64,000 nucleotides of DNA, from assembly GCF_002283555.1 (NCBI RefSeq), contig NZ_MVOI01000006.1, positions 514,040 through 578,039 of the forward strand. The letters run 5' to 3'. Source of the stretch: Rubrivirga sp. SAORIC476 (lineage in GTDB: Bacteria; Bacteroidota; Rhodothermia; Rhodothermales; Rubricoccaceae). Positions 1 to 64,000 of this stretch are shown in pieces (position 1 is the stretch's first letter; the number at the start of each line of letters is the position of its first letter). The notes below the pieces were generated by a model that worked only from the letters and a program-made list of their open reading frames with translations, was not told the origin of the DNA and searched no databases. A program made the translations under genes and the position numbers.

Positions 1-110
1 CGCTTCGCGCGCTGATCGTCCGCGAGGCGCTCCTGCGCGGGGTGTCGCTGCCGGGCATCGACGCCATCGAGGCGAAGGTGCGCGACTTCTGGAAGCGGGG
101 GAAGACGTAG
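1..110 (+). CDS. C-terminal end of an unidentified protein (partial)
   Basis: Only the last 35 codons lie in the window, reading in frame from base 3 to the TAG at 108-110. The visible tail is charged and helical-looking and ends in FWKRGKT. It is too short to assign to a family. It converges with the next gene on the minus strand, with only 7 bases between the stop codons. Confidence 0.6.
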   Translation, partial: LRALIVREALLRGVSLPGIDAIEAKVRDFWKRGKT

Positions 111-117
111 GCTGGGG

Positions 118-600
118 TCACCCCCCGCGCAGCTTCGCGAGCATCTCCGGGTCCAGCAGGTCCGCCAGCGACGAGGACGCCGAGGCGGGCGCCTCGCCCT
201 TGGAGCGGTTCCGGGTGTCGTCGCGCCGTCCGCCTCCCCGTGCGTCGTTCCGACCGCCCCCGCCTCGGGGCGCATCCCGACGGGGTCGGGGCTCTGGCGT
301 GGCCGACGCTTCCGCCGAGGCGGGCGGCTCCGGCTTCGGAACCGTCTTGGTCGACAGGTCGACCTTCTCGCGCATCACGAGGCCGCCGCCGAAGTCCTGG
401 ATCGGCTGCTTGCGGGAGGTCGTCCCGGCGGGCTTGACGGACAGGTCGAGCGTGCGCCCGGCCTTGACCTCCGGGTCGGGCGTCACGGGCGGGCGCGGCG
501 TCGGCTCGGGCGTCGGCACACCGGGGCCGGTGGAGAAGTCCAGGGTGCCACCGGCGCGCACGTCGGTGCGGGGCGGGGTCGTCGGGGAGTCGTCGGCCAT
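118..600 (-). CDS. Low-complexity Pro/Arg/Gly-rich hypothetical protein
   Basis: A 160-aa protein with no signal peptide, no membrane segment and no recognised domain. It carries a short degenerate repeat: VRAGGTLDFS (about residues 14-23), VKAGRTLDLS (45-54) and MREKVDLST (76-84). Proline-rich spacers separate the copies. An Arg/Gly-rich stretch (about 105-130) follows, and the protein ends in a short predicted helix with LADLLDPEMLAKL. The build (disordered, basic, small terminal motif) suggests a scaffold or nucleic-acid-associated protein, but this is a guess. Codon use matches the neighbours. The gap to the next minus-strand gene is 24 bp, so the two may be co-transcribed. Confidence 0.6.
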   Translation of the reverse strand: MADDSPTTPPRTDVRAGGTLDFSTGPGVPTPEPTPRPPVTPDPEVKAGRTLDLSVKPAGTTSRKQPIQDFGGGLVMREKVDLSTKTVPKPEPPASAEASATPEPRPRRDAPRGGGGRNDARGGGRRDDTRNRSKGEAPASASSSLADLLDPEMLAKLRGG

Positions 601-624
601 CGGAGTGGAGGAGCGGCCCGGAAA

Positions 625-1695
625 CTACGGGTGTGAGGCACGCCTGCTCGCGCTCCCCGACCGCCGGACGCGCACCTGCCACGCGGCGACGGCCTGCGCG
701 ATCACCAGCCCACCGAGGAGCGTCAGCGGACTGCCGAAGAAGATGCCGCCCATCAGTGCGCCGTAGCCGTGGGCGGCCGAGTCGCCGAGATCGGCTCCGG
801 TGGCGACGAGCGCGATGCGGGCGACGGTCGCCACCACCGCCGCGAGGAACGACCCGGGCAGCGCTGCCCAGTGGCTGCGCGTGGTCCGGGCCACCAGCCG
901 CCCGCCGAGGAATCCGATGAACAGCAGGATAGCCATCGGCACGACGAGCGCGGCGATGCGAAAGGGGACGACGAGCGCCGGAGTCGGGGCGCGTACCGAG
1001 ACGGCCAGGATGTCGCCGGGGACGCCCCGGAAGCGGCCGGTCAGCGCGCCTGCTTCCTCACGGAGCGGCAGCGACGTGGCGACCTCCCAGTCCGGCGGCG
1101 CCAGGACGGCTACCTCCAGCACGTCGAACCCGGCCCAGAGGCGGGCGGGCGCTAGGCTGTAGGCGAGCTGCCAGATCCGGTTCGGGTGCTCGCCCGAGTC
1201 GTACGACCCGAGCAGGACCCGGTACGCCACGCGGATGCTGTGCTGGCCCGGCGGGATCGTCACCTCGAAGCGGAGGCCGGTGGGCGTGCCGAGGGTCTCG
1301 TCGGCCTCATAGGGCGCCGCGTCGCCGTCGAGCGCGGGCGTCTGGGTGGCGCTCCGCCAGGACGCGGGCACGGCCAGCGAGTCGACCATCCGGGCTGTCA
1401 CGGGCTGCTCGTCGAGCCACACCTCGGGCTGGCCGATGTCGTCGCCGAGGGCGAGGAAGTCGAGCGGCAGCGTCCGCGCCTCGCCCCGGTTGACGATCCG
1501 GTACTCGGCCTCGACGATGCCGTAGCGCCGCGCCAGCCCCAGCGGGCGCAGGTCGAGGGTGAGCGCCTCGCGGGCGATGCGGAGCCCGTCGAGCGCGGCG
1601 GACGGCTCGCCCGCGGGCGTCCCCGGCTGGACCGGGTTCGCCATGTTGGCGGACGCCGCCGGGGCGAGCAGGAGGAGGAGCAGAAGAAGTCGCAT
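625..1695 (-). CDS. Secreted/membrane-anchored hypothetical protein
   Basis: The start is placed at the ATG at 1695, because the next residues form a clear signal peptide (a run of eight leucines, then APAASA). This gives 356 aa. An upstream in-frame ATG at 1770 would put 25 hydrophilic residues before the signal and is less likely. The middle looks like a beta-rich extracytoplasmic domain. From about residue 250 there are three or four hydrophobic segments (for example LVVPMAILLFIGFLGG), so the N-terminal domain is probably outside the cytoplasmic membrane and tethered by a C-terminal membrane region. No family recognised. It lies 75 bp downstream of hrpB on the same strand. Confidence 0.7.
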   Translation of the reverse strand: MRLLLLLLLLAPAASANMANPVQPGTPAGEPSAALDGLRIAREALTLDLRPLGLARRYGIVEAEYRIVNRGEARTLPLDFLALGDDIGQPEVWLDEQPVTARMVDSLAVPASWRSATQTPALDGDAAPYEADETLGTPTGLRFEVTIPPGQHSIRVAYRVLLGSYDSGEHPNRIWQLAYSLAPARLWAGFDVLEVAVLAPPDWEVATSLPLREEAGALTGRFRGVPGDILAVSVRAPTPALVVPFRIAALVVPMAILLFIGFLGGRLVARTTRSHWAALPGSFLAAVVATVARIALVATGADLGDSAAHGYGALMGGIFFGSPLTLLGGLVIAQAVAAWQVRVRRSGSASRRASHP

Positions 1696-1770
1696 GGCCC
1701 GAAGATCGCCCGAGTGCAGGACGTGCGGAAGGAGGGGCGTCCGGAGGTGAGGGCTCCGCGTGCTCCGCAC

Positions 1771-4447
1771 TCACCCCTTCCGCCGCTTCGCCCGGGCCGT
1801 CGGCGTGGCGTCGAGCGGGTTCTCGGGCCAGTGGTGCTTCGGGTAGCGCCCGCGCAGGTCCTTCCGCACGTCGAAGTAGGCGTCGCGCCAGAACGAGGCG
1901 AGGTCGGCGGTGACCTGGACGGGCCGCTGGGCCGGGCTGAGCAGGTGCATCAGGACGGGCAGCGTGCCGCCGAGCACGCGCGGGGTGGTCTCCATCCCGA
2001 ACACCTCCTGGAGGCGGACCGCCAGCACGGGCGCGTCGGGGTCGGCGTAGTCGAGGGGGCGGACCGAGCCGCTGGGAACGGTCACGTGGCTCGGCGCCAG
2101 CCGACCCAGCTCGCCTCGGGCGCCGGGCGGGCCGAGCTGGCCGAGCACCATGCCGAGGTCGAGGCGGGTGAGGTCGGAGAGGCGCGACATCCCAGCGAGG
2201 TACGGGCCGAGCCAGTCGGACAGGGTGTCGAGGAGCGCGGCGTCCGACACGTCGGGCCACGGGGCGCCGAGGTGGTGGTGGAGGAACGCCATGCGCTCGC
2301 GCAGGCGGCGCGTGTCCTTGGTCCACGGCAGCGCGTCGGCGCCCTTCTGCCGGATGCCCTCCACGAGCCCCGCGGTGACGAGGTGCGGCGCCGGCTGGCG
2401 GATGGGCGCCTCGGCCAGGACGACGGCGCCGAGCCGCCGCACCTGCGTCGCGGCCACGCGCCCGGCCCGTGCGTCCCAGGCGACGACCTCCTCCTCGACG
2501 ATCTGGTCGGCGAACAGCGACGCGACCTCCTCGGCGTCGAGCGGCGCGGCGAGGAAGACGCGCGCCCCGCCGGTTCGGTCGTCCAGGTCGCCGACGGCGA
2601 GGAAGGGCGCATCGGCGAGCGACTGGTCGAGGTCGAGACGGGCCGCGCGGCCTTCGCGGAGGCGGTAGCGGACGCCCTCGGCGGTCTCGGCCACGCGCTG
2701 GGCGACGCGGTCGGGGTAGGCCAGCGCGAGGAGCGCCCCGGCGGCGTCGAGGTCGCCGGGGCGGTCGGTCCCGTCCCACGCCTGCCGCCAGCGCCGGGCC
2801 TCCTGCCGCGCCCGGTCCAGCGACCCCCGGTCCAGGCGGACGCCCCGGAACGTGGCGCCATGCCCGCCGCGGATCGCCTCGACGCGGAGCCGCAGGTCCA
2901 CGTCCGGCACGCGGCCGCCGAAGCGGAACACGTCGCGCTCGGCGAGCAGGCCCACGAGGTCGGCTCCGAGCCCGGCGCGGCCGAGGTCGCGGGCGCGCAG
3001 CCCGAGGTGGGCGAGGCGGGGGTGCATGGGGAGGGCGGCCATCGCGCGCCCGTGCGGCGTCAGCGCGCCGTCGGGGTCGAGGGCGTCCAGTTCGGTGAGC
3101 AGCTCGCGGGCCGTGGCGAAGGCCGCCTCGGGCGGGGCGTCGAGCCAGTCGAGTTCATCGGGCGCAGCGCCCCAGGCGGCGAGCGTGAGGGCGAGCGGCG
3201 CGAGGTCGGCCTGGGTGATCTCGGCGGGTGCGAACGGCCGCAGGGCGGCCTGCTCGGCCTCGCCCCAGAGCCGGTAGCCGACGCCCGGCTCGGTGCGCCC
3301 GGCGCGCCCGAGTCGCTGGTCCGCCTCGGCGCGGCTCACGCGCACCGTCTCCAGCCGCGACATGCCGCTCCCGGCGTCGAACCGGGGCCGCCGCGCCAGA
3401 CCAGAGTCCACCACCACGCGGACGCCCTCGATGGTGAGGCTCGTCTCGGCGATGCTGGTCGCCAGCACCACCTTGCGCGTGCCGGGCGGCGCGGGCTCGA
3501 CGGCGGCGTCCTGGTCGCGCGCCGAGAGGTCGCCGTAGAGGGGCGCGATCCGCACGTCGCGGGGGACGGTCCCGTCCAGCCGCTCGGCGGTCCGCCGGAT
3601 CTCACCCGCGCCCGGCAGGAAGGCGAGCACGCTGCCCGTCTCGTCGGCGAGGGCGCGGCGGACGGCGTCGGCCACGGCGTCCTCGATCCGCTGCGGACGG
3701 CCTCGCGCGTCGGTCCGCGGCGGGCCCAGGTAGCGCGGCTCGACGGGGAACGTGCGGCCTTCGCTGGTGACGACGGGCGCGTCGCCCAGGAGGGCGGCGA
3801 AGCGGGCGCCGTCGAGCGTCGCGCTCATCGCCAGCAGGTGGAGATCGGGACGCAGCAGAGCCCGAGCCTGGAGGCAGAGCGCCAGCCCGAGGTCGCTCTG
3901 GAGGCTCCGCTCGTGGACCTCGTCGAACACCACCACGCCGACCGCCCCGCCGTCCTCCAGCGCGGGGTCGCGGACGAGCCGCTGCGTCAGCACGCCCTCC
4001 GTCACCACCTCGATGCGCGTCCGCCGCGACACGCGTGTTTCGCCGCGCACCCGGAGCCCGACCGTCTCGCCGACGCGCTCGCCGAGCTGGCTCGCCAGCC
4101 GCCGTGCCGCCGCCCGGGCTGCGATGCGTCGCGGCTCCAGCATCACGATCCGCTGGTCGCCGAGTCCCTCGGCCCCGAGGAGGGCCAGGGGGACGCGCGT
4201 AGTCTTGCCCGCGCCGGTGGGCGCCTGGAGCACGGCTGCGCCCGCCTCGGCCAGCGCCGCACCGAGGCGGGGCAGGACGGCGTCGACGGGGAGCGGGGGG
4301 CCGGGAAGGCGGATGGCGCAGGGACCGAAACGAGTGGCGTGAGGAAGGTGTGCCTCCGGAAATGGTTCCAGCGCTCCCGGGCGCGGCGGCGTGCGAACGG
4401 GGACAAACGCTCGTCCCAGGAGTAGGAGGCGCCCCCACACTCCCCAC

Positions 4448-4449
<2 letters not shown>
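1771..4449 (-). CDS. hrpB: ATP-dependent helicase HrpB
   Basis: An 892-aa DEAH/RHA-type helicase of the HrpB family, which is typically about 800-850 aa. Motifs: Walker A APTGAGKTT at residues 76-84, DEVH at 176-179, SAT at 209-211, a RecA2 domain with a QRLGRAGR-type motif VI, and the long HrpB-specific C-terminus. The cellular role of HrpB is poorly defined; RNA or RNP remodelling is assumed from the family. Family homology begins near residue 53 (LPVDAVLP). The 50 preceding residues are unlike the family, but no internal ATG, GTG or TTG offers a shorter start, so ATG 4449 is kept. That start codon overlaps the divergent kinase ATG on the other strand. Confidence 0.9.
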
Positions 4450-6067
<1,618 letters not shown>

Positions 6068-6198
6068 CGGAGCGGGCGCCCGAGGTGGGCCGGGGGACAC
6101 CGACGCAAACGCCTCGTTGCCGGGATGTTGCGCTTTTGGTGAGGCAGTCGGCACGGACGGCGGGCACCCGATCTTGGCCGCGCACCCTCCCCACCCCG

Positions 6199-8904
6199 AT
6201 GCGCCTCGTCCGCCTGTTCACCGTGCTCGCCATCACCGCGTCCTGCGCGATGGCCCAGACCCAGACCGTCCTCTACCCGGGGATGTCCGGCGCCTCTCTC
6301 CGGAGCGCCATCCGCGCCGACTACACGCCCGCCTCGACGCCCGGCTACAACGCCGCCCGCGACCTGCTCTGGGCCTACGAGCAGAACGCCGACGGCGAAC
6401 TCTGCGGCGTCTACACGCGCTTCTGCATCCAGCTGACGCCGGGCGCCGACCCGTCTTCGGATGCCTTCGCCAAGGGCATCAACGCCGAGCACAACTGGCC
6501 CCAGGCCTTCGGCGCGTCCGCCGAGCCCGCGCGCGGCGACATGAACAACCTCTTCCCGTCGCGCATCGAGGCCAACAGCGACCGCGCCAACTTCCCGTTC
6601 GCGGAGATCCCGGACGCCGACACCGACCGCTGGCTGATGGGCACCCAGACCCAGACGACGATCCCGACGAGCAGCCTCGGGGACTGGAGCGAACTCGACC
6701 AGCAGAACCCCACGCCGGGCTTCTCGGGCCGCTTCGAGCCTCGCCACGATCACAAGGGCAACGCGGCGCGGTCGGCGTTCTACTTCGCCACCATCTACGC
6801 CTCTCAGGTCTCCGCCGCAGGCGGCGATGCCTTCTTCGAGGCCCAGGCGGAGGACCTCCTGGCGTGGCACTACGGCGACCCGGTGGACGCTCGTGAGGAC
6901 GCCCGCGGCCAGTGGATCGCGACCCAGCAGGGTACCATGAACCCGTTCCTGCTCGACTCGACGCTCGCCCGCCGTGCCTTCGAGCTGACCACGACGGAGC
7001 CCCCGCCGCCCCCGCCGCCGACCCCGGGCGCGTCCGTCTGGGTCAACGAGATCCATTACGACAACACGGGCACGGACGCGGGCGAGGGCATCGAGGTCGC
7101 CGGTCCCGCGGGCACGGCCCTCACCGGCTGGGCGCTCGTGCTGTACAACGGCAACGGCGGCGCGGTCTACGACACGTTCCCGCTCTCGGGTACGCTCGCC
7201 GACCAGCAGAACGGCTTCGGCACGGCCTGGACGGCCACGCTCGGCCTCCAGAACGGCGGCCCCGACGGCATCGCGCTCGTCGACCCGTCCGGCTCCGTCG
7301 TCCAGTTCCTCTCGTACGAGGGGACGTTCACGGCGGTCGGCGGCCCGGCAGATGGCCTCGTGTCGGTCGACATCGGGGTCCAGGAGTCGAGCACGACGCC
7401 GGTCGGGGAGAGCCTGCAACTCGTCGGCGAAGGGTCCGCTTCGGACGACTTCACGTGGGCAGGGCCGATGGCAGCGACCGAGGGCCAGCCCAACACGGGG
7501 CAGACGTTCGCGACGCCCCCGCCCACCGGCGTGTCCATCCTGATCGACGATCCGAAGGGCTTCCGCTTCCTCGGCACCCCGTCGGCCGGCCTGACCGTCG
7601 ATGACCTCGCGGCGATGAACCTCGTCCGCGGCGTCCCCGGCTACTACGCCTCCGCCAACCCGCCCAACCTGGAGACGACCTACGACGCCACCACCGGCAA
7701 GTGGATTCCGTCCACCGGCACCGGCGAGGTCCTCGAACTCGGCCGCGCGTTCCGCTGGCGCTTCTACGACCACGCCAACGGCAACCCGACCATCAGCCAG
7801 TCGGTCCCGCTGCCGATGACGCTCTCGACGGATCTGCCCGCCAACACGGCCGACGTGACCGTGGACCTCGCCACGGACGGCAACCGGTTCACCTTCCTCG
7901 CCAACCCGTTCGGGACGGACCTCGACCTGAGCGGCATCGCGACGTGGCCCGGCGGCGACAACCTGCCGCCCGCCGCGCCGATCTGGACCTACGATCCGGT
8001 CGCGAAGTCTTTCGTGACGGCCCCGGCGACGATCCCGGCGTGGATGGGCTTCCGCGTCCGCGCCAAGCCGGACGGCCCCCGCTCGATCACGATCCCCGCC
8101 TCGGCGGCCGTCGCTGGGGCTCGGATGGCGGCTCGTGAGGAGGCCACCCCGCCGGGGCTGCGGTTCACGCTCGACGGCACCGATGCCGACGGCTCTCGCA
8201 TCGCCGACCGCGGCTTTGCGATCGTGTTCTCCGACGACGCCCGCGCGGCGTTCGACGCCGACGAGGACGCCGAGAAGCTCCAGGTGCCCGCCGAGACCTA
8301 CGCCCTCCTCGGCGCACGGGTGGGTGACACGTTCGTCGGCTACGACGCCCGTCCGTTCGCCGCCGCCGAGATCCCGCTCGCCGTCGAGGCGCGCGGCACG
8401 GCCTCTCGCTTCACCCTCTCCTGGGACGCCGAGACCCTCCCGGCCGGGCTCCCGGTCAGCCTCGTCGATCTCCAGACCGGCGCCGAGGTGGACGTGCGGA
8501 CCCAGTCGAGCGTCTCGTTCGAGGCACGCACCGTGGCGGCGTTCGGCGACGTCATCCCCTCGGACGACCTCGCCGACCCGTCGAGTGCGACCGACCGGTT
8601 CGTGCTGCGGATCGGCACGAGCGTGGCGTCCGCGACGGAGGCTACCGTGACCCTGACGAGCATCGCGCCGAATCCGTCGACGGGCTCGGCGCGGGTGTCG
8701 TTTGCGCTGCCCGAGGCGGGCCCGGTGCGCCTGACGGTGATCGACGTGCGCGGCCGGTCGGTGGCGACGCTGGTGGACGGTCCGCTGGGTGCGGGCCGCC
8801 ACGAGGCGACGCTGGACAGCGGCTCACTCGCCGCGGGCGTCTACATGGTCCGCCTCGAGGGCGGCGGCTCGGTGGTGACGCGCCAGGCCGTGGTGGTCCG
8901 TTAG
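6199..8904 (+). CDS. Secreted endonuclease I-family nuclease with LTD-like, shared module and T9SS sorting domains
   Basis: 901 aa from ATG 6199, chosen because a signal peptide (ends SCAMAQ, residue 20) follows. An upstream in-frame start adds 38 polar residues. Residues about 25-265 match the endonuclease I (EndA/NucM) family, with EHNWPQAF at 97-104 and DMNNLFPSR at 114-122. A proline linker leads to a lamin-tail-like domain (about 277-435; begins VWVNEIHYDN). From residue 445 it carries the 457-aa block also found in three other proteins of this window, ending in a T9SS type-A sorting domain (IAPNPSTGSA near the start of that domain, RQAVVVR at the end). Predicted to be exported to the cell surface or medium and to degrade DNA/RNA, perhaps for nutrients. 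Confidence 0.88.
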   Translation: MRLVRLFTVLAITASCAMAQTQTVLYPGMSGASLRSAIRADYTPASTPGYNAARDLLWAYEQNADGELCGVYTRFCIQLTPGADPSSDAFAKGINAEHNWPQAFGASAEPARGDMNNLFPSRIEANSDRANFPFAEIPDADTDRWLMGTQTQTTIPTSSLGDWSELDQQNPTPGFSGRFEPRHDHKGNAARSAFYFATIYASQVSAAGGDAFFEAQAEDLLAWHYGDPVDAREDARGQWIATQQGTMNPFLLDSTLARRAFELTTTEPPPPPPPTPGASVWVNEIHYDNTGTDAGEGIEVAGPAGTALTGWALVLYNGNGGAVYDTFPLSGTLADQQNGFGTAWTATLGLQNGGPDGIALVDPSGSVVQFLSYEGTFTAVGGPADGLVSVDIGVQESSTTPVGESLQLVGEGSASDDFTWAGPMAATEGQPNTGQTFATPPPTGVSILIDDPKGFRFLGTPSAGLTVDDLAAMNLVRGVPGYYASANPPNLETTYDATTGKWIPSTGTGEVLELGRAFRWRFYDHANGNPTISQSVPLPMTLSTDLPANTADVTVDLATDGNRFTFLANPFGTDLDLSGIATWPGGDNLPPAAPIWTYDPVAKSFVTAPATIPAWMGFRVRAKPDGPRSITIPASAAVAGARMAAREEATPPGLRFTLDGTDADGSRIADRGFAIVFSDDARAAFDADEDAEKLQVPAETYALLGARVGDTFVGYDARPFAAAEIPLAVEARGTASRFTLSWDAETLPAGLPVSLVDLQTGAEVDVRTQSSVSFEARTVAAFGDVIPSDDLADPSSATDRFVLRIGTSVASATEATVTLTSIAPNPSTGSARVSFALPEAGPVRLTVIDVRGRSVATLVDGPLGAGRHEATLDSGSLAAGVYMVRLEGGGSVVTRQAVVVR

Positions 8905-8928
8905 CGAGCCGACACTCGGCAGGCTCTG

Positions 8929-8962
8929 GCAGCGGCCGTCTTCTTCGGAGGGCGGCCGCTGC
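8929..8962 (+). terminator. Hairpin downstream of the secreted nuclease
   Basis: Perfect 10-bp arms GCAGCGGCCG (8929-8938) and CGGCCGCTGC (8953-8962) flank a 14-nt loop, 24 bases after the nuclease stop. There is no T-run, so it is an intrinsic-like or RNA 3'-end-stabilising hairpin rather than a classical terminator. A related hairpin follows the T9SS gene ending at 13348. Confidence 0.55.
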
Positions 8963-9163
8963 GTCGTCTGGCGGTGGCGTGTTGTCCGACAGTCCGTCGA
9001 GCCGACGCTGCGGTGCGGGGCTGATAGGGTAGGAGGGCGGGAACGAAGTCGTGACGCTCGCGGATTCTGACGAGCGCGCCTGTCAGACGATGTCTGACAT
9101 TGCTGGAGAGAGGAAGCGGAGCCAGCCCGCGGAGAGTCGGAAGGCCCCCACCACGCTGTTCGA

Positions 9164-9304
9164 ATGCCTCTCCCTTCCACTGCCCTCACCCTGCTCGTCG
9201 CGGCCTCGCTCACTCGGGATGTCGTCACGGGAGCCGCCGCGGCGGCGATCGGCCTGCTGGCGGCCTGGATGGGCGCCCGGCCCTCACCGTCCCGCAGGCC
9301 CTGA
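9164..9304 (+). CDS. Putative 46-aa small hydrophobic protein
   Basis: ATG 9164 to TGA 9302-9304 encodes 46 residues with two short apolar stretches (TALTLLVAASL and an alanine-rich AAAAAIGLLAAWMG), ending in a basic tail. It sits in the otherwise empty 450-bp gap between the nuclease and the tRNA genes. There is no Shine-Dalgarno and no clear -7 element. It is one of three tiny hydrophobic reading frames in gaps of this window. In GC-rich DNA such a frame can be chance, so confidence is low; nothing else is seen between 8963 and 9163. Confidence 0.25.
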   Translation: MPLPSTALTLLVAASLTRDVVTGAAAAAIGLLAAWMGARPSPSRRP

Positions 9305-9310
9305 ACGCAC

Positions 9311-9343
9311 GACGCCTCCGAGTCGCGGAGACTCGGAGGCGTC
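9311..9343 (-). terminator. Hairpin after tRNA-Leu
   Basis: Inverted repeat GACGCCTCCGAGT (9311-9323) / ACTCGGAGGCGTC (9331-9343), extendable by one more C-G pair and leaving a 5-nt loop. It lies 8 bases past the tRNA-Leu 3' end on the minus strand and probably ends or protects the tRNA transcript. No T-run follows. Confidence 0.65.
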
Positions 9344-9351
9344 GATGAGGG

Positions 9352-9435
9352 TGCCCGGGACTGGACTCGAACCAGCACGGATTTTACTCCACACGCCCCT
9401 CAAGCGTGCGTGTCTACCAATTTCACCACCCGGGC
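9352..9435 (-). tRNA. tRNA-Leu (GAG)
   Basis: On the minus strand the acceptor arms GCCCGGG and CCCGGGC pair fully. The D-arm contains TGGTAGACAC, the anticodon stem CACGC/GCGTG holds the loop TTGAGGG (anticodon GAG), and the T-arm contains GGTTCGAGTCC. A long variable arm (84 nt in total) is typical of tRNA-Leu. The 3' CCA is not encoded. It lies 41 bp downstream of tRNA-Lys, probably in one transcript. Confidence 0.93.
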
Positions 9436-9476
9436 AGGGTGCGCGCGAGGCGCCGATAAAGAACGTGACCGCAGGG

Positions 9477-9549
9477 TGACCCCGGTAGGGCTCGAACCTA
9501 CGACCCGCTGGTTAAAAGCCAGCTGCTCTGCCAACTGAGCTACGGGGCC
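9477..9549 (-). tRNA. tRNA-Lys (TTT)
   Basis: 73 nt on the minus strand. Acceptor GGCCCCG pairs with CGGGGTC (one G-T). D-arm GCTCAGTTGGCAGAGC, anticodon stem GCTGG/CCAGC with loop CTTTTAA (anticodon TTT), T-arm GGTTCGAGCCC. CCA is not encoded. It has its own promoter-like sequence at 9591-9623 and precedes tRNA-Leu. Confidence 0.95.
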
Positions 9550-9590
9550 TGGCCAGACGGCGGGCGCCGCCATGCGCGGTGGGCAGGCGA

Positions 9591-9623
9591 CCAAACTAGT
9601 CTGGGGGAGGAGGGCCCCGCAAT
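9591..9623 (-). promoter_or_regulatory. Promoter of the tRNA-Lys/tRNA-Leu unit
   Basis: Minus strand: ATTG (9620-9623), a 21-nt spacer, then TAGTTTGG (9598 to 9591), 42 nt before the tRNA-Lys 5' end. This fits the Bacteroidota -33/-7 layout (TTTG ... TAnnTTTG). The tRNA-Gln promoter repeats the same TTG-N21-TAnnTTGG arrangement. Confidence 0.6.
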
Positions 9624-9758
9624 GACTGCATGTGGAGCGCCCGCAAAGACGCCGTGTGCGTGTCACGTAGCGCCGACCCCGGGATGAGGACGGGCCGACA
9701 TGCTGGGCGACCGACTGTAGTGGTCCAGGATCACATAACGACCTAGTTTCCACCCGCC

Positions 9759-10436
9759 ATGCCGCCACCTGACGCCGTCTCCCGCCACGACACTCGCGTC
9801 GGCGAGGTCACGTCGTTGCTGCGCGAGGTCGCCGACGGGGACATGCCGGAGGAAATGCTCGTCGAGCGCCTCATGCCGGTGGTGTACGACGAGCTCCGCG
9901 ACATCGCGCGCGCGCAGCGCCGCCGCTACGACGTGGACGGCTTCCAGACGACTGCCCTCGTCCACGAGGCGTACCTCCGGCTGGCGGGCCAGGCCATGGT
10001 GCCCGACCGCGCCTACGTGTTCGCCTCGGCGGCACGGGCGATGCGCAACGTGCTCGTGGACCACGCCCGGCGACGCCGGACCGCCAAGCGCGGTGGCGAG
10101 GACCAGCCGGTTGGCCTGACGACCGCGGGCACGATTCCAGATGGGGCCGTCGACCTCGACCGGCTCGCGGGCCGACTGCTCGACGTCGACGCGGCGCTGA
10201 CGACGCTCGCAGGGCTCGACGAGCGGGCCGCTCGCGTGGTCGAGTGCCGCTACTTCGGAGGCCTCTCGTTTGAGGAAACGGCCGCGGCGCTCGGCGTCAG
10301 CATGGCCACGGCCAAGCGCGACTGGCGCCGGGCTCGGGCATGGCTCCACCGCGCCCTCTCCGACGACGATGCGGCCCCTGGGACGCCGGCCTCGCCCTCT
10401 GGACACGTTTCGCCTGTGGGTCGCGATGCCGCCTGA
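9759..10436 (+). CDS. ECF-like RNA polymerase sigma factor (TIGR02999/Sigma70_ECF family)
   Basis: 225 aa. Region 2 is recognisable (LRDIARAQRRRYDVDGFQTT, then ALVHEAYLRL and YVFASAARAMRNVLVDHARRR), and region 4 is a helix-turn-helix near residues 155-200 (YFGGLSFEETAAALG ... ATAKRDWRRARAWL). This matches the TIGR02999 ECF-like family, commonly paired with Ser/Thr kinases. It should redirect RNA polymerase to a small regulon. No anti-sigma factor gene is adjacent. Its stop overlaps the kinase start by 11 bp, implying translational coupling and suggesting that the kinase controls it by phosphorylation (inference). A TAGTTTCC motif ends only 8 bases before the ATG (9744-9751). Confidence 0.9.
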   Translation: MPPPDAVSRHDTRVGEVTSLLREVADGDMPEEMLVERLMPVVYDELRDIARAQRRRYDVDGFQTTALVHEAYLRLAGQAMVPDRAYVFASAARAMRNVLVDHARRRRTAKRGGEDQPVGLTTAGTIPDGAVDLDRLAGRLLDVDAALTTLAGLDERAARVVECRYFGGLSFEETAAALGVSMATAKRDWRRARAWLHRALSDDDAAPGTPASPSGHVSPVGRDAA

Positions 10437-13239
10437 CGCCCTCGACGACTCCGCCCGCTGGGCCCGCGTCAGCGACGTGTTCGATGTCGTGGCCGACCTT
10501 CCCATGGCCGAGCGTCCGGCCGCTCTCGACCGCCTCTGCCGCGACGCCGACGGTCACCCCGAGGCGGACCTCCGGGCGGAGGTCGAGAGCCTCCTCGCCG
10601 CCGATGCCGACGCCACCCTCTCGACGCGCTCGCTCCGGCCGGTCGAGTCCGTCGCTGCCGCGGCGCTGCTGACCGATGGCGTTGTGGTGGGCGAGCGGAT
10701 CGGGCCGTGGCGCGTGCTCCGCGAGTTGGGGCGCGGGGGGATGGGCCGCGTCGACCTCGTGGAGCGCGCCGACGGGGTCTACGACCAACGCGCGGCGCTG
10801 AAGCGGCTCGGGCTGGCCGCCGCCGACCGCGTCCGCCAGTTCATCCGCGAGCGCCAGATCCTGGCACGCCTGGAGCACCCGGGCATCTCGCGGCTCCTCG
10901 ACGGCGGCGTGACCGACGACGGGACGCCGTACCTCGTCATGGAGCACGTCGAGGGCGAGCCGATCACCACGGCCGCCGATGCGCGCGGCCTGTCGGTGTC
11001 GGAGCGCGTCCAGCTGTTCATCCAGGTCTGCGATGCGGTCGGCTACGCGCACCGGCACCTCGTCGTCCACCGCGACCTGAAGCCGTCCAACGTGTTCGTG
11101 AGCGAGGACGGCGGGGTCAAGCTTCTCGACTTCGGCATCGCCCGGCTGCTCGACGATGAAGCCGACGGCGGCGTGCGGACGGCGCTCCCGGCGCTCACGC
11201 CCGCCTACGCAGCGCCCGAGCAGGTCGCGGGCGGCGCCATCACGACGGCCACCGACGTGTACGCGCTCGGGGTGCTGCTGTACGAGTTGCTGTCCGGGCA
11301 GCGACCCTACGAGATCGAGCACCCGACGTTGAGCGGCATCGTGCAGGCGGTCGTGGAGACGCGGCATCGTCCGCCGTCGGCTGTGACGCGGGACGAGGCC
11401 CGGCAGCGCGCGCTCCGAGGCGATCTCGACACGGTCGTCATGAAGGCTCTCGACAAGGAACCCGAGCGGCGCTACGGCTCTGCCGACGACTTCGGCGCCG
11501 ACCTCCGGCGTGTGCTGGAGGGGCGCCCCGTCGAGGCCCGCGCGCCGACGGCCGCATACCGGGCGCGGCGCTTCGTCGGGCGGCACCGGACCGGCGTCGT
11601 GCTGAGCGCGCTCGTCGTGCTGGCCGCCGGGGTGGGATTGGGGTCGACCCTGTGGCAGGCGCGGCAGGCGCGCATCGAGGCGGCCACGAGTTCGGCGACG
11701 GCGGCCTTTCTCGGCGACCTGTTCCGAGGCGCGGATCCCACGGCGGCTCCGACCGACACCCTCTCGGCACTGGACCTGCTGGACCGTGGCGCCCGCCGCC
11801 TCGACGGCGGCCTCGCCGACCAGCCCGCCGTCCGTGCGGATCTCTACGCGGTCATCGGGGACGCCTACCTCGGCCTCGGGCGGCCCGACTCGGCGGCGGC
11901 CTTCGCGCGCCGCGTGCTCGCGGTCACGGGGCCGAGCGGGGTGGCGCGGGACGCCGTCGCCGCGGTGCGGGCACGCGTGCTGCTGGCTCGGGCGACGTTC
12001 CCCACGGACCCCGAGGCCGCGGCGGCCGAGTTCGAGCAGGCCGTCGCGGCAGCGCGAGCCAGCGGCGACGATGCTGTGCTCCTGGACGCCCTCGAAGCGC
12101 AGGGCGACCTCGTCGGCTCTCAGGTGCTCTCGCCCGACGAGACCGTCGCCGTGTTCGAGGAGGCGATGGCGCTGTGCCGTCGGCTGGAGGGCGACGACAG
12201 CCCCCGCCTCGGACGCATCCTGGCGATGTTCGCGGGCAAGGCGGCGTCGGCCCACCAGCACGGTCGGATCGAGGGGCTCCTCCGCGACGCCCTCGCACGG
12301 CTCCCCGCCGACGAGGCGCCCTACGACCGCTCCGGCGTGCTCCTCGAACTGGCCAAGATGCTGCACGCGACCGGCCAGCCCGAGGAAGCCGTCGACCGCG
12401 CGGACGAGGCGCTGGCCATCCGCAGGCGCCTCCTCGCTCCGGGCGACCCGCGCATCGGGCACGCCCTCGGGACGCGGGCCAGCATCGGCGGCGGAGGGCC
12501 GATCCAGTCCGAGGCGGACGCGCGGGAGGCGCTCGCCATCGCCGAGCGGCACGCCGACGGGGCGGGCGAGATCGAGGCGTTGGACGGGCTCGGGGCCGCT
12601 CTCTCCAGCCAGGACCGGATGGACGAGGCCGTCGAGGTGTACCGTCGCCGGTTCGTTCGTGCCGGGGAGGTCTACGGCGCGGAAGGAACCCGCTACCCGG
12701 CTGCCTCGGGCACGTACGCGCGGTCCCTGTATCAGGCCGGGCGGTTCGCGGAGGCCTCGCGGGCCTGGGAGACGTCACTGGAACTGACCACGAGCGCCTT
12801 CGGCCCGGAGTCCGCCGTGGTCATGTCCAGTCTCCTCGAAGCGGGCTGGTCGGCCGAGGCCGCAGGCCAGGATGCGCGCGCGGCAGCGTACTACGAGAGG
12901 GCCTACACCGGGAGCCGGGCGTTGTCCGAGACGAGCCGGACGCGGGCGAGTGCCGCACTATGGCTCGGCAAGGCTCGCCTGGATTCCGGACGGAGTCCAG
13001 AAGCGGTGTCGCTGCTCCGAGAAGCCCTCGCCGTGCGCGAGGTGCTCGACCGGCCCACGGCCTCCGGGGAGACAGGGGACGGCATGCGGGCGCAGGCGCT
13101 GCTGGGGGAGGCCCTCATGGAGTCCGGGGAGGAAACCGAGGGGCGCCGTCTCGTCGAGCAGGCCCTTTCGGTCCTCGCCGACGTGTTCGGGCCCGACCAC
13201 CCGGCCACACGGCGGGCACGGGCCGTGCTGCGACGCTAG
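10426..13239 (+). CDS. Hanks-type serine/threonine protein kinase with TM and TPR region
   Basis: 937 aa from ATG 10426. An N-terminal linker (1-85) is followed by the kinase domain (about 93-360): glycine loop GRGGMGRV 102-109, Lys126 in AALKRL, catalytic HRDLKPSN 215-222, DFG 235-237. One transmembrane segment follows (about 395-420; VVLSALVVLAAGVGLGSTLW). The remaining 500 residues are alanine-rich helical repeats of TPR type. The kinase domain is therefore cytoplasmic and the TPR part outside. The gene overlaps the sigma factor by 11 bp, so the pair probably forms one sensing unit in which the kinase acts on the sigma factor (inference from the known pairing of these families). Confidence 0.92.
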   Translation: MPPDALDDSARWARVSDVFDVVADLPMAERPAALDRLCRDADGHPEADLRAEVESLLAADADATLSTRSLRPVESVAAAALLTDGVVVGERIGPWRVLRELGRGGMGRVDLVERADGVYDQRAALKRLGLAAADRVRQFIRERQILARLEHPGISRLLDGGVTDDGTPYLVMEHVEGEPITTAADARGLSVSERVQLFIQVCDAVGYAHRHLVVHRDLKPSNVFVSEDGGVKLLDFGIARLLDDEADGGVRTALPALTPAYAAPEQVAGGAITTATDVYALGVLLYELLSGQRPYEIEHPTLSGIVQAVVETRHRPPSAVTRDEARQRALRGDLDTVVMKALDKEPERRYGSADDFGADLRRVLEGRPVEARAPTAAYRARRFVGRHRTGVVLSALVVLAAGVGLGSTLWQARQARIEAATSSATAAFLGDLFRGADPTAAPTDTLSALDLLDRGARRLDGGLADQPAVRADLYAVIGDAYLGLGRPDSAAAFARRVLAVTGPSGVARDAVAAVRARVLLARATFPTDPEAAAAEFEQAVAAARASGDDAVLLDALEAQGDLVGSQVLSPDETVAVFEEAMALCRRLEGDDSPRLGRILAMFAGKAASAHQHGRIEGLLRDALARLPADEAPYDRSGVLLELAKMLHATGQPEEAVDRADEALAIRRRLLAPGDPRIGHALGTRASIGGGGPIQSEADAREALAIAERHADGAGEIEALDGLGAALSSQDRMDEAVEVYRRRFVRAGEVYGAEGTRYPAASGTYARSLYQAGRFAEASRAWETSLELTTSAFGPESAVVMSSLLEAGWSAEAAGQDARAAAYYERAYTGSRALSETSRTRASAALWLGKARLDSGRSPEAVSLLREALAVREVLDRPTASGETGDGMRAQALLGEALMESGEETEGRRLVEQALSVLADVFGPDHPATRRARAVLRR

Positions 13240-13293
13240 AGTCGGATCTCTCGCTCTGGGCGCCGAGGCAAGCAGCAGGGAGTCTCGAAAGCA

Positions 13294-13326
13294 GCGACGG
13301 CCGCCCCCGGAAGAGACGGCCGCCGC
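13294..13326 (-). terminator. Hairpin downstream of the choice-of-anchor-B gene
   Basis: On the minus strand, arms GCGGCGGCCG (13326-13317) and CGGCCGTCGC (13303-13294) pair with a single G-T. Stem and loop resemble the hairpin at 8929-8962: both contain CGGCCGTCT-TTC-GG...GGCGGCCG. It lies between convergent genes 22 bases after the minus-strand stop. Confidence 0.5.
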
Positions 13327-13347
13327 AGAGGAACTCGAATCGGACCC

Positions 13348-16300
13348 CTAGCGGACGACGACAGCCTGACGGGTGACCACCGCACCGCCCGCTTCCAGAC
13401 GGACCACGTAGACGCCCGCCGCCAGCGAGCCGCTGTCCAGCGTCGCCTCGTGACGACCCGCGCTCAGCGGGCCGTCCACCAGCGTCGCCACCGACCGGCC
13501 GCGCACGTCGTACACCGTCACGCGCGCCGGGCCCGCCTCCGGCAGCGCGAACGACACCCGCGCCGCGCCCGTCGACGGGTTCGGCGCGATCGCCGTCAGC
13601 TCGACCTCCGTGATCGCCGCCTCAGCCGAGGCCGAGGTGCCGATCCGCAGCACGAACCGGTCGGTCGCGTTCGCGCCGTCGGCGAAGTCGCTCGACGGGA
13701 TCACGTCGGTGAACGCCTCCAGCGTCCGCGCGACGTCGAACGCGTAGCTCGATGCCATCCGGACGTCGATCTCGCGACCGGTCACGAGGTCCACCAGCAC
13801 GACCGGCAGGCCGGCCGGCAGCGCGTCGGCGTCCCAGCGCAGCGTGAACCGCGAGCCGGTGCCGCGCGCCTCGATGGCGAGCGGGATCTCCGCGTTGGCG
13901 AACGGACGGGCGTCGTAGCCCAGGAACGCCTCACCGGCCCGGGCGCCGATCAGCGCGTAGGACTCGGCCGGCACCTGGAACTTCTCGACGTCCTCGTCGG
14001 CGTCGAACGCCGCGCGAGCCTCGTCCGAGAAGCCGATCGCGAAGCTGCGGTCGGCGATGCGGGAGGTCCCGTCGCCGTCGACGCCGTCGAGCGTGAACCG
14101 CAGGCCGGGGGCGGCCTCCGTCTCCCGCGCGGCCACGCGAGCGCCTCCTGTGAGCGCGGCCGAGGCCGGGATCGTCAGGTTGCGCGCGGCGCTGCCGGTG
14201 CCCTTCGAGCGGACGCGGAAGCCCGTCCAGGCCGGCACCGAGGTGGCGCCGGTGACGAAGGTCTTCGCGACCGGGTCGTAGGTCCAGACCTGCGGGCCGG
14301 TCGGCGGGATGTTCGAGCCGCCGGGCCAGGAGTAGATGCCGGTCAGGTCGAGGTCGGTGCCGAACGGGTTGGCCAGGTAGTTCATCCGGCTACCGCCGGT
14401 CTGAAGCTCCACCGTGACATCGGCGGTGTTGGCCGGGAGCTCCGTCGAGAGCGTCATCGGCAGCGGGACCGACTGGCTGATGGTCGGGTTGCCCGCGCTG
14501 TTGTTGTAGAAGTACCAGCGGAAGGCGATGCCGGGCTCCAGCACCTCGCCGGTACCCGTCGAGGCGGTCCAGTCCGCCGTGACCGCGTCGTAGCTCGTGT
14601 AGAGGTTCGCCGGGTTGGCGGCCGGGTAGTAGCCGGGGACGCCGCGGACGAGGTTCATCGCCGCGAGGTCGTCGACGGTCAGGCCGGCCGACGGGGTGCC
14701 GAGGTAGCGGAAACCGCGCGGCCCGTCGATCAGGATCGACACGCCCGCCTCCTCGCCGACCGTCAGCGTCACCGGGAGGGTCGCCACGCCGACCGTCGGG
14801 TCGTTGGTCGAGACCACGATCTCGGCCGTGTAGACGCCCTCCGGCAGCGCCGCCGCGTCAAAGTCGATCGAGAACGTCGCGTCCTCACCCGGCATCACCA
14901 CGCCGCTGGTCGCGCCCGAGAGCGTCGCCCAGACGACCGGGCTGAAGAAGCGGACGGCTTTGTTGGAGGCGACGTAGGCCGCGTTGTTCACGACCGGGAG
15001 GCCGACCGAGCCAGCCGCGTCCTCGATGCCGACTGAGGCGCTCGAGAGCGACGACGCCGTCATCGTGCCATACTGGTACTCGATCGTACCGTCGGGCGCG
15101 AGGATCACCTGGAAGGTCAGCGACGAGCCGGTGTCGGAGTAGCGCGGCACACCCGTGTACTGGACCGCGAAGCGGCCGTCGGTGAGCGTCCCGTAGTGCA
15201 CCGAGCCGCCCGCGCTCTGATCGAGGTCGTCCCAGAAGGGCGCGATCAGGTCGTTGGGCGTGCCCGAGGCCGGGATGGCCTGGTTGGTGAACGAGTTGGC
15301 CGCGAACGTCGAGAACGTCAGGAAGCCGTTCGAGAAGATGCGGACGCTGGTCTTCGCGTCGCCGTAGAACGGGAACGAGAACGGCAGCGTGACCTCGTCG
15401 TAGCCCTCGTCGCCACCGGGGAAGGAACCGGTGGTGGTCCAGGAGACCGGGGTGCCGGTGCCGGAGATGTCCTCGTAGCCGACGGTCGGGCCGCTGGTCT
15501 CGTCGGAGTCGATCCAGGCGTAGCCGAACGCGTCCGGGCCGCCCGAGCCGAGGCTGCCCACGCCCTGGTCGCCGTCGTCGCGGCGCGAGGGCGCGTCGGC
15601 GGTGAGAGCCGGGTCGTCGCCGGAGGGGCGGCCCTGCGTGAGGGCGTCCGCCTCGGGCGCCGCGTCGGCGAAGACGAGCGGGGCCGGCTGCGCCGCGTCG
15701 GGGCGGGCGAAGGGCTGCGAGAGGTTCTGCAGTTCGGCCGAGTAGAGCAGGTCGCCTCCACCCGCCCCGTTGGCCACCGTCACCGAGGCTGCCCCGGTGC
15801 CGCCGGGCGCGACGGTTTCGTCGATGCTGCCCGGCGTGATCGACGCCACCGGCGGGTCCTGCGGCGGCTGCGGCGCCAGCACGAAGAGACCGTTGCTGAT
15901 GTCGCTGGCGATCACGATGCCGCTCTCGAAGTACGGGTAGTTGCTCCACTGGCCGCTGGTCCCGACGGCGTTGCTCGACGGGAACGTGTCGAAGAAGGCC
16001 ACCTGGGACAGGGTGCCGCTGGCGATGGTGGTGGCGTCGAGGATCTGGAGGCCCGCGCGGTAGTTGCTCTGGAAGATCCGGTCGCCCTTGATGTAGAGGT
16101 TGTGATCGGACGCGTTGGTCGTCCCCGCGTGGAAGAAGCTGAAGTCGGGCGCGTCGAGGTCCGCCATGTCCATCACGATGGTGCGCGTCGCGAACCCGTT
16201 GTTGATCTCATCGATCTCGTCGTTGACCACGAACCAGCGCTGGTCCTCCGTGAACCAGCCCTGGTGGGTGTAGCTCGGGTTCGGGTAGAACGTCCGCGAG

Positions 16301-17052
16301 AGCTGCACCGGCGCGGCGCGGTTCGAGACGTCGACGACGGTGACCGTGTCCTCGTTGGAGGCGACACAGATCGGCGTGCCCGTGTGGTCGGTGTCCGGAC
16401 CGTTGTAGATCAGGCACTGCGCGTCGTGCGTGTAGCCGTCCGCGCTGAAGCAGCCCGCGTTGACGGGCATCCGCGGGTTGGTCACGTCCACGAAGTGGAG
16501 GCCGCCCGAGCACGAGCTCGCGCCGACGCCGATGGCGAGGTTCTCCTCCTCCAGCACGACCACGTTGTGCGCGCTGCCGAAGCCGGTGTACACCGCGTCG
16601 GCGGTGAAGGTGGCCGGCGGGCTGGAGACGGTGCGGAGGCGCGTCAGGTCGAAGATCTGCATGCCGTGGCTGCCCGCCTCGGAGACGATGTAGGCGAAGT
16701 CACCGATCGTCTTGATGTCGCGCCAACTGGACGACGACGTGTTGGTGGGCAGCTTGCCCAGAAAGATGGGGTTGGCCGGGTCGGTGATGTCCACGAAGGC
16801 CGTCCCGTTGGTCGTGCCCATGAGCGCGTACTCGTTGCCCGTCACGGGGTCGGTCCAACCCCAGATGTCGTTGCCCGCCGACGGCGCCGACGAGCCGGTC
16901 GTGGCGAACGTGCTCAGCGGCAAATGCGACATCAGGTCGACGGCGTCGCAGGGATAGCCTCCGGCGTCGCCACCGACACAGGGCGTCTGTGCGGAGGCGG
17001 GCATCGCGACGAGTGCGAACGCGAGGACGGTGAGGGCGGACAGCAAGCGCAT
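13348..17052 (-). CDS. Secreted choice-of-anchor-B (LVIVD-repeat) protein with shared module and T9SS sorting domain
   Basis: 1234 aa from the ATG at 17052, immediately before a signal peptide (ends MPASAQ). Residues about 25-430 match the choice-of-anchor-B family (TIGR04312): LVIVD-type beta-propeller repeats such as ALMGTTNGTAFVDITDPANP. Around residues 520-720 is a domain with FYGDAKTSVRIFSNGFLTF typical of secreted Bacteroidota proteins. An Ig-like domain with the STNDP motif follows. From about residue 771 comes the 464-aa block shared with three other proteins, ending in IAPNPSTGAA and RQAVVVR. Predicted role: surface or extracellular binding; no enzymatic residues are evident. The promoter region holds an inverted repeat at 17089-17116. 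Confidence 0.88.
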   Translation of the reverse strand: MRLLSALTVLAFALVAMPASAQTPCVGGDAGGYPCDAVDLMSHLPLSTFATTGSSAPSAGNDIWGWTDPVTGNEYALMGTTNGTAFVDITDPANPIFLGKLPTNTSSSSWRDIKTIGDFAYIVSEAGSHGMQIFDLTRLRTVSSPPATFTADAVYTGFGSAHNVVVLEEENLAIGVGASSCSGGLHFVDVTNPRMPVNAGCFSADGYTHDAQCLIYNGPDTDHTGTPICVASNEDTVTVVDVSNRAAPVQLSRTFYPNPSYTHQGWFTEDQRWFVVNDEIDEINNGFATRTIVMDMADLDAPDFSFFHAGTTNASDHNLYIKGDRIFQSNYRAGLQILDATTIASGTLSQVAFFDTFPSSNAVGTSGQWSNYPYFESGIVIASDISNGLFVLAPQPPQDPPVASITPGSIDETVAPGGTGAASVTVANGAGGGDLLYSAELQNLSQPFARPDAAQPAPLVFADAAPEADALTQGRPSGDDPALTADAPSRRDDGDQGVGSLGSGGPDAFGYAWIDSDETSGPTVGYEDISGTGTPVSWTTTGSFPGGDEGYDEVTLPFSFPFYGDAKTSVRIFSNGFLTFSTFAANSFTNQAIPASGTPNDLIAPFWDDLDQSAGGSVHYGTLTDGRFAVQYTGVPRYSDTGSSLTFQVILAPDGTIEYQYGTMTASSLSSASVGIEDAAGSVGLPVVNNAAYVASNKAVRFFSPVVWATLSGATSGVVMPGEDATFSIDFDAAALPEGVYTAEIVVSTNDPTVGVATLPVTLTVGEEAGVSILIDGPRGFRYLGTPSAGLTVDDLAAMNLVRGVPGYYPAANPANLYTSYDAVTADWTASTGTGEVLEPGIAFRWYFYNNSAGNPTISQSVPLPMTLSTELPANTADVTVELQTGGSRMNYLANPFGTDLDLTGIYSWPGGSNIPPTGPQVWTYDPVAKTFVTGATSVPAWTGFRVRSKGTGSAARNLTIPASAALTGGARVAARETEAAPGLRFTLDGVDGDGTSRIADRSFAIGFSDEARAAFDADEDVEKFQVPAESYALIGARAGEAFLGYDARPFANAEIPLAIEARGTGSRFTLRWDADALPAGLPVVLVDLVTGREIDVRMASSYAFDVARTLEAFTDVIPSSDFADGANATDRFVLRIGTSASAEAAITEVELTAIAPNPSTGAARVSFALPEAGPARVTVYDVRGRSVATLVDGPLSAGRHEATLDSGSLAAGVYVVRLEAGGAVVTRQAVVVR

Positions 17053-17088
17053 AGCGAACAGGGAGAAGCGGGGGGCTCGGGCGGACAA

Positions 17089-17116
17089 GATGCATGCGAG
17101 GCCCTTCTCATGCATC
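17089..17116. promoter_or_regulatory. Inverted repeat upstream of the choice-of-anchor-B gene
   Basis: GATGCATG (17089-17096) and CATGCATC (17109-17116) are perfect inverted arms around a 12-nt centre. They lie 37 bp upstream of the start at 17052, in the most AT-rich part of the 257-bp divergent gap. A -7-like CATCTTGT (minus strand, 17092 to 17085) overlaps one arm. This is a candidate operator; no cognate regulator is nearby. Confidence 0.4.
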
Positions 17117-17269
17117 ACGCAATGCGGCGAGATCGAATATGTGAAGACGATGTGCCGGAGCGACAGGGCGAGAGAAGAGACGTATCGGCGTGTTCGGGGC
17201 ACCTCTGAAGGTGTTCGGGGGCGTCGCGAGGATTCGGTGAGGACTCAACTAGCGCGCGGTCCCCTCCGA

Positions 17270-17277
17270 TACCTTGG
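17270..17277 (+). promoter_or_regulatory. -7-like element TACCTTGG before ugd
   Basis: Matches TAnnTTGG, the same octamer as in the tRNA-Gln promoter, 40 nt before the ugd ATG. No -33 TTG is found at the expected distance. Confidence 0.45.
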
Positions 17278-17309
17278 GGTACGCGACCTCCCCCGGACCC
17301 CCCGCTGCA

Positions 17310-18728
17310 ATGAACATCGCCGTCGTCGGAACTGGATATGTCGGCCTGGTCTCAGGCGTCTGCTTCGCCGAGATGGGCAACGACGTCACCTGCGTCGACA
17401 TCGACGCCGCCAAGGTGGAGAGCCTCCGCGAGGGGCGCCTGACCATCTACGAGCCCGGCCTGGAGGTCTACTTCGACCGCGGGCGCCGCGAGGGGCGCCT
17501 CGTGTTCACGACCGACCTCGCCGAGGCCGTCCAGCCCGCCGACGTGGTCTTCCTCGCGCTCCCGACCCCCCCCGGCGAGGGCGGCGCGGCCGACCTCAAG
17601 TACGTCCTCGGCGTCGCCGACGACCTCGGCCGCCTCCTCGCCGAGGCGAAGGCGGACGGGGCCGCCGCCGGCTGGGGCTACAAGGTGGTGGTGGACAAGA
17701 GCACCGTGCCCGTGGGCACGGCCGCCCGCGTCACGGCCGCCATCGCCCAGCACGGCGTGGTCGAGGGCGAGGACTTCGACGTGGTCTCGAACCCGGAATT
17801 CCTGCGCGAGGGCGTCGCCGTGGAGGACTTCATGAAGCCCGAGCGCGTCGTCGTGGGCACGTCGTCCGAGAAGGCCGGCGACCTGATGCGACGCCTCTAC
17901 GAGCCCTTCGTCCGCTCCGGCAACCCGATCCTGGTCATGGACGAGGCGTCCGCCGAGATGACGAAGTACGCGGCCAACGCGATGCTGGCGACCAAGATCA
18001 CGTTCATGAACGAGATCGCGAACCTGTGCGACCTGGTCGGCGCCGACGTCGACAAGGTGCGGCGCGGTATCGGGACGGATTCCCGCATTGGGCCCAAGTT
18101 CCTCTACGCCGGCATCGGCTTCGGTGGCTCGTGCTTCCCCAAGGACGTGCAGGCGCTCCACCGGACGGCGCGCGCGGAGGGCTACGACTTCAAGATCCTG
18201 AGCGCGGTCCTGGACGTGAACGACGAGCAGCGCAAGATGCTCGCCCAGCAGGTCGTAGCCGCTCTCGGCACGGGCGGCGACCTCCCGCTGGCCGGCAAGA
18301 CGCTCGCGCTGTGGGGCCTCGCCTTCAAGCCGCACACCGACGACGTCCGCGAGGCGCCCGCCCACGTGCTGATCCGCGAGCTGACCCGCCTCGGCGCCGA
18401 CGTGGTCGCCTTCGATCCGGAGGCCGTCGAGACGACGAAGGCGACCTTCGAGCGCGAGCCGCTCGCCGGGCCGGGCGCGCTGCGCTACGCCGCGCGCAGC
18501 TATGAGGCCGTCGAGGGCGCCCACGCGCTCATCATCGCGACCGAGTGGCCCGAGTTCCGGCGTCCGCACCTCGACCGCGTCGCCGAGGGGCTGGCGGAGG
18601 GCCCGAACGGCTTCCCGCTCGTCTTCGACGGCCGCAACGTGTTCGACCCGGAGCGCATGGCCGAGCAGGGCTTCGAGTACCACTCCGTCGGCCGCCCGCA
18701 CGTGGCGCCTGTGGCGAGTGCGGAATAG
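17310..18728 (+). CDS. ugd: UDP-glucose 6-dehydrogenase
   Basis: 472 aa from ATG 17310, where the Rossmann start MNIAVVGTGYVGL begins. It oxidises UDP-glucose to UDP-glucuronate with two NAD+. Catalytic Cys275 lies in GIGFGGSCFPKD; the central dimerisation helix and the C-terminal UDP-binding domain (LAFKPHTDDVREAP) are present. Length is normal for the family. The next gene, 63 bp downstream, encodes UDP-glucuronate decarboxylase, so the pair makes UDP-xylose from UDP-glucose for a polysaccharide or glycan. No glycosyltransferase is nearby. Confidence 0.95.
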   Translation: MNIAVVGTGYVGLVSGVCFAEMGNDVTCVDIDAAKVESLREGRLTIYEPGLEVYFDRGRREGRLVFTTDLAEAVQPADVVFLALPTPPGEGGAADLKYVLGVADDLGRLLAEAKADGAAAGWGYKVVVDKSTVPVGTAARVTAAIAQHGVVEGEDFDVVSNPEFLREGVAVEDFMKPERVVVGTSSEKAGDLMRRLYEPFVRSGNPILVMDEASAEMTKYAANAMLATKITFMNEIANLCDLVGADVDKVRRGIGTDSRIGPKFLYAGIGFGGSCFPKDVQALHRTARAEGYDFKILSAVLDVNDEQRKMLAQQVVAALGTGGDLPLAGKTLALWGLAFKPHTDDVREAPAHVLIRELTRLGADVVAFDPEAVETTKATFEREPLAGPGALRYAARSYEAVEGAHALIIATEWPEFRRPHLDRVAEGLAEGPNGFPLVFDGRNVFDPERMAEQGFEYHSVGRPHVAPVASAE

Positions 18729-18791
18729 CCCGCAGCGCTCTCCCTCGTCGACCGTCTGCTACGGGCCCCCGGCCTCATCCCTCTGCCTTCC

Positions 18792-19739
18792 ATGCCTCGC
18801 ACACTGATCACCGGCGGCGCCGGCTTTCTCGGCTCCCACCTCTGCGACCGGTTCATCGCCGAGGGCCACGAGGTCGTCTGCATGGACAACCTGATCACGG
18901 GCAACCCGGACAACATCGCCCACCTGATCGGGCACGAGCGCTTCTCGTTCGTCCACCACGACGTGTCGACGTTCATCTACGTCGCCGGCGACCTGGACAA
19001 CGTGCTCCACTTCGCGAGCCCCGCGAGCCCGATCGACTACCTGCGCCTGCCCATCCAGACGCTCAAGGTGGGGAGCCTCGGCACGCACAACGCGCTCGGG
19101 CTGGCCAAGGCGAAGGGCGCCCGCTTCCTGATCGCGTCGACGAGCGAGGTCTACGGCGACCCGCAGATCCACCCGCAGCCGGAGAGCTACTGGGGCCACG
19201 TCAACCCGGTCGGCAGCCGCGGCGTGTACGACGAGGCCAAGCGCTTCGCCGAGGCGATGACGATGGCGTACCACCGCTACCACGGCGTCGACACGCGCAT
19301 CCTGCGCATCTTCAACACCTACGGCGAGCGGATGCGGCTCGATGACGGCCGCGCGCTGCCCGCGTTCATGGGCCAGGCCCTGCGCGGCGAGCCGATCACG
19401 GTGTTCGGCGACGGCTCGCAGACGCGGAGCTTCCAGTACGTCGACGACCTCGTGGAGGGCATCTGGCGGCTCCTGCACTCGGGCGAGACCGACCCGGTCA
19501 ACATCGGCAACCCGGACGAGGTGACGATCAAGGAGTTCGCCGAGGAGGTGGTCGCGCTGACCGGCTCGTCGTCGACGATCACGTTCGTGGACCTGCCGGA
19601 CGACGACCCGAAGGTGCGCCAGCCGGACATCACGCGCGCCCGGGAGATCCTGGACTGGGCGCCGCAGGTGGACCGCGCCGAGGGGCTCCGCCGGACGCTC
19701 GACTACTTCCGCTCCCGCGTCGCGGCGGCCGACGCCTGA
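18792..19739 (+). CDS. UDP-glucuronate decarboxylase (UDP-xylose synthase)
   Basis: A 315-aa extended SDR protein. NAD-binding GGAGFLGSH sits at residues 8-16, the catalytic Thr/Ser region is STSEVYGDP, and the YxxxK motif is YDEAK. Further signatures are [13 protein letters not shown] and the late [14 protein letters not shown]. The family converts UDP-glucuronate to UDP-xylose through a 4-keto intermediate, directly using the product of the upstream ugd. Soluble cytoplasmic form without the membrane anchor of eukaryotic enzymes. Start ATG 18792; a weak TA-containing element (TACGGGCC) lies 32 nt upstream. Confidence 0.93.
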
Positions 19740-19901
19740 GCGACTCGGATGGCGGGGCCAGCCGCCAGCGGAGCCTCCGCCTCGCCGTCCCGGACGCATC
19801 GGGGAGAGCTCCGCGCAGGAGATCAAGCTCTGGCCTGAACGCGGAGTTCGCGAGCGGGGGAGAGCGTCCGCGCGATCTTGGGGCGTCCATCCCCTTGTTT
19901 T

Positions 19902-20729
19902 GTGTCCGATCTCCTCGCCCTCGCCCTCGACGCCGCCCGCGCCGGTGGTGACGCCATCCTCGGCTACTACGGTCGCCCGATCACCGTCGACGCCAAGGCC
20001 GACGACTCGCCGCTGACGCAGGCCGACCTCGCCGCGCACCGCACCATCGTCTCTGCGCTCGCCTCGTCCGGCATCCCGGTCCTGTCCGAGGAGTCGCCCG
20101 CGGACGAGGTCGCGGCGCGCAAGACGTGGACCCGCTTCTGGTGCGTCGATCCGCTGGACGGCACCAAGGAGTTCATCAAGGGCGCCCCGAAGGCGGAGGG
20201 CGACCCGCCGCCCGCCAACTCCGGCGACTTCACGGTCAACATCGCCCTCATCGAGGACGGAGCGCCGGTGCTCGGCGTGGTCCACGTGCCCGTCCACGGC
20301 GTGACCTACTTCGCCGCCTCGGGCGAGGCATGGAAGCAGTCGGGTGACGATGCGCCGGTCCGCATCTCCACCCGCCCTGCCCCGGCAGACGCGCTGACGG
20401 TCGTCGCCAGCAAGGACCACGCGGGGCCTGAGGTGGCCGCCATCATCGAGCGCGTCGAGGCTGAGGGGCGCTCGGTCGAGTCCGCCTCGATGGGCTCGTC
20501 GCTCAAGTTCTGCCTCGTCGCCGAGGGCGCCGCCGACCTCTACCCGCGCACGGTCCCGACGTTCGAGTGGGACACGGCCGCGGCCCAGGCCGTCGTGGAG
20601 GCCGCGGGCGGCGGCGTCTCCACGCGTGACGTCGACCGGCTGACGTACAACAAGGACGACCTCCGCAACCCGTCGGTCTTCGCCTGGGGCGACCCGGCCC
20701 TCGGCTGGCGGACGTGGCTGGCCACGTGA
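19902..20729 (+). CDS. cysQ: 3'(2'),5'-bisphosphate nucleotidase CysQ
   Basis: 275 aa from GTG 19902. A TTG at 19878 would add eight residues, but the GTG lies 28 nt from a GATCTTGG element (19874-19881), the spacing seen before other genes. It belongs to the inositol-monophosphatase fold: metal-binding EES near residue 65, DPLDGTKEF with D83 and D86, and a late WD motif (EWDTAAAQAVVEAAGG). It hydrolyses PAP/PAPS, the by-product of sulfate activation and sulfotransfer. The next gene is an SLC13-type permease, possibly for sulfate, which would fit, but that permease's substrate is unproven. Confidence 0.9.
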   Translation: MSDLLALALDAARAGGDAILGYYGRPITVDAKADDSPLTQADLAAHRTIVSALASSGIPVLSEESPADEVAARKTWTRFWCVDPLDGTKEFIKGAPKAEGDPPPANSGDFTVNIALIEDGAPVLGVVHVPVHGVTYFAASGEAWKQSGDDAPVRISTRPAPADALTVVASKDHAGPEVAAIIERVEAEGRSVESASMGSSLKFCLVAEGAADLYPRTVPTFEWDTAAAQAVVEAAGGGVSTRDVDRLTYNKDDLRNPSVFAWGDPALGWRTWLAT

Positions 20730-20831
20730 TGCAGGGACAGGGTTCTCGGTACGGGGTACGTGGGGGGTGTGTGATCGAACCGCCCGTTCGTGCTTCGGGC
20801 TACCCGTACCTCGTCCCTCGCACCCTGTATC
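20728..20831. repeat. Imperfect inverted repeat between cysQ and the permease gene
   Basis: The left arm (20728-20760, containing GGTACGGGGTA) is mirrored by the right arm (20800-20831, whose complement contains GGTACGGGTA); both start GATRCAGGG. About 40 nt separate them. Together they could fold into a long stem covering most of the gap. Confidence 0.4.
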
Positions 20832-20835
20832 GCCC

Positions 20836-22584
20836 ATGACCTGGGAGGCCTGGTACACGCTCGGCGCGCTCGCGCTGATGGTCGGCGCGCTCGTCAAGGG
20901 CGTGGCGCGGACCGACATGGTGCTGCTCGGTACGCTGGGGCTGCTGCTGGTAGCCGGGGTGGTCGAGCCGGAGGCCGCGTTCGCGGGGTTCTCGAACCCG
21001 GCCGTGGTCGCCATCGGCTCGCTGTTCGTGCTCGCCGCGGGTGTGGACCGGACCGGCGCGCTGGGCTTCCTCGATGGGCTGCTGCGCCCGCGTTCGCGGA
21101 AGCCCGGCCCGGCCATCTTCCGCCTGTTCCTGCCGACGGCGTTCCTCTCGGGCGTGCTCAACAACACCCCCATCGTGGCGATGCTGATCCCGCGCGTCCA
21201 GGCGTGGGAGCGCGACGGACCGCCCGCCTCGAAGCTGCTCATCCCGCTCTCGACGGCTGCCATCGTCGGCGGGTGGCTGACGCTGATCGGGACGAGCACG
21301 AACGTCGTGGTCCACGGGCTGCTGCTGGCGGAGGGACTGGAGGGCTTCGGCTTCTTCACGCTGACGTGGGTGGGCGTCCCGGCGGTGATTCTCGTGGCGC
21401 TCTACTACGGGGTCGTGGGGCACCGGCTGCTGCCGCAGCGCGAGGGGCTCTCGACGCCGTCGGCCCAGCGGGGCTACCACTTCGAACTGCGGGTGGCGGC
21501 CTCGGCGCCGTTCGCGGGGCAGTCGGTGGAGGCGGCGGGCTTCCGGACGCTCGGGGACGCCTACCTCGCGCGCATCCGCCGCGACGGCGAGGCGCGCGAC
21601 GCGGCGCCCGAGGCGGTCCTGCTGCCCGGCGACGTGCTGTCGTTCGTCGGCGGCTCGGAGGCCTTCGACGACCTGCTCGGGCGGACCGGGCTGGAGCGGA
21701 CCGCACCGGCGGTCGAGGAGGAGGGCGAGCCGGACCTGTTGCTCTACGAGGTCGTGGTGGCGGCGGGGTCGCGGCTGGAGGGCAAGACGCTGCGGGAGAT
21801 CGGCTTCCGCGAACGGTACGGGGGCGTCGTGCTGGCGCTGCGGCGCCGCGCCGAGGACATGGAGGGCGGCCTCGGGCGGGTCCCGCTCCGCGCAGGCGAC
21901 CTGCTGCTGGTGGAGGGCCGCCGCTCCCTGGCCGACCGCCTCGCGTCGCTCTCCGATGACTTCGCGCTCGTGTCGCCGGTCGGCCACCTGCGGCCGGTCA
22001 CGAAGCGGGCGCCGGTGGCGTTGGCCCTGCTGGCGGGCGCCATCGGGCTGTCGGCGTTCGAGGTGATGCCGCTCGCCACCGCCACGTTCGCGGCGGCGCT
22101 CGGGATGGTCGTATCCGGCTGCCTGCGCGGCAACGCGTTGCGCCGCGCGGTGGACCTGCCGGTGCTGATCGTGATCGGCGCGGCCCTCGGCATCGGCAAG
22201 GCCGTCGAGACGACCGGGCTGGCGGCCGTCGCGGCGACGGGCATCGAGGCGGTGGCGGTGTTCGGGCCGGTCGTGACGCTGCTGGTGGTGTACGGGATCG
22301 CCAACGGGCTCGCCGAGCTGATCACCAACAAGGCGTCGGCGGTGCTGATGCTGCCCGTCGCGCTCGCCGTCGCCGCGGACCTGGGCGTCGACTGGGTGCC
22401 GTTCGCGGTCGCCGTGACGGTGGGCAGCGCGGCGAGCTTCCTGACGCCGATCGGCTACCAGACCAACCTGATGGTGCTGGCGCCTGGCGGCTACCGATAC
22501 ACCGACTTCACGCGCGCCGGCCTGCCGGTGAGCCTGATCGTGTGCGTGGTGACCATCACGATGTGCGTGCTGGTGTGGCTGTAG
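20836..22584 (+). CDS. SLC13-family permease with two TrkA-C (RCK_C) domains
   Basis: 582 aa from ATG 20836. The N-terminal half has about six membrane helices with GVLNNTPIVAMLIP and GTSTNVVVHG, the substrate/sodium loop of the DASS/SLC13 family. Two cytoplasmic TrkA-C domains (about residues 215-300 and 305-390) follow. A second membrane half contains the mirrored motif GYQTNLMVLAPGG near the C-terminus. Family members import divalent anions such as dicarboxylates or sulfate with sodium. Location directly after cysQ hints at sulfate or thiosulfate, but the sequence does not settle this. It ends 43 bp before a convergent gene, with a palindromic repeat between them. Confidence 0.9.
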   Translation: MTWEAWYTLGALALMVGALVKGVARTDMVLLGTLGLLLVAGVVEPEAAFAGFSNPAVVAIGSLFVLAAGVDRTGALGFLDGLLRPRSRKPGPAIFRLFLPTAFLSGVLNNTPIVAMLIPRVQAWERDGPPASKLLIPLSTAAIVGGWLTLIGTSTNVVVHGLLLAEGLEGFGFFTLTWVGVPAVILVALYYGVVGHRLLPQREGLSTPSAQRGYHFELRVAASAPFAGQSVEAAGFRTLGDAYLARIRRDGEARDAAPEAVLLPGDVLSFVGGSEAFDDLLGRTGLERTAPAVEEEGEPDLLLYEVVVAAGSRLEGKTLREIGFRERYGGVVLALRRRAEDMEGGLGRVPLRAGDLLLVEGRRSLADRLASLSDDFALVSPVGHLRPVTKRAPVALALLAGAIGLSAFEVMPLATATFAAALGMVVSGCLRGNALRRAVDLPVLIVIGAALGIGKAVETTGLAAVAATGIEAVAVFGPVVTLLVVYGIANGLAELITNKASAVLMLPVALAVAADLGVDWVPFAVAVTVGSAASFLTPIGYQTNLMVLAPGGYRYTDFTRAGLPVSLIVCVVTITMCVLVWL

Positions 22585-22590
22585 GGCGCT

Positions 22591-22610
22591 CCGCCTCGGC
22601 ACCGAGGCGG
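22591..22610. repeat. Palindromic intergenic repeat, copy 1
   Basis: CCGCCTCGG-CA-CCGAGGCGG: 9-bp perfect arms with a 2-nt centre, between convergent genes ending at 22584 and 22627. Other copies lie at 39183, 41453 and 43127. Probably a REP-like element or bidirectional terminator. Confidence 0.7.
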
Positions 22611-22626
22611 ACCTCCTCGCCGCGCG

Positions 22627-23037
22627 CTACCGGTCCCGGACGAACACGGTCCGCCGCCCGCGCGGGTCGATGAGGTGGAGACGCCAGCCGAACATCTCCA
22701 CCTCGGCGGCGCCGTCGAGGCCGGTCAGTTCGAGCCGTGAGCCGACGAGGCGGCCGGAGAACGCCGACGGGGCGCCGCGGCCCTCGCGGCGGTCGGTGCC
22801 CCGCAGGATCACGTGGCCGGTCGGGTTGACGACGAGCGTCACTGTGAGCGCGCCGCGCTGGAGGTCGGCCGTGGCGGCGGGGTCGCGCGCCACCTCGATG
22901 GCCTGCCAGCGCCCGACCACCGACTGGCCGTCGATGCGGACGTCGCGGGCGGGCAGCACGGCGCTGACGGTGGACTGCGCCGCGACGGGGAGGGCGGCGA
23001 GGAGCAGGAGTAGGGCGAGAAATCGGGGCATGGGCAT
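22627..23037 (-). CDS. Small secreted hypothetical protein
   Basis: 136 aa from ATG 23037 (a second ATG at 23031 is equally usable), starting with a signal peptide (MPRFLALLLLLAALPVAAQ). The mature part of about 115 aa has alternating polar/apolar residues and looks like a small beta-barrel or lipocalin-like sheet (GRWQAIEVARD ... VTLVVNPTGHVILRGTDR). No family recognised with confidence. It lies 89 bp downstream of the DUF3298-like lipoprotein on the same strand, and a GAGCCC-type inverted repeat (about 23057-23082) lies in the gap. Confidence 0.65.
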   Translation of the reverse strand: MPMPRFLALLLLLAALPVAAQSTVSAVLPARDVRIDGQSVVGRWQAIEVARDPAATADLQRGALTVTLVVNPTGHVILRGTDRREGRGAPSAFSGRLVGSRLELTGLDGAAEVEMFGWRLHLIDPRGRRTVFVRDR

Positions 23038-23126
23038 CGTCCTCTGCGGAAGCCGAGCCCTCTCGGAGGCGAGGGGGCTCATGCGGTGGGTAGGGTACGG
23101 CGCTGCGACACGGCGGGCACCTGTAC

Positions 23127-23870
23127 CTACCGGTCGCGAGCGAGCAGGCCGCCGGGACGGACGAAGGCTTCGACGGCGGCCCGCGGCACGGCGATGTGGA
23201 ACGACCCGGCGGCGAACGACGAGACCTGGCCTGCGGGGACGTGGACCGTCAGCGAGTCGGGGCTCAGAGTGAGGTCCACACGGCCCTCCCGGATGTTGTC
23301 GAGCCCGTCTGTGGCGAAGACGTCGGTGGGCCGGATCCGGCTGCGGATGCCACGCCCGACGTGGGCCGCCAGCGTGTCGGCCCAGGGCATTCCCGCGTCG
23401 AACAGGTCGGCCGGGGCGACGGGAGCTCCGGTGACGAGGTCGACCGTGATCGGCACGAAGTAGGTCGCGCCGTGCGCGCCGCCCGTATAGACGTAGACCT
23501 CGACGAGGGTGCTGAACACGTCGTCGGAGAGCCACACCCGGTCGGTGCGGCCGTCGGCTTCGACGGGGTAGTCAGGCGGGTCTGCGCCAGGCGGCGGCGC
23601 CTCGGGGCGGAGGTCGTCGGCGAAGGCGGCGACGGTGTCGCGGACGGCCGCGTTGGCAGCCCGGAGCGCGACGGGCAACGGCTCACCGTCCGTGGCCCGG
23701 ATCTGCGGGTACCCGATGGCGACGCGGTACGTCCGCGCGGGCTCGTCGCGCAGGAGCGAGTCGGTCTCGACGACGCGGCCGGGTGGCAGCGGAAGGGGTG
23801 GCGGAGCGTCTGGGGTCGCCGGGTCGGGACCACACGCGGCGAGCACAAGCAGGAGGGGGAGCAGGCGCAT
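23127..23870 (-). CDS. Lipoprotein with DUF3298-like domain
   Basis: 247 aa from ATG 23870. The upstream in-frame start (23933) would precede the signal with 21 polar residues. The signal ends in the lipobox LVLAAC, so Cys12 should be lipidated. The domain pattern IGYPQI ... VEVYVYTGGAHGATYF ... TVDLVTGAPVAPADLF resembles DUF3298/DUF4163 (RsiV-like) domains, in which GGAH is characteristic. In RsiV this fold binds lysozyme, but here there is no anti-sigma part and no sigma gene beside it. It is divergent from argS; the two promoters share a 74-bp gap. Confidence 0.75.
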   Translation of the reverse strand: MRLLPLLLVLAACGPDPATPDAPPPLPLPPGRVVETDSLLRDEPARTYRVAIGYPQIRATDGEPLPVALRAANAAVRDTVAAFADDLRPEAPPPGADPPDYPVEADGRTDRVWLSDDVFSTLVEVYVYTGGAHGATYFVPITVDLVTGAPVAPADLFDAGMPWADTLAAHVGRGIRSRIRPTDVFATDGLDNIREGRVDLTLSPDSLTVHVPAGQVSSFAAGSFHIAVPRAAVEAFVRPGGLLARDR

Positions 23871-23915
23871 CTGTGAACAGCGGACGAGGCGTCGGGGGCG
23901 GGCGTACGCGCGGGG

Positions 23916-23923
23916 TAGCTTGG
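23916..23923 (+). promoter_or_regulatory. -7-like element TAGCTTGG before argS
   Basis: TAnnTTGG, 29 nt before the argS ATG; part of the recurring promoter pattern in this window. Confidence 0.5.
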
Positions 23924-23944
23924 CGGTCCGCATTCAGACGCATC

Positions 23945-25672
23945 ATGGAGGACGCCCTCGCCGCCGCCGTCCGCACCGCCCTCGCCGGGCTGCCGGACCT
24001 CCCCGCCGACTTCGACCCTGAGGCGGTCGCGGTCGAGTTCCAGACGCCCAACGACCCGACGCACGGGGACCTCGCCACGAACGTGGCGATGCAGCTCGCG
24101 CGCCCGCTGCGCCGGAACCCGCGCGCCATCGCCGACGCCATCGCGGCGGGCATCGTGGTGGACCCCGCGCAGGTCGAGGCCGTCGAGGTCGCCGGGCCGG
24201 GCTTCCTCAACATCCGCTTCGCCAGCGCCCACCTCACCGCCGGGCTGGCCGACGTGCTCGCCCAGGGCGACGCCTACGGCCGGACGACCGATCACGCGGG
24301 CGAGACTGCCATCGTCGAGTACGTCTCCGCCAACCCGACCGGCCCGCTGACGGTCGGCCACGGGCGCAACGCGGTCCTCGGCGACACCATCGCGACGCTG
24401 CTCGCGTGGACCGGCTACGACGTCACGCGGGAGTACTACTTCAACGACGCCGGGCGCCAGATGCGGGTCCTCGGTCAGAGCGTCCGCGCGCGCTACGAGG
24501 CCATCGTCCGTCCCGACACGCCGACGAAGGCGCTGGAGGACGGGCTCGTGGTGCCGGAGAGCTTCCCCGAGGACGGCTACCGCGGCGAGTACATCACCGA
24601 GGTGGCCCAGGGCCTCGCGGACGCCCACGGCGACGCGCTCCTCGACGCGCCCGACGAGGGGCCGTTCACCGACGCCGCCCGTGACGCCGTCTTCGACGAG
24701 ATCATGGCGACGCTCGGCCGGCTGGGCGTCGAGATGACGTCCACCTTCAACGAGCGGAGCCTCTACGAGGGCGACCCCGGACCGGTCTGGGACGCCGTCG
24801 ACAAGCTCCGCGCGCAGGGGCTCGTCTACGACGAGGACGACGCCGTCTGGTTCAAGACGAGCGCCCTCGGCAAGACCGTCACCACGAAGGAGGGCGGGGA
24901 GGAGGGCAAGGACGTGGTCCTCGTCAAGGCCTCCGGCGAGCCCACGTACCGGCTCCCCGACATCGCCTACCACCTCGACAAGGTCACCCGCGCCGACCTC
25001 GTGCTGGACGTGTTCGGCGCCGACCACATCGCGACCTACCCGGACGTGCTGCGCGGCGTACGCGCCCTCGCCGGGGACGCTGCAGCGGAGAAGATCGACG
25101 TGGTCGTGTACCAGTTCGTGACGCTCGTCCGCGGCGGGCAGCCGGTCAAGATGAGCACTCGGAAGGCGACCTACGAGACGCTGGACGACCTGATGGACGA
25201 GGTCGGCGAGGCCGTGACGCGCTTCTTCTTCCTGATGCGCGCGCCCGGCACGCACCTCGAGTTCGACCTCGACCTCGCCAAGGAGGCCTCCGAGAAGAAC
25301 CCCGTGTTCTACCTCCAGTACGCCCACGCGCGGATCGCGTCCATCGGCCGGAAGGCCGCCGAGACCGGGCTCGACGCGTCCGCCGAGGCCGACCTGTCGC
25401 TTCTGTCGCACGCGAGCGAGGAGGCGCTCGTCAAGACCCTGCTGCAGTTCCCCGACGAGGTTCGCACGGCCGCCGAGGCGCGGGCGCCCCACAAGCTGGC
25501 GACGTTCCTCCGCGACGTGGCGACGGCCTTCAATGCCTTCTACCGCGACTGCCACATCGTCGGCGAGGAGACGGCCCTGGCCACGGCCCGCCTCCAACTG
25601 GCGACGGCCACCCAGGCGGTTCTCAAGAACGGGCTCACCATCCTGGGCATCGACGCCCCGGAGTCGATGTAG
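23945..25672 (+). CDS. argS: Arginyl-tRNA synthetase
   Basis: A 575-aa class I synthetase. The N-terminal Add1 domain (about 1-90; DPTHGDLATNVAMQLAR) is followed by the HIGH-type motif GPLTVGHGRN (133-142), the KMSK equivalent KMSTR at 402-406, and a C-terminal DALR anticodon-binding domain (LATFLRDVATAFNAFYRDCHI). It charges tRNA-Arg with arginine. Start ATG 23945 matches the family N-terminus and lies 29 nt after a -7-like element. No Shine-Dalgarno is present. Confidence 0.97.
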   Translation: MEDALAAAVRTALAGLPDLPADFDPEAVAVEFQTPNDPTHGDLATNVAMQLARPLRRNPRAIADAIAAGIVVDPAQVEAVEVAGPGFLNIRFASAHLTAGLADVLAQGDAYGRTTDHAGETAIVEYVSANPTGPLTVGHGRNAVLGDTIATLLAWTGYDVTREYYFNDAGRQMRVLGQSVRARYEAIVRPDTPTKALEDGLVVPESFPEDGYRGEYITEVAQGLADAHGDALLDAPDEGPFTDAARDAVFDEIMATLGRLGVEMTSTFNERSLYEGDPGPVWDAVDKLRAQGLVYDEDDAVWFKTSALGKTVTTKEGGEEGKDVVLVKASGEPTYRLPDIAYHLDKVTRADLVLDVFGADHIATYPDVLRGVRALAGDAAAEKIDVVVYQFVTLVRGGQPVKMSTRKATYETLDDLMDEVGEAVTRFFFLMRAPGTHLEFDLDLAKEASEKNPVFYLQYAHARIASIGRKAAETGLDASAEADLSLLSHASEEALVKTLLQFPDEVRTAAEARAPHKLATFLRDVATAFNAFYRDCHIVGEETALATARLQLATATQAVLKNGLTILGIDAPESM

Positions 25673-25750
25673 GGACGCCATCGGTCGGTGCGAGCGTAAC
25701 CCTCCGGGGCCCTCATCCGTAGGGCGCACATCAGCCAACCGACACACGCC

Positions 25751-26176
25751 ATGCCCCGCACCACGCACTCCACCGGCCCCTACGACTCCGACTTCGACGA
25801 CCCGCTCTTCGACGTGAACCTGGAGGGCTACGAGCCCGACGACAAGGAGCGGACGATGGGCATGCTCGGCCACCTCGCGGGCTACGCCGGCCTGACCGGC
25901 ATCCCGTTCGGCAACATCGTCGGGCCCTTCCTGGTCTACATCCTGAAGCGCGACGAGTCCGCCTTCATCGAGGACCAGGCGCGCGAGGCGCTCAACTTCC
26001 AGATCACGATGACGCTGGCGGGCATCGTGTCGGCCATCCTGGTTCTGGTCGCCATCGGCATCCCGATGCTGCTGATCGTAGGCATCTGGTGGGTCGTCGG
26101 CACCGCCATCGGGGCGACCAAGGCCAACGCCGGCGAGTGGTACCGCTACCCGGGGGCGATTCGCTTCGTCAAGTAG
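25751..26176 (+). CDS. DUF4870 domain-containing membrane protein
   Basis: 141 aa. A 30-residue acidic N-terminal tail leads to the DUF4870 signature: RTMGMLGHLAGYAGLTG, then GPFLVYILKRDES, then EDQAREALNFQIT. Three hydrophobic helices follow and the protein ends RYPGAIRFVK, as usual for the family. Function unknown; family members are small inner-membrane proteins. The gene stands alone, 78 bp after argS. Confidence 0.85.
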   Translation: MPRTTHSTGPYDSDFDDPLFDVNLEGYEPDDKERTMGMLGHLAGYAGLTGIPFGNIVGPFLVYILKRDESAFIEDQAREALNFQITMTLAGIVSAILVLVAIGIPMLLIVGIWWVVGTAIGATKANAGEWYRYPGAIRFVK

Positions 26177-26238
26177 GCCAGTCTGCCGGATCTGACGACG
26201 CGGTCGGCGGGTAGGGGAGAGCCCCTGCCTCCGACCGC

Positions 26239-27396
26239 GTGCTCGTTTCCGATCTCCCCACCCCGGCCCTCCTCGTCGACCGCGCCCGGCTCCACGCCAA
26301 CCTGGACGCCATGCAGGCGCGGGCCGACGCCCAGGGCGTCGCGCTGCGGCCCCACGTCAAGACCCACAAGTCGCCCGCGATCGCGCGGCTGCAGGTCGAG
26401 CGCGGGGCGCGCGGCCTGACCGTCGCCACGGTCGACGAGGCCGAGGCGTTCGCCGAGGCGGGCTTCGACGACCTCCGCCTCGCATCGCCGGTTGTCGGGC
26501 CGACCAAGCTGGAGCGGCTGGCCGCGCTGGCGGCGTCGGGCACGCGCATCTCGTTCTCGGTCGACTCGCTGGAGGGCGTCCGCCGGGCCGACCGCGCGTT
26601 CGCCGAGGCCGGCCAGACGGCGGAGGTGCTGATCGAGATCGACCCCGGCTACGGTCGGTGCGGCATCGACTGGGACGACCGCGACGCGCTCGCCGAACTG
26701 GCGTCCTTCGTGGAGCAGGCCGGCGCCCTCCGGCTGGTCGGCCTGCTGTCGCACGGCGGGCAGGCCTACGCCCCGGCGACGGCGGACGAAGCGGTCGAGG
26801 ACCTGCGGCGCGCGGCAATCGACGCCGAGCGCGACCGGGTGCTGGACGCCGCCGCATTCCTGGTCGCCGAGGGCGCCCTGGACCCCGCTGCTGCCGAGCT
26901 GTCCATCGGCTCGACACCTGGCGTGACCGTCTTTACCAACGCCGAGCGGGACGGGCTGACGATCACCGAAGTCCGCCCCGGCACGTACGTCTTCTTCGAC
27001 GCGATGCAGGTCGCCCTGGGCTCGGCGCGGGTGCAGGACTGCGCGCTGGTGTGCGTCGCCACGGTCCTGTCGAAAACGCGGTTCGACGACGGCACCGAGC
27101 GCGACATCACGGACGCCGGGAAGAAGATCCTCACGGCCGACACGTGGCCCGGGCACACGGCCTTCGGCGAGGTGCTGTACAGCCCGCGCACGATGATCGC
27201 ACACCCGCACGCACGCGTCACCGCCCTCAGCGAGGAGCACGGCTGGGTGGACACGCCCGGTGGCAGCATCTGGGACATCGGCGACCCGGTCTTCCTCGTC
27301 CCGAATCACGCCTGCGTGGCGGTCGCCACGCGGAGCCGCCTGTCGCTGGTAGACGGCGACGAGGTGATCGAGACGCTCGACGTGGTGGCGCGGTAG
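26239..27396 (+). CDS. PLP-dependent D-threonine aldolase / D-serine dehydratase-family enzyme
   Basis: 385 aa from GTG 26239. It has the fold-type III (alanine racemase-like) N-terminal barrel, with the Schiff-base lysine in RPHVKTHKSP (K41), and the family's C-terminal metal domain (PNHACVAV, H357-A-C359). The His-x-Cys pair resembles the zinc site of eukaryotic-type D-serine dehydratase, whereas classical D-threonine aldolase has His-x-Asp. The substrate could therefore be D-serine, D-threonine or D-3-hydroxyaspartate. Cytoplasmic. It stands alone, with DUF4870 upstream and a tiny membrane ORF downstream. Confidence 0.85.
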   Translation: MLVSDLPTPALLVDRARLHANLDAMQARADAQGVALRPHVKTHKSPAIARLQVERGARGLTVATVDEAEAFAEAGFDDLRLASPVVGPTKLERLAALAASGTRISFSVDSLEGVRRADRAFAEAGQTAEVLIEIDPGYGRCGIDWDDRDALAELASFVEQAGALRLVGLLSHGGQAYAPATADEAVEDLRRAAIDAERDRVLDAAAFLVAEGALDPAAAELSIGSTPGVTVFTNAERDGLTITEVRPGTYVFFDAMQVALGSARVQDCALVCVATVLSKTRFDDGTERDITDAGKKILTADTWPGHTAFGEVLYSPRTMIAHPHARVTALSEEHGWVDTPGGSIWDIGDPVFLVPNHACVAVATRSRLSLVDGDEVIETLDVVAR

Positions 27397-27519
27397 CGCG
27401 TCGTCCCGAGATCGGACGCGGCGTCAAATGGGAGCCCCAGATGGGGGCGTTGGCGTTCCGCGTCGGGTGGGGTGAAGCGGCGTGTGGGGCGCTGGCACGG
27501 GTCTGTCAAGAGGGCGGGC

Positions 27520-27627
27520 ATGACCGACTCCAGCGCCATGACCACCTACAAGCCTACGCTCCTCTGCCTCGGCGCCGTGATGGCGTTCGTGGCGTCCGGA
27601 GTGCTGATGATCCTGTTCGGGGCGTAG
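27520..27627 (+). CDS. Putative 35-aa single-pass membrane peptide
   Basis: ATG 27520 to TAG 27625-27627. A polar N-terminus (MTDSSAMTTYK) is followed by one 20-residue hydrophobic segment (LLCLGAVMAFVASGVLMILF). It lies alone in the 307-bp gap between the aldolase-family gene and the SRPBCC gene. The layout is that of a genuine small membrane protein; a second in-frame ATG (27538) is possible. Too short for any homology argument by eye. Confidence 0.4.
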   Translation: MTDSSAMTTYKPTLLCLGAVMAFVASGVLMILFGA

Positions 27628-27672
27628 CCGACTCGCCTCTGCCGGGGAGGTCGCGGGTGTCGCGTCGTGCTC

Positions 27673-27680
27673 TATGTTTC
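27673..27680 (+). promoter_or_regulatory. -7-like element TATGTTTC before the SRPBCC gene
   Basis: TAnnTTTC, 31 nt before ATG 27704, directly overlapped by the palindrome at 27676-27695. Confidence 0.5.
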
Positions 27681-27695
27681 AGTCTGGACTGAAAC
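27676..27695. promoter_or_regulatory. Candidate repressor operator (20-bp palindrome)
   Basis: GTTTCAGTC-TG-GACTGAAAC: perfect 9-bp arms with a 2-nt centre. It overlaps the -7-like element and ends 8 bp before ATG 27704. Its low GC stands out in this DNA. Geometry fits a dimeric repressor of TetR/MarR size; no regulator gene is adjacent. Confidence 0.6.
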
Positions 27696-27703
27696 CTCCG
27701 CGC

Positions 27704-29080
27704 ATGGCCTCCCTCGATGCCCTCTTCCGGCGCCCCATCACGCGGGGCGCGTACCTCAGCGCCGGGCTGGGGCTGTTCGCCATCAAGTACCTCGCCGACC
27801 GGCTCGTGAGCGAGGGTGTCTTCGGGCGACCGTGGGACCTGTGGAGCTACCTCGACGTGACCGGCGCGGGCCGGATCCTGTCGCTGACGCCGGAGACGCA
27901 GACGTACGCGCTGGCACTGGTCGCGATGGCGCTCCCGTTCATCGCCGTCGGCACGTGGCTCACGGTACGCCGCCTGCGGACGGTCGGGCTGCCACCGTGG
28001 CTCGTGGTGCTGTTCTTCGTGCCGGTCCTCAACCTGGTCCTGTTCGCGACACTCTCATTCGTCCCGGACGACGCGCTGGACGAGGCGGAGGGGGATCACG
28101 CGCCGACGTGGCTGGAGCGCGTCGTGCCGGAGAGTTCTCTCGGCAGCGCAGCGCTCGCGGTCGGCGTGACCTCCGTCGGCGCGCTGGGACTGGTGGCCGT
28201 CTCCGCGGCCGGGCTGGAGTCGTACGGCTGGGGCCTGTTCGTCGGCGTCCCCTTCGGCCTCGGCATGACGGCGGCCATGCTGCACGGCGTCCACGGACCG
28301 CGGACGATGGGCGAGAGCGTCGGCGTGGCGTGCCTCGCAGTGGCGCTGCTGGCGGTCGGGATCGCGGTGGTGGCTTTGGAGGGGGCCATCTGCCTGGTGA
28401 TGGCGGCGCCCATCGGGGGCGTGCTGGCGGCCCTCGGCGGCGTGTTCGGGCACCTGTTCTCGAGTGGCGGGATGGGGCGTCAGCCCGCCTTGTGGGCAGT
28501 CGGCGTGGTGCCTGCCCTGATCGGCGTCGAGGCCGCGTCCCCGCCCATCGCCCCGTTGATCCCGGTGACGACGGCCGTCGAGGTGGCGGCTCCCCCGGCG
28601 GTCGTCTGGCGGCACGTGGTCGAGTTCTCGGAGCTGCCCGCGCCGGACGACTGGGTGTTCGACACAGGCATCGCGTACCCGATCCGCGCGACCATCGACG
28701 GGGCCGGTGTCGGGGCGGTCCGCCGGTGCGAGTTCACGACGGGCGCCTTCGTGGAGCCGATCACGGTCTGGGAGCCGGGTCGCCGCCTCGCCTTCGACGT
28801 GCTGGAGCAACCCGCGCCGATGCGCGAGCGCGGCCTGTTCGGTGACATCCACGCGCCCCACCTGAACGGCTACTTCGTCTCCGAGCGCGGCCAGTTCCTG
28901 CTGACGACGCTCCCGGACGGCGGCACGCGCCTCGAAGGCACCACGTGGTACCGGCACCACATCTGGCCGTCCGGCTACTGGCGCCTGTGGTCGGACGCGG
29001 TCCTGCACCGGATCCACGGGCGCGTGCTCGACCACGTCCAGACGCTCGCCGAGGCGGAGGCGGTCGCGGAGGTCCGGTAG
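27704..29080 (+). CDS. Multi-pass membrane protein with C-terminal SRPBCC-like domain
   Basis: 458 aa from ATG 27704. The in-frame ATG at 27674 would place the promoter/operator inside the gene, so the later start is preferred. Residues 1-290 hold eight or so hydrophobic segments, the first four looking DUF805-like (RRPITRGAYLSAGLGLF). From about residue 295 a soluble domain resembles the SRPBCC/polyketide-cyclase fold: PVTTAVEVAAPPAVVWRHVVEFSE opening, a long middle, and the final helix VLDHVQTLAEAEA. SRPBCC domains bind hydrophobic ligands. The combination suggests ligand binding at the membrane; function unknown. Probably controlled by the palindrome just upstream. Confidence 0.75.
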   Translation: MASLDALFRRPITRGAYLSAGLGLFAIKYLADRLVSEGVFGRPWDLWSYLDVTGAGRILSLTPETQTYALALVAMALPFIAVGTWLTVRRLRTVGLPPWLVVLFFVPVLNLVLFATLSFVPDDALDEAEGDHAPTWLERVVPESSLGSAALAVGVTSVGALGLVAVSAAGLESYGWGLFVGVPFGLGMTAAMLHGVHGPRTMGESVGVACLAVALLAVGIAVVALEGAICLVMAAPIGGVLAALGGVFGHLFSSGGMGRQPALWAVGVVPALIGVEAASPPIAPLIPVTTAVEVAAPPAVVWRHVVEFSELPAPDDWVFDTGIAYPIRATIDGAGVGAVRRCEFTTGAFVEPITVWEPGRRLAFDVLEQPAPMRERGLFGDIHAPHLNGYFVSERGQFLLTTLPDGGTRLEGTTWYRHHIWPSGYWRLWSDAVLHRIHGRVLDHVQTLAEAEAVAEVR

Positions 29081-29115
29081 GGAGCGGGGGCGCCAGGTGG
29101 GAGGTCGGCCGGGGC

Positions 29116-29123
29116 TAGCTTTG
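29116..29123 (+). promoter_or_regulatory. -7-like element TAGCTTTG before recC
   Basis: Exact match to TAnnTTTG, 30 nt before the GTG of recC; presumed promoter of the recCBD operon. Confidence 0.55.
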
Positions 29124-29145
29124 GGCCGGATCTCTTCGTTCATCT

Positions 29146-32100
29146 GTGCCCACGTCCTCTCCCGGTTTCCGCGTCGTCACGGCGTCTCGGCTGGAGCCGT
29201 TGTTCGACCGCATGGCCGACGCCATGCAGGCCGACCCGCTGCCGCCGCTGGCGCGCGAGACGATCGTGGTGGCGCAGAACGTCGGGTTGCGGAAGTGGGT
29301 CGAGCGGGCGCTGGCTCACCGCCTCGGCGTCGCCGCGAGCCTGGACCTGCAGTCCCCGCGTGGCGTGGCGACGACGCTCGCGCGGGCCCTGCCCGGTGCG
29401 GGGGCGGCCCAGGCTCAGCACCCCTTCGACTCGGGGCCGCTGGCGTGGCGCCTCGACGCCCTGCTCGGGACGCTTCCGGACGAGCCGGTGTGGGCCCCCA
29501 TCCGCGCCTACTTGGACCGCACGGACGGCCAGACGATGCCGCTCGCGACGCGCCTGGCGACGCTCTTCGACGACTATCAGGTGTACCGCCCGGAGGTGCT
29601 CGCGGGGTGGGCTCGCGACACCGCGCCCCCGGCCGACTTCGCCCACGGGGTCTGGCAAGCCGAACTGTGGCGGCGACTCGTGGCCGATGCGGGTGGCAGC
29701 CGGGACAGGGCCAGCGAGATGCTCGCCCTGCTCGACGCCCTGGCCGATCCGGAGGAGGCCCTTCGGCAGACGTTCCCGGAGGTCCGGGTCTCCGTCTTCG
29801 GGGCACTGCTTTTCCCGCCGATCTACCTCCGCGTGCTCCACGCGCTCGCCCACCACGTTCCGGTGACGGTCTATGCGGTCGTCCCTGGCGACGCGGCAGG
29901 AGGCGAGAGCCATGCGCACCCCCTGCTCCGTGCCCTCGCCGGACGGACGCGCGATTACTGGGCCGTGACAGGGGGGCTCGGAGACGTACCCAGGGAGTCG
30001 CTCCCCGTCTCCGATCTCGGGGTGTCGCCGACGGCGCTCCACCATCTCCAGACGGCCCTCGCGTCGGACACGACGCCCACGACGACCGTCCCGGCCGACG
30101 GCTCGATCCGCATCCACGACTGTCACTCGGAGCGACGCGAACTGGAGGCGCTCCGCGACACGCTCCTCGACGCCTTCGCCGAGGTGGAGGGGCTGCGGCC
30201 GAGCGACGTGCTGGTGCTCGTCCCGGACCTCGACCGGTACGCCCCGCTGGTGGACGCCGTGTTCGGGGCCGAGGACGCCGCGCCGGACCTGCGGATTCCC
30301 TATCACGTCGTCGAGCACCCGCACGCTCCGGCGCTCCGTGTGGTCGAGGCGTTCAGCCGCGTCCTCCGGCTCCACGAGGGCCGTGTGACGGCCTCCGAGT
30401 TGCTCGACCTGCTGGGCACACCGGCCGTTCGGCAGGCCGCCGGGATCGACGCCGACGAACTGCCCCGGCTGCGGTCCTGGATCACCGAGTCCGGTGTCTG
30501 TTGGGGGCTCACGGCCGAGCGCAAGACGCGCTTCGGGCTCCCCGAGGACGACCTCCATACGTGGCGCTTCGGCCTCGACCGGCTCCTGCTCGGTGTGATG
30601 ACGGGCGATGCGGAGGGGGGGCTCGTGCTGGGTCACCTGCCATGCGAGGCGGCGTCCGTCGACCCCGAACTGCTCGGGCGCTTCTGCGAGTGGGCCGAGG
30701 CGCTGTTCGCAGCGCTCGACGCCATCGACCGCCCGGCCCCCCTCGCCGACTGGCCCGGGCGCATCCTCAACTTCCTCGATGGCGTCTTCGACGCGCGGGA
30801 GGACGAGGAGTTGGAGGCGGTCGTGTTCCTCCGGAGCGAGGCCCTCGGGTTGGAGCGGCTGCGAGACCTCGTCGGCCATGAGGATGACGTGTCGTTCCGC
30901 ACGATCCGCTCCCACCTCGACGGCGCCGCGGGCCGGCTCGAACGCCGCGAGCCGTACCTGACCGGCAAGGTCACGGTCGCGCATCCGCTCTCGCTCCGCC
31001 ATGCCCCACACCGGGTGGTCGCCTTCCTCGGGCTGAATGACGGCGTGTGGCCACGACCCGAGACGGCGCCGGGCTTCGACCTGATCGTCCACGCCCCGCA
31101 GCCGGGCGACGCGTCGCCGCGGGAGCACGAGAAGCAACTCTTCCTCGACGCCGTCCTCTCGGCTCGTGACCGGTTGATCCTGAGCCACGTCGGGCGGAGC
31201 CAGAAGGACAACGCCGAGCGCGCGGCCTCCGTCTGCCTGGACGCCTTCCTGGACGCTGTCCGGCGTCACGTCGAGGACCCCGACCGGCTCGTCGTGCGGC
31301 ACCGCCTCCAGCCGTTCGCGGCCGACTACTTCACGCCCGACGGGCCGCTCGCCAGCTACGCTGCCCAGCACCGCGTCCGCGGCGCCGAGGCGGAGCCACC
31401 GACCCCATTCCTGCGCCCCGACCAGCGGCTTCCTGCCGGCGACGATCTGGCGTCCGTGTCGCTCCGCGACCTCACCGGCGTCTGGGTCAACCCGAGCAAG
31501 CACGTCGTGCGCCGTCGTCTGCGTGTCTCGCTCGACCTGGACGAGGACGCCGTACGCGACGACGAACCGGTGACTCTCGACAACCTGCAGCGGTACCACC
31601 TCCGCGCGGCCGTCCTGGAGGGGCTCCTCGATGACCTCGACCCCGTGGCGCTGGCGGCTCGCATCGAGCGAGGCGGGATGCTGCCCGGCGGTGCGCCCGG
31701 TGCGTCCTGGCTCCGCCGGGCCATCGACGAGGTCGGGCCGGTCGCCGAGGCGGTGCGCGCGTGGGGACCGACGGCGCCGCTGGCTGTGGGTGCGGAAGCG
31801 GGGCCCGTGCGGGTGGTGGGCACGATCGCCGACGTGGGGGATCGGGGGGCGCTGCGCTACCGGGCTGGCAAGGTGCGCGGCAAGCACACCGTCGAGGCCT
31901 GGATCGACCACCTCGCGCTCTGCACGGTGCGCCCGGCCGTGACCTGCGTGCTCGGGATCGGCGACACCGCGCTCCACTTCGAGCCCGTCGCGGCCGACGA
32001 CGCGCAGAAACTGCTCGAGGCGCTCGTCCGCGGGTACCGCCGGGCTCATGACCGCTCGCTCCCGCTCTACGAGAAGGCCTCGGAGGCGTACGTGGGGGCC

Positions 32101-32373
32101 CTCAGCCGGAGCTCGTGGGAGGACTTCACGGCTCGCGTTCTCGACCGAGGAGCCGCTCAGAAGCCGTTCGAGCCCCACGAGGGCGCCATGCGCAAGGCCC
32201 GCCGCCAGTTCTCCGACGCCTGGAACGACTTCACCGACGACGCCGACATCTACGTCGCGCTCGCCACCCGAGGCCGGGAGGACCCGTTCGTCCCCGAGGA
32301 GCACTTCGCCAAGTGGGCGCTCTGCCTCTGGGCGCCTCTGCTGACCTACAAGCGCGACGGGGTGCCGACATGA
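29146..32373 (+). CDS. recC: Exodeoxyribonuclease V subunit gamma (RecC)
   Basis: 1075 aa from GTG 29146. It has the RecC N-terminal pattern (ETIVVAQNVGLRKWVERALAHRLG, then a PFDSGPLAWRLDALL-like segment), the helicase-like core without a functional Walker A, and the C-terminal nuclease-like fold. RecC recognises Chi and holds the RecBCD complex together during double-strand-break repair. Length is close to the usual 1,100 aa. First gene of a tight recC-recB-recD operon: its TGA overlaps the recB ATG. The GTG start lies 30 nt after TAGCTTTG. Confidence 0.93.
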   Translation: MPTSSPGFRVVTASRLEPLFDRMADAMQADPLPPLARETIVVAQNVGLRKWVERALAHRLGVAASLDLQSPRGVATTLARALPGAGAAQAQHPFDSGPLAWRLDALLGTLPDEPVWAPIRAYLDRTDGQTMPLATRLATLFDDYQVYRPEVLAGWARDTAPPADFAHGVWQAELWRRLVADAGGSRDRASEMLALLDALADPEEALRQTFPEVRVSVFGALLFPPIYLRVLHALAHHVPVTVYAVVPGDAAGGESHAHPLLRALAGRTRDYWAVTGGLGDVPRESLPVSDLGVSPTALHHLQTALASDTTPTTTVPADGSIRIHDCHSERRELEALRDTLLDAFAEVEGLRPSDVLVLVPDLDRYAPLVDAVFGAEDAAPDLRIPYHVVEHPHAPALRVVEAFSRVLRLHEGRVTASELLDLLGTPAVRQAAGIDADELPRLRSWITESGVCWGLTAERKTRFGLPEDDLHTWRFGLDRLLLGVMTGDAEGGLVLGHLPCEAASVDPELLGRFCEWAEALFAALDAIDRPAPLADWPGRILNFLDGVFDAREDEELEAVVFLRSEALGLERLRDLVGHEDDVSFRTIRSHLDGAAGRLERREPYLTGKVTVAHPLSLRHAPHRVVAFLGLNDGVWPRPETAPGFDLIVHAPQPGDASPREHEKQLFLDAVLSARDRLILSHVGRSQKDNAERAASVCLDAFLDAVRRHVEDPDRLVVRHRLQPFAADYFTPDGPLASYAAQHRVRGAEAEPPTPFLRPDQRLPAGDDLASVSLRDLTGVWVNPSKHVVRRRLRVSLDLDEDAVRDDEPVTLDNLQRYHLRAAVLEGLLDDLDPVALAARIERGGMLPGGAPGASWLRRAIDEVGPVAEAVRAWGPTAPLAVGAEAGPVRVVGTIADVGDRGALRYRAGKVRGKHTVEAWIDHLALCTVRPAVTCVLGIGDTALHFEPVAADDAQKLLEALVRGYRRAHDRSLPLYEKASEAYVGALSRSSWEDFTARVLDRGAAQKPFEPHEGAMRKARRQFSDAWNDFTDDADIYVALATRGREDPFVPEEHFAKWALCLWAPLLTYKRDGVPT

Positions 32374-35300
32374 GCCAGGCCTCCCTCTTCGGCGACGAGC
32401 CGTTCACCACACCGGCTGCGGACGCACGGGGCGACGGCCTCAGTGACCCGGCTGGCTTGGCCAACGCAGCTCCTGGCGGGACGGAAGACGACGTACCGCC
32501 ATTCGAGTACTGGGCCACTCCCGTCGAGGCCGGTCGGACTCTGGTCGAGGCCAGCGCCGGGACGGGCAAGACGTTCGCCATCGCCGGGCTGGTCCTCCGC
32601 CTGGTGCTGGACGGCGACTGGCTGGCGACTACGCCCGGCGGGCTCCCTGACCTGCGTCGCTTGCTCGTGGTCACCTTCACGAAGGCGGCCACGGAAGAAC
32701 TGCGGACGCGCATCCGCCGCGCCCTGCGCGTGGCCCTCGCCGTCGCCCGCGACGAGTCCATCCCGGAGACCTCGCCGCTGGCGGGCGACCTGCCTCTGGT
32801 CGACCCGCTCCGCCCCCTGCTCGACCGGTCCGAGGCGGAGGGGCGGCTGCTCGCGGCCCTCGACCGCGTCGACGAGGCGGGCGTGTTCACCATCCACAGC
32901 TTCTGCCAGCGCGTCCTGAAGCAGGCGGCCTTCGAGAGCGGGACGCCCTTCGAGATGGAGTTCGTGGAAGACTCCGACAGCGACGCCCTGCGCGCCCGCG
33001 CCGCCGCCGACGCCTGGGCCTGCCTGACGCACGGCGACCCGCTGCTGGCGGCCCTCGCCGTCTCGCGCGGCCGAACGCCCGACGTGCTGATCCAGCACCA
33101 CAAGAACACCGCCGACTTCCCGTCGGTCCGCATCCTGCCCGACACGCCGTCGCTCGTCGAGGCGCAGGCCCGCCTCGGGGAGGCGATGGGCACCCTCGCC
33201 GCGACGTGGTCGGCCGAGGCCGTCCGCGACGCGCTGGCGGAGGTCGAATGGAACAAGAGCGCGCCGCTCGATGGCCCGGAGGCAGCAGCGCTGGTCGCTC
33301 GCGTCGGCGCGTTCGCGCGGGGCGAGGACCTGGACGCGTTGCCGGCCGTCGAGACGTGCACGACGGAGGGGATTTACAAGGCCGGCAAGAAGACGAGCCA
33401 GGCCCGCAAGGACGCGCTCGACGCCGCCTCGACGGCCGCGCCCTTCCGCGCGTGCACCGAGGTGGTCGAGGCCGTCGGCGCGCTCGACCAGGCGTTCATC
33501 CGCGAGTTCGTGCTGGAGGTCGGCCGCCGCATCGAGGCCATCAAAGAGCGGCGCGGCCAGCTCACCTTCAACGACCTCATCACCCGGCTCCACGCCGCGC
33601 TCCACTCCGACGATGCCGGGCCGACGCTCGCGGCGGGCATCCGCCGCCAGTTCGCCGTCGCCCTGATCGACGAGTTCCAGGACACCGACCCGCTCCAGTA
33701 CGGCATCTTCCGGACCGCCTTCGAGGGCCACCCGCTCTACTTCGTCGGCGACCCGAAGCAGGCCATCTACGCCTTCCGCGGGGCCGACGTGCACGCCTAC
33801 CTCGGCGCGCAGCACGAGGCGACGCGGCGCTACACGCTGGGCACCAACTGGCGCAGCACGGCCGGGCTGGTCGAGGCCGTCAACCGCATCTTCGAGCGGC
33901 CGGCGCGGGCGTTCCTGTTCGACGGCATCCCGTTCCGCCGCGTGGCCTCGGCCCCGCACCACGCCGAGTCGGCCCTCCTCGACGGCGACCTGCCGCCACT
34001 GGTCTGGTGGCCGATGCCCGCCCGGGGCGACAAAGTGCCGGGCAAGGGGGAGGCGAGCGACCTCATTCCGCCGCTCGTGGCCGCCGAGATTCGCCGCCTG
34101 CTGGCCGAGGGACGGATGCGAGATGGAGACGCGGAGCGCCCGCTCCGCGCGGGCGACATCGCGGTGCTGGTCCCGTCGAAGTACGAGATCCGTGCCATCC
34201 AGGAAGCGCTGCAGGCGCTCGCGATCCCGGCCGTCGTGTCGAAGGCCCACGACGTGCGCGAGAGCGCCCAGATCGCCGACATCGAGCTGGTCCTGCGCGC
34301 CGTGCTCCGTCCGGACGACGAGCGGACTCTCCGCGCCGCGCTCGCGACCGAGACCTGGGGGTGGACTGCCGCGCAGATCGCCGCGCTCGACGAGGACCCC
34401 AAGCAGGTGGCCGCGCTCTCCGCCCGCCTCCGCGGATGGCAGAAGGCGTGGCGCCGCTACGGCGTGCTCCACGTGCTCACCGACCTGCAGCAGCGCGAGG
34501 GCGTCTTCGAGCGCATGCTGGCCTGCCCGGACGGTGAGCGGCGTGTGACCAACCTCCGCCACGCGGCCGAACTGCTCCACGAGATCGAGGCCGGCGGCGA
34601 CCGCTCGCCCGAGGACCTGCTCCACTGGCTCCGTCACCGCATGGACCAGGCGCTGCCGTCGCGCGAGATGAAGGAAATCCGGCTGGAGCGCGACGACGAC
34701 GCGGTCCAGATCACGACGCACCACAACTCGAAGGGGCTGGAGTACGAGGTCGTCTTCCTGCCGTACCTCTGGTCGCTCAGCCAGCGCGACTTCCAGCAGC
34801 AGGACACCGTCCTCGCGCGCACCGAGGCGGGCGTGGTCTACGACCTGGGCTCGCCCCAGGCGAAAGAGGTCGAGCGACTCCGCCAGGTCGACAACCTCGC
34901 CGAGCACATCCGGAAGGCCTACGTGACGCTAACGCGCGCACGCGAGCGGTGCTACGTGATCTGGGGACCGGTCAAGTCGGGCAGCGCGCGGACCGACGCG
35001 CTCTCGGGCCTGGGGTACCTGCTGAGCGGCCACGGCGCACCGTACGAGGGGGACCTCGCCGCGCACGTGGAGGCGGCGCGCAAGCAGGCGGGAGGGCCGG
35101 GTGTGTCGAAGGACGTGACTGACCTCGATCCCGAGGGCGCGGTCTCCCGGTTCGTCGAGCCGCCGGTGCCGGACGGACGCCCGATGGAACGCGCCGATGC
35201 GCCGACGGTCCGCCTCGACGCCCGCGACCTCGCCACCTGGGGCGACGGGCAGGGACGCGCGCGCGCCGTCGACGCCTGGCGGCGATCCAGCTTCAGCGCG

Positions 35301-36176
35301 TGGGCCCGCTCGGGCCGTGACACCGGGCACGAGACCAGCGGCCTGGCGGCCTCCGACGAGGCCGACGAGGAGACCACGCGGACGGACGTGCTGCCGACCG
35401 GGCTGCACGCCTTCGCGGCCGGGACCGGCCCGGGCACCTGCCTCCACGGCATCCTGCAACACGCCGACTGGCGTGAGGGCGACGATGCCGAGGCTGCCGC
35501 CGTGCGCAACCGCGACACGGTCACGGAGTGGCTCCAGACCTACGGCCTCGATCGGCGAGGGCGACCCCACCGCGCGCCCCTGGACCCGTCCGCCGAGGTC
35601 GTCGCGATGCTCGGCCGCGTCGCCCAGTCCCCGCTGTTCACCGCCAGGGACGGGACTCCGCTGCGCCTCGCGGACGCCGAGGCGGTGCGGACCGAGTGGA
35701 GCTTCACGGTGCCCCTCGGCCGCGTCGCGCCGCGCGCCCTCGCCGAGGTGTTCCGCGCGCACGGCTCGGACCCGTTCGGCCCGGCCTACGCCGACACGCT
35801 CTCCACGCTGGGCCGCGACGCCGTCGACGGCCTGATGGTGGGCGAGATGGACGTGGTGGCGCTGGCGGGCGACCGGTGGTGGGTGGTCGACTGGAAGAGC
35901 AATCGTCTGGGTGACGACGCGGCGGTCTACACGCCCGACGCACTCACCGGCACGATGCAGGCCCACCACTATGCCCTCCAACTCCATCTCTATCTCTACG
36001 GCCTGCACCGGTACCTGCGCTCCCGCATCACGGAGTACGCCTACGACACCCACGTCGGCGGCGCGACCTATGCGTTCCTGCGGGGCATGGAGACCCCCGG
36101 CGACGGGCTCGTGACGCATCGCCCAACCGCCGCGTTCATCGACGCGCTCGACCATCTCCTCGCGCCCGATGCGTAG
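32370..36176 (+). CDS. recB: Exodeoxyribonuclease V subunit beta (RecB)
   Basis: 1268 aa from ATG 32370, which overlaps the recC stop (ATGA). Superfamily 1A helicase motifs: Walker A ASAGTGKT at 61-68, motif Ia (LLVVTFTKAATEELRTRIR), DEFQDTDPLQY (motif II), GDPKQAIYAFRGAD (motif III), and LTRARERCYV (motif VI). The C-terminal RecB nuclease domain has the D-x-K pair in VVDWKSNR (D1174, K1176). It is the 3'-5' helicase and the only nuclease of RecBCD. An N-terminal 45-aa extension of low complexity precedes the family homology. Confidence 0.95.
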   Translation: MSQASLFGDEPFTTPAADARGDGLSDPAGLANAAPGGTEDDVPPFEYWATPVEAGRTLVEASAGTGKTFAIAGLVLRLVLDGDWLATTPGGLPDLRRLLVVTFTKAATEELRTRIRRALRVALAVARDESIPETSPLAGDLPLVDPLRPLLDRSEAEGRLLAALDRVDEAGVFTIHSFCQRVLKQAAFESGTPFEMEFVEDSDSDALRARAAADAWACLTHGDPLLAALAVSRGRTPDVLIQHHKNTADFPSVRILPDTPSLVEAQARLGEAMGTLAATWSAEAVRDALAEVEWNKSAPLDGPEAAALVARVGAFARGEDLDALPAVETCTTEGIYKAGKKTSQARKDALDAASTAAPFRACTEVVEAVGALDQAFIREFVLEVGRRIEAIKERRGQLTFNDLITRLHAALHSDDAGPTLAAGIRRQFAVALIDEFQDTDPLQYGIFRTAFEGHPLYFVGDPKQAIYAFRGADVHAYLGAQHEATRRYTLGTNWRSTAGLVEAVNRIFERPARAFLFDGIPFRRVASAPHHAESALLDGDLPPLVWWPMPARGDKVPGKGEASDLIPPLVAAEIRRLLAEGRMRDGDAERPLRAGDIAVLVPSKYEIRAIQEALQALAIPAVVSKAHDVRESAQIADIELVLRAVLRPDDERTLRAALATETWGWTAAQIAALDEDPKQVAALSARLRGWQKAWRRYGVLHVLTDLQQREGVFERMLACPDGERRVTNLRHAAELLHEIEAGGDRSPEDLLHWLRHRMDQALPSREMKEIRLERDDDAVQITTHHNSKGLEYEVVFLPYLWSLSQRDFQQQDTVLARTEAGVVYDLGSPQAKEVERLRQVDNLAEHIRKAYVTLTRARERCYVIWGPVKSGSARTDALSGLGYLLSGHGAPYEGDLAAHVEAARKQAGGPGVSKDVTDLDPEGAVSRFVEPPVPDGRPMERADAPTVRLDARDLATWGDGQGRARAVDAWRRSSFSAWARSGRDTGHETSGLAASDEADEETTRTDVLPTGLHAFAAGTGPGTCLHGILQHADWREGDDAEAAAVRNRDTVTEWLQTYGLDRRGRPHRAPLDPSAEVVAMLGRVAQSPLFTARDGTPLRLADAEAVRTEWSFTVPLGRVAPRALAEVFRAHGSDPFGPAYADTLSTLGRDAVDGLMVGEMDVVALAGDRWWVVDWKSNRLGDDAAVYTPDALTGTMQAHHYALQLHLYLYGLHRYLRSRITEYAYDTHVGGATYAFLRGMETPGDGLVTHRPTAAFIDALDHLLAPDA

Positions 36177-38016
36177 GCTTCCTCTATCGGTCGTCCGCGA
36201 CCTCGATGCGCTCGCCGAGGCCGAGGCGGTGCTCCCCATCGACCTCGCCCTGGCCCGCCTGATCGCCGGTCTCGACGCCGAGCACGCCGCGCCCGACCCG
36301 GCCCGTCAGCGGACGCTGGCGCTGGCGACGGCGCTCGTCTCGCGTGCCACCCGCGACGGCCACAGTGGGATTGCCCTGGTTGACCACGCGGGTGAGACCT
36401 TCCCCGAGGAGGAGCACAGCCGGAGCGCCTTCCGCGGGCTTCCCGAGATGCCAGCGCTCGACGTGTGGCGCGGTCACCTGGACGCCAGCCCGACGGTCGG
36501 CGGACCGGATGCGGGGTGCCCCCTGGTGTGGGACGGCGACCGGCTCGCGCTGCGCCGCCACTGGGACGCCGAGCGCCGCGTCGCGCGCGCTGTCCTCGGC
36601 CGCCTCGCTCCCGTCACCGAGGCGCCGTCGGAGGCCGCCCGGGCCGCGTTCGGCCGACTCTTTCCGCCTCGGGCGGATGGCCGGCTGGACCGACAGGCCC
36701 TCGCGGCGGCGGCCGCGCTGCGCCAGCGCGTGCTGTTCGTGGCCGGAGGGCCGGGCACCGGCAAGACCTACACGGCGGCCCGGCTGCTCGCCCTCGTTCT
36801 GGCCGACCGTCCCGCCGCGCGGGTGGCGCTCGCCGCCCCGACCGGCAAGGCGGCGTCCCGGCTGACCGACAGCATCGGGAGCGCGCTCCCCAGCCTCCCC
36901 GAGGGTCTCGCCGAGGCGGTCCCGGTCGAGGCGGTCACCCTGCACCGGCTGCTGGGGGCTCACCCCGAACGCGCGGGCTTCCGCCACGACGCGCGGAGCC
37001 CGTTACCCCACGACCTCGTGCTCGTGGACGAGGGCTCGATGGTCGACCTCCGCCTGTTCGATGCTCTGCTCGCCGCCCTTCGCCCCGACGCCGCGCTCGT
37101 CGTCCTGGGCGACCCGGACCAGCTTCCGCCGGTCGGCGTCGGCACGACGTTCGCGGATCTCGTGAGCGAGGGGACGGGACCCGCGCCGACCGACCTCGCG
37201 GCGTTCTGCGCGCGGCTCGGCCTGTCGGGCGTCCCCACGTCCGGCACCGCCTCCGCGCTGTCGGCCTCGGTCGTCGAGTTGACGGAGAGCCGCCGGTTCA
37301 CCGCCGAGTCCGACGTGGGCACATTCGCCGTCGCCGTCCGTGAGGGGGAGGTCGAGGCCTCGCTCGCCGCGCTGCGCGAGCGCGATGCCCTCGCCCTGGT
37401 CGAACACGAGCCGGCTCGCGAAGCCCTTGCCTGGGCGCTCCCGTTTGCCCGCGAGACAGTCGCAGCGCCGACGCCCGAGGCGGCGCTGGCGGTGCTCGAC
37501 CGGTTCCGCTTGCTCGCCGCCGTCCGCCGTGGGCCGCGAGGGGTCGAAGGGCTGAACGCCGCCATCGAACAGGCCCTGCGCGCGGAGAGGCGAATCCGCT
37601 GGAGTCCCTACGGACCGCGCGTGTACCGCGGTCGTCCGGTCTTGGTCACCGTCAACGACCCCGACACCGACCTGAAGAATGGCGATGTGGGCGTGTGTTG
37701 GGGCCGGGGGGAGGACCGCGTCGTGGTCTTCGCCGGGCGCGAGCCGGTCCCGTTCTCGCGCCTTCCGGCCCACGAGCCGGCATGGGCGCTGACGGTCCAC
37801 AAGAGCCAGGGCTCCGAGTTCGAGGCGGTCGGCGTGGTGCTGCCCGAGCCCGGCACGCGGGGCGCGACCCTCGTCACGCGCGAACTCCTCTACACGGCGG
37901 CGACGCGCGCGAAGGCGTCCGTCACCGTGTTCGGCGAGGCGGCCGAGGTGGAGCACGCCGTCCGCGAGAGCCAGCGTCGCACGTCGGGGCTGGCGGCACG
38001 GCTGCGGGCTGACTGA
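36169..38016 (+). CDS. recD: Exodeoxyribonuclease V subunit alpha (RecD)
   Basis: 615 aa; its ATG lies inside recB and overlaps it by 8 bp. Walker A GGPGTGKT at 193-200, motif II LVDEGSMVD, motif III GDPDQLPPVGVG, and late motifs LTVHKSQGSEF and YTAATRAK. The N-terminal RecD domain (about 1-150) is present. It is the 5'-3' motor of RecBCD. With recC and recB it completes the enzyme in one operon (order C-B-D, without the ptrA found in enterobacteria). Confidence 0.95.
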   Translation: MRRLPLSVVRDLDALAEAEAVLPIDLALARLIAGLDAEHAAPDPARQRTLALATALVSRATRDGHSGIALVDHAGETFPEEEHSRSAFRGLPEMPALDVWRGHLDASPTVGGPDAGCPLVWDGDRLALRRHWDAERRVARAVLGRLAPVTEAPSEAARAAFGRLFPPRADGRLDRQALAAAAALRQRVLFVAGGPGTGKTYTAARLLALVLADRPAARVALAAPTGKAASRLTDSIGSALPSLPEGLAEAVPVEAVTLHRLLGAHPERAGFRHDARSPLPHDLVLVDEGSMVDLRLFDALLAALRPDAALVVLGDPDQLPPVGVGTTFADLVSEGTGPAPTDLAAFCARLGLSGVPTSGTASALSASVVELTESRRFTAESDVGTFAVAVREGEVEASLAALRERDALALVEHEPAREALAWALPFARETVAAPTPEAALAVLDRFRLLAAVRRGPRGVEGLNAAIEQALRAERRIRWSPYGPRVYRGRPVLVTVNDPDTDLKNGDVGVCWGRGEDRVVVFAGREPVPFSRLPAHEPAWALTVHKSQGSEFEAVGVVLPEPGTRGATLVTRELLYTAATRAKASVTVFGEAAEVEHAVRESQRRTSGLAARLRAD

Positions 38017-38018
38017 CG

Positions 38019-38498
38019 ATGCCTGTCACGCCCTACCACGTCGGCCCCGGCGTGCTGCTCAAGGCCGTCGCGCCACGGGCTGTCTCCCTGACGGCGTTCG
38101 TGGGCGCCAACGTCGTCATCGACGTGGAGTCGGTTGTGAACCTGCTCACGGGCCGGTTTCCCGTCCATGCTACGCTCCACACGGTCGGGATGGCGCTCGC
38201 GGTGGGGTTGGCCGTCGGTCTCGGCACCGCCTGGGTCGGGCGCTGGCGACGATGGCGCGGCCCCGCGGGAGCGACCGGCCCCGCTCTCCTCGGCGGCGCG
38301 CTGGGTGGGCTCAGCCACTCGCTCCTGGACGGCATCATGCACGCCGACATCCGCCCCTTCCTGCCGCTGACCGCAGACAACCCGCTGTACCGCGTCGTCG
38401 GTCTGGACGTGCTCCACGGGGTCTGCGTCGTCACCGGCGTCGTGGGGCTGGTGGTCCTGGCATGGCGGAGGACGCGTCGGGCGCCCGAGGCGGACTGA
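38019..38498 (+). CDS. DUF4184/YdjM-like membrane protein
   Basis: 159 aa, beginning 3 bases after recD, so part of the same operon by position. It starts with TPYHVGPGVLLKA, followed by VGANVVIDVE and HATLHT, the His/Asp pattern of YdjM/DUF4184-type inner-membrane proteins (predicted metal-dependent hydrolases). Four hydrophobic segments; a later HSLLDGIMHADIRPF motif supplies further His/Asp residues. Function unknown, and a link to recombination is positional only. Confidence 0.7.
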   Translation: MPVTPYHVGPGVLLKAVAPRAVSLTAFVGANVVIDVESVVNLLTGRFPVHATLHTVGMALAVGLAVGLGTAWVGRWRRWRGPAGATGPALLGGALGGLSHSLLDGIMHADIRPFLPLTADNPLYRVVGLDVLHGVCVVTGVVGLVVLAWRRTRRAPEAD

Positions 38499-38533
38499 CG
38501 GACGGGCGGCGCGGTCGGGGAGCGCAGTGTGGG

Positions 38534-38541
38534 TATCTCAG
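38534..38541 (+). promoter_or_regulatory. -7-like element TATCTCAG before the methyltransferase gene
   Basis: TA-containing octamer 28 nt before ATG 38562; weaker match but at the recurring distance. It supports that start over the GTG at 38529. Confidence 0.35.
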
Positions 38542-38561
38542 GGGGAGCCGCCCCGACGCCC

Positions 38562-39173
38562 ATGTGGTACGACCTCTTCTCGCTGGTCTACGACCGCGCC
38601 CTCGAAGACCTCTACGCGCCGTTCCGGCCTGCCGCCGTCGAGGCGCTCCACCTGACCGAGGGCGCCCGCGTCTTGGACCTGCCGTGCGGGACCGGCCAGA
38701 GCTTCGACCTCCTCGTCCCGGCGGTCGGCCCGTCGGGCACTGTGATCGGCGTCGATGCGTCGCGCGGCATGCAGCGGCGCGCGCAGCGGCGTGTCGACCG
38801 TGCCGGGTGGGACACGGTCTCGCTGGTCCATGCGGACGCAGCGGAGGCCGGCCCCGCACGCCTCGGCGTGGAGGGGGTGGACGGCGTCCTGTGCGCCCTC
38901 GGTCTGACGGCGCTGCCCGACTGGGAGGCCGCCTTCGAGCGGCTGTTCGAGATGCTCCGCCCGGGTGGGCGGTTCGTGCTGTTCGATGTCCACGCCGCCG
39001 AGCGGACCAAGGAGACGCGCTCGGTCGAGCTGGTGGCGCGGGCCGACCTGTCGCGGGAGGTGTGGCGCCCGCTGGAGGCCCGGTGCGCCGACTTCTCCCG
39101 CGAGGTCCTGCCCGCCGACCCGGCGCAGTTCGGCGGAGACCTCTACGTCGCGTCCGGGACGAAGGCCGGGTAG
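38562..39173 (+). CDS. Class I SAM-dependent methyltransferase
   Basis: 203 aa from ATG 38562 (MWYDLFSLVYDRALED). An in-frame GTG 33 bp upstream is the alternative. The SAM-binding glycine motif is RVLDLPCGTGQSFDLL, followed by an acidic residue in VIGVDASRGM and a post-I motif near DGVLCALGLTALPDW. The UbiE/MenG-like small-molecule group is the likely match; the substrate cannot be told. Convergent with the DinB gene; the 31-bp gap between stops is almost fully occupied by a palindromic repeat. Confidence 0.85.
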   Translation: MWYDLFSLVYDRALEDLYAPFRPAAVEALHLTEGARVLDLPCGTGQSFDLLVPAVGPSGTVIGVDASRGMQRRAQRRVDRAGWDTVSLVHADAAEAGPARLGVEGVDGVLCALGLTALPDWEAAFERLFEMLRPGGRFVLFDVHAAERTKETRSVELVARADLSREVWRPLEARCADFSREVLPADPAQFGGDLYVASGTKAG

Positions 39174-39182
39174 GCGAGTGCT

Positions 39183-39204
39183 CCCGCCTCGGCACCGAGG
39201 CGGG
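39183..39204. repeat. Palindromic intergenic repeat, copy 2
   Basis: CCCGCCTCGG-CA-CCGAGGCGGG, 10-bp arms, exactly filling the gap between the convergent methyltransferase and DinB genes. Confidence 0.7.
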
Positions 39205-39747
39205 CTAGGGCGCGAGCGGCCCGCCGGGCGTGGCGATCCAGCGGCGCTTCGGCAGCGGACCATCGGCGTCGTCGTAGAACGCGAGGTCGGCGTCGCCGCG
39301 GGCCTTGGCGATCCAGACGATCTGGCCCGCGTGCATCGCGAAGTGCTCGACGGCGTGGTAGACCGCGTGGAGGCCCGTCGGCGTGCCGCCCTGGATCGAG
39401 TGCGTGGCGAGCAGGTCCGCCTCGGTGAGGGTGTCGAGCACCGCGCAGGCCTCGTCGACCGCAGCCCGGAGGTCGGCGACCACGGCAGCGCGCGACCGGC
39501 CGCCGGTGGTCGCGAACTCGGCGGGCCGGTCCCGGACGTCGGGCGCATCCCCCACCCCGGCGACGATCCACTGGCGCACGTTGCCCGCGAGGTGGACGCA
39601 CAGCGTCCCGGCGCTGTTGGAGCGGTCATTGGGGCGCCACCACAGGCCGTCGTCGCCGAGCACGTCGAGGGCCGCCTCGATCTTGGGCAGCCACTCGCCG
39701 CGCAAGAAGGCCTGGGACTCGTCGAGGAAGAGGCGGTCGAGGGACAT
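39205..39747 (-). CDS. DinB-like (DUF1572-type) protein
   Basis: 180 aa from ATG 39747. It is a four-helix DinB-fold protein with the likely metal histidines in VHLAGNVRQW and in HAVEHFAMHAGQI. The HLAGN pattern is typical of the DUF1572 branch. DinB relatives bind a divalent metal, and some act as thiol-dependent transferases; the substrate here is unknown. It begins 11 bp after the symporter stop on the same strand, so it may be the third gene of the DUF4212-symporter unit. Confidence 0.8.
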   Translation of the reverse strand: MSLDRLFLDESQAFLRGEWLPKIEAALDVLGDDGLWWRPNDRSNSAGTLCVHLAGNVRQWIVAGVGDAPDVRDRPAEFATTGGRSRAAVVADLRAAVDEACAVLDTLTEADLLATHSIQGGTPTGLHAVYHAVEHFAMHAGQIVWIAKARGDADLAFYDDADGPLPKRRWIATPGGPLAP

Positions 39748-39758
39748 GGATAGATCGG

Positions 39759-41432
39759 CTAGGCGTTGGGCGCGGCGTCCCGGTAGGGCGTCCGGATGCG
39801 GTCGACCAGCCGCTGGACGTGCGGCGGCGGCGGGGGCGTCGCCAGGCTCACGCCGATGGTGAGGGCGAAATTGAGCAGCATCCCGACGACGCCGATGCCC
39901 TGGGCCTTGATGCCGAGGAACGACTCGATGATGGGCTCCGGGAAGAGGTCCGGCGCGATCACGCTCGCCCGCATCAGCACGATCATCGTGAACGTGAACG
40001 CCAGGCCGACCGACATCCCGGCGATGGCACCCTGGCGGTTGGCGCGGCGCCAGAAGATGCCCAGCACGATGGTCGGGAAGAAGCTCGCCGCCGCCAGCCC
40101 GAACGCAAACGCGACCACCTCGGCGACGAACCCGAGCGGGTAGATCCCCAGCACACCCGCGAACACGACCGCGACCAGGATCATCCAGCGGCCCACCTTG
40201 AGCCGCTGCGCGTCGTCGGCGTCGGGGTTGATGAGCTTGCCGTAGATGTCGTGCGCCAGGCTCGACGAGATGACGAGCAGCAGGCCGGACGCCGTCGACA
40301 GCGCCGCCGCGAGCCCGCCCGCCGCCACCAGGGCCACGATGAAGGCGCCGAGGCCGGCGATCTCGGGCGTCGCCAGCACGATGATGTCGCGGTTGATGGC
40401 GCCCAGGAACGCCGTCACATCGCCCCCGCTGGCCCCGATCGCCTGCGTGTCGATCAGACCCGTCGCGGCCCAGCTCTGGACCCACGGCTGCGCCAGGAAC
40501 GCCGTCGGCCCCAGGTCCACGTACTGCTGCAGGATGGCCGTCTTGGCGAAGATGGCGATGGCCGGCGCGGTCGTGTAGAGGATCGCGATGAACAGCAGCG
40601 CCCAGAAGCCGGACCACCGCGCCGCGCGGGCGTTCTTGACGGTGTAGAAGCGGACGATCACGTGGGGCAGCCCCGCCGTGCCGACCATCAGGCAGAGCGT
40701 GATGCAGATCACGTTCAGCATGTCCGTGTTGACGAACGGGCTGGAGTACGGGTCGAGCCCTAGGTCCGCCTGCAACCCGTCCAGCAGCGGCAGCGCCTCG
40801 CCGATGGCGATCTGGGGGATCGGGTTGCCGAACAGCAGCAGCGCGATGGCGACGGCCGGGATTGTGTAGGCCACGATCAGCACGCAGTACTGGGCCACCT
40901 GGGTGTAGGTGATCCCCTTCATCCCACCGAGGACGGCGAAGAAGGCCACGATGGCCATCCCGATCCCCACGCCGACCTCGAACGGCACCTCCAGAAACCG
41001 GCTGAAGGCCACGCCGACGCCCGCCATCTGCCCGGCGACGTAGGTGAACGACACGAAGATGGCCGCGACGGCCGCCACCAGCCGCGCCGTCTTGGAGTCG
41101 AACCGCTCGGCCACGAAGTCCGGCACGGTGTACTGGCCGAACGTCCGCAGGAACGGCGCGATCAGGAGCGCCAGCAGCACGTAGCCGCCCGTCCAGCCCA
41201 TCAGGTAGACGCTCCCGTCGAAGCCCTGGAAGGCGATGATGCCGGCCATCGAGATGAACGACGCCGCGCTCATCCAGTCGGCCGCGGTGGCGGCGCCGTT
41301 CGCGATCGCGGGCACGCCCTGCCCGGCGACGTAGAACCCGCTCGTGGTGCCGACGCGGGAGCGGACGCCGATGTACAGGTACGCGGCGAACGTCATGCCG
41401 ACGGTCACCCAGGTCCACTCTTGGATTCCCAT
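39759..41432 (-). CDS. Sodium:solute symporter, acetate-type (SSS family)
   Basis: 557 aa with about 13 membrane helices. Family signatures include the N-terminal GFYVAGQGVPAIANGAATAADWMSAA region, GYVLLALLIAPFLRTFGQYTVPDF, and AALSTASGLLLVISSSLAHDIY. This is the SSS subgroup that works with a DUF4212 small subunit, encoded just upstream; members transport acetate or other short monocarboxylates with sodium. Acetyl-CoA synthetase lies 1.7 kb away on the same strand, supporting acetate as substrate (inference). Confidence 0.9.
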   Translation of the reverse strand: MGIQEWTWVTVGMTFAAYLYIGVRSRVGTTSGFYVAGQGVPAIANGAATAADWMSAASFISMAGIIAFQGFDGSVYLMGWTGGYVLLALLIAPFLRTFGQYTVPDFVAERFDSKTARLVAAVAAIFVSFTYVAGQMAGVGVAFSRFLEVPFEVGVGIGMAIVAFFAVLGGMKGITYTQVAQYCVLIVAYTIPAVAIALLLFGNPIPQIAIGEALPLLDGLQADLGLDPYSSPFVNTDMLNVICITLCLMVGTAGLPHVIVRFYTVKNARAARWSGFWALLFIAILYTTAPAIAIFAKTAILQQYVDLGPTAFLAQPWVQSWAATGLIDTQAIGASGGDVTAFLGAINRDIIVLATPEIAGLGAFIVALVAAGGLAAALSTASGLLLVISSSLAHDIYGKLINPDADDAQRLKVGRWMILVAVVFAGVLGIYPLGFVAEVVAFAFGLAAASFFPTIVLGIFWRRANRQGAIAGMSVGLAFTFTMIVLMRASVIAPDLFPEPIIESFLGIKAQGIGVVGMLLNFALTIGVSLATPPPPPHVQRLVDRIRTPYRDAAPNA

Positions 41433-41452
41433 GTCTCGGTCGCGTGGGGTGT

Positions 41453-41472
41453 CCGCCTCGGTGCCGAGGCGG
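41453..41472. repeat. Palindromic intergenic repeat, copy 3
   Basis: CCGCCTCGG-TG-CCGAGGCGG in the 46-bp gap between the DUF4212 gene and its symporter partner. Here the copy lies inside an operon, so it may attenuate or process the transcript rather than end it. Confidence 0.7.
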
Positions 41473-41478
41473 GGTGGG

Positions 41479-41751
41479 TCAGTGGTCGGCGGGGGGGGGC
41501 GTGTCGTCCTCGACCAGTCCGGCCCGGGCGTCGGCGCGGTCGGTCGTCCAGGCGTAGATCCAGATGAGCGCCACGAACACGAAGATGGAGCCCTGCTGGG
41601 CCATCCAGAAGCCCAGCGGCACGCCGCCGAACGAGATCTGGTTCAGCGCCTCGGCGCCGACGATCGACAGGCCGAACGCGACGACGGCCCACACGGCCAG
41701 CAGGATCGCGATGCGGCGGACCTGGGCGCGCCAGTGGTGCTCGGGACTCAT
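41479..41751 (-). CDS. DUF4212 sodium/solute symporter small subunit
   Basis: 90 aa from ATG 41751. Two membrane helices; typical motifs HWRAQVRRIAILLAVW, FGGVPLGFWMAQQGSIFVFV and IYAWTTDRAD. DUF4212 proteins accompany SSS symporters, as here. A TATGCTCG element lies 28 nt upstream on the minus strand, at the spacing seen for other genes. Confidence 0.9.
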   Translation of the reverse strand: MSPEHHWRAQVRRIAILLAVWAVVAFGLSIVGAEALNQISFGGVPLGFWMAQQGSIFVFVALIWIYAWTTDRADARAGLVEDDTPPPADH

Positions 41752-41812
41752 GGGGGCGAGGAGGGACGTCGCGAGCATACGCAGGCGAACGCTCCGATGC
41801 ACAGCCGCGAGT

Positions 41813-42301
41813 CTACTCCGGTCGCTCGGGTGCCGCGACACCCGGAGCGCCCCACTTCCAGACGACGAACCGGAGCGGCTCCGTGCCCGTGTTGGTGATG
41901 CCGTGCACGTCCCACGGCGCGGCGTAGAGCAGGTCGCCCGCCTCCGCGGCGCGGGTTTCGCCGTTGAGGTGCCAGGTGCCCGTGCCCTCCAGCACCATCA
42001 GGTACTCCTCCTCGGCATGCTCGTGGGGCGGGTGGATCTCTTGGCCCGGGTCGATCACGGCGACGCCCGCCAGCGCGTCCCGCGCGCCATAGCTCCCGCC
42101 TTCGAAGTACGTGTAGAACGCGCCCCAGTCCGCGTCGTCGCGGCGGGCATCGGCCTGCGAGACGATGGCCGAGCGCTGGGACATCGGTGCGACGGACACG
42201 GTAGAGGAGGCGCGCGTTGCGGTCGGCGGCGGGGCGGACGTGCTCGCGCAGCCCGTGACGAGCAGGGAGAGCGTCCAGAGGAGGTGGCGGGAGTCGAGCA
42301 T
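41813..42301 (-). CDS. Cupin-domain lipoprotein
   Basis: 162 aa from ATG 42301. The signal ends with lipobox LLVTGC, so it should be an exported lipoprotein. Residues about 75-150 form a cupin barrel: PPHEHAEEEYLMVLEGTG supplies the metal ligands His, His, Glu, and DVHGITNTG the last His. Cupin lipoproteins of this kind are probably extracytoplasmic binding or dioxygenase-like proteins; the ligand is unknown. It is divergent from the GNAT gene. A TATTCTGG element lies 28 nt before the start. Confidence 0.8.
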   Translation of the reverse strand: MLDSRHLLWTLSLLVTGCASTSAPPPTATRASSTVSVAPMSQRSAIVSQADARRDDADWGAFYTYFEGGSYGARDALAGVAVIDPGQEIHPPHEHAEEEYLMVLEGTGTWHLNGETRAAEAGDLLYAAPWDVHGITNTGTEPLRFVVWKWGAPGVAAPERPE

Positions 42302-42377
42302 GAGGGTGAAGCGAGGAGGCGCCAGAATAGACCCGCGGTCGCCAGAGGAGGATCGGCGCGACGTACCATGCTCAGCC

Positions 42378-42917
42378 ATGACGCATCGCCTCGCTCGCCC
42401 CGACGACCTCGACGCCCTCCGCGCGCTCGCCGATGCGGCCATCGCCCAACTCCAGACGCCATTCCTCGACGCCCGACAGGTCGCGGCGAGCACGGTCCTC
42501 ATGGGCATCGACACGCTGCTGATCGAGGACGGCACGTACGTCGTGGTGGAGATCGACGGGGCGCTGGCGGGCTGCGGCGGGTGGAGCCGCCGGGCGACGC
42601 TCTACGGCGGCGACGCCTCGCCGGGCCGGAGCCCCGCACTCCTTGACCCGGACAGGGACGCCGCGCGCATCCGCGCCATGTACACGCACCCGGACTACAC
42701 GCGACGCGGGGTCGGACGGCGCATCCTCGCCGTGTGCGAGGCCGCCGCCCGTGCCGAGGGCTTCCGCCGCGCCGAGCTGATGGCGACGCTCGCGGGCGAG
42801 CCGCTCTACCGCGCCTGCGGCTACACCCCCATCGAGCACGTCGTCGACGACCGGGGCGGGGCCCCCGTCCCGCTCGTCCGCATGGGCAAGACGCTGACTG
42901 ACGCACCCGCCGACTGA
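42378..42917 (+). CDS. GNAT-family N-acetyltransferase
   Basis: 179 aa from ATG 42378. The acetyl-CoA binding motif A is MYTHPDYTRRGVGRRIL (R/QxxGxG/A). The final beta strand lies in LMATLAGEPLYRACGY. The acceptor substrate is not evident. Convergent with acs, the gap holding a REP-like inverted element and a palindrome. Confidence 0.88.
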   Translation: MTHRLARPDDLDALRALADAAIAQLQTPFLDARQVAASTVLMGIDTLLIEDGTYVVVEIDGALAGCGGWSRRATLYGGDASPGRSPALLDPDRDAARIRAMYTHPDYTRRGVGRRILAVCEAAARAEGFRRAELMATLAGEPLYRACGYTPIEHVVDDRGGAPVPLVRMGKTLTDAPAD

Positions 42918-42993
42918 CCCCGCCCGCCTCGGGAGCCCGGTCGACGCACCGAGACGGAGGGGACGACACTCCCCGACTCATCTCTCCCGCAGT

Positions 42994-43112
42994 GTCATCC
43001 TGAACCGAAGGTCGGCGCAGCCAGGATCTCAACTCGAACTCCGCGCCCACCGGGACCGGTGCCGACGGCTCAGAACGTCGCCGTTGAGATCCTTCGCTGA
43101 CGCTCAGGATGA
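42994..43112. repeat. MITE/REP-like inverted element
   Basis: The left end (from 42994, TCATCCTGAACCGAAGG ... GGATCTCAAC) is mirrored by the right end (43083-43112, GTTGAGATCC ... CTCAGGATGA). The 119-bp unit lies in a 250-bp gap between convergent genes. TCATCCTGA...GGATCTC elements are recurrent in many bacterial genomes. Confidence 0.6.
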
Positions 43113-43126
43113 AAAGCGTGGAGGCC

Positions 43127-43162
43127 GGCTCTGCCCGCCTCGGCCCCGAGGCGGGCAGAGCC
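43127..43162. terminator. Palindromic repeat copy 4, extended: bidirectional terminator-like hairpin
   Basis: A perfect 17-bp stem (43127-43143 with 43146-43162) with a 2-nt centre, containing the core CGCCTCGG/CCGAGGCG of the repeat family. It lies 8 bp beyond the acs stop (minus strand), between convergent genes. Confidence 0.7.
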
Positions 43163-43170
43163 AGCCGCTC

Positions 43171-45165
43171 CTACTCGTACGCCCCGTCGTCCTCCGGCCG
43201 ACCGCGCCGCCCGGTGATGAGCTTTTCCACCACCTCCGGCTCCGCCAGCGTCGACGTGTCGCCGATGCTGTCGTGCTCGCCCGTCGCCACCTTGCGCAGG
43301 ATGCGGCGCATGATTTTGCCCGAGCGCGTCTTCGGCAGGCCTGCCACCGCGAACTGCAGGAACTCCGGCGTCGCGATGGGCCCAATTACCGTGCGGACGT
43401 GCTGGCGCAACTGCGCCCGGAGGTCCTCGCTCGGCGCATGGTCGGCGCCCAGCGTGACGTAGGCGTAGATCGTCTGCCCCTTGATGTCGTGTGGGATGCC
43501 CACCACCGCCGCCTCGGCGACCGCCTCGTGCAGCACGAGCGCGCTCTCGACCTCTGCCGTGCCCATGCGGTGCCCCGACACGTTGATCACGTCGTCCACG
43601 CGGCCCGTGATCCAGTAGTAGCCGTCGGCGTCGCGGCGGCAGCCGTCGCCGGTGAAGTAGGTGCCGGGGTAGGCCGTGAAGTAGGTGTTCACGAACCGCT
43701 CGTGGTTGCGGTAGACCGTCCGCGCCTGGCTGGGCCAGCTGTCGGTGATGACGAGGATGCCCTCGGCCTCGCCCTCCAGGACGTTCCCGTCCGCGTCGAG
43801 GACCTCCGGCTGGATGCCGAAGAACGGCTTCGTGGCCGAGCCCGGCTTCTGGGGCGTCGCCCCCGGCAGCGGCGAGATCATGATGCCGCCCGTCTCCGTC
43901 TGCCACCACGTGTCGACGATGGGGCAGCGGCCCTCGCCCACCACCTCGTGGTACCAGCGCCACGCCTCCGGGTTGATCGGCTCGCCGACCGTGCCGAGCA
44001 CGCGCAGGCTGGAGCGGTCGTGCGCCGTCACGAAGGCGTCGCCCCTGGCCATGAGCGCGCGGATGGCCGTCGGCGCGGTGTAGAGGATCGTGACGCCGTG
44101 CTTCGCAACCACCTCCCACAGGCGCCCGGCATCCGGGTACGTCGGGATGCCCTCGAAGAACACCTGCGTGGCGCCGTTGAAGAGCGGCCCGAACACCATG
44201 TAGCTGTGGCCCGTGATCCAGCCTACGTCGGCCGAGCACCAGTACACGTCGTCGTCGTGGAGGTCGAACACGACCTCGTGCGTCAGGCTCGTGTAGACGC
44301 AGTACCCCGCCGTCGTGTGGACGACGCCCTTCGGGGTGCCCGTCGAGCCGGACGTGTAGAGGATGAACAGCGGGTCCTCGGCGTCCATCGGCTCGCACGG
44401 GCAGTCCGCCGAGGCGGAGGCGCTGGCCTCGTGGAGCCACACGTCGCGGCCCTCGTGCCACTGCACGTTGCCGCCGGTGTTGCGGACGACCAGCACATGA
44501 CGGACGGCGGGCCCGTCGCCCGTTAGCTTGACGAGTGCGTCGTCTACGTTGGCCTTGAGCGCGATCGTCTTGCCGCCGCGGCGTCCCTGGTCCGCCGTGA
44601 TCACCACCTCGGCGTCCGCGTCGCGGATGCGTCCCGCGATGGCCTCAGGGCTGAAGCCGCCGAAGACGACCGAGAAGATGGCGCCGATGCGGGCGCACGC
44701 CAGCATGGCGTAGGCCGCCTCGGGGATCATCGGCATGTAGATCATCACCCGGTCGCCCTTCGTCACGCCCAGGTCCTTGAGCACGCTCGCCATGCGCTGC
44801 ACGTCGGCGAGCGCATCGGCGTAGGTGATGTGGCGGGCCTCCTGGGTCGCCGGGTCATCGGGTTCCGCGATGAACACGGTCCGGTCGCCCTTCCCGGCGG
44901 CGACGTGGCGGTCGAGCGCGTTGTGGCACGCGTTGAGCGTCCCGCCGCTGTACCAGCGGATGTGCACGTCGTCCGGGTCGAAGCTCACGTCCTTGACGGT
45001 CTCGAAGGGCGTGAACCAGTCCAGTCGCTCGGCCTGCTCGCGCCAGAAGCCCTCGTTGTCCTCGACCGATCGGCGGTACATCGCGTCGTAGTCGGCGGGG
45101 GAGGCGTAGTGAGCGCGGGCGCGGAAGGCCTCAGAGGCGGGGTAGAGGTCGGGAGCGTCAGACAT
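43171..45165 (-). CDS. acs: Acetyl-CoA synthetase
   Basis: 664 aa, of normal length. It has the AMP-binding motif [15 protein letters not shown], the WWQTETGGI motif, [17 protein letters not shown] at the hinge, and the C-terminal [10 protein letters not shown] containing the catalytic lysine that is a known acetylation target in this family. It activates acetate to acetyl-CoA through acetyl-AMP. With the symporter and DUF4212 it fits acetate scavenging. A TATCCTCT element lies 33 nt before the ATG on the minus strand. Confidence 0.96.
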
Positions 45166-45784
45166 GGGAAAAGGCAGTCGAGAGGGTCGGAGAGGATACG
45201 GGAGGGCTTCCGGCGCGGCGTGTCGGGATTCTCTCGCACTGGCCGTATCCGATGGGATCCGTCGATTTCTGGGGGGATCCCCGGCCCGCCCGCCTTGGCG
45301 GCACGCTGGCCGCGGGCATCCACCTGGTCCGCCTGGAGGGGGCCGGGACGGTCGTCTCGCGTCAGGCGGTGGTGGCGCGCCAACCCGGCATCGTCGGTCC
45401 CCTTCCGCCCGTGAGGCCGTCGGCGAGACGCGCAGGGGAGAGGACCGTATGCGCGGGCGTGGGGCACGGGGCGGACGTGGTCGCGCGCTGCGGTCTGGGC
45501 GCGGACATGCTCAGAGCCGGGTGAGGAGTAGGGCATTCCCCGGGGCGCGGAGAATGTTGTGCTCGGGCCGTCGTGTGAAGGGCGTTGGGGGGGAGCGCGA
45601 TGTATCGTCGGCGCGCCGAGCCGAAGCCTCGGCGAAAGAGGTCGTTCGCGCTCGAAAGCGCTTGGTCGTGCTGGATGAAGAGGCGGGTCGAGCAGAGCCA
45701 GCGCTCTGCGTCTCCTGCCGTTCGGTTTCCCCACCCCTGGGCGTCGGCCTGGCTGCCGTGCCCACCTCACCTACTACGCACTCA
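45166..45784. other. 619-bp gap between acs and the subtilase gene
   Basis: Apart from the acs promoter region (about 45191-45198) and the sorting-domain fragment at 45286-45380, I see no supported gene. The reading frame of the subtilase stays open back through this gap, but nothing in it looks like an export signal or domain. Confidence 0.5.
45286..45380 (+). pseudogene. Orphan fragment of a T9SS sorting-domain gene end
   Basis: Translated in frame from 45297 it reads [17 protein letters not shown] and [11 protein letters not shown], matching the last 30 residues of the subtilase ([28 protein letters not shown]). By eye about nine bases in 92 differ from 49310-49402. The stop codon is lost and no upstream domain remains. 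It is a remnant of a deleted or duplicated T9SS cargo gene, or debris of recombination with the subtilase downstream. Confidence 0.75.
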
Positions 45785-48700
45785 ATGCACCTTCCCTACC
45801 GAGTTCTGGCGCTTTGCGTCCTCGCCGCGCTCGCCGCGCCGTCGCAGGCCCAGGTCGCCGTCCCCCTCGCCGACGGCAGCGCCAGCACGTTCGACGCGCT
45901 CGCCGCGAAGGCCGCGCAGACCGGATCGGTCCGTGTCATCGTGACGCTGAACGTCCCGTTCGCGCCGGAGGGCTTCCAGACCTCCCTGGCCGCGCAGGCG
46001 CAGCGGGAGGGCATCCAGCGGGCGCAGGCCTCGCTGCTGGCCGGTCTCGACGCCCCCGCCAACGTGGTCGCGTTTCGGTTCACGCCCGCCCTCGGCGTGA
46101 CGGTCTCCGGCGCCGACCTCGCCCGTCTCCGCACGCTCCCCGAGGTGCTCAACATCCAGGAAGACCTCCCGGTCCCGGCCGACGACACGCGCCTCGCATC
46201 CCCGATGCTCGACCAGAGCACGGTGCTCGTCGGCGCGACCGCCGCGCACGCGATGGGCTACGACGGCACAGGGTACGAGGTCGCCATCCTCGACACCGGC
46301 GTCCAGAGCTCGCACCCGTTCCTCGCGGGCAAGGTCGTCGCTCAAGGGTGCTTCTCGACGACGGGCACGGCGCCCTCGGTCTCGCTCTGCCCGAACGGGC
46401 AGGCCTCGCAGACCGGTACGGGCGCAGGTGTGAACTGCAGCGCGACCACCTGGGGCAGCGGCTGTGATCACGGCACGCACGTGGCCGGCATCGCGGCGGG
46501 CGACCAGACCGGCGCCTCCGGGCCGCTGGTCGGCGTCGCGCCGGGCGCGGGCGTCGTCGCGGTGCAGGTGTTCTCCGGGTTCACCACGACGGCGAACTGC
46601 GGCTCGGCCGGGACGCCCTGCGTGCTGTCCTACAACACGGACCAGATCCTGGGCCTGGAGTACGTCTACGACCTGGTCGTGAACCAGGGCCGCAACATCG
46701 TTTCGGCCAACATGAGTCTGGGCGGTGGGCAGAACGTCGCCACGTGTGACTCGGACTCCCGCAAGACGATCATCGACAACCTCCTGTCGGTCGGTGTCTC
46801 CACGGTGATCTCGTCGGGCAACAACGGGTACCAGAACGCGACCGGCACGCCGGGCTGCATCTCGACGGCCGTCACGGTCGGCTCGACGACGAAGACGGAC
46901 GGCGTGTCGAGCTTCTCGAACATCGCGCCGTGGATGGACCTGTTCGCGCCGGGCTCCGCGATCACCTCGTCGATCCCGACCAACGCCTACGCGTCCTACA
47001 ACGGCACGTCGATGGCTGCTCCGCACGTCGCGGGCGCCTTCGCGATCCTCAAGCAGCGCTACCCGACGGCCACCCCGGCGGAGCTGCTGAACCGGCTCAC
47101 GGTCAGCGGCATCCGGATCGCGGCGGGCACGCCCTCGGCGCGCTACCCGCGGATCCAGATCGACGACTCGTTCCTGGACAACCCCGCCTTCGCGACCGCG
47201 ACCGCCTCGGTCAGCGCGACCGTCCCGGTCGGCGGGTCGGTGTCGAAGGCCGTCACGCTGTCCAACACGGCGGCGCCGGGCGCCCTCGACCTGCAGTACG
47301 CGGTCACGCTCCGCAACGTCCAGGACCAGACCGGCACCCCGGTGTCGAACGCCTGCACGGCGGGCCAGGAACTGATCCAGGCCTCGCGGACCAACTTCAC
47401 GGTGGCTCAGGCTGGCGGCCAGGAGCTCGGCCAGAGCTTCACCACGCCCTGCACGGGCACGCTGACGAGCATCTCGCCGGCCATCTTCGCGGGGGCCACC
47501 CCTGGCAGCACGTTCACGGGCACGCTCCGCGTGTACCAGGGCGCGGGCACGACTGGCACCCAGCTGGCAGCCGTCCCATTCTCCGCGACCAACCAGTCGG
47601 CCGAGTACTACCTGCAGATCAACCTGCCGACCCCGCTCACGGTGACGTCGGGCCAGGTCTACACGTGGTTCCTCGACCTGACCGGCACCGGCGCCACGAA
47701 CAACACCCGGATGCTGTTCGCGAGCGGCACCAACCCGTACTCGGGCGGTGCGCTGTACTTCGTGACCAACGGCAACCCGGTCCCGGCGACGGCGTCCTCC
47801 GCCAATGACGTGCAGTTCAAGGCCGGGTTCGGCGCGCCCTCGCTGTGGCTCTCCCGGACCCCGGCCACGGGCACGATCGGCGCGGGCCTCTCGGAGACGA
47901 TCACGCTGTCCATGAACGCGACTGGCTACCCCGTGGGGACCTTCACCGGCGACCTCGTGGTGACGACCAACGACCCCGCCCTGGCGTCGGTCACCATCCC
48001 GGTCTCGATGACCGTCAGCGCCACCGGCGTGGTCAACTCGCTGATCACGGGCACCTCCGGGTACCGCTTCCTCGGCCCGCCGGCCTACGGCGTCACCGTG
48101 GACGACCTCGCGGCGCAGAACCTCGTGCGCGGCGTGCCGGGCTACTACCCGTCGGCCGACCCGGCCAACCTGTTCACGTCCTACGACGCCGCCACGTCCT
48201 CGTGGGTCGTGTCCGCCGGGACGGGCGAGGTGCTGCAGCCGGGCCTCGCGTTCCGCTGGTTCATGTACGACAACACGGCGGGCAACCCGGCCATTAGCCA
48301 GTCGGTGAAGCTGCCGTTCACGGTCTCGACCACGCGGCCGGTCAACACGTCGCCGGTGCGCGTCCGTCTGCAGACCGAGGGGAGCCGGTTTAACATGCTC
48401 GCCAACCCGTTCGGCTACGACCTCGACCTGACCAGCATCGCGTCGTGGCAGGGGGCCGACAACCTGGTGCCCGGCACCCCGGTGTGGACCTACGACGAGG
48501 TCACCCGTGCGTGGGTCGAGGGCGCGCCCTCGGTCGCGCCGTGGCAGGCGTTCCGCGTCCGCTCGAAGGGCACCTCGCCCAACAAGCAGCGCGTGTTCGT
48601 CATCCCGTCGCCGAGCACGCCGCTGCTCGCCGCGCGCACGGCCCCGGCCGAGCAGATCGCGTTCACGCTCTCGGGCACGGATGCGGACGGCATGGCGATC

Positions 48701-49402
48701 GGCGACCGCGCCCTGACGGTGTCGTTCTCGGACGAGGCCCAGGCCGCGTTCTCGGTCGAGGAGGACGTCGAGAAGTTCCAGGTGCCCGCCCAGGCGTACG
48801 CCCTGATCGGCGCCCGCGTCGGCGGCCAGTTCGTGGGCCGCGACGTGCGTCCGTTCACGCACGCCGAGATCCCGCTGGCCGTCGAGGCTCGCGGCACCGA
48901 GTCCGTGTTCACGCTCTCCTGGAACGCGTCGGCGCTGCCCGTCGGCCTCCCGGTGGTGCTGGTGGACCTCGTGACCGGCGAGGAGGTGGACGTCCGGTCG
49001 CAGTCGTCGGTGCAGTTCGCGGTCGCCCCGCGCGCGGCGCTCGCCGACGTGCCGAACGCCGACCTCGCCGACGGGGCAGCCGCGACGGACCGATTCGTGC
49101 TGCGGATCGGCTCGGGCACGGCGTCGGCTGAGGCTGCGCCGAGCGCCGTCGAGCTGACGGCCATCGCCCCGAACCCGTCGTCGGGCTCGGCGCGCGTGTC
49201 GTTCGCGCTGCCCGAGGCGGGCGCGGTGCGCCTCTCAGTGGTCGACGTGCGGGGCCGCGAGGTCGCCGTGCTGGTGGACGGCCCGCTGGCCGCCGGTCGC
49301 CACGAGGCCCGCCTCGGCGGTACGCTGGCCGCGGGCGTCTACCTGGTCCGCCTGGAGGCGGCCGGCACGGTCGTCTCGCGTCAGGCCGTGGTCGTGCGCT
49401 AG
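45785..49402 (+). CDS. Secreted subtilisin-like (S8) serine protease with shared module and T9SS sorting domain
   Basis: 1205 aa from ATG 45785, where a signal peptide begins (HLPYRVLALCVLAALAAPSQAQ). An inhibitor-I9-like propeptide (about 45-135) precedes the S8 domain. The catalytic triad is Asp170 (ILDTGV), His229 (CDHGTHVAG) and Ser409 (YNGTSMAAPH), with oxyanion Asn346 (SSGNNG). Paired cysteines in loops suggest disulfides. An Ig-like domain with VVTTNDP precedes the 457-aa block shared with three other window proteins, ending in a T9SS type-A sorting domain. Predicted extracellular or cell-surface endopeptidase. Followed by a good terminator. Confidence 0.93.
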   Translation: MHLPYRVLALCVLAALAAPSQAQVAVPLADGSASTFDALAAKAAQTGSVRVIVTLNVPFAPEGFQTSLAAQAQREGIQRAQASLLAGLDAPANVVAFRFTPALGVTVSGADLARLRTLPEVLNIQEDLPVPADDTRLASPMLDQSTVLVGATAAHAMGYDGTGYEVAILDTGVQSSHPFLAGKVVAQGCFSTTGTAPSVSLCPNGQASQTGTGAGVNCSATTWGSGCDHGTHVAGIAAGDQTGASGPLVGVAPGAGVVAVQVFSGFTTTANCGSAGTPCVLSYNTDQILGLEYVYDLVVNQGRNIVSANMSLGGGQNVATCDSDSRKTIIDNLLSVGVSTVISSGNNGYQNATGTPGCISTAVTVGSTTKTDGVSSFSNIAPWMDLFAPGSAITSSIPTNAYASYNGTSMAAPHVAGAFAILKQRYPTATPAELLNRLTVSGIRIAAGTPSARYPRIQIDDSFLDNPAFATATASVSATVPVGGSVSKAVTLSNTAAPGALDLQYAVTLRNVQDQTGTPVSNACTAGQELIQASRTNFTVAQAGGQELGQSFTTPCTGTLTSISPAIFAGATPGSTFTGTLRVYQGAGTTGTQLAAVPFSATNQSAEYYLQINLPTPLTVTSGQVYTWFLDLTGTGATNNTRMLFASGTNPYSGGALYFVTNGNPVPATASSANDVQFKAGFGAPSLWLSRTPATGTIGAGLSETITLSMNATGYPVGTFTGDLVVTTNDPALASVTIPVSMTVSATGVVNSLITGTSGYRFLGPPAYGVTVDDLAAQNLVRGVPGYYPSADPANLFTSYDAATSSWVVSAGTGEVLQPGLAFRWFMYDNTAGNPAISQSVKLPFTVSTTRPVNTSPVRVRLQTEGSRFNMLANPFGYDLDLTSIASWQGADNLVPGTPVWTYDEVTRAWVEGAPSVAPWQAFRVRSKGTSPNKQRVFVIPSPSTPLLAARTAPAEQIAFTLSGTDADGMAIGDRALTVSFSDEAQAAFSVEEDVEKFQVPAQAYALIGARVGGQFVGRDVRPFTHAEIPLAVEARGTESVFTLSWNASALPVGLPVVLVDLVTGEEVDVRSQSSVQFAVAPRAALADVPNADLADGAAATDRFVLRIGSGTASAEAAPSAVELTAIAPNPSSGSARVSFALPEAGAVRLSVVDVRGREVAVLVDGPLAAGRHEARLGGTLAAGVYLVRLEAAGTVVSRQAVVVR

Positions 49403-49424
49403 CACGTCCGCCGGAGTCCTCGAT

Positions 49425-49457
49425 GAGCCCCGCTGACGCCCGCCGTCGGCGGGGCTC
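49425..49457 (+). terminator. Intrinsic terminator of the subtilase gene
   Basis: GAGCCCCGC (49425-49433) and GCGGGGCTC (49449-49457) form a 9-bp stem followed by TTTGGTTTT; 23 bases past the stop. Confidence 0.8.
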
Positions 49458-49567
49458 TTTGGTTTTCGCCGGGAGTGGACGCGATGGAGCCGGCACCCGG
49501 GTGTCGGACGAAATGGCCGCCCGTATCCTTCGCCTCAGCATTCCCCACATATCGGATGGTTTCTCGC

Positions 49568-52279
49568 ATGCTGGCGGCGCTGGCCGTCGTCCTGGTGCTG
49601 GCGCCCTGCGTGGCCGCGCAGCCCAACGTGATCGTGATCGTGGCCGACGACCTCGGCTTCGGCGACGTCGGCTACAACGGCGCCGAGATCGCCACGCCCC
49701 ACCTCGACCAACTCGCGGCCGAGGGCATCGTGCTGGACCGCTTCTACACCTCGCCGCTCTGCTCGCCGTCGCGCGCCGGCCTCCTCACGGGCCGCTACGG
49801 CCTCCGCATGGGCATCGCCGAGCCCGTCACGATGGCCGACACCGTCGGCCTGCCCCAGGCCGAGACGACCCTCGCCGAGGCCCTCCAGGGCGCCGGCTAC
49901 GAGACCGCCATGGTCGGCAAGTGGCACCTCGGCGACGCCTGCCACCAGCACCCCCGCGCCCACGGGTTCGACTCGTTCCTCGGCGCCGTCAGCGGCGGCG
50001 TCCAGTACTGGACCCGGCAGACGAGCGAGGGCCTCGACTGGTGGCGCGACTACTCGCCGGAGGTGACCGAGGGCTACACCACCGAGTTGATCGCGCAGGA
50101 GGCCGTCGACATCCTGTCCCGACCACGCGACGGGCCGCTGTTCCTCTACCTGCCGTTCACCGCTCCCCACACGCCGCTGCAGGCGCCCGCGGCGGATCTG
50201 GCGCTCTACGACCACCTGCCGGAGCCGCGCCGCACATTCGCGGCGATGGTGACGAACCTGGACCGGGGCATCGGGCAGATCATGGACATCGTGCGCGCGT
50301 CGGGCGAGCCGACGCTGGTGTGGTTCCTCTCGGACAACGGGGCCATTGAGGTGTTCGGTGGCGACAACGGCGCGCTGCGCGGCGGCAAGGGCCAGAGCTG
50401 GGAGGGGGCCGTCCGGGTGCCGTCGGTGGTGTGGTACCCCGCCTGGGGCACGCGCACGATCCAGCACCCGGTGTGGTACCTCGACGTGCTGCCGACCCTC
50501 CTCGGTCAGGTTCCCGGCGCGGCACAGCCACTCCTTCCCCTCGATGGCACCGATCAGAGCGCCTACCTCGCCGGGGCTCCGCCTTCCAGCGACCTCCTCA
50601 ACCGACGCCTGTACACGTACCGCCGGATGAGGGACGGCGGGCACTGGCGCGGCGCCCAGACGGCCCGCTGGAAATACCACGAGAACGTGAGCAGCTCGCG
50701 CACTCGCCGCTACGTGTACGCCATCGACCGGGACCCGATCGAGGAGCGCAACCGCTACGGCCGGGAGCCCCGCGTGGCTCGCGAGTTCAGCGTCGAGGCG
50801 GAGGCCTTCTCGTTGCTCACTCCATCCTGGGCGTCGACCGACACCACGCTTACGACGGTCGACGTGCCGAACCTGGCCGAGTGTGCGGCCAACCCGGCGC
50901 GCATCGCGACGGTGATCGACGGCCCGGCCGGGGCGCGCTACCTCGGCCCGCCCGCCGAGGGCCTCACCGTGGACGACCTCGCCGCGCAGAACCTCGTCCA
51001 GGGTGTGCCCGGCTACTTCCCCGAGGCGACGCCGGTGACCCTCTACACTGGGTACGACGCCACAACGGGCGACTGGGTGCCCTCCGCCGGAGCGGGCGAG
51101 ACCCTCCGCCTCGGCCACGCGTTCCGGTGGCAGATGGTGGACGGCGAGGCGGGCGACCCCACCGTCTCGGTCTCGGTCCCGCGTCCGTTCTCGCTCGGCA
51201 CCGGCCGGCCGGCCAACGAGACCGACGTGCGGATCGTGCTCGACACCGGCGGGAGCCGCATGAACCTGCTCGCCAACCCGTTCGGCGTACCGCTCGACCT
51301 GGGCACCCTCGCCACGTGGGATGGCGCCGACAACCTGAGCCCCACCAGCCCGGTCTGGACCTACGACCCGGTCGCCCGGACGTGGGAGGAGGCGAGCGGT
51401 GTGATCGGCCCGTGGGAGGCGTTCCGCGTTCGGGCGAAGGGCCCACGGGTCTCGGGGAGCCTGCGCACCCTGCGCATCCCGTTCTCTGCGACCGCCCCCA
51501 CCTCGACGCCCCGGACGGCACCGACGCCGGGGCTTCGGTTCACACTGTCCGGTGTCGATGCGGAGGGCGTCCCGGTCGCGGACCGCGCCCTCTCCATCCG
51601 CTTCGAGGAAGGCGCCCGCGACGGGTTCGACGCCGAGGAGGACGTGGAGAAGCTCCAGGTACCCGCCGAGGCGTACGCCCTGATCGGGACGCGCGTCGGT
51701 GGCGCCTTCGTCGGGACCGATGTGCGGTCGTTCGCCGATGCCGAGATCCCGCTCGCCATCGAGGCCCGCGGGACGGCGGCGAGGGCCACGCTGGCGTGGG
51801 ACGCGAGCGCGCTCCCAGCAGGGCTGCCGGTCGTGTTGGTGGACCTCGCGACGGGCACCGAGACCGACGTGCGGACCCGGTCGAGCGTCACGCTCGACCT
51901 CTCCACACGGACCGCTCATGAGGAGATCCCGCTCCACGACCTCGCCGACGGGTTGGCCGCGGCCGACCGATTTGTGCTCCGCATTGGCACGCCGCGGGTC
52001 TCGGCCGAGGGGGCCGTGACGGAAGTGGTCCTGGAGCCTGTGGCGCCGAACCCCTCCTCCGGCTCGGCTCGGGTGGCCTTCGCGCTCCCCGAGGCGGGCT
52101 CGGTCCGGCTGACGGTGGTCGACGTCCGAGGGCGCGAGGTGGCCCTGTTGGCCGAGGGGCCGTGGGCGGCCGGGCGGCACGAGACCCGCCTCGGCGCCGC
52201 GCTGGCGGCAGGCGTCTATGTGGTCCGACTCGAAGCCGGGGGGACCGTCGTCACGCGTCAGGCGGTGGTCGTCCGCTGA
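49568..52279 (+). CDS. Secreted sulfatase with shared module and T9SS sorting domain
   Basis: 903 aa from ATG 49568 (an ATG 12 bp earlier is the alternative), beginning with a signal peptide (LAALAVVLVLAPCVAAQ). Sulfatase features: PNVIVIVADDLGFGD (metal Asp27, Asp28), the formylglycine motif C65-SPSR, VGKWHLG, and LSDNGA near residue 257. The Cys-type motif needs a formylglycine-generating enzyme, not seen here. The catalytic domain is compact (about 410 aa); from residue 446 the 458-aa shared block follows, ending in the T9SS sorting domain. Likely removes sulfate from exogenous polysaccharides or small aryl sulfates. A TATCCTTC element lies at 49524-49531. Confidence 0.92.
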   Translation: MLAALAVVLVLAPCVAAQPNVIVIVADDLGFGDVGYNGAEIATPHLDQLAAEGIVLDRFYTSPLCSPSRAGLLTGRYGLRMGIAEPVTMADTVGLPQAETTLAEALQGAGYETAMVGKWHLGDACHQHPRAHGFDSFLGAVSGGVQYWTRQTSEGLDWWRDYSPEVTEGYTTELIAQEAVDILSRPRDGPLFLYLPFTAPHTPLQAPAADLALYDHLPEPRRTFAAMVTNLDRGIGQIMDIVRASGEPTLVWFLSDNGAIEVFGGDNGALRGGKGQSWEGAVRVPSVVWYPAWGTRTIQHPVWYLDVLPTLLGQVPGAAQPLLPLDGTDQSAYLAGAPPSSDLLNRRLYTYRRMRDGGHWRGAQTARWKYHENVSSSRTRRYVYAIDRDPIEERNRYGREPRVAREFSVEAEAFSLLTPSWASTDTTLTTVDVPNLAECAANPARIATVIDGPAGARYLGPPAEGLTVDDLAAQNLVQGVPGYFPEATPVTLYTGYDATTGDWVPSAGAGETLRLGHAFRWQMVDGEAGDPTVSVSVPRPFSLGTGRPANETDVRIVLDTGGSRMNLLANPFGVPLDLGTLATWDGADNLSPTSPVWTYDPVARTWEEASGVIGPWEAFRVRAKGPRVSGSLRTLRIPFSATAPTSTPRTAPTPGLRFTLSGVDAEGVPVADRALSIRFEEGARDGFDAEEDVEKLQVPAEAYALIGTRVGGAFVGTDVRSFADAEIPLAIEARGTAARATLAWDASALPAGLPVVLVDLATGTETDVRTRSSVTLDLSTRTAHEEIPLHDLADGLAAADRFVLRIGTPRVSAEGAVTEVVLEPVAPNPSSGSARVAFALPEAGSVRLTVVDVRGREVALLAEGPWAAGRHETRLGAALAAGVYVVRLEAGGTVVTRQAVVVR

Positions 52280-52291
52280 CCGGAACGAGAG

Positions 52292-52325
52292 AGCCCCGCC
52301 GTCGACGCAGGTCGGCGGCGGGGCT
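52292..52325 (+). terminator. Terminator-like hairpin after the sulfatase gene
   Basis: AGCCCCGCCG (52292-52301) / CGGCGGGGCT (52316-52325), 13 bases after the stop and followed by TTC. Similar in sequence to the subtilase terminator. Confidence 0.7.
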
Positions 52326-52372
52326 TCAGATGTCCCGTCGAAGCAGGGGAGCCGTCTACGCGGAAGGCTCTG

Positions 52373-52561
52373 CTACGAAACGTAGAAGTTGGGATTCTCG
52401 TTATTCTTCGGCGCGGCGCCGCCACCGGTCTCGTCGGCGAGGTGAATGGAGTCGATCTGGGGAGGGGACCAGGGGCGGCGATGAGGGGCAGCGGTGCGCT
52501 GCCGCGCGACCTGTTTGCCGTCAGACGAACTCGGGCCCGTGTAACCTGAGGGTGCTGGCAT
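52373..52561 (-). CDS. Putative lasso-peptide (RiPP) precursor
   Basis: 62 aa, ATG 52561 to TAG 52373-52375. The leader ends W31-S-P-P-Q-I ... H-L-A-D-E-T45-G46; Thr45 would be at position -2, the conserved lasso leader threonine. The core would be 16 residues, starting G47-G-A-A-P-K-N-N-E55 and ending N-P-N-F59-Y60-V-S. Glu55 is position +9, a standard acceptor for a nine-residue macrolactam ring with Gly47, and Phe59/Tyr60 could act as plugs. W-x-x-P-x-I resembles the YxxPxL motif bound by RiPP recognition elements. About three quarters of codons end in G/C, lower than neighbouring genes. The cyclase gene lies 171 bp upstream on the same strand. A weak TACTTACT element lies 28 nt before the ATG. 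No homology search was possible. Confidence 0.6.
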   Translation of the reverse strand: MPAPSGYTGPSSSDGKQVARQRTAAPHRRPWSPPQIDSIHLADETGGGAAPKNNENPNFYVS

Positions 52562-52732
52562 GGGGGGGAGGGAAGGGAACGAGTAAGTACGCGTCAGAGA
52601 GGCTCCACCCTGTCGTGAGATCCCACTGTTCGAGTCCGAAATCTTTTCGGGGGGCAGACACCTGCGGATAGAGGGCCCGTGGGAGGATCGGCCGAGCCTG
52701 GCGCGAGGTATGGGTCGGCAAGGAGAACGAGC

Positions 52733-54490
52733 CTAACGTCTTAAAAGTGCTCCGATCCCCAGGTATCGAATCCCGTCCAGTGAGACCACTTCCCAGGGCG
52801 TCGGTGCGACAGGGAGGGCACGGACGGCAGCACGCAGGCGGTCGACATCGACGAAGGTGGCGCGATCTGCCACCGCGGCGGGCGTCAGCATGGGCCCCAC
52901 CCGGCGGAGAGCATCGGCCTGGGCACGGAGCAGGGTCGCGTTCCACGACGGCTCGCGCTTGCCGCCGAGGCGGACCGCGTCTGGCACCAGCCCGGCCAGG
53001 GCTTCGCGGAACGGCCTGCGGCGCAGGCGGTCGCGGGTGGCCCAGGCCTCGGCGGGAACGCCCAGCGCGACGGCCAGCACGCGGCGGTCCAGGAGCGGGT
53101 AGCGGGTCCGGATGCCCACCTCGGCGCCCGTCAGCGCCCACGACCCCGCACGCGCGCCGAGGTGGCCGCGCCGGAGGAGCCACGCGGCGTAGCCATGGGG
53201 ATCGGAGGGGGGCGGTGCGAGCGTGGGGAAAGTGGCCTGCCGGAGCCATTCCACACGGGCGAAGGTGTCCTGCTCGCCTCGGAGCGCGCCCTCCCGGAGG
53301 GCATCGAACGACGGCTCGGGTCCGCTGACGCGTCGGGCGGCTCGGTACGTGCGGAGGCGTCGGAGCACCTCGACCGGATCGCGCAGCGCACGCTCGGCGA
53401 CCGGCCCCCAGCGGCCCGTCCGCAGCAGGTGCGGCGTCACGAGCCGTCGCCCGCTGAAGCTGGCGGCTTCGTCGCCCCCCCAGCCGGAGAGCAGCAGCCG
53501 CGTGCCTCGCACCTCGGCCTCGCGCAGCGTCGCCGCGTTGGGCGCATGCATCACGTGGGGCTCGCGGGTCGCGTCTCCGGTGAGCGTGGCGAGGATGTCG
53601 TCGGCAGTGGGCGGCGCCCAGACGAGGGGGAGCCCCCACCGCTCGGCCGTCGCCGCGACGGCGGCCTGGTCGACCTCGGGCGGACCGACGGGTGCCGGTA
53701 GCCACGAGTAGGCTGTGGGCGAGGCGAGCCCGCGCTCCGCGAGGGCCTCCGCCGCGAATGCCGTCACCGCCGACGAGTCGAGCCCGCTCGAGAGGTGGGT
53801 GCCGACTGTCCCGGGCGGTGCGTCCGCGATCGCCTCGGCAGTCACCTCGCGCAGGACGGCTCGGAGCGCCTCCCCGATCTCCTCTACGCGTCGGAACGGA
53901 AGGCGCGGGAAGGCCTCGGGGGACCAGGTCCGGTCCTCCCGCGCGCCATCGGCGTCGACGGTCAGACGGTGGCCGCCCTTCAGGCAGGCGACGGCGCGGA
54001 GGGCGGTGCGGCCGACCGTCTCAGGCTGAAACAGCGGGTCGAGGAAGACGGCCGCCAGCATGTCCTCGTCGAGCGCGTCCGGCACGGCCGGGTCGGTGAG
54101 GACCGCCCGCACATCGCCCCCGAGGACGATCTGGCCGGGGCGGTGGGCGTACACGAGGGGGCGGAGCCCGACCGGGTCGCGGTGGGCCACGACGGCCTGT
54201 TGCCGTCCGTCCCAGACGGCGAACGCGAACGCCCCCCCCAGGCGGTCGGCGGCTTCGGCGCCCCAGCGGCGGACCGCCGCGAGTACGAGGTCGGCGTCGG
54301 TCTCCACGCCCGTCGTGGGCAGGCCGAGCGCGCGGCGGAGGGCGGCGACCTCCATCAGGTCGAGGTCTGCGTAGAGCAGGTGGACGCCGTCCTCCCCGGC
54401 CCAGGTCTCCAGTGACACCGATGCGGCGGCCAGGGGCCCGCGTACGGCGTCGTCGCCCGGACGGAGGGGAGCGGAACGGGACACCGTCAC
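52733..54490 (-). CDS. Asparagine-synthetase-like protein, candidate lasso-peptide cyclase
   Basis: 585 aa from GTG 54490 (GTG 54484 is nearly equivalent); longer frames run into the tRNA-Gln gene. The N-terminal domain (about 25-200) has the class II glutamine-amidotransferase fold pattern (AFAFAVWDGRQQAVVAHRDPVG ... LKGGHRL) but no N-terminal catalytic Cys, so it cannot use glutamine. The synthetase domain has the ATP pyrophosphatase loop LSSGLDSSA (233-241) and LLSGWGGDEAASFSGR (333-348). Missing Cys plus intact ATP loop is the state of lasso cyclases (McjC) and beta-lactam synthetases, which adenylate a carboxylate to make an amide. The neighbouring precursor-like peptide favours the lasso role. 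No B1/B2 peptidase is present in the window. Confidence 0.8.
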   Translation of the reverse strand: MTVSRSAPLRPGDDAVRGPLAAASVSLETWAGEDGVHLLYADLDLMEVAALRRALGLPTTGVETDADLVLAAVRRWGAEAADRLGGAFAFAVWDGRQQAVVAHRDPVGLRPLVYAHRPGQIVLGGDVRAVLTDPAVPDALDEDMLAAVFLDPLFQPETVGRTALRAVACLKGGHRLTVDADGAREDRTWSPEAFPRLPFRRVEEIGEALRAVLREVTAEAIADAPPGTVGTHLSSGLDSSAVTAFAAEALAERGLASPTAYSWLPAPVGPPEVDQAAVAATAERWGLPLVWAPPTADDILATLTGDATREPHVMHAPNAATLREAEVRGTRLLLSGWGGDEAASFSGRRLVTPHLLRTGRWGPVAERALRDPVEVLRRLRTYRAARRVSGPEPSFDALREGALRGEQDTFARVEWLRQATFPTLAPPPSDPHGYAAWLLRRGHLGARAGSWALTGAEVGIRTRYPLLDRRVLAVALGVPAEAWATRDRLRRRPFREALAGLVPDAVRLGGKREPSWNATLLRAQADALRRVGPMLTPAAVADRATFVDVDRLRAAVRALPVAPTPWEVVSLDGIRYLGIGALLRR

Positions 54491-54523
54491 GGGGCGAGGG
54501 GGAGGGAGGGCCTCAACGAGAAA

Positions 54524-54555
54524 ACGCCCCTGGCGGCGTGGGCCGTCAGGGGCGT
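54524..54555 (-). terminator. Intrinsic terminator of tRNA-Gln
   Basis: On the minus strand, ACGCCCCTG (54555-54547) and CAGGGGCGT (54532-54524) form a 9-bp stem followed by TTTTC. It starts 7 bases past the tRNA and lies 34 bp before the cyclase GTG. Confidence 0.8.
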
Positions 54556-54561
54556 CTCGTG

Positions 54562-54634
54562 CTGCCCGACAAGGAATCGAACCTTGAACCTCCAGATCCA
54601 GAAACTGGCGCTCTGCCAATTGAGCTATCGGGCA
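54562..54634 (-). tRNA. tRNA-Gln (CTG)
   Basis: 73 nt on the minus strand. Acceptor TGCCCGA pairs with TCGGGCA; D-arm GCTCAATTGGCAGAGC; anticodon stem CCAGT/TCTGG (closing T-T) with loop TTCTGGA, anticodon CTG; T-arm GGTTCGATTCC. CCA is not encoded. Has its own promoter and terminator. Confidence 0.92.
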
Positions 54635-54658
54635 ATCGTCCACCGAAGCGGAGCGGCC

Positions 54659-54690
54659 CCAAGGTAGGGGCCGGAGGGGCCGCAGATCAA
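54659..54690 (-). promoter_or_regulatory. Promoter of tRNA-Gln
   Basis: Minus strand: TTG (54690-54688), 21-nt spacer, TACCTTGG (54666-54659), 25 nt before the tRNA 5' end. The -33 part overlaps the plsC stop codon. Same TTG-N21-TAnnTTGG layout as the tRNA-Lys promoter. Confidence 0.6.
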
Positions 54691-55502
54691 CCCGCTCCAG
54701 ACGCCTCGGGGAGGGGACGGGTGCTCTTCGCTTCGTCTTCGCCGGTCGCCGGAGTGAGCGCGTCCGCCGCCTCGGGGGCGACGCCGCGCCACGCAGCGAC
54801 GTGCTCCACGATCATCTGGCGGACGCGGTCACGCAGCGCGGGAAGGTCCGCCTCGGTAAGGCCGTCGGTGGAGACGGGAGGCAGCACGTCCAGGCGAACG
54901 TCGGCACGGGAGAACTGCCAGCCGTGCTTCGGGAGCGCGTCCATGGTGCCGTCGAGCGCGAGCGGCAGCACGGGCACGCCCGCGCGGATGGCCAGCCGGA
55001 AGGCCCCGTCGTGGAACTTCTTGACGCGGCCATCGCGCGAGCGGGTGCCCTCGGCGAAGAACATCACCGAGGTGCCGTGGTCCAGCTTCCGCTGCGCCCG
55101 GACCAGCACCGAGCCGCGGCTGGCGGGGTCCTTCCGGTCGACCGGGATGTCGTCGGCGAGCCGCATCAGCCAGCCCAGCACCGGGATGTCGAACAGTTCC
55201 TTCTTGCCGACCCACTTCATCTCCCACGGCAGCCGCGACACCACCGGGATGTCCGCCTGCGACTGGTGGTTGCTCACGACCACGTACGGGTGCTCCAGCG
55301 CGGCCGGGTCGACGCCGCCGACCGTGATGTGCCAGGCCGGGTTGACGCGCGTGATCCAACTGCCCAGCACCCGGAACGTCCGCCCGGTGTAGACGCGCGT
55401 CGGGGTGCGGTCGAAGAGCCGCACGAGCAGCATCGTGGGGAGGGCGACGAGGACGTCGAGGACGACGAAGGCCCAGGTCAGGGCCGAAGAGAGGGCTTTC
55501 AT
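54687..55502 (-). CDS. 1-acyl-sn-glycerol-3-phosphate acyltransferase (PlsC family)
   Basis: 271 aa. One N-terminal membrane helix (about 8-30), then the acyltransferase motifs NHQSQAD (His79, Asp84), the substrate-binding FAEGTRSRDG, and VPVLPLALDGT. It adds the second acyl chain to lysophosphatidate in phospholipid synthesis at the cytoplasmic membrane. The C-terminal 30 residues are low complexity. Its 5' end is divergent from the unknown gene at 55560 (57-bp gap). The gene name plsC is likely, but other family members acylate different lysolipids. Confidence 0.88.
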   Translation of the reverse strand: MKALSSALTWAFVVLDVLVALPTMLLVRLFDRTPTRVYTGRTFRVLGSWITRVNPAWHITVGGVDPAALEHPYVVVSNHQSQADIPVVSRLPWEMKWVGKKELFDIPVLGWLMRLADDIPVDRKDPASRGSVLVRAQRKLDHGTSVMFFAEGTRSRDGRVKKFHDGAFRLAIRAGVPVLPLALDGTMDALPKHGWQFSRADVRLDVLPPVSTDGLTEADLPALRDRVRQMIVEHVAAWRGVAPEAADALTPATGEDEAKSTRPLPEASGAG

Positions 55503-55559
55503 CTGCGCGCGCGCGGTCGGACGGGGGAACGCGGCAGTGCGCGCGACGATTCAGCCGTC

Positions 55560-56243
55560 ATGGACGTGATCAAGGTCTTCACCGAGGAGCCCATCGGGCT
55601 AGAGGCGCTCGTGCCGGACGCCGAGCCGGACGCGCGCCGCCGGGACGCGCCCCCGGCGACGCTGGAGGCGATGCTCGCCCCGACCGCGGCGCCCTATGCG
55701 CGGGCCTACCTCGCAGGCACCCATCTGGGCGACGTGCGGCGGGTCGGCGTCACGGCGCTCGACGCCGCCGAGGCCTGGATCCAGCCCCTCCTCGCCTGGA
55801 CGGCGGGGCGCGACGTGACGGCACTCCACGCCGACGGATCGCCCCGCGGCCTGCTGGCCGCCGAACTCGCCGCCGTCTTCCGCCGACCCGCCGGCATTCG
55901 GGCGCTGGCCGTCGGCCCGGTCGCGCCCGGCGCACTCGCCGAGGCTGCCGGTGAGGCGTCCACAGACGGCACCTCCCAGCGGCGAGACCATCTTCCGGCC
56001 CTCCGCGCGCTCCTCGACGGGGGCGCGGCCGTCCTCTTCCCCGAGACGGCCTTCGACGGCCACGACTGGAGCCTCTTCGCCCGCGCTCCCCTGCGCGACG
56101 CGCTCGCGGACGCGTTCCGTCGGCACCCGGCGCCGGGCGTCCGCCGCTTCGTCGCCCCGTACCGCCGCGCCCGCGGCGAGCACACGTTCTACTTCGAGCA
56201 GTGGGCCCTCGACGCGCTGCCCGACTGGGCGGAGGAGGTGTAG
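55560..56243 (+). CDS. Conserved-looking hypothetical protein
   Basis: 227 aa from ATG 55560. No signal peptide or membrane helix. The sequence is alanine-rich and probably alpha/beta. The N-terminal half contains GRDVTALHADGSPRGLLAAEL, and the second half is richer in aromatic and charged residues (LFPETAFDGHDWSLFARAPL, then ARGEHTFYFEQWALDALPDW). I do not recognise a family. It is divergent from plsC and precedes ribD by 89 bp on the same strand, so co-transcription with the riboflavin genes is possible. Confidence 0.65.
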   Translation: MDVIKVFTEEPIGLEALVPDAEPDARRRDAPPATLEAMLAPTAAPYARAYLAGTHLGDVRRVGVTALDAAEAWIQPLLAWTAGRDVTALHADGSPRGLLAAELAAVFRRPAGIRALAVGPVAPGALAEAAGEASTDGTSQRRDHLPALRALLDGGAAVLFPETAFDGHDWSLFARAPLRDALADAFRRHPAPGVRRFVAPYRRARGEHTFYFEQWALDALPDWAEEV

Positions 56244-56332
56244 CTCGTGGCGGAAGAGTGGACATGCGAAACCGCCGACGAGTCCTCCCACCTCGGTGCC
56301 GACGCGAACGCACCACCTCCGAACTCTGAACC

Positions 56333-57472
56333 ATGACCTTCGACGCTGCCATGGACCGCGCACTCGCGCTCGCCGCGCGCGGCGCCGGAGCCGTCAGTCC
56401 GAACCCGATGGTGGGGGCGGTCCTGCTGGGGCCGGACGGCGAGACGTGGGGCGAAGGCTGGCACCGGCGCGTGGGCGGGCCGCACGCCGAGGTCTGGGCC
56501 GTCCGCGACGCTGAGGCGAACGGGTTCGGCGACCGGCTGTCTGAGGCGACGATGGTGGTCACGCTGGAACCCTGCAGCCACCACGGCCGGACGCCGCCGT
56601 GCGCCGACCTGATCGTCGACCGCGGCATCCAGCGCGTGGTCGTGGCGCAGGAGGACCCGTTCCCCGCCGTCGCCGGGCGCGGTCTCCGACGGCTGCGCGA
56701 GGCCGGCGCGGACGTGACCACCGGCGTCCGTGGCGACGCGGCGCGGCGCCAGATCGAGGCGTTCCGGACGCACGTCACGACGGGCCGGCCGCTCGTGACC
56801 CTCAAGACGGCCGCGACCCTCGACGGACAGATCGCGACCCGCTCCGGCGACAGTCGCTGGGTGACCGGCCCCGAAGCCCGGGCGCGCGTCCACCGCCTCC
56901 GCGCCGAACTGGACGCCGTCCTCGTCGGTGCCGGGACCGCGCGGGCCGACGACCCCGCCCTGTCCGTCCGCGACGCGCCGCTGGCCGAGGGCCAGTCGCA
57001 GCCGCTCCGCGTCGTCCTCGACCGTCCGGGGACCCTCGCGCCGACGCTCGCCCTCTTCACCGACCGCGCCGCGCCCACGCTCGCCGTCGTGGCCGAGGGG
57101 GCTCACCCCGACTACCGCGACGCGCTGGCCGAGGCGGGCGGGGTCGTGTGGCGCGTCCCAGAGCGCGACGGCCACCTCGACCTCGGCGCGCTGCTCGACC
57201 GGCTCGGCGCGGGCGACGGGCTGCCCGCGGGCATCGGGTCGGTGCAGTCGGTGCTGGTCGAGGCCGGTCCGGGGCTGGCGACTGCGCTTCTGTCGCAAGA
57301 CCTCGTCGACCGCGTCCTCTGGTTCGTCGCGCCGAAGCTGGTGGGGGAGGGGATGCCCGCAGTCGGGGACCTGGGGACGGCACGCATGGCCGATGCGCTC
57401 GCGCTCGTGGAGAGCCGCTGGGAAACGGTGGGTGGAGACGCGCTGCTCCACGGGTTCCTGCGCCCGGCCTGA
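56333..57472 (+). CDS. ribD: Bifunctional riboflavin biosynthesis protein RibD (deaminase/reductase)
   Basis: 379 aa. The N-terminal deaminase domain has zinc ligands His51 and catalytic Glu53 (HAEVWAV), Cys81 and Cys90 (PCSHHGRTPPC). The C-terminal reductase domain (about 150-375) begins LVTLKTAATLDGQIAT, with the NADPH-binding DAVLVGAGTARADDP. It carries out the deamination and side-chain reduction steps that make 5-amino-6-ribitylamino-uracil phosphate. Riboflavin synthase follows 1.7 kb downstream on the same strand, with two exported proteins between them. Confidence 0.95.
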   Translation: MTFDAAMDRALALAARGAGAVSPNPMVGAVLLGPDGETWGEGWHRRVGGPHAEVWAVRDAEANGFGDRLSEATMVVTLEPCSHHGRTPPCADLIVDRGIQRVVVAQEDPFPAVAGRGLRRLREAGADVTTGVRGDAARRQIEAFRTHVTTGRPLVTLKTAATLDGQIATRSGDSRWVTGPEARARVHRLRAELDAVLVGAGTARADDPALSVRDAPLAEGQSQPLRVVLDRPGTLAPTLALFTDRAAPTLAVVAEGAHPDYRDALAEAGGVVWRVPERDGHLDLGALLDRLGAGDGLPAGIGSVQSVLVEAGPGLATALLSQDLVDRVLWFVAPKLVGEGMPAVGDLGTARMADALALVESRWETVGGDALLHGFLRPA

Positions 57473-57523
57473 CGCTCTCCTGCGAAGCTCGGGTGAGGGC
57501 GCTTCTTCGGCCCGACTCTCAGC

Positions 57524-57531
57524 GACCTTGC
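57524..57531 (+). promoter_or_regulatory. -7-like element GACCTTGC before the gene at 57551
   Basis: Variant of the recurring octamer, 27 nt before ATG 57551; suggests that this gene starts its own transcript rather than relying on ribD. Confidence 0.35.
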
Positions 57532-57550
57532 CCCGTCCTCGCCTCCTCCC

Positions 57551-58075
57551 ATGCTCGCGCGACTCGCCCTCCTCGCCCTGGCTCTCGGTGTGCTCCCCAC
57601 CGCCGCCCAGACCCCCACGCCGGTCCTCGACGGACGCCTCGTGGTCGAGGTGCCCGAGGGGCTCGACCGGCTCACCGAGGCGCAGCTTCTCGCCAAGTAC
57701 GGCGCCGCTCGCAAGCCCGCCGACGGGTTCGGTGACGCGATCCTGGCGGTCACCGTCACGGCCACCGCGATGGCGCTCCCGACAGACGACGCCGACCTCG
57801 GGCAGGTCGTCGCGGCGTTCCGCCAGCAGCTCGGAGCCACCTACGCCGACGCCGAGTGGCTCCGCGCCGAGGTCGACCGCTCGGGAGACCGGCCGGTGGG
57901 CGTGCTCGACGTGTGGCTGCCGGTGGGCAGCGGTCGGGTCCGCAACGTGATGGTGCTGGTCGCGCTCGGCGACGCGCTCGGCGTCGTGGCGGCCAACGCC
58001 TCCGAGGCCGCGGAGCCCGGCTGGCGTGAGGCGCTGGAGGCCGCTGTGGCGTCCGTCCGCCACGCCGACGCCTGA
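57551..58075 (+). CDS. Small secreted hypothetical protein
   Basis: 174 aa with a signal peptide (ends VLPTAAQ). The mature part starts DGRLVVEVPEGLDRLTEAQLLAKYG and later reads VGVLDVWLPVGSGRVRNVMVLVALG, a pattern reminiscent of DcrB/PsbP-like alpha-beta sandwich domains, though I cannot confirm the family. Its stop is one base before the ATG of the thioredoxin-like gene, so the two are translationally close and probably work together. Confidence 0.7.
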   Translation: MLARLALLALALGVLPTAAQTPTPVLDGRLVVEVPEGLDRLTEAQLLAKYGAARKPADGFGDAILAVTVTATAMALPTDDADLGQVVAAFRQQLGATYADAEWLRAEVDRSGDRPVGVLDVWLPVGSGRVRNVMVLVALGDALGVVAANASEAAEPGWREALEAAVASVRHADA

Positions 58076-58076
58076 C

Positions 58077-59201
58077 ATGACGCGCCTCGCTCTGGTCCTG
58101 CTCGTCGGTCTGGTCGCGGGGATGCCTGCGCGGGCGCAGCGCGCCGGCCCGGCCTTCGACCTGCTCCGCGAGGTCTACACCGTCGTCTTCGAGCAGCCCG
58201 CCTACCGACTCGCGTTCGAGACCGAGGTCGCCGGCCCCGACTCGACCACCTCCGACACCGGGGAGGCGACGGTTCAGGTGGACCTCGACTCGGGCCTCCC
58301 GTGGCTCTCCGTCACCTTCGACGAGGGCGAGACGCGCCGCCTCGCCTTCGACGGCGAGATCTACGAGGTCGACTTCCCGCGCACGCAGACCGTCTACGTG
58401 GACTCGACCGGGGACGAACTCTGGACGGGCTCGGCGTGGGCGCTCATGATGCACCCCGCGTTCGGCGTCGGCGCGCACTTCTTCGTGCAGGATGCGACGA
58501 CGGCGACGATGGCCGGAATGGACACCTCGGCCGACCGGCCCTGCGAGCGCGCAGACTTCTGGATGCCCGCCGAGGAGGAGGGGCAGGTGGGGTACTCGCT
58601 CTGCGTCGACGTGGAGACAGCCTTCCCCCTGGAGAGTCGCCTCGTCGATCCCGACGGGACCGTGATCACGGTCCGCCTCACGGATGTCGAGTGGATCGAC
58701 CCGTTGCCGCGCGCCGCCTTCCGCCTCGATTCTGCCGACGGTTTCGAGCGGGTGCCCTACCAGGACGAGACGCCGCCGCTGGCGGTCGGCCTCGCGGCGC
58801 CCGCATTCTCCGTCGAGGGAGAGGCCGGTCCGCTCGCGCTCGCCGACTACGCGGGCCAGTACGTGCTGCTCGACTTCTGGGGCACGTGGTGCGCGCCCTG
58901 CGTCGGCGCCATCCCAGACCTCCAGGCCAAGGCGGACGCCTACCCGGACCTCGTCGTGCTCGGCCTGGCCGCCTACGAGACGGACGACATGGACCCCGCC
59001 GCCTTCGTCCGCCAGCGCGGCGGGAGGTACGCCGTCGCCCGGGTCGACGATGCGCTTCTCGACGCCTACCAGGTCAAGGCCTTCCCGACCTACTACCTCG
59101 TCGGCCCCGATGGCCGCATCCTGTTCGCCGGCATCCCCGACCGCGACCCCGAGGCGGAGGACGCGCTCGCGGCCCTGCTGGTCTCGCTCTTCCCCGACTG
59201 A
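58077..59201 (+). CDS. Exported TlpA-type thiol-disulfide protein
   Basis: 374 aa from ATG 58077 with a signal peptide (ends MPARAQ). Residues about 25-235 are a beta-rich domain resembling outer-membrane lipoprotein-sorting or DUF-type sheets. From about 240 a TlpA/ResA-like thioredoxin domain carries the redox pair WCAPC (Cys272, Cys275), the cis-proline region VKAFPTYYLVGPDG, and a C-terminal helix. It should act outside the cytoplasm in thiol-disulfide exchange, for example cytochrome maturation or protein folding. Two further cysteines lie in the N-terminal domain. It ends 3 bp before ribE. Confidence 0.85.
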   Translation: MTRLALVLLVGLVAGMPARAQRAGPAFDLLREVYTVVFEQPAYRLAFETEVAGPDSTTSDTGEATVQVDLDSGLPWLSVTFDEGETRRLAFDGEIYEVDFPRTQTVYVDSTGDELWTGSAWALMMHPAFGVGAHFFVQDATTATMAGMDTSADRPCERADFWMPAEEEGQVGYSLCVDVETAFPLESRLVDPDGTVITVRLTDVEWIDPLPRAAFRLDSADGFERVPYQDETPPLAVGLAAPAFSVEGEAGPLALADYAGQYVLLDFWGTWCAPCVGAIPDLQAKADAYPDLVVLGLAAYETDDMDPAAFVRQRGGRYAVARVDDALLDAYQVKAFPTYYLVGPDGRILFAGIPDRDPEAEDALAALLVSLFPD

Positions 59202-59204
59202 CCC

Positions 59205-59807
59205 ATGTTCACTGGCATCATCGAAGAGGTCGGCACCGTCGCCGACGTGACGCCGCTGGAGGGCGGGCGGCGCCTCCGCATCGACTGCTCGTTCGCCGAC
59301 GCGCTGCGCGTGGACGAGTCGGTCGCGGTGGACGGCGTTTGCCTGACCGTCGTGGCGCATGACGCCGCCGGGTTCGAGGCGACAGCGGTCGAGGAGACGC
59401 TCTCGAAGACGGCCCTCGGCGACCGCGCCCCGGGCGACGGCGTCAACCTGGAGCGGGCGCTCGTACTCGGCTCGCGTCTGGATGGCCACCTCGTGCAGGG
59501 GCACGTCGACACGACGGGCGTCATCGACGCGGTGGAGACGCTGGCCGACTCGCACCTCGTCCGCGTGCGGTACCCGGCCGAGCACGCCGCGTACCTGATC
59601 CCGCGCGGCAGCATCTGCGTCGACGGCATCTCGCTGACCGTCGCCCGCCTCGACGAACCGGAGGGCACGTTCGCGCTCGCCATCATTCCCCACACCTGGG
59701 ACAAGACGACGGCTGCGCGCTGGACGCCCGGCGCTCGCGTCAACCTGGAGTTCGACCTCGTGGGCAAGTACGTCTTGCGGGCCGGACCGACGGATCGTCA
59801 TCAGTGA
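59205..59807 (+). CDS. ribE: Riboflavin synthase, alpha subunit
   Basis: 200 aa. Two tandem lumazine-binding barrels: the first begins MFTGIIEEVGTV and contains VDGVCLTVV; the second begins near HLVQGHVDTTGVI and contains ICVDGISLTV. It dismutates two 6,7-dimethyl-8-ribityllumazine molecules to riboflavin. Typical length. It follows the thioredoxin-like gene by 3 bp, so the two are probably cotranscribed. The remaining riboflavin genes (ribBA, ribH) are not in the window. Confidence 0.95.
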   Translation: MFTGIIEEVGTVADVTPLEGGRRLRIDCSFADALRVDESVAVDGVCLTVVAHDAAGFEATAVEETLSKTALGDRAPGDGVNLERALVLGSRLDGHLVQGHVDTTGVIDAVETLADSHLVRVRYPAEHAAYLIPRGSICVDGISLTVARLDEPEGTFALAIIPHTWDKTTAARWTPGARVNLEFDLVGKYVLRAGPTDRHQ

Positions 59808-59971
59808 ATTCCCCCAGCGGCAGGACGAGGCGTCAGGAGTGTAAGGGGAATCCTTATGCGGGGTGTGGGGGATTTGTCGGACGATCTCCCATCGGCCCCG
59901 GCGTCCTGTCAGGAGAGGCACCGTGGCACGGGGAGTGCAAGGGGGATCTGCACATTTAGCCCCCTGGCATC

Positions 59972-60076
59972 GTGACTGCTCTCTCTCTTCCCGCCCGTCT
60001 CGTCCAGACCCCGACCGCCCTCCTGCTTCGCCTCGGTGCTTTCTCGGCCGCTGTACTCGGCGTCGCTCTCTTCTAG
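59972..60076 (+). CDS. Putative 34-aa hydrophobic peptide
   Basis: GTG 59972 to TAG 60074-60076. The residues after a short polar start include LLLRLGAFSAAVLGVALF, one membrane-spanning length. It occupies the middle of an otherwise gene-free 500-bp gap. The GTG start and lack of any clear promoter make it uncertain, but it resembles the tiny hydrophobic ORF at 27520 in size and layout. Confidence 0.3.
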   Translation: MTALSLPARLVQTPTALLLRLGAFSAAVLGVALF

Positions 60077-60278
60077 GTCGGTTCCCTTCGAGCGCCGGAG
60101 TCCCATCGGCTCCTCCTGCCCTTCTCTCTGAGCCCGCCCACCTCCATTCCGTCTTAGGGCCTCTCCGACTGCTCGATTCGTCTCCGCCCCGTCCGGCCCC
60201 GTAAGGCTCGGCGGGGCGGTGGCATGTCTGGGCGATGTCTCCACCGAACGCTAGCCCGGAGCCGGGGGACGCCGGGCG

Positions 60279-60286
60279 TAGCTTCC
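60279..60286 (+). promoter_or_regulatory. -7-like element TAGCTTCC before miaB
   Basis: 30 nt before ATG 60309, same spacing as for recC and argS. Confidence 0.45.
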
Positions 60287-60308
60287 TGGCCGGAATCCGC
60301 TCCCCGTG

Positions 60309-61796
60309 ATGCAGCCCATCGCCGACCTCGACGTCCTCCCGGAGGACGCCCCCGCTCCCGTCTCGTCCGCCCCTGACGTGCACTCGGCCGACGCGCCGCG
60401 CATGGTCGCGGCCCGGCCCGGCACGAATGGCCGGAGCGTCTACATCGAGACGTACGGCTGTCAGATGAACGTCGCCGACTCTGAGCTGGTGGCCTCCATC
60501 CTGGGTGCCGACGGCTACGCGCTCGCGGAGCGTGAGGAGGACGCCGACGTGGTGCTGATCAACACGTGCGCCATCCGCGAGAAGGCGGAGGACCGCGTCC
60601 GCGGGCGGCTGACGCACGTCCGGGCGCGCAAGGAGAAGAGCCAGCCCGGTCTTCAGATCGGCATCCTGGGCTGCATGGCCGAGCGCCTGCGGTCGTCGCT
60701 TCTGGAGCAGGAGCGGCTGGTGGATTTGGTCGTCGGGCCGGACGCGTATCGCGACCTCCCGCGCCTGCTCTCGGAGAACCACGAGAGCGGGCAGGCGGCC
60801 GTCAACGTGCAGCTGTCGCGCGAGGAGACCTACGCCGACCTCGCGCCGGTCCGCTACGACACCAACGGCATCACGGCGTTCGTGTCCATTATGCGCGGCT
60901 GCGACAACATGTGCGCCTTCTGCGTGGTGCCGTTCACGCGGGGCCGCGAGCGGAGCCGCCCGGTGACGAGCATCCTGAGCGAGGTCGGCCAGCTGGTCGA
61001 CGCCGGGTACAAGGAGGTCACCGTGCTCGGCCAGAACGTCAACTCGTACCGCGTCGACGCCGACGGCCACGCGGTCGACTTCGCGGAGCTGCTCTACCGG
61101 ATCTCGCTGCTCAGCCCCGAACTGCGCATCCGCTACTCGACGAGCCACCCCAAGGACTGCTCCGACGACCTGCTGCACGTCCACCGCGAGCGGCCGACGG
61201 TGTGCGACTTCATCCACCTGCCCGTCCAGCACGGCAACTCGGACGTGCTGAAGCGGATGCGGCGGACGTACACGCGCGAGCACTACCTCGACCTGGTCGA
61301 CCGCGCCCGTTCCATCGTCCCCGGCATCGCGTTCTCGACGGACGTGATCGCGGGCTTCTGCGGCGAGACCGACGCCGAGCACGCCGACACGCTGAGCCTG
61401 ATGGAGGCTGTCCGCTACGACCACGCGTTCATGTTCGCGTACTCGGAGCGGCCCGACACCTTCGCCGCCCGCAAGTTCTCCGACGACGTGCCCGAGGCGG
61501 TCAAGAAGGCGCGGCTCTCCGAGATCATCACGCTCCAGAACGCGCACTCGCTGGAGAGCAACCAGCGCCGCGTGGGCACGGAGCAGGTGGTGCTCGTAGA
61601 GGGCACCTCGAAGCGGAGCGAGGAACAACTCCGAGGGCGGACGGACACGAACCACATGGTGGTCTTCGACCGGCCGGCCGGGCTCGCCGCGGGCGACTAC
61701 GCGGTCGTTCGCGTGAACGAGTGCACGAGCGCGACGCTGCTCGGGAGCTTCGTCCGCGCGACGACGCTGGCGGCCGAGACTGCGATCCCGGCCTGA
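60309..61796 (+). CDS. miaB: tRNA-2-methylthio-N6-dimethylallyladenosine synthase MiaB
   Basis: 495 aa from ATG 60309 (a GTG three bases earlier is in frame). A 40-residue non-conserved N-terminus is followed by the MTTase domain ([31 protein letters not shown]: three cysteines for the auxiliary cluster). The radical-SAM triad lies in GCDNMCAFC (Cys198, Cys202, Cys205), and a C-terminal TRAM domain follows. It adds the methylthio group to i6A37 of tRNAs reading UNN codons. Confidence 0.96.
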
Positions 61797-61800
61797 CCCG

Positions 61801-62283
61801 GTGCTCCGCCTGCGTCTGCTCGTCGGCCTGCTGGCCGTGACCGGCTGCGATGGCGCCGAGCCGCAGGCCGTCGACGTGACGCCGCTCGCGGGCGTCTACA
61901 CGGGAACGCACACCGCCAATGCGCTCGGCGAGGCCCCGGTGACATCTCCCGCCTCGGTGACGGTGGCGACCGACCGGACGACGCGGGCGATCTCGTTCAC
62001 GCTGGCCGTGCGGGGCGAGGCGCCCGTGGTGGTGCCGGGGACGGTCGCCGCCAGCGGCACCATCGTGGCGGGAAACCTGCTCGCGGCCTCCGCCCTGGGG
62101 ATCGAGTTCGTGGCCGACCCGGCGGGCACGATCCGCGGGGTGTACGAGGTGGCTGTGGAGGACTCGGTGCGGGCGACCGTCGCGGGCACGGTCGCGGGCA
62201 CCTTCACGCGCGAACGGTTCGACCTGACCCTCGTCGAGCCCGAGGCCGGCGGGGTGCGCGTCGAGGTGCGGACGGTCCGGTAG
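61801..62283 (+). CDS. Small lipoprotein of unknown function
   Basis: 160 aa from GTG 61801, four bases after the miaB stop. The signal ends in lipobox LLAVTGC. The mature part is a beta-rich sequence with LAGVYTGTHTAN early, then alternating strands rich in Thr and Val. This is the pattern of small beta-barrel or lipocalin-like lipoproteins, but no family can be named. Probably transcribed with miaB. Confidence 0.7.
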   Translation: MLRLRLLVGLLAVTGCDGAEPQAVDVTPLAGVYTGTHTANALGEAPVTSPASVTVATDRTTRAISFTLAVRGEAPVVVPGTVAASGTIVAGNLLAASALGIEFVADPAGTIRGVYEVAVEDSVRATVAGTVAGTFTRERFDLTLVEPEAGGVRVEVRTVR

Positions 62284-62408
62284 CGGGGCGTGCTGGTCGG
62301 GTGGCGCGTCCCGTCGAGCAACCATCGGGGCCATTCGGACTCTCTGTAGGACGTGGCCTGCCCGTAGGGCTATGCTGCACGCCGACTCCGTCTCTGCTGC
62401 TCTGTCCC

Positions 62409-63050
62409 ATGCGCGCCGTCCTGCTCCTGCTCGTCCTCTGGCCCTCGGCGGTGGTCGCCCAGGGAGAACTCGCGCTCGACTCGCTCGACGCCACGGACTA
62501 CGAGGACGCCGTGCGTCGCCTGCACGACGGTGATCTGGACGTGGACTTCCAGACCATGCGGTTCGCCTCCGCACTGACCGACGCCTACGACCCGTACGAC
62601 ACCGAGCCGCGGGAGCAGCGCCAGCGCCTCAACGAACACCTGTACCAGCACGACGCCCCCGAGGCGGCGCTGCTCGTCGCCGACTCCCTGCTGGCGGTCA
62701 ACTACGTCGACATGGACGCTCACTACGGGGCCGGCGTCGCGCATGACCGACTCGGCCACGCCGACGAGGCGGCGTTCCACTTCGAGGTGTTCGAGGGGCT
62801 GCTGGACTCGCTCCTTCGCACAGCGACCGGGACCGAGGACGACCCGTTCGTCGTGGTCCGCGTGGACGAGGAGTACGTGCTGATCGCCGTCCTCCGGCTG
62901 GAACTGCGCGGTCAGTCCCTGGTGGACTGCGCCAACACGCAGTGTGACCGGATGGAACTCCACGACCCGAGCGACGGCGGCGACGTGGACCTCTTCTTCG
63001 ACGTATCGCTCCCGTTCGGGCACATGCGCCGGACGATGGCGGGGCGGTAG
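62409..63050 (+). CDS. Secreted DUF4919-type protein
   Basis: 213 aa from ATG 62409, where a signal peptide begins (RAVLLLLVLWPSAVVAQ). The helical middle has TPR-like character (EAALLVADSLLAVNYVDMDAHYGAGVAHDRLGH), followed by FVVVRVDEEYVLIAVLRLELRGQSLV and a final VDLFFDVSLPF strand, the layout of DUF4919 proteins. Function unknown, extracytoplasmic. A TATGCTGC motif lies 38 nt upstream. Convergent with the ferredoxin gene, 15 bp apart. Confidence 0.75.
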   Translation: MRAVLLLLVLWPSAVVAQGELALDSLDATDYEDAVRRLHDGDLDVDFQTMRFASALTDAYDPYDTEPREQRQRLNEHLYQHDAPEAALLVADSLLAVNYVDMDAHYGAGVAHDRLGHADEAAFHFEVFEGLLDSLLRTATGTEDDPFVVVRVDEEYVLIAVLRLELRGQSLVDCANTQCDRMELHDPSDGGDVDLFFDVSLPFGHMRRTMAGR

Positions 63051-63065
63051 CGGCGCCGGACCCGT

Positions 63066-63464
63066 CTAGGGGTTCGTGTCTGTCGCCGTGGGCAGGGGCC
63101 GCTCAGCGAACCGGTAGGCTTCCACGATGCGCCCGCCGATCAGGTGCTCCTGGATGATCTGCTCCAGCACCTCCGGCGTGCACGAGTGGTACCACGTACC
63201 CTCGGGGTAGACGACGGCGATCGGTCCGCGCAGGCACACCCGGAGGCAGTTCGCCTTGGTGCGGTAGATGCCGCCGTCCTCGGACAGACCCAGTTCCTTG
63301 AGGCGGCCCTTTAGGAACGTCCACGACGCGAGCCCGAGGTCGGTGGCGCAGCACTTGGGCTTGGTCGGCTCGGCGCAGAGCAGGATGTGGCGGCGGATCG
63401 CCGGGATGCCGAGGGTCTGGACCTGCTTCTGGAGTGCGAGGTCGGCGCGCGGGTCGTCGGACAT
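63066..63464 (-). CDS. (2Fe-2S) ferredoxin, thioredoxin-like
   Basis: 132 aa. The thioredoxin-like ferredoxin pattern is present: Cys30 in [14 protein letters not shown] (with Cys38/39), then Cys73 and Cys77 in [11 protein letters not shown], and the conserved [25 protein letters not shown]. Four of these cysteines should bind a [2Fe-2S] cluster. It is a small electron carrier or cluster-binding protein in the cytoplasm; partner unknown. It lies 27 bp downstream of cutC on the same strand, so the two may form an operon. Confidence 0.9.
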
Positions 63465-63491
63465 GAGGAAGCCGTGGGGGAGGGCGTCAGC

Positions 63492-64000
63492 CTACGCGCG
63501 GAGCGCGTCCAGGACTGCGCGGAGTCGGCGGACTTCGATGGCGTCCACGTGGCCTGAGCCCGGCAGGGACGCGCCGCTGTGGACCTCCCGTGCGCCCGTC
63601 CGTGGCACCACCTCAGCCACGTTCGACGCACGGACGCCGCCGCCCGGCATCACGGCCAGGTCGGCCCCGAGTCGCTCGATGAGGTGTGCCAGCCGGTCGG
63701 CCCCGGCGAGGGCATTCGCCGTCCCGCCGCTCGTCAGCACCCGGCGCGCGCCGCAGGCGACGAGCGCGTCCATCGCCTCGTCCAGGTCGCGCGCCGCGTC
63801 GACGGCGCGGTGGACGATCACCGGGGAAGGGCCCGCGGTCTCGACCAGGGCCCGGAGCGCGTCGCTGGCGATCCGTCCGGTCCGGTCCAGCGCGCCCCAG
63901 ACGATGCCCGCTGCGCCGGCGTCCAGCACACGTCGGGCGTCCTCGCGCATGGCCGCGTGCTCCGTCGGCGAGAAGGTCCACCCGTCCGCGTGCGCGCGCA
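63492..64000 (-). CDS. cutC: CutC family protein (partial, 5' end outside the window)
   Basis: The frame is open to the window edge; visible from the C-terminus back to a region with FSPTEHAAMREDARRVLDAGAAG. CutC signatures: GIVWGALDRTGRI, VIVHRAVDAARDLDEAMDAL, ARRVLTSGG, VMPGGGVRASNV and EVHSGASLPG. It is a TIM-barrel protein historically linked to copper homeostasis, though the biochemical role is uncertain. The ATG at 63950 is internal, since homology continues upstream of it. Confidence 0.9.
   Translation of the reverse strand, partial: RAHADGWTFSPTEHAAMREDARRVLDAGAAGIVWGALDRTGRIASDALRALVETAGPSPVIVHRAVDAARDLDEAMDALVACGARRVLTSGGTANALAGADRLAHLIERLGADLAVMPGGGVRASNVAEVVPRTGAREVHSGASLPGSGHVDAIEVRRLRAVLDALRA

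Follow-up and report, generated by a model that had tools for sequence, protein, structure and literature searches.

Among described lasso peptide systems, the paeninodin type of Paenibacillus, with the gene order C-A-B1-B2-D and an HprK-like kinase, is closest to the locus considered here. In this system, B1 binds the leader only, and B1 and B2 cleave the precursor without C (PMC5067487). Because B1 and B2 work independently of C, leader processing should be shareable, with each core having its own cyclase. For microcin J25, on the other hand, PMC5067487 states that McjB and McjC were suggested to be interdependent, and this would speak against the sharing of B1 and B2. In paeninodin-type systems, the C-terminal Ser of the precursor is the phosphorylation target of HprK-like kinases (PMC8498205, PMC9266682). 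Furthermore, some lasso clusters of Firmicutes were noted to contain a putative sulfotransferase gene (PMC8498205), although its action is unproven.

We analyzed a 64,000-nucleotide stretch of DNA (the window) that carries a cyclase gene (C) followed by a precursor gene (A). This order and the C-terminal Ser of the precursor are shared with paeninodin-type loci. However, the window locus consists of C and A only, and B1 and B2 would have to act in trans. A second locus in the same genome (L005, here called the hub) resembles the paeninodin type in its split B1 (a leader-reading PqqD protein) and B2 and in its kinase homolog, but it also encodes a sulfotransferase and lacks a neighboring ABC transporter. 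We found the gene set of the hub in HprK-sulfotransferase-PqqD-C clusters of Sphingopyxis, Leptolyngbyaceae, Acidobacteria, and others, where 16-residue cores have E9 and a terminal Ser (e.g., AGFLPGSVENPVYFPS and GGPITSAPEQPFYSVS). Unlike the isolated C-A pair of the window, these genes are clustered, and their cyclases are ~25 to 35% identical to the window cyclase. The bsf cluster of Bradymonas sediminis also has separate B1, B2, and kinase genes, with an FG-GAP protein at its border, but it differs in having Ile rather than Thr at position -2, phosphorylation of Ser3, and a single compact cluster (PMC10368454). The only related precedent that we found for distributed lasso enzymes comes from the citrulassins, whose tailoring enzyme, a deiminase, is encoded away from the lasso cluster (PMC12971885). 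There the remote gene encodes a tailoring enzyme, whereas in the present genome B1 and B2, which process the leader, are the remote components.

The gene pair and its insertion site

The cyclase gene (585 aa; positions 52733 to 54490, minus strand) encodes a glutaminase-dead homolog of asparagine synthetase, identified by PF00733, NF033535, a phylogeny, and an AlphaFold model. Transcribed in the same direction, from 54490 to 52733, it is followed after a 171-bp gap by precursor A (62 aa; 52373 to 52561, minus strand, read from 52561 to 52373), which we recognized from the list of open reading frames, a motif scan, and homologous precursors at L005 and L046. A preliminary description of this DNA had placed both genes correctly, and its assignments of Thr45, Gly46, Gly47, Glu55, Phe59, and Tyr60 were also accurate. 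The start codon of the precursor is uncertain, and there is no second in-frame ATG.

The precursor has the sequence MPAPSGYTGPSSSDGKQVARQRTAAPHRRPWSPPQIDSIHLADETG/GGAAPKNNENPNFYVS, where the slash marks the predicted boundary of leader and core. Its leader contains a WxxP motif at the YxxP position (WSPP, residues 31 to 34; 52460 to 52471, minus strand), 14 residues before Thr45, which occupies leader position -2. Since Gly46, Gly47, and Gly48 are consecutive, the exact cleavage site is a prediction; the Thr(-2) rule and the relatives lead us to take Gly47 as position +1. The predicted core (52376 to 52423, minus strand) has 16 residues with Glu55 (+9) as the sole acid, which would give a ring from Gly1 to Glu9 and a seven-residue tail, NPNFYVS, with a C-terminal Ser. 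This predicted ring and core length, proposed previously, are supported. Both close relatives have E9 and the Y[AV]S ending in common with the window. Phe13 and Tyr14 of the tail are possible plugs. The computed monoisotopic mass of the predicted core minus water is 1659.764 Da, with a predicted [M+H]+ of 1660.771.

The pair lies beside a conserved anchor, the tRNA-Gln(CTG) gene next to plsC (54561 to 54634, minus strand). The terminator hairpin of this tRNA (54524 to 54555, minus strand) is 33 bp upstream of the cyclase start, and a similar hairpin follows tRNA-Gln at three other loci (L090, L092, and L093). On the opposite side, a secreted-protein gene ends at 52279. The plsC-tRNA-Gln(CTG) block is kept in six relatives, with ribD beside it in five, and none of the six has a cyclase after tRNA-Gln in the DNA fetched. 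In the same-genus genome G003, the tail of a similar secreted-protein gene is within about 90 bp of the tRNA-Gln terminator. Because the relatives have the tRNA block without the pair, the window appears to carry an insert of ~2.2 kb made up of just C and A (52280 to 54523), which would extend from the end of the secreted-protein gene to the tRNA-Gln terminator. Insertion in the window would be preferred over loss in all of the relatives, which is the less economical scenario. A site-specific integrase origin was not supported, because no duplication of the tRNA 3' end (attachment site) was detected in the window. A scan for sigma-70-like promoters upstream of the pair gave no match, nor did one for the Bacteroidota-type promoter pattern. 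In G003, the secreted-protein gene tail beside tRNA-Gln is broken (L090, near 9385 to 9650), whereas its counterpart in the window is intact.

Relatives of the cyclase and the precursor

The window cyclase matched the Pfam Asn_synthase family (PF00733) and a GATase profile without the first ~50 profile positions. It lacks the N-terminal catalytic Cys but keeps SSGLDSS and GWGGDE, in agreement with the earlier description of a glutaminase-dead enzyme. An affinity to McjC-type cyclases, also raised previously, was borne out in part. Specifically, the lasso cyclase model NF033535 was the best NCBIfam match (145 bits versus 111 for asparagine synthase), but the score was far below the curated cut-off of 525, which is an annotation threshold and not a functional feature. 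Cyclases linked to B genes also score below this value, including the hub paralog (138) and several other relatives (137 to 406), and most of those tested fall short.

Scanning the named genomes with the window cyclase alone returned nothing, whereas a three-sequence alignment recovered 79 related loci. At most of these, the cyclase is accompanied by B1, B2, and/or an HprK-like kinase and sulfotransferase, and T(-2)/acid precursors with a final Ser occur at many of them. A tree of 94 rows united the cyclases of the window, the hub, and G003 in a clade with 100% support. Its sister group was a pair of cyclases from an Actinomycetes MAG; one member of the pair (L097) has B1 and B2 as neighbors, together with precursors that read ETG/GGYADWIDE.... 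The true AsnB of the genome (L009, 898 bits to AsnB) fell outside the lasso cyclase clade. The window cyclase is therefore placed, with full support and as anticipated earlier, among cyclases linked to B1 and B2 and not with AsnB. The three genus cyclases are about equally distant from one another (53 to 57% identity; window versus hub, 55% in the search and 53% over the full-length alignment), and the split from the hub copy is therefore old.

The AlphaFold model of the window cyclase (pLDDT, 89.5) has the AsnB/beta-lactam-synthetase fold. The likeness to beta-lactam synthetases is common to the whole superfamily; these enzymes were compared by fold only and were not among the sequence-profile matches of the cyclase. 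The closest solved relative by sequence is the hydroxyamidotransferase TsnB9. This kinship, the similar folds of AsnB and beta-lactam synthetase, and the fact that threading is not readable from sequence would be compatible with the pair making an unthreaded (branched cyclic) macrolactam or some other asparagine-synthetase-like amide product. We consider such a product improbable, given that, across the clade, homologous cyclases stand beside lasso B1 and B2 genes and precursors with the pattern T(-2)/G,S,A(+1)/E,D(8-9).

The hub precursor, located after its cyclase, ends PWTAPALTTLDLTGETE/TGTQDFSSESSFPNDQRYAS, and the G003 cyclase is accompanied by a precursor ending RRPWTPPAVTVIELDQTK/AGGLPFADETTFPSSESYAS. 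When aligned to these two, the window precursor reads RRPWSPPQIDSIHLADETG/GGAAPKNNENPNFYVS. In all three, WxxP precedes Thr(-2) by 13 to 14 residues, position +9 is Glu, and the peptide finishes with Y[AV]S, with a leader consensus of PWxxP..[ILV]..[ILV].L..(E)T in which the motif is WSPP in the window and WTAP or WTPP in the relatives. Of the expected conservation of T(-2), G1, and E9, the Thr and Glu were confirmed, while the residue at +1 differs among the three precursors (G, T, and A). Other first core residues have been documented, such as Asn in metanodin (PMC12670498). No NCBIfam or Pfam precursor model recognizes the precursors of the window, L005, or L046, and the window peptide had no match to any other family in these collections. 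Searching the relatives with the short peptide yielded mostly chance matches, with the exception of the one beside the G003 cyclase.

The pattern WxxP...T(-2)...[DE]...Ser-stop had 54 occurrences in 0.61 Mb of DNA surrounding lasso genes versus 9 in 0.97 Mb of control DNA, and most of these 9 resemble genuine precursors in the same loci. When the local 1.45 kb was subjected to dinucleotide shuffling, the pattern arose in 0.03% of 3,000 trials. From these sequence comparisons, we take the 62-aa peptide to be a real lasso precursor. The preliminary reading of a lasso precursor with a lasso-type cyclase thus stands, on the strength of WxxP and Thr(-2), the homologous precursors, and the B-linked clade.

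Since the hub cyclase is a close paralog and the window and hub precursors share C-terminal residues, it is conceivable that the hub cyclase cyclizes the window precursor while the window cyclase acts on a different one. Such a swap is highly improbable. The adjacency of C and A, in that order, is kept at all three genus loci, the cores of these loci differ in length and sequence, and there is no other motif-matching precursor-like open reading frame near the cyclase in the window.

Leader-processing genes in the genome

Whole-genome profile searches (4.48 Mb, 97.5% complete) detected no B1 or B2 near the window pair. The genome has one B2 over the cut-off (C6:480381-480749) and, adjoining it, one PqqD gene (B1; C6:479902-480099). 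Both belong to the hub, a full cluster of precursor, cyclase, sulfotransferase, HprK-like kinase, PqqD (B1), and B2 on the same contig as the window pair but 86 kb distant. A third lasso locus in the same genome (L200, 7527 to 10548, corresponding to positions 1601526 to 1604547 of contig C3 of G000) comprises a cyclase (626 aa, 320 bits to NF033535), a precursor (...RRPFVAPAVMDLGTLHTLTE/GGGPVPLDALGESIGGGGVS), and an HprK-like kinase. Its core, GGGPVPLDALGESIGGGGVS, comes with T(-2) and D8, and no B1 or B2 was found at the locus. With both L200 and the window pair lacking B genes, the genome thus has three cyclases with precursors but one B1 and one B2. An assembly gap is unlikely to account for the missing genes, because the two B-less loci lie 566 kb into a contig of 993 kb and 1.60 Mb into a contig of 2.16 Mb. 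A diverged protease may have escaped the B2 models. Both full clusters also contain a fusion of ~1070 aa that combines an ArsP_1-type permease, FG-GAP repeats, and a UnbV/ASPIC domain (L005, 1770 to 4994; L046, 10102 to 13305) and that might serve in export or immunity.

The preliminary description held that the pair makes a lasso peptide, and this part of the claim is not supported as worded. B1 and B2 exist only in the paralogous full cluster 86 kb away, and the pair would therefore depend on trans-acting enzymes. With the sole leader-cutting machinery of the genome at that distance, we regard the pair as a probable plug-in to a common maturation hub. We assign a probability of about 75% to the reading that it is an A-C satellite cassette whose precursor is processed in trans by leader-reading enzymes of such a hub.

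From the genes, motifs, homology, counts, and insertion site that are directly visible, we infer a course of cleavage, cyclization, threading, trans action, and tailoring for the window peptide. The single PqqD-type B1 of the hub would read the window leader (WxxP ... Thr(-2)), and the single B2 protease would cut the precursor after Gly46. The local cyclase would then adenylate Glu55 and couple it to the Gly47 amine, and the product would have a 9-residue ring and a 7-residue tail and would probably be threaded. The HprK-like kinase and sulfotransferase of the hub may also act on this product, which keeps the C-terminal Ser; among the lasso loci of this genome, HprK-like kinase genes are present at the hub and L200 only. 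Because B1 and B2 would read a conserved leader and C a differing core, A and C could move as a unit. Recognition of the window leader by the hub B1 is not certain, however, since the window and hub leaders are identical at only 7 of 19 positions.

The local absence of B genes could also mean that the pair is a relict, a nonworking copy of a lasso cluster that has lost its B genes, and the dN/dS values from comparison with the relatives (0.49 and 0.59) are only moderately low. We view decay of this kind as unlikely. Both reading frames are intact despite deep divergence, the cyclase keeps its ATP loop, GWGGDE, and a late Lys, and the precursor keeps the leader motif, T(-2), E9, and the C-terminal Ser. 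Moreover, L200 and gammaproteobacterial genomes have the same B-less layout with intact genes.

Isolated cyclases in other genomes

Separation of cyclases from B2 was also observed elsewhere. G010, a relative from the same order with a one-contig genome, has 0.88 Mb between its cyclase locus and its B2 locus. Across nine gammaproteobacterial chromosomes, there were 45 strong cyclase matches and 10 B2 genes, and for 37 of the 45 cyclases the nearest B2 was more than 20 kb away; one chromosome had 11 strong cyclase matches and one B2. PqqD genes numbered 1 to 5 per gammaproteobacterial genome. Leaders of the KRPW[AS]KP type, followed by varied cores ending in Ser, were found near many of the isolated gammaproteobacterial cyclases, although not all.

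These counts tilt us toward a more general proposal, in which several A-C cassettes, each inserting as a unit at scattered sites such as tRNA ends, depend on one leader-reading B1/B2 hub. Under such a hub-and-satellite organization, there would be two satellites in the present genome and up to about ten per chromosome in some gammaproteobacteria. The growth of lasso repertoires would be simply accounted for if a two-gene unit is copied instead of a whole cluster. If one B1/B2 pair matures many cores, the division of labor, with the leader read by B1/B2 and the core by C, turns into a rule that can be tested directly and into a natural model for combinatorial lasso production. Mining tools that require adjacent A, B, and C genes would overlook or drop such pairs. 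The chemistry is already known and the peptide is a new member, while the hub-and-satellite organization looks new. No description of it was found in the literature searched, mostly non-subscription papers, nor was any paper on lasso peptides of this bacterial group, which is weak evidence.

Several further loci have features of their own. At L052, three leader-bearing peptides (9829 to 9978, 10033 to 10188, and 10357 to 10575; e.g., ...EVTTGKCWYGKQGGRYDADLGPSTLSDCR) are without an acid at +7 to +9. They adjoin a lasso-type cyclase, a kinase, PqqD, and an ABC transporter, and the B2 of that genome is 0.88 Mb off. Each of the gammaproteobacterial genomes G114 to G118 and G120 (loci L107 to L120 and L171) has one B2 gene but 4 to 11 strong cyclase matches. 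Finally, near-identical duplicated precursors occur a few kilobases from isolated cyclases at L114 (13060 to 14075) and L156 (11934 to 13766).
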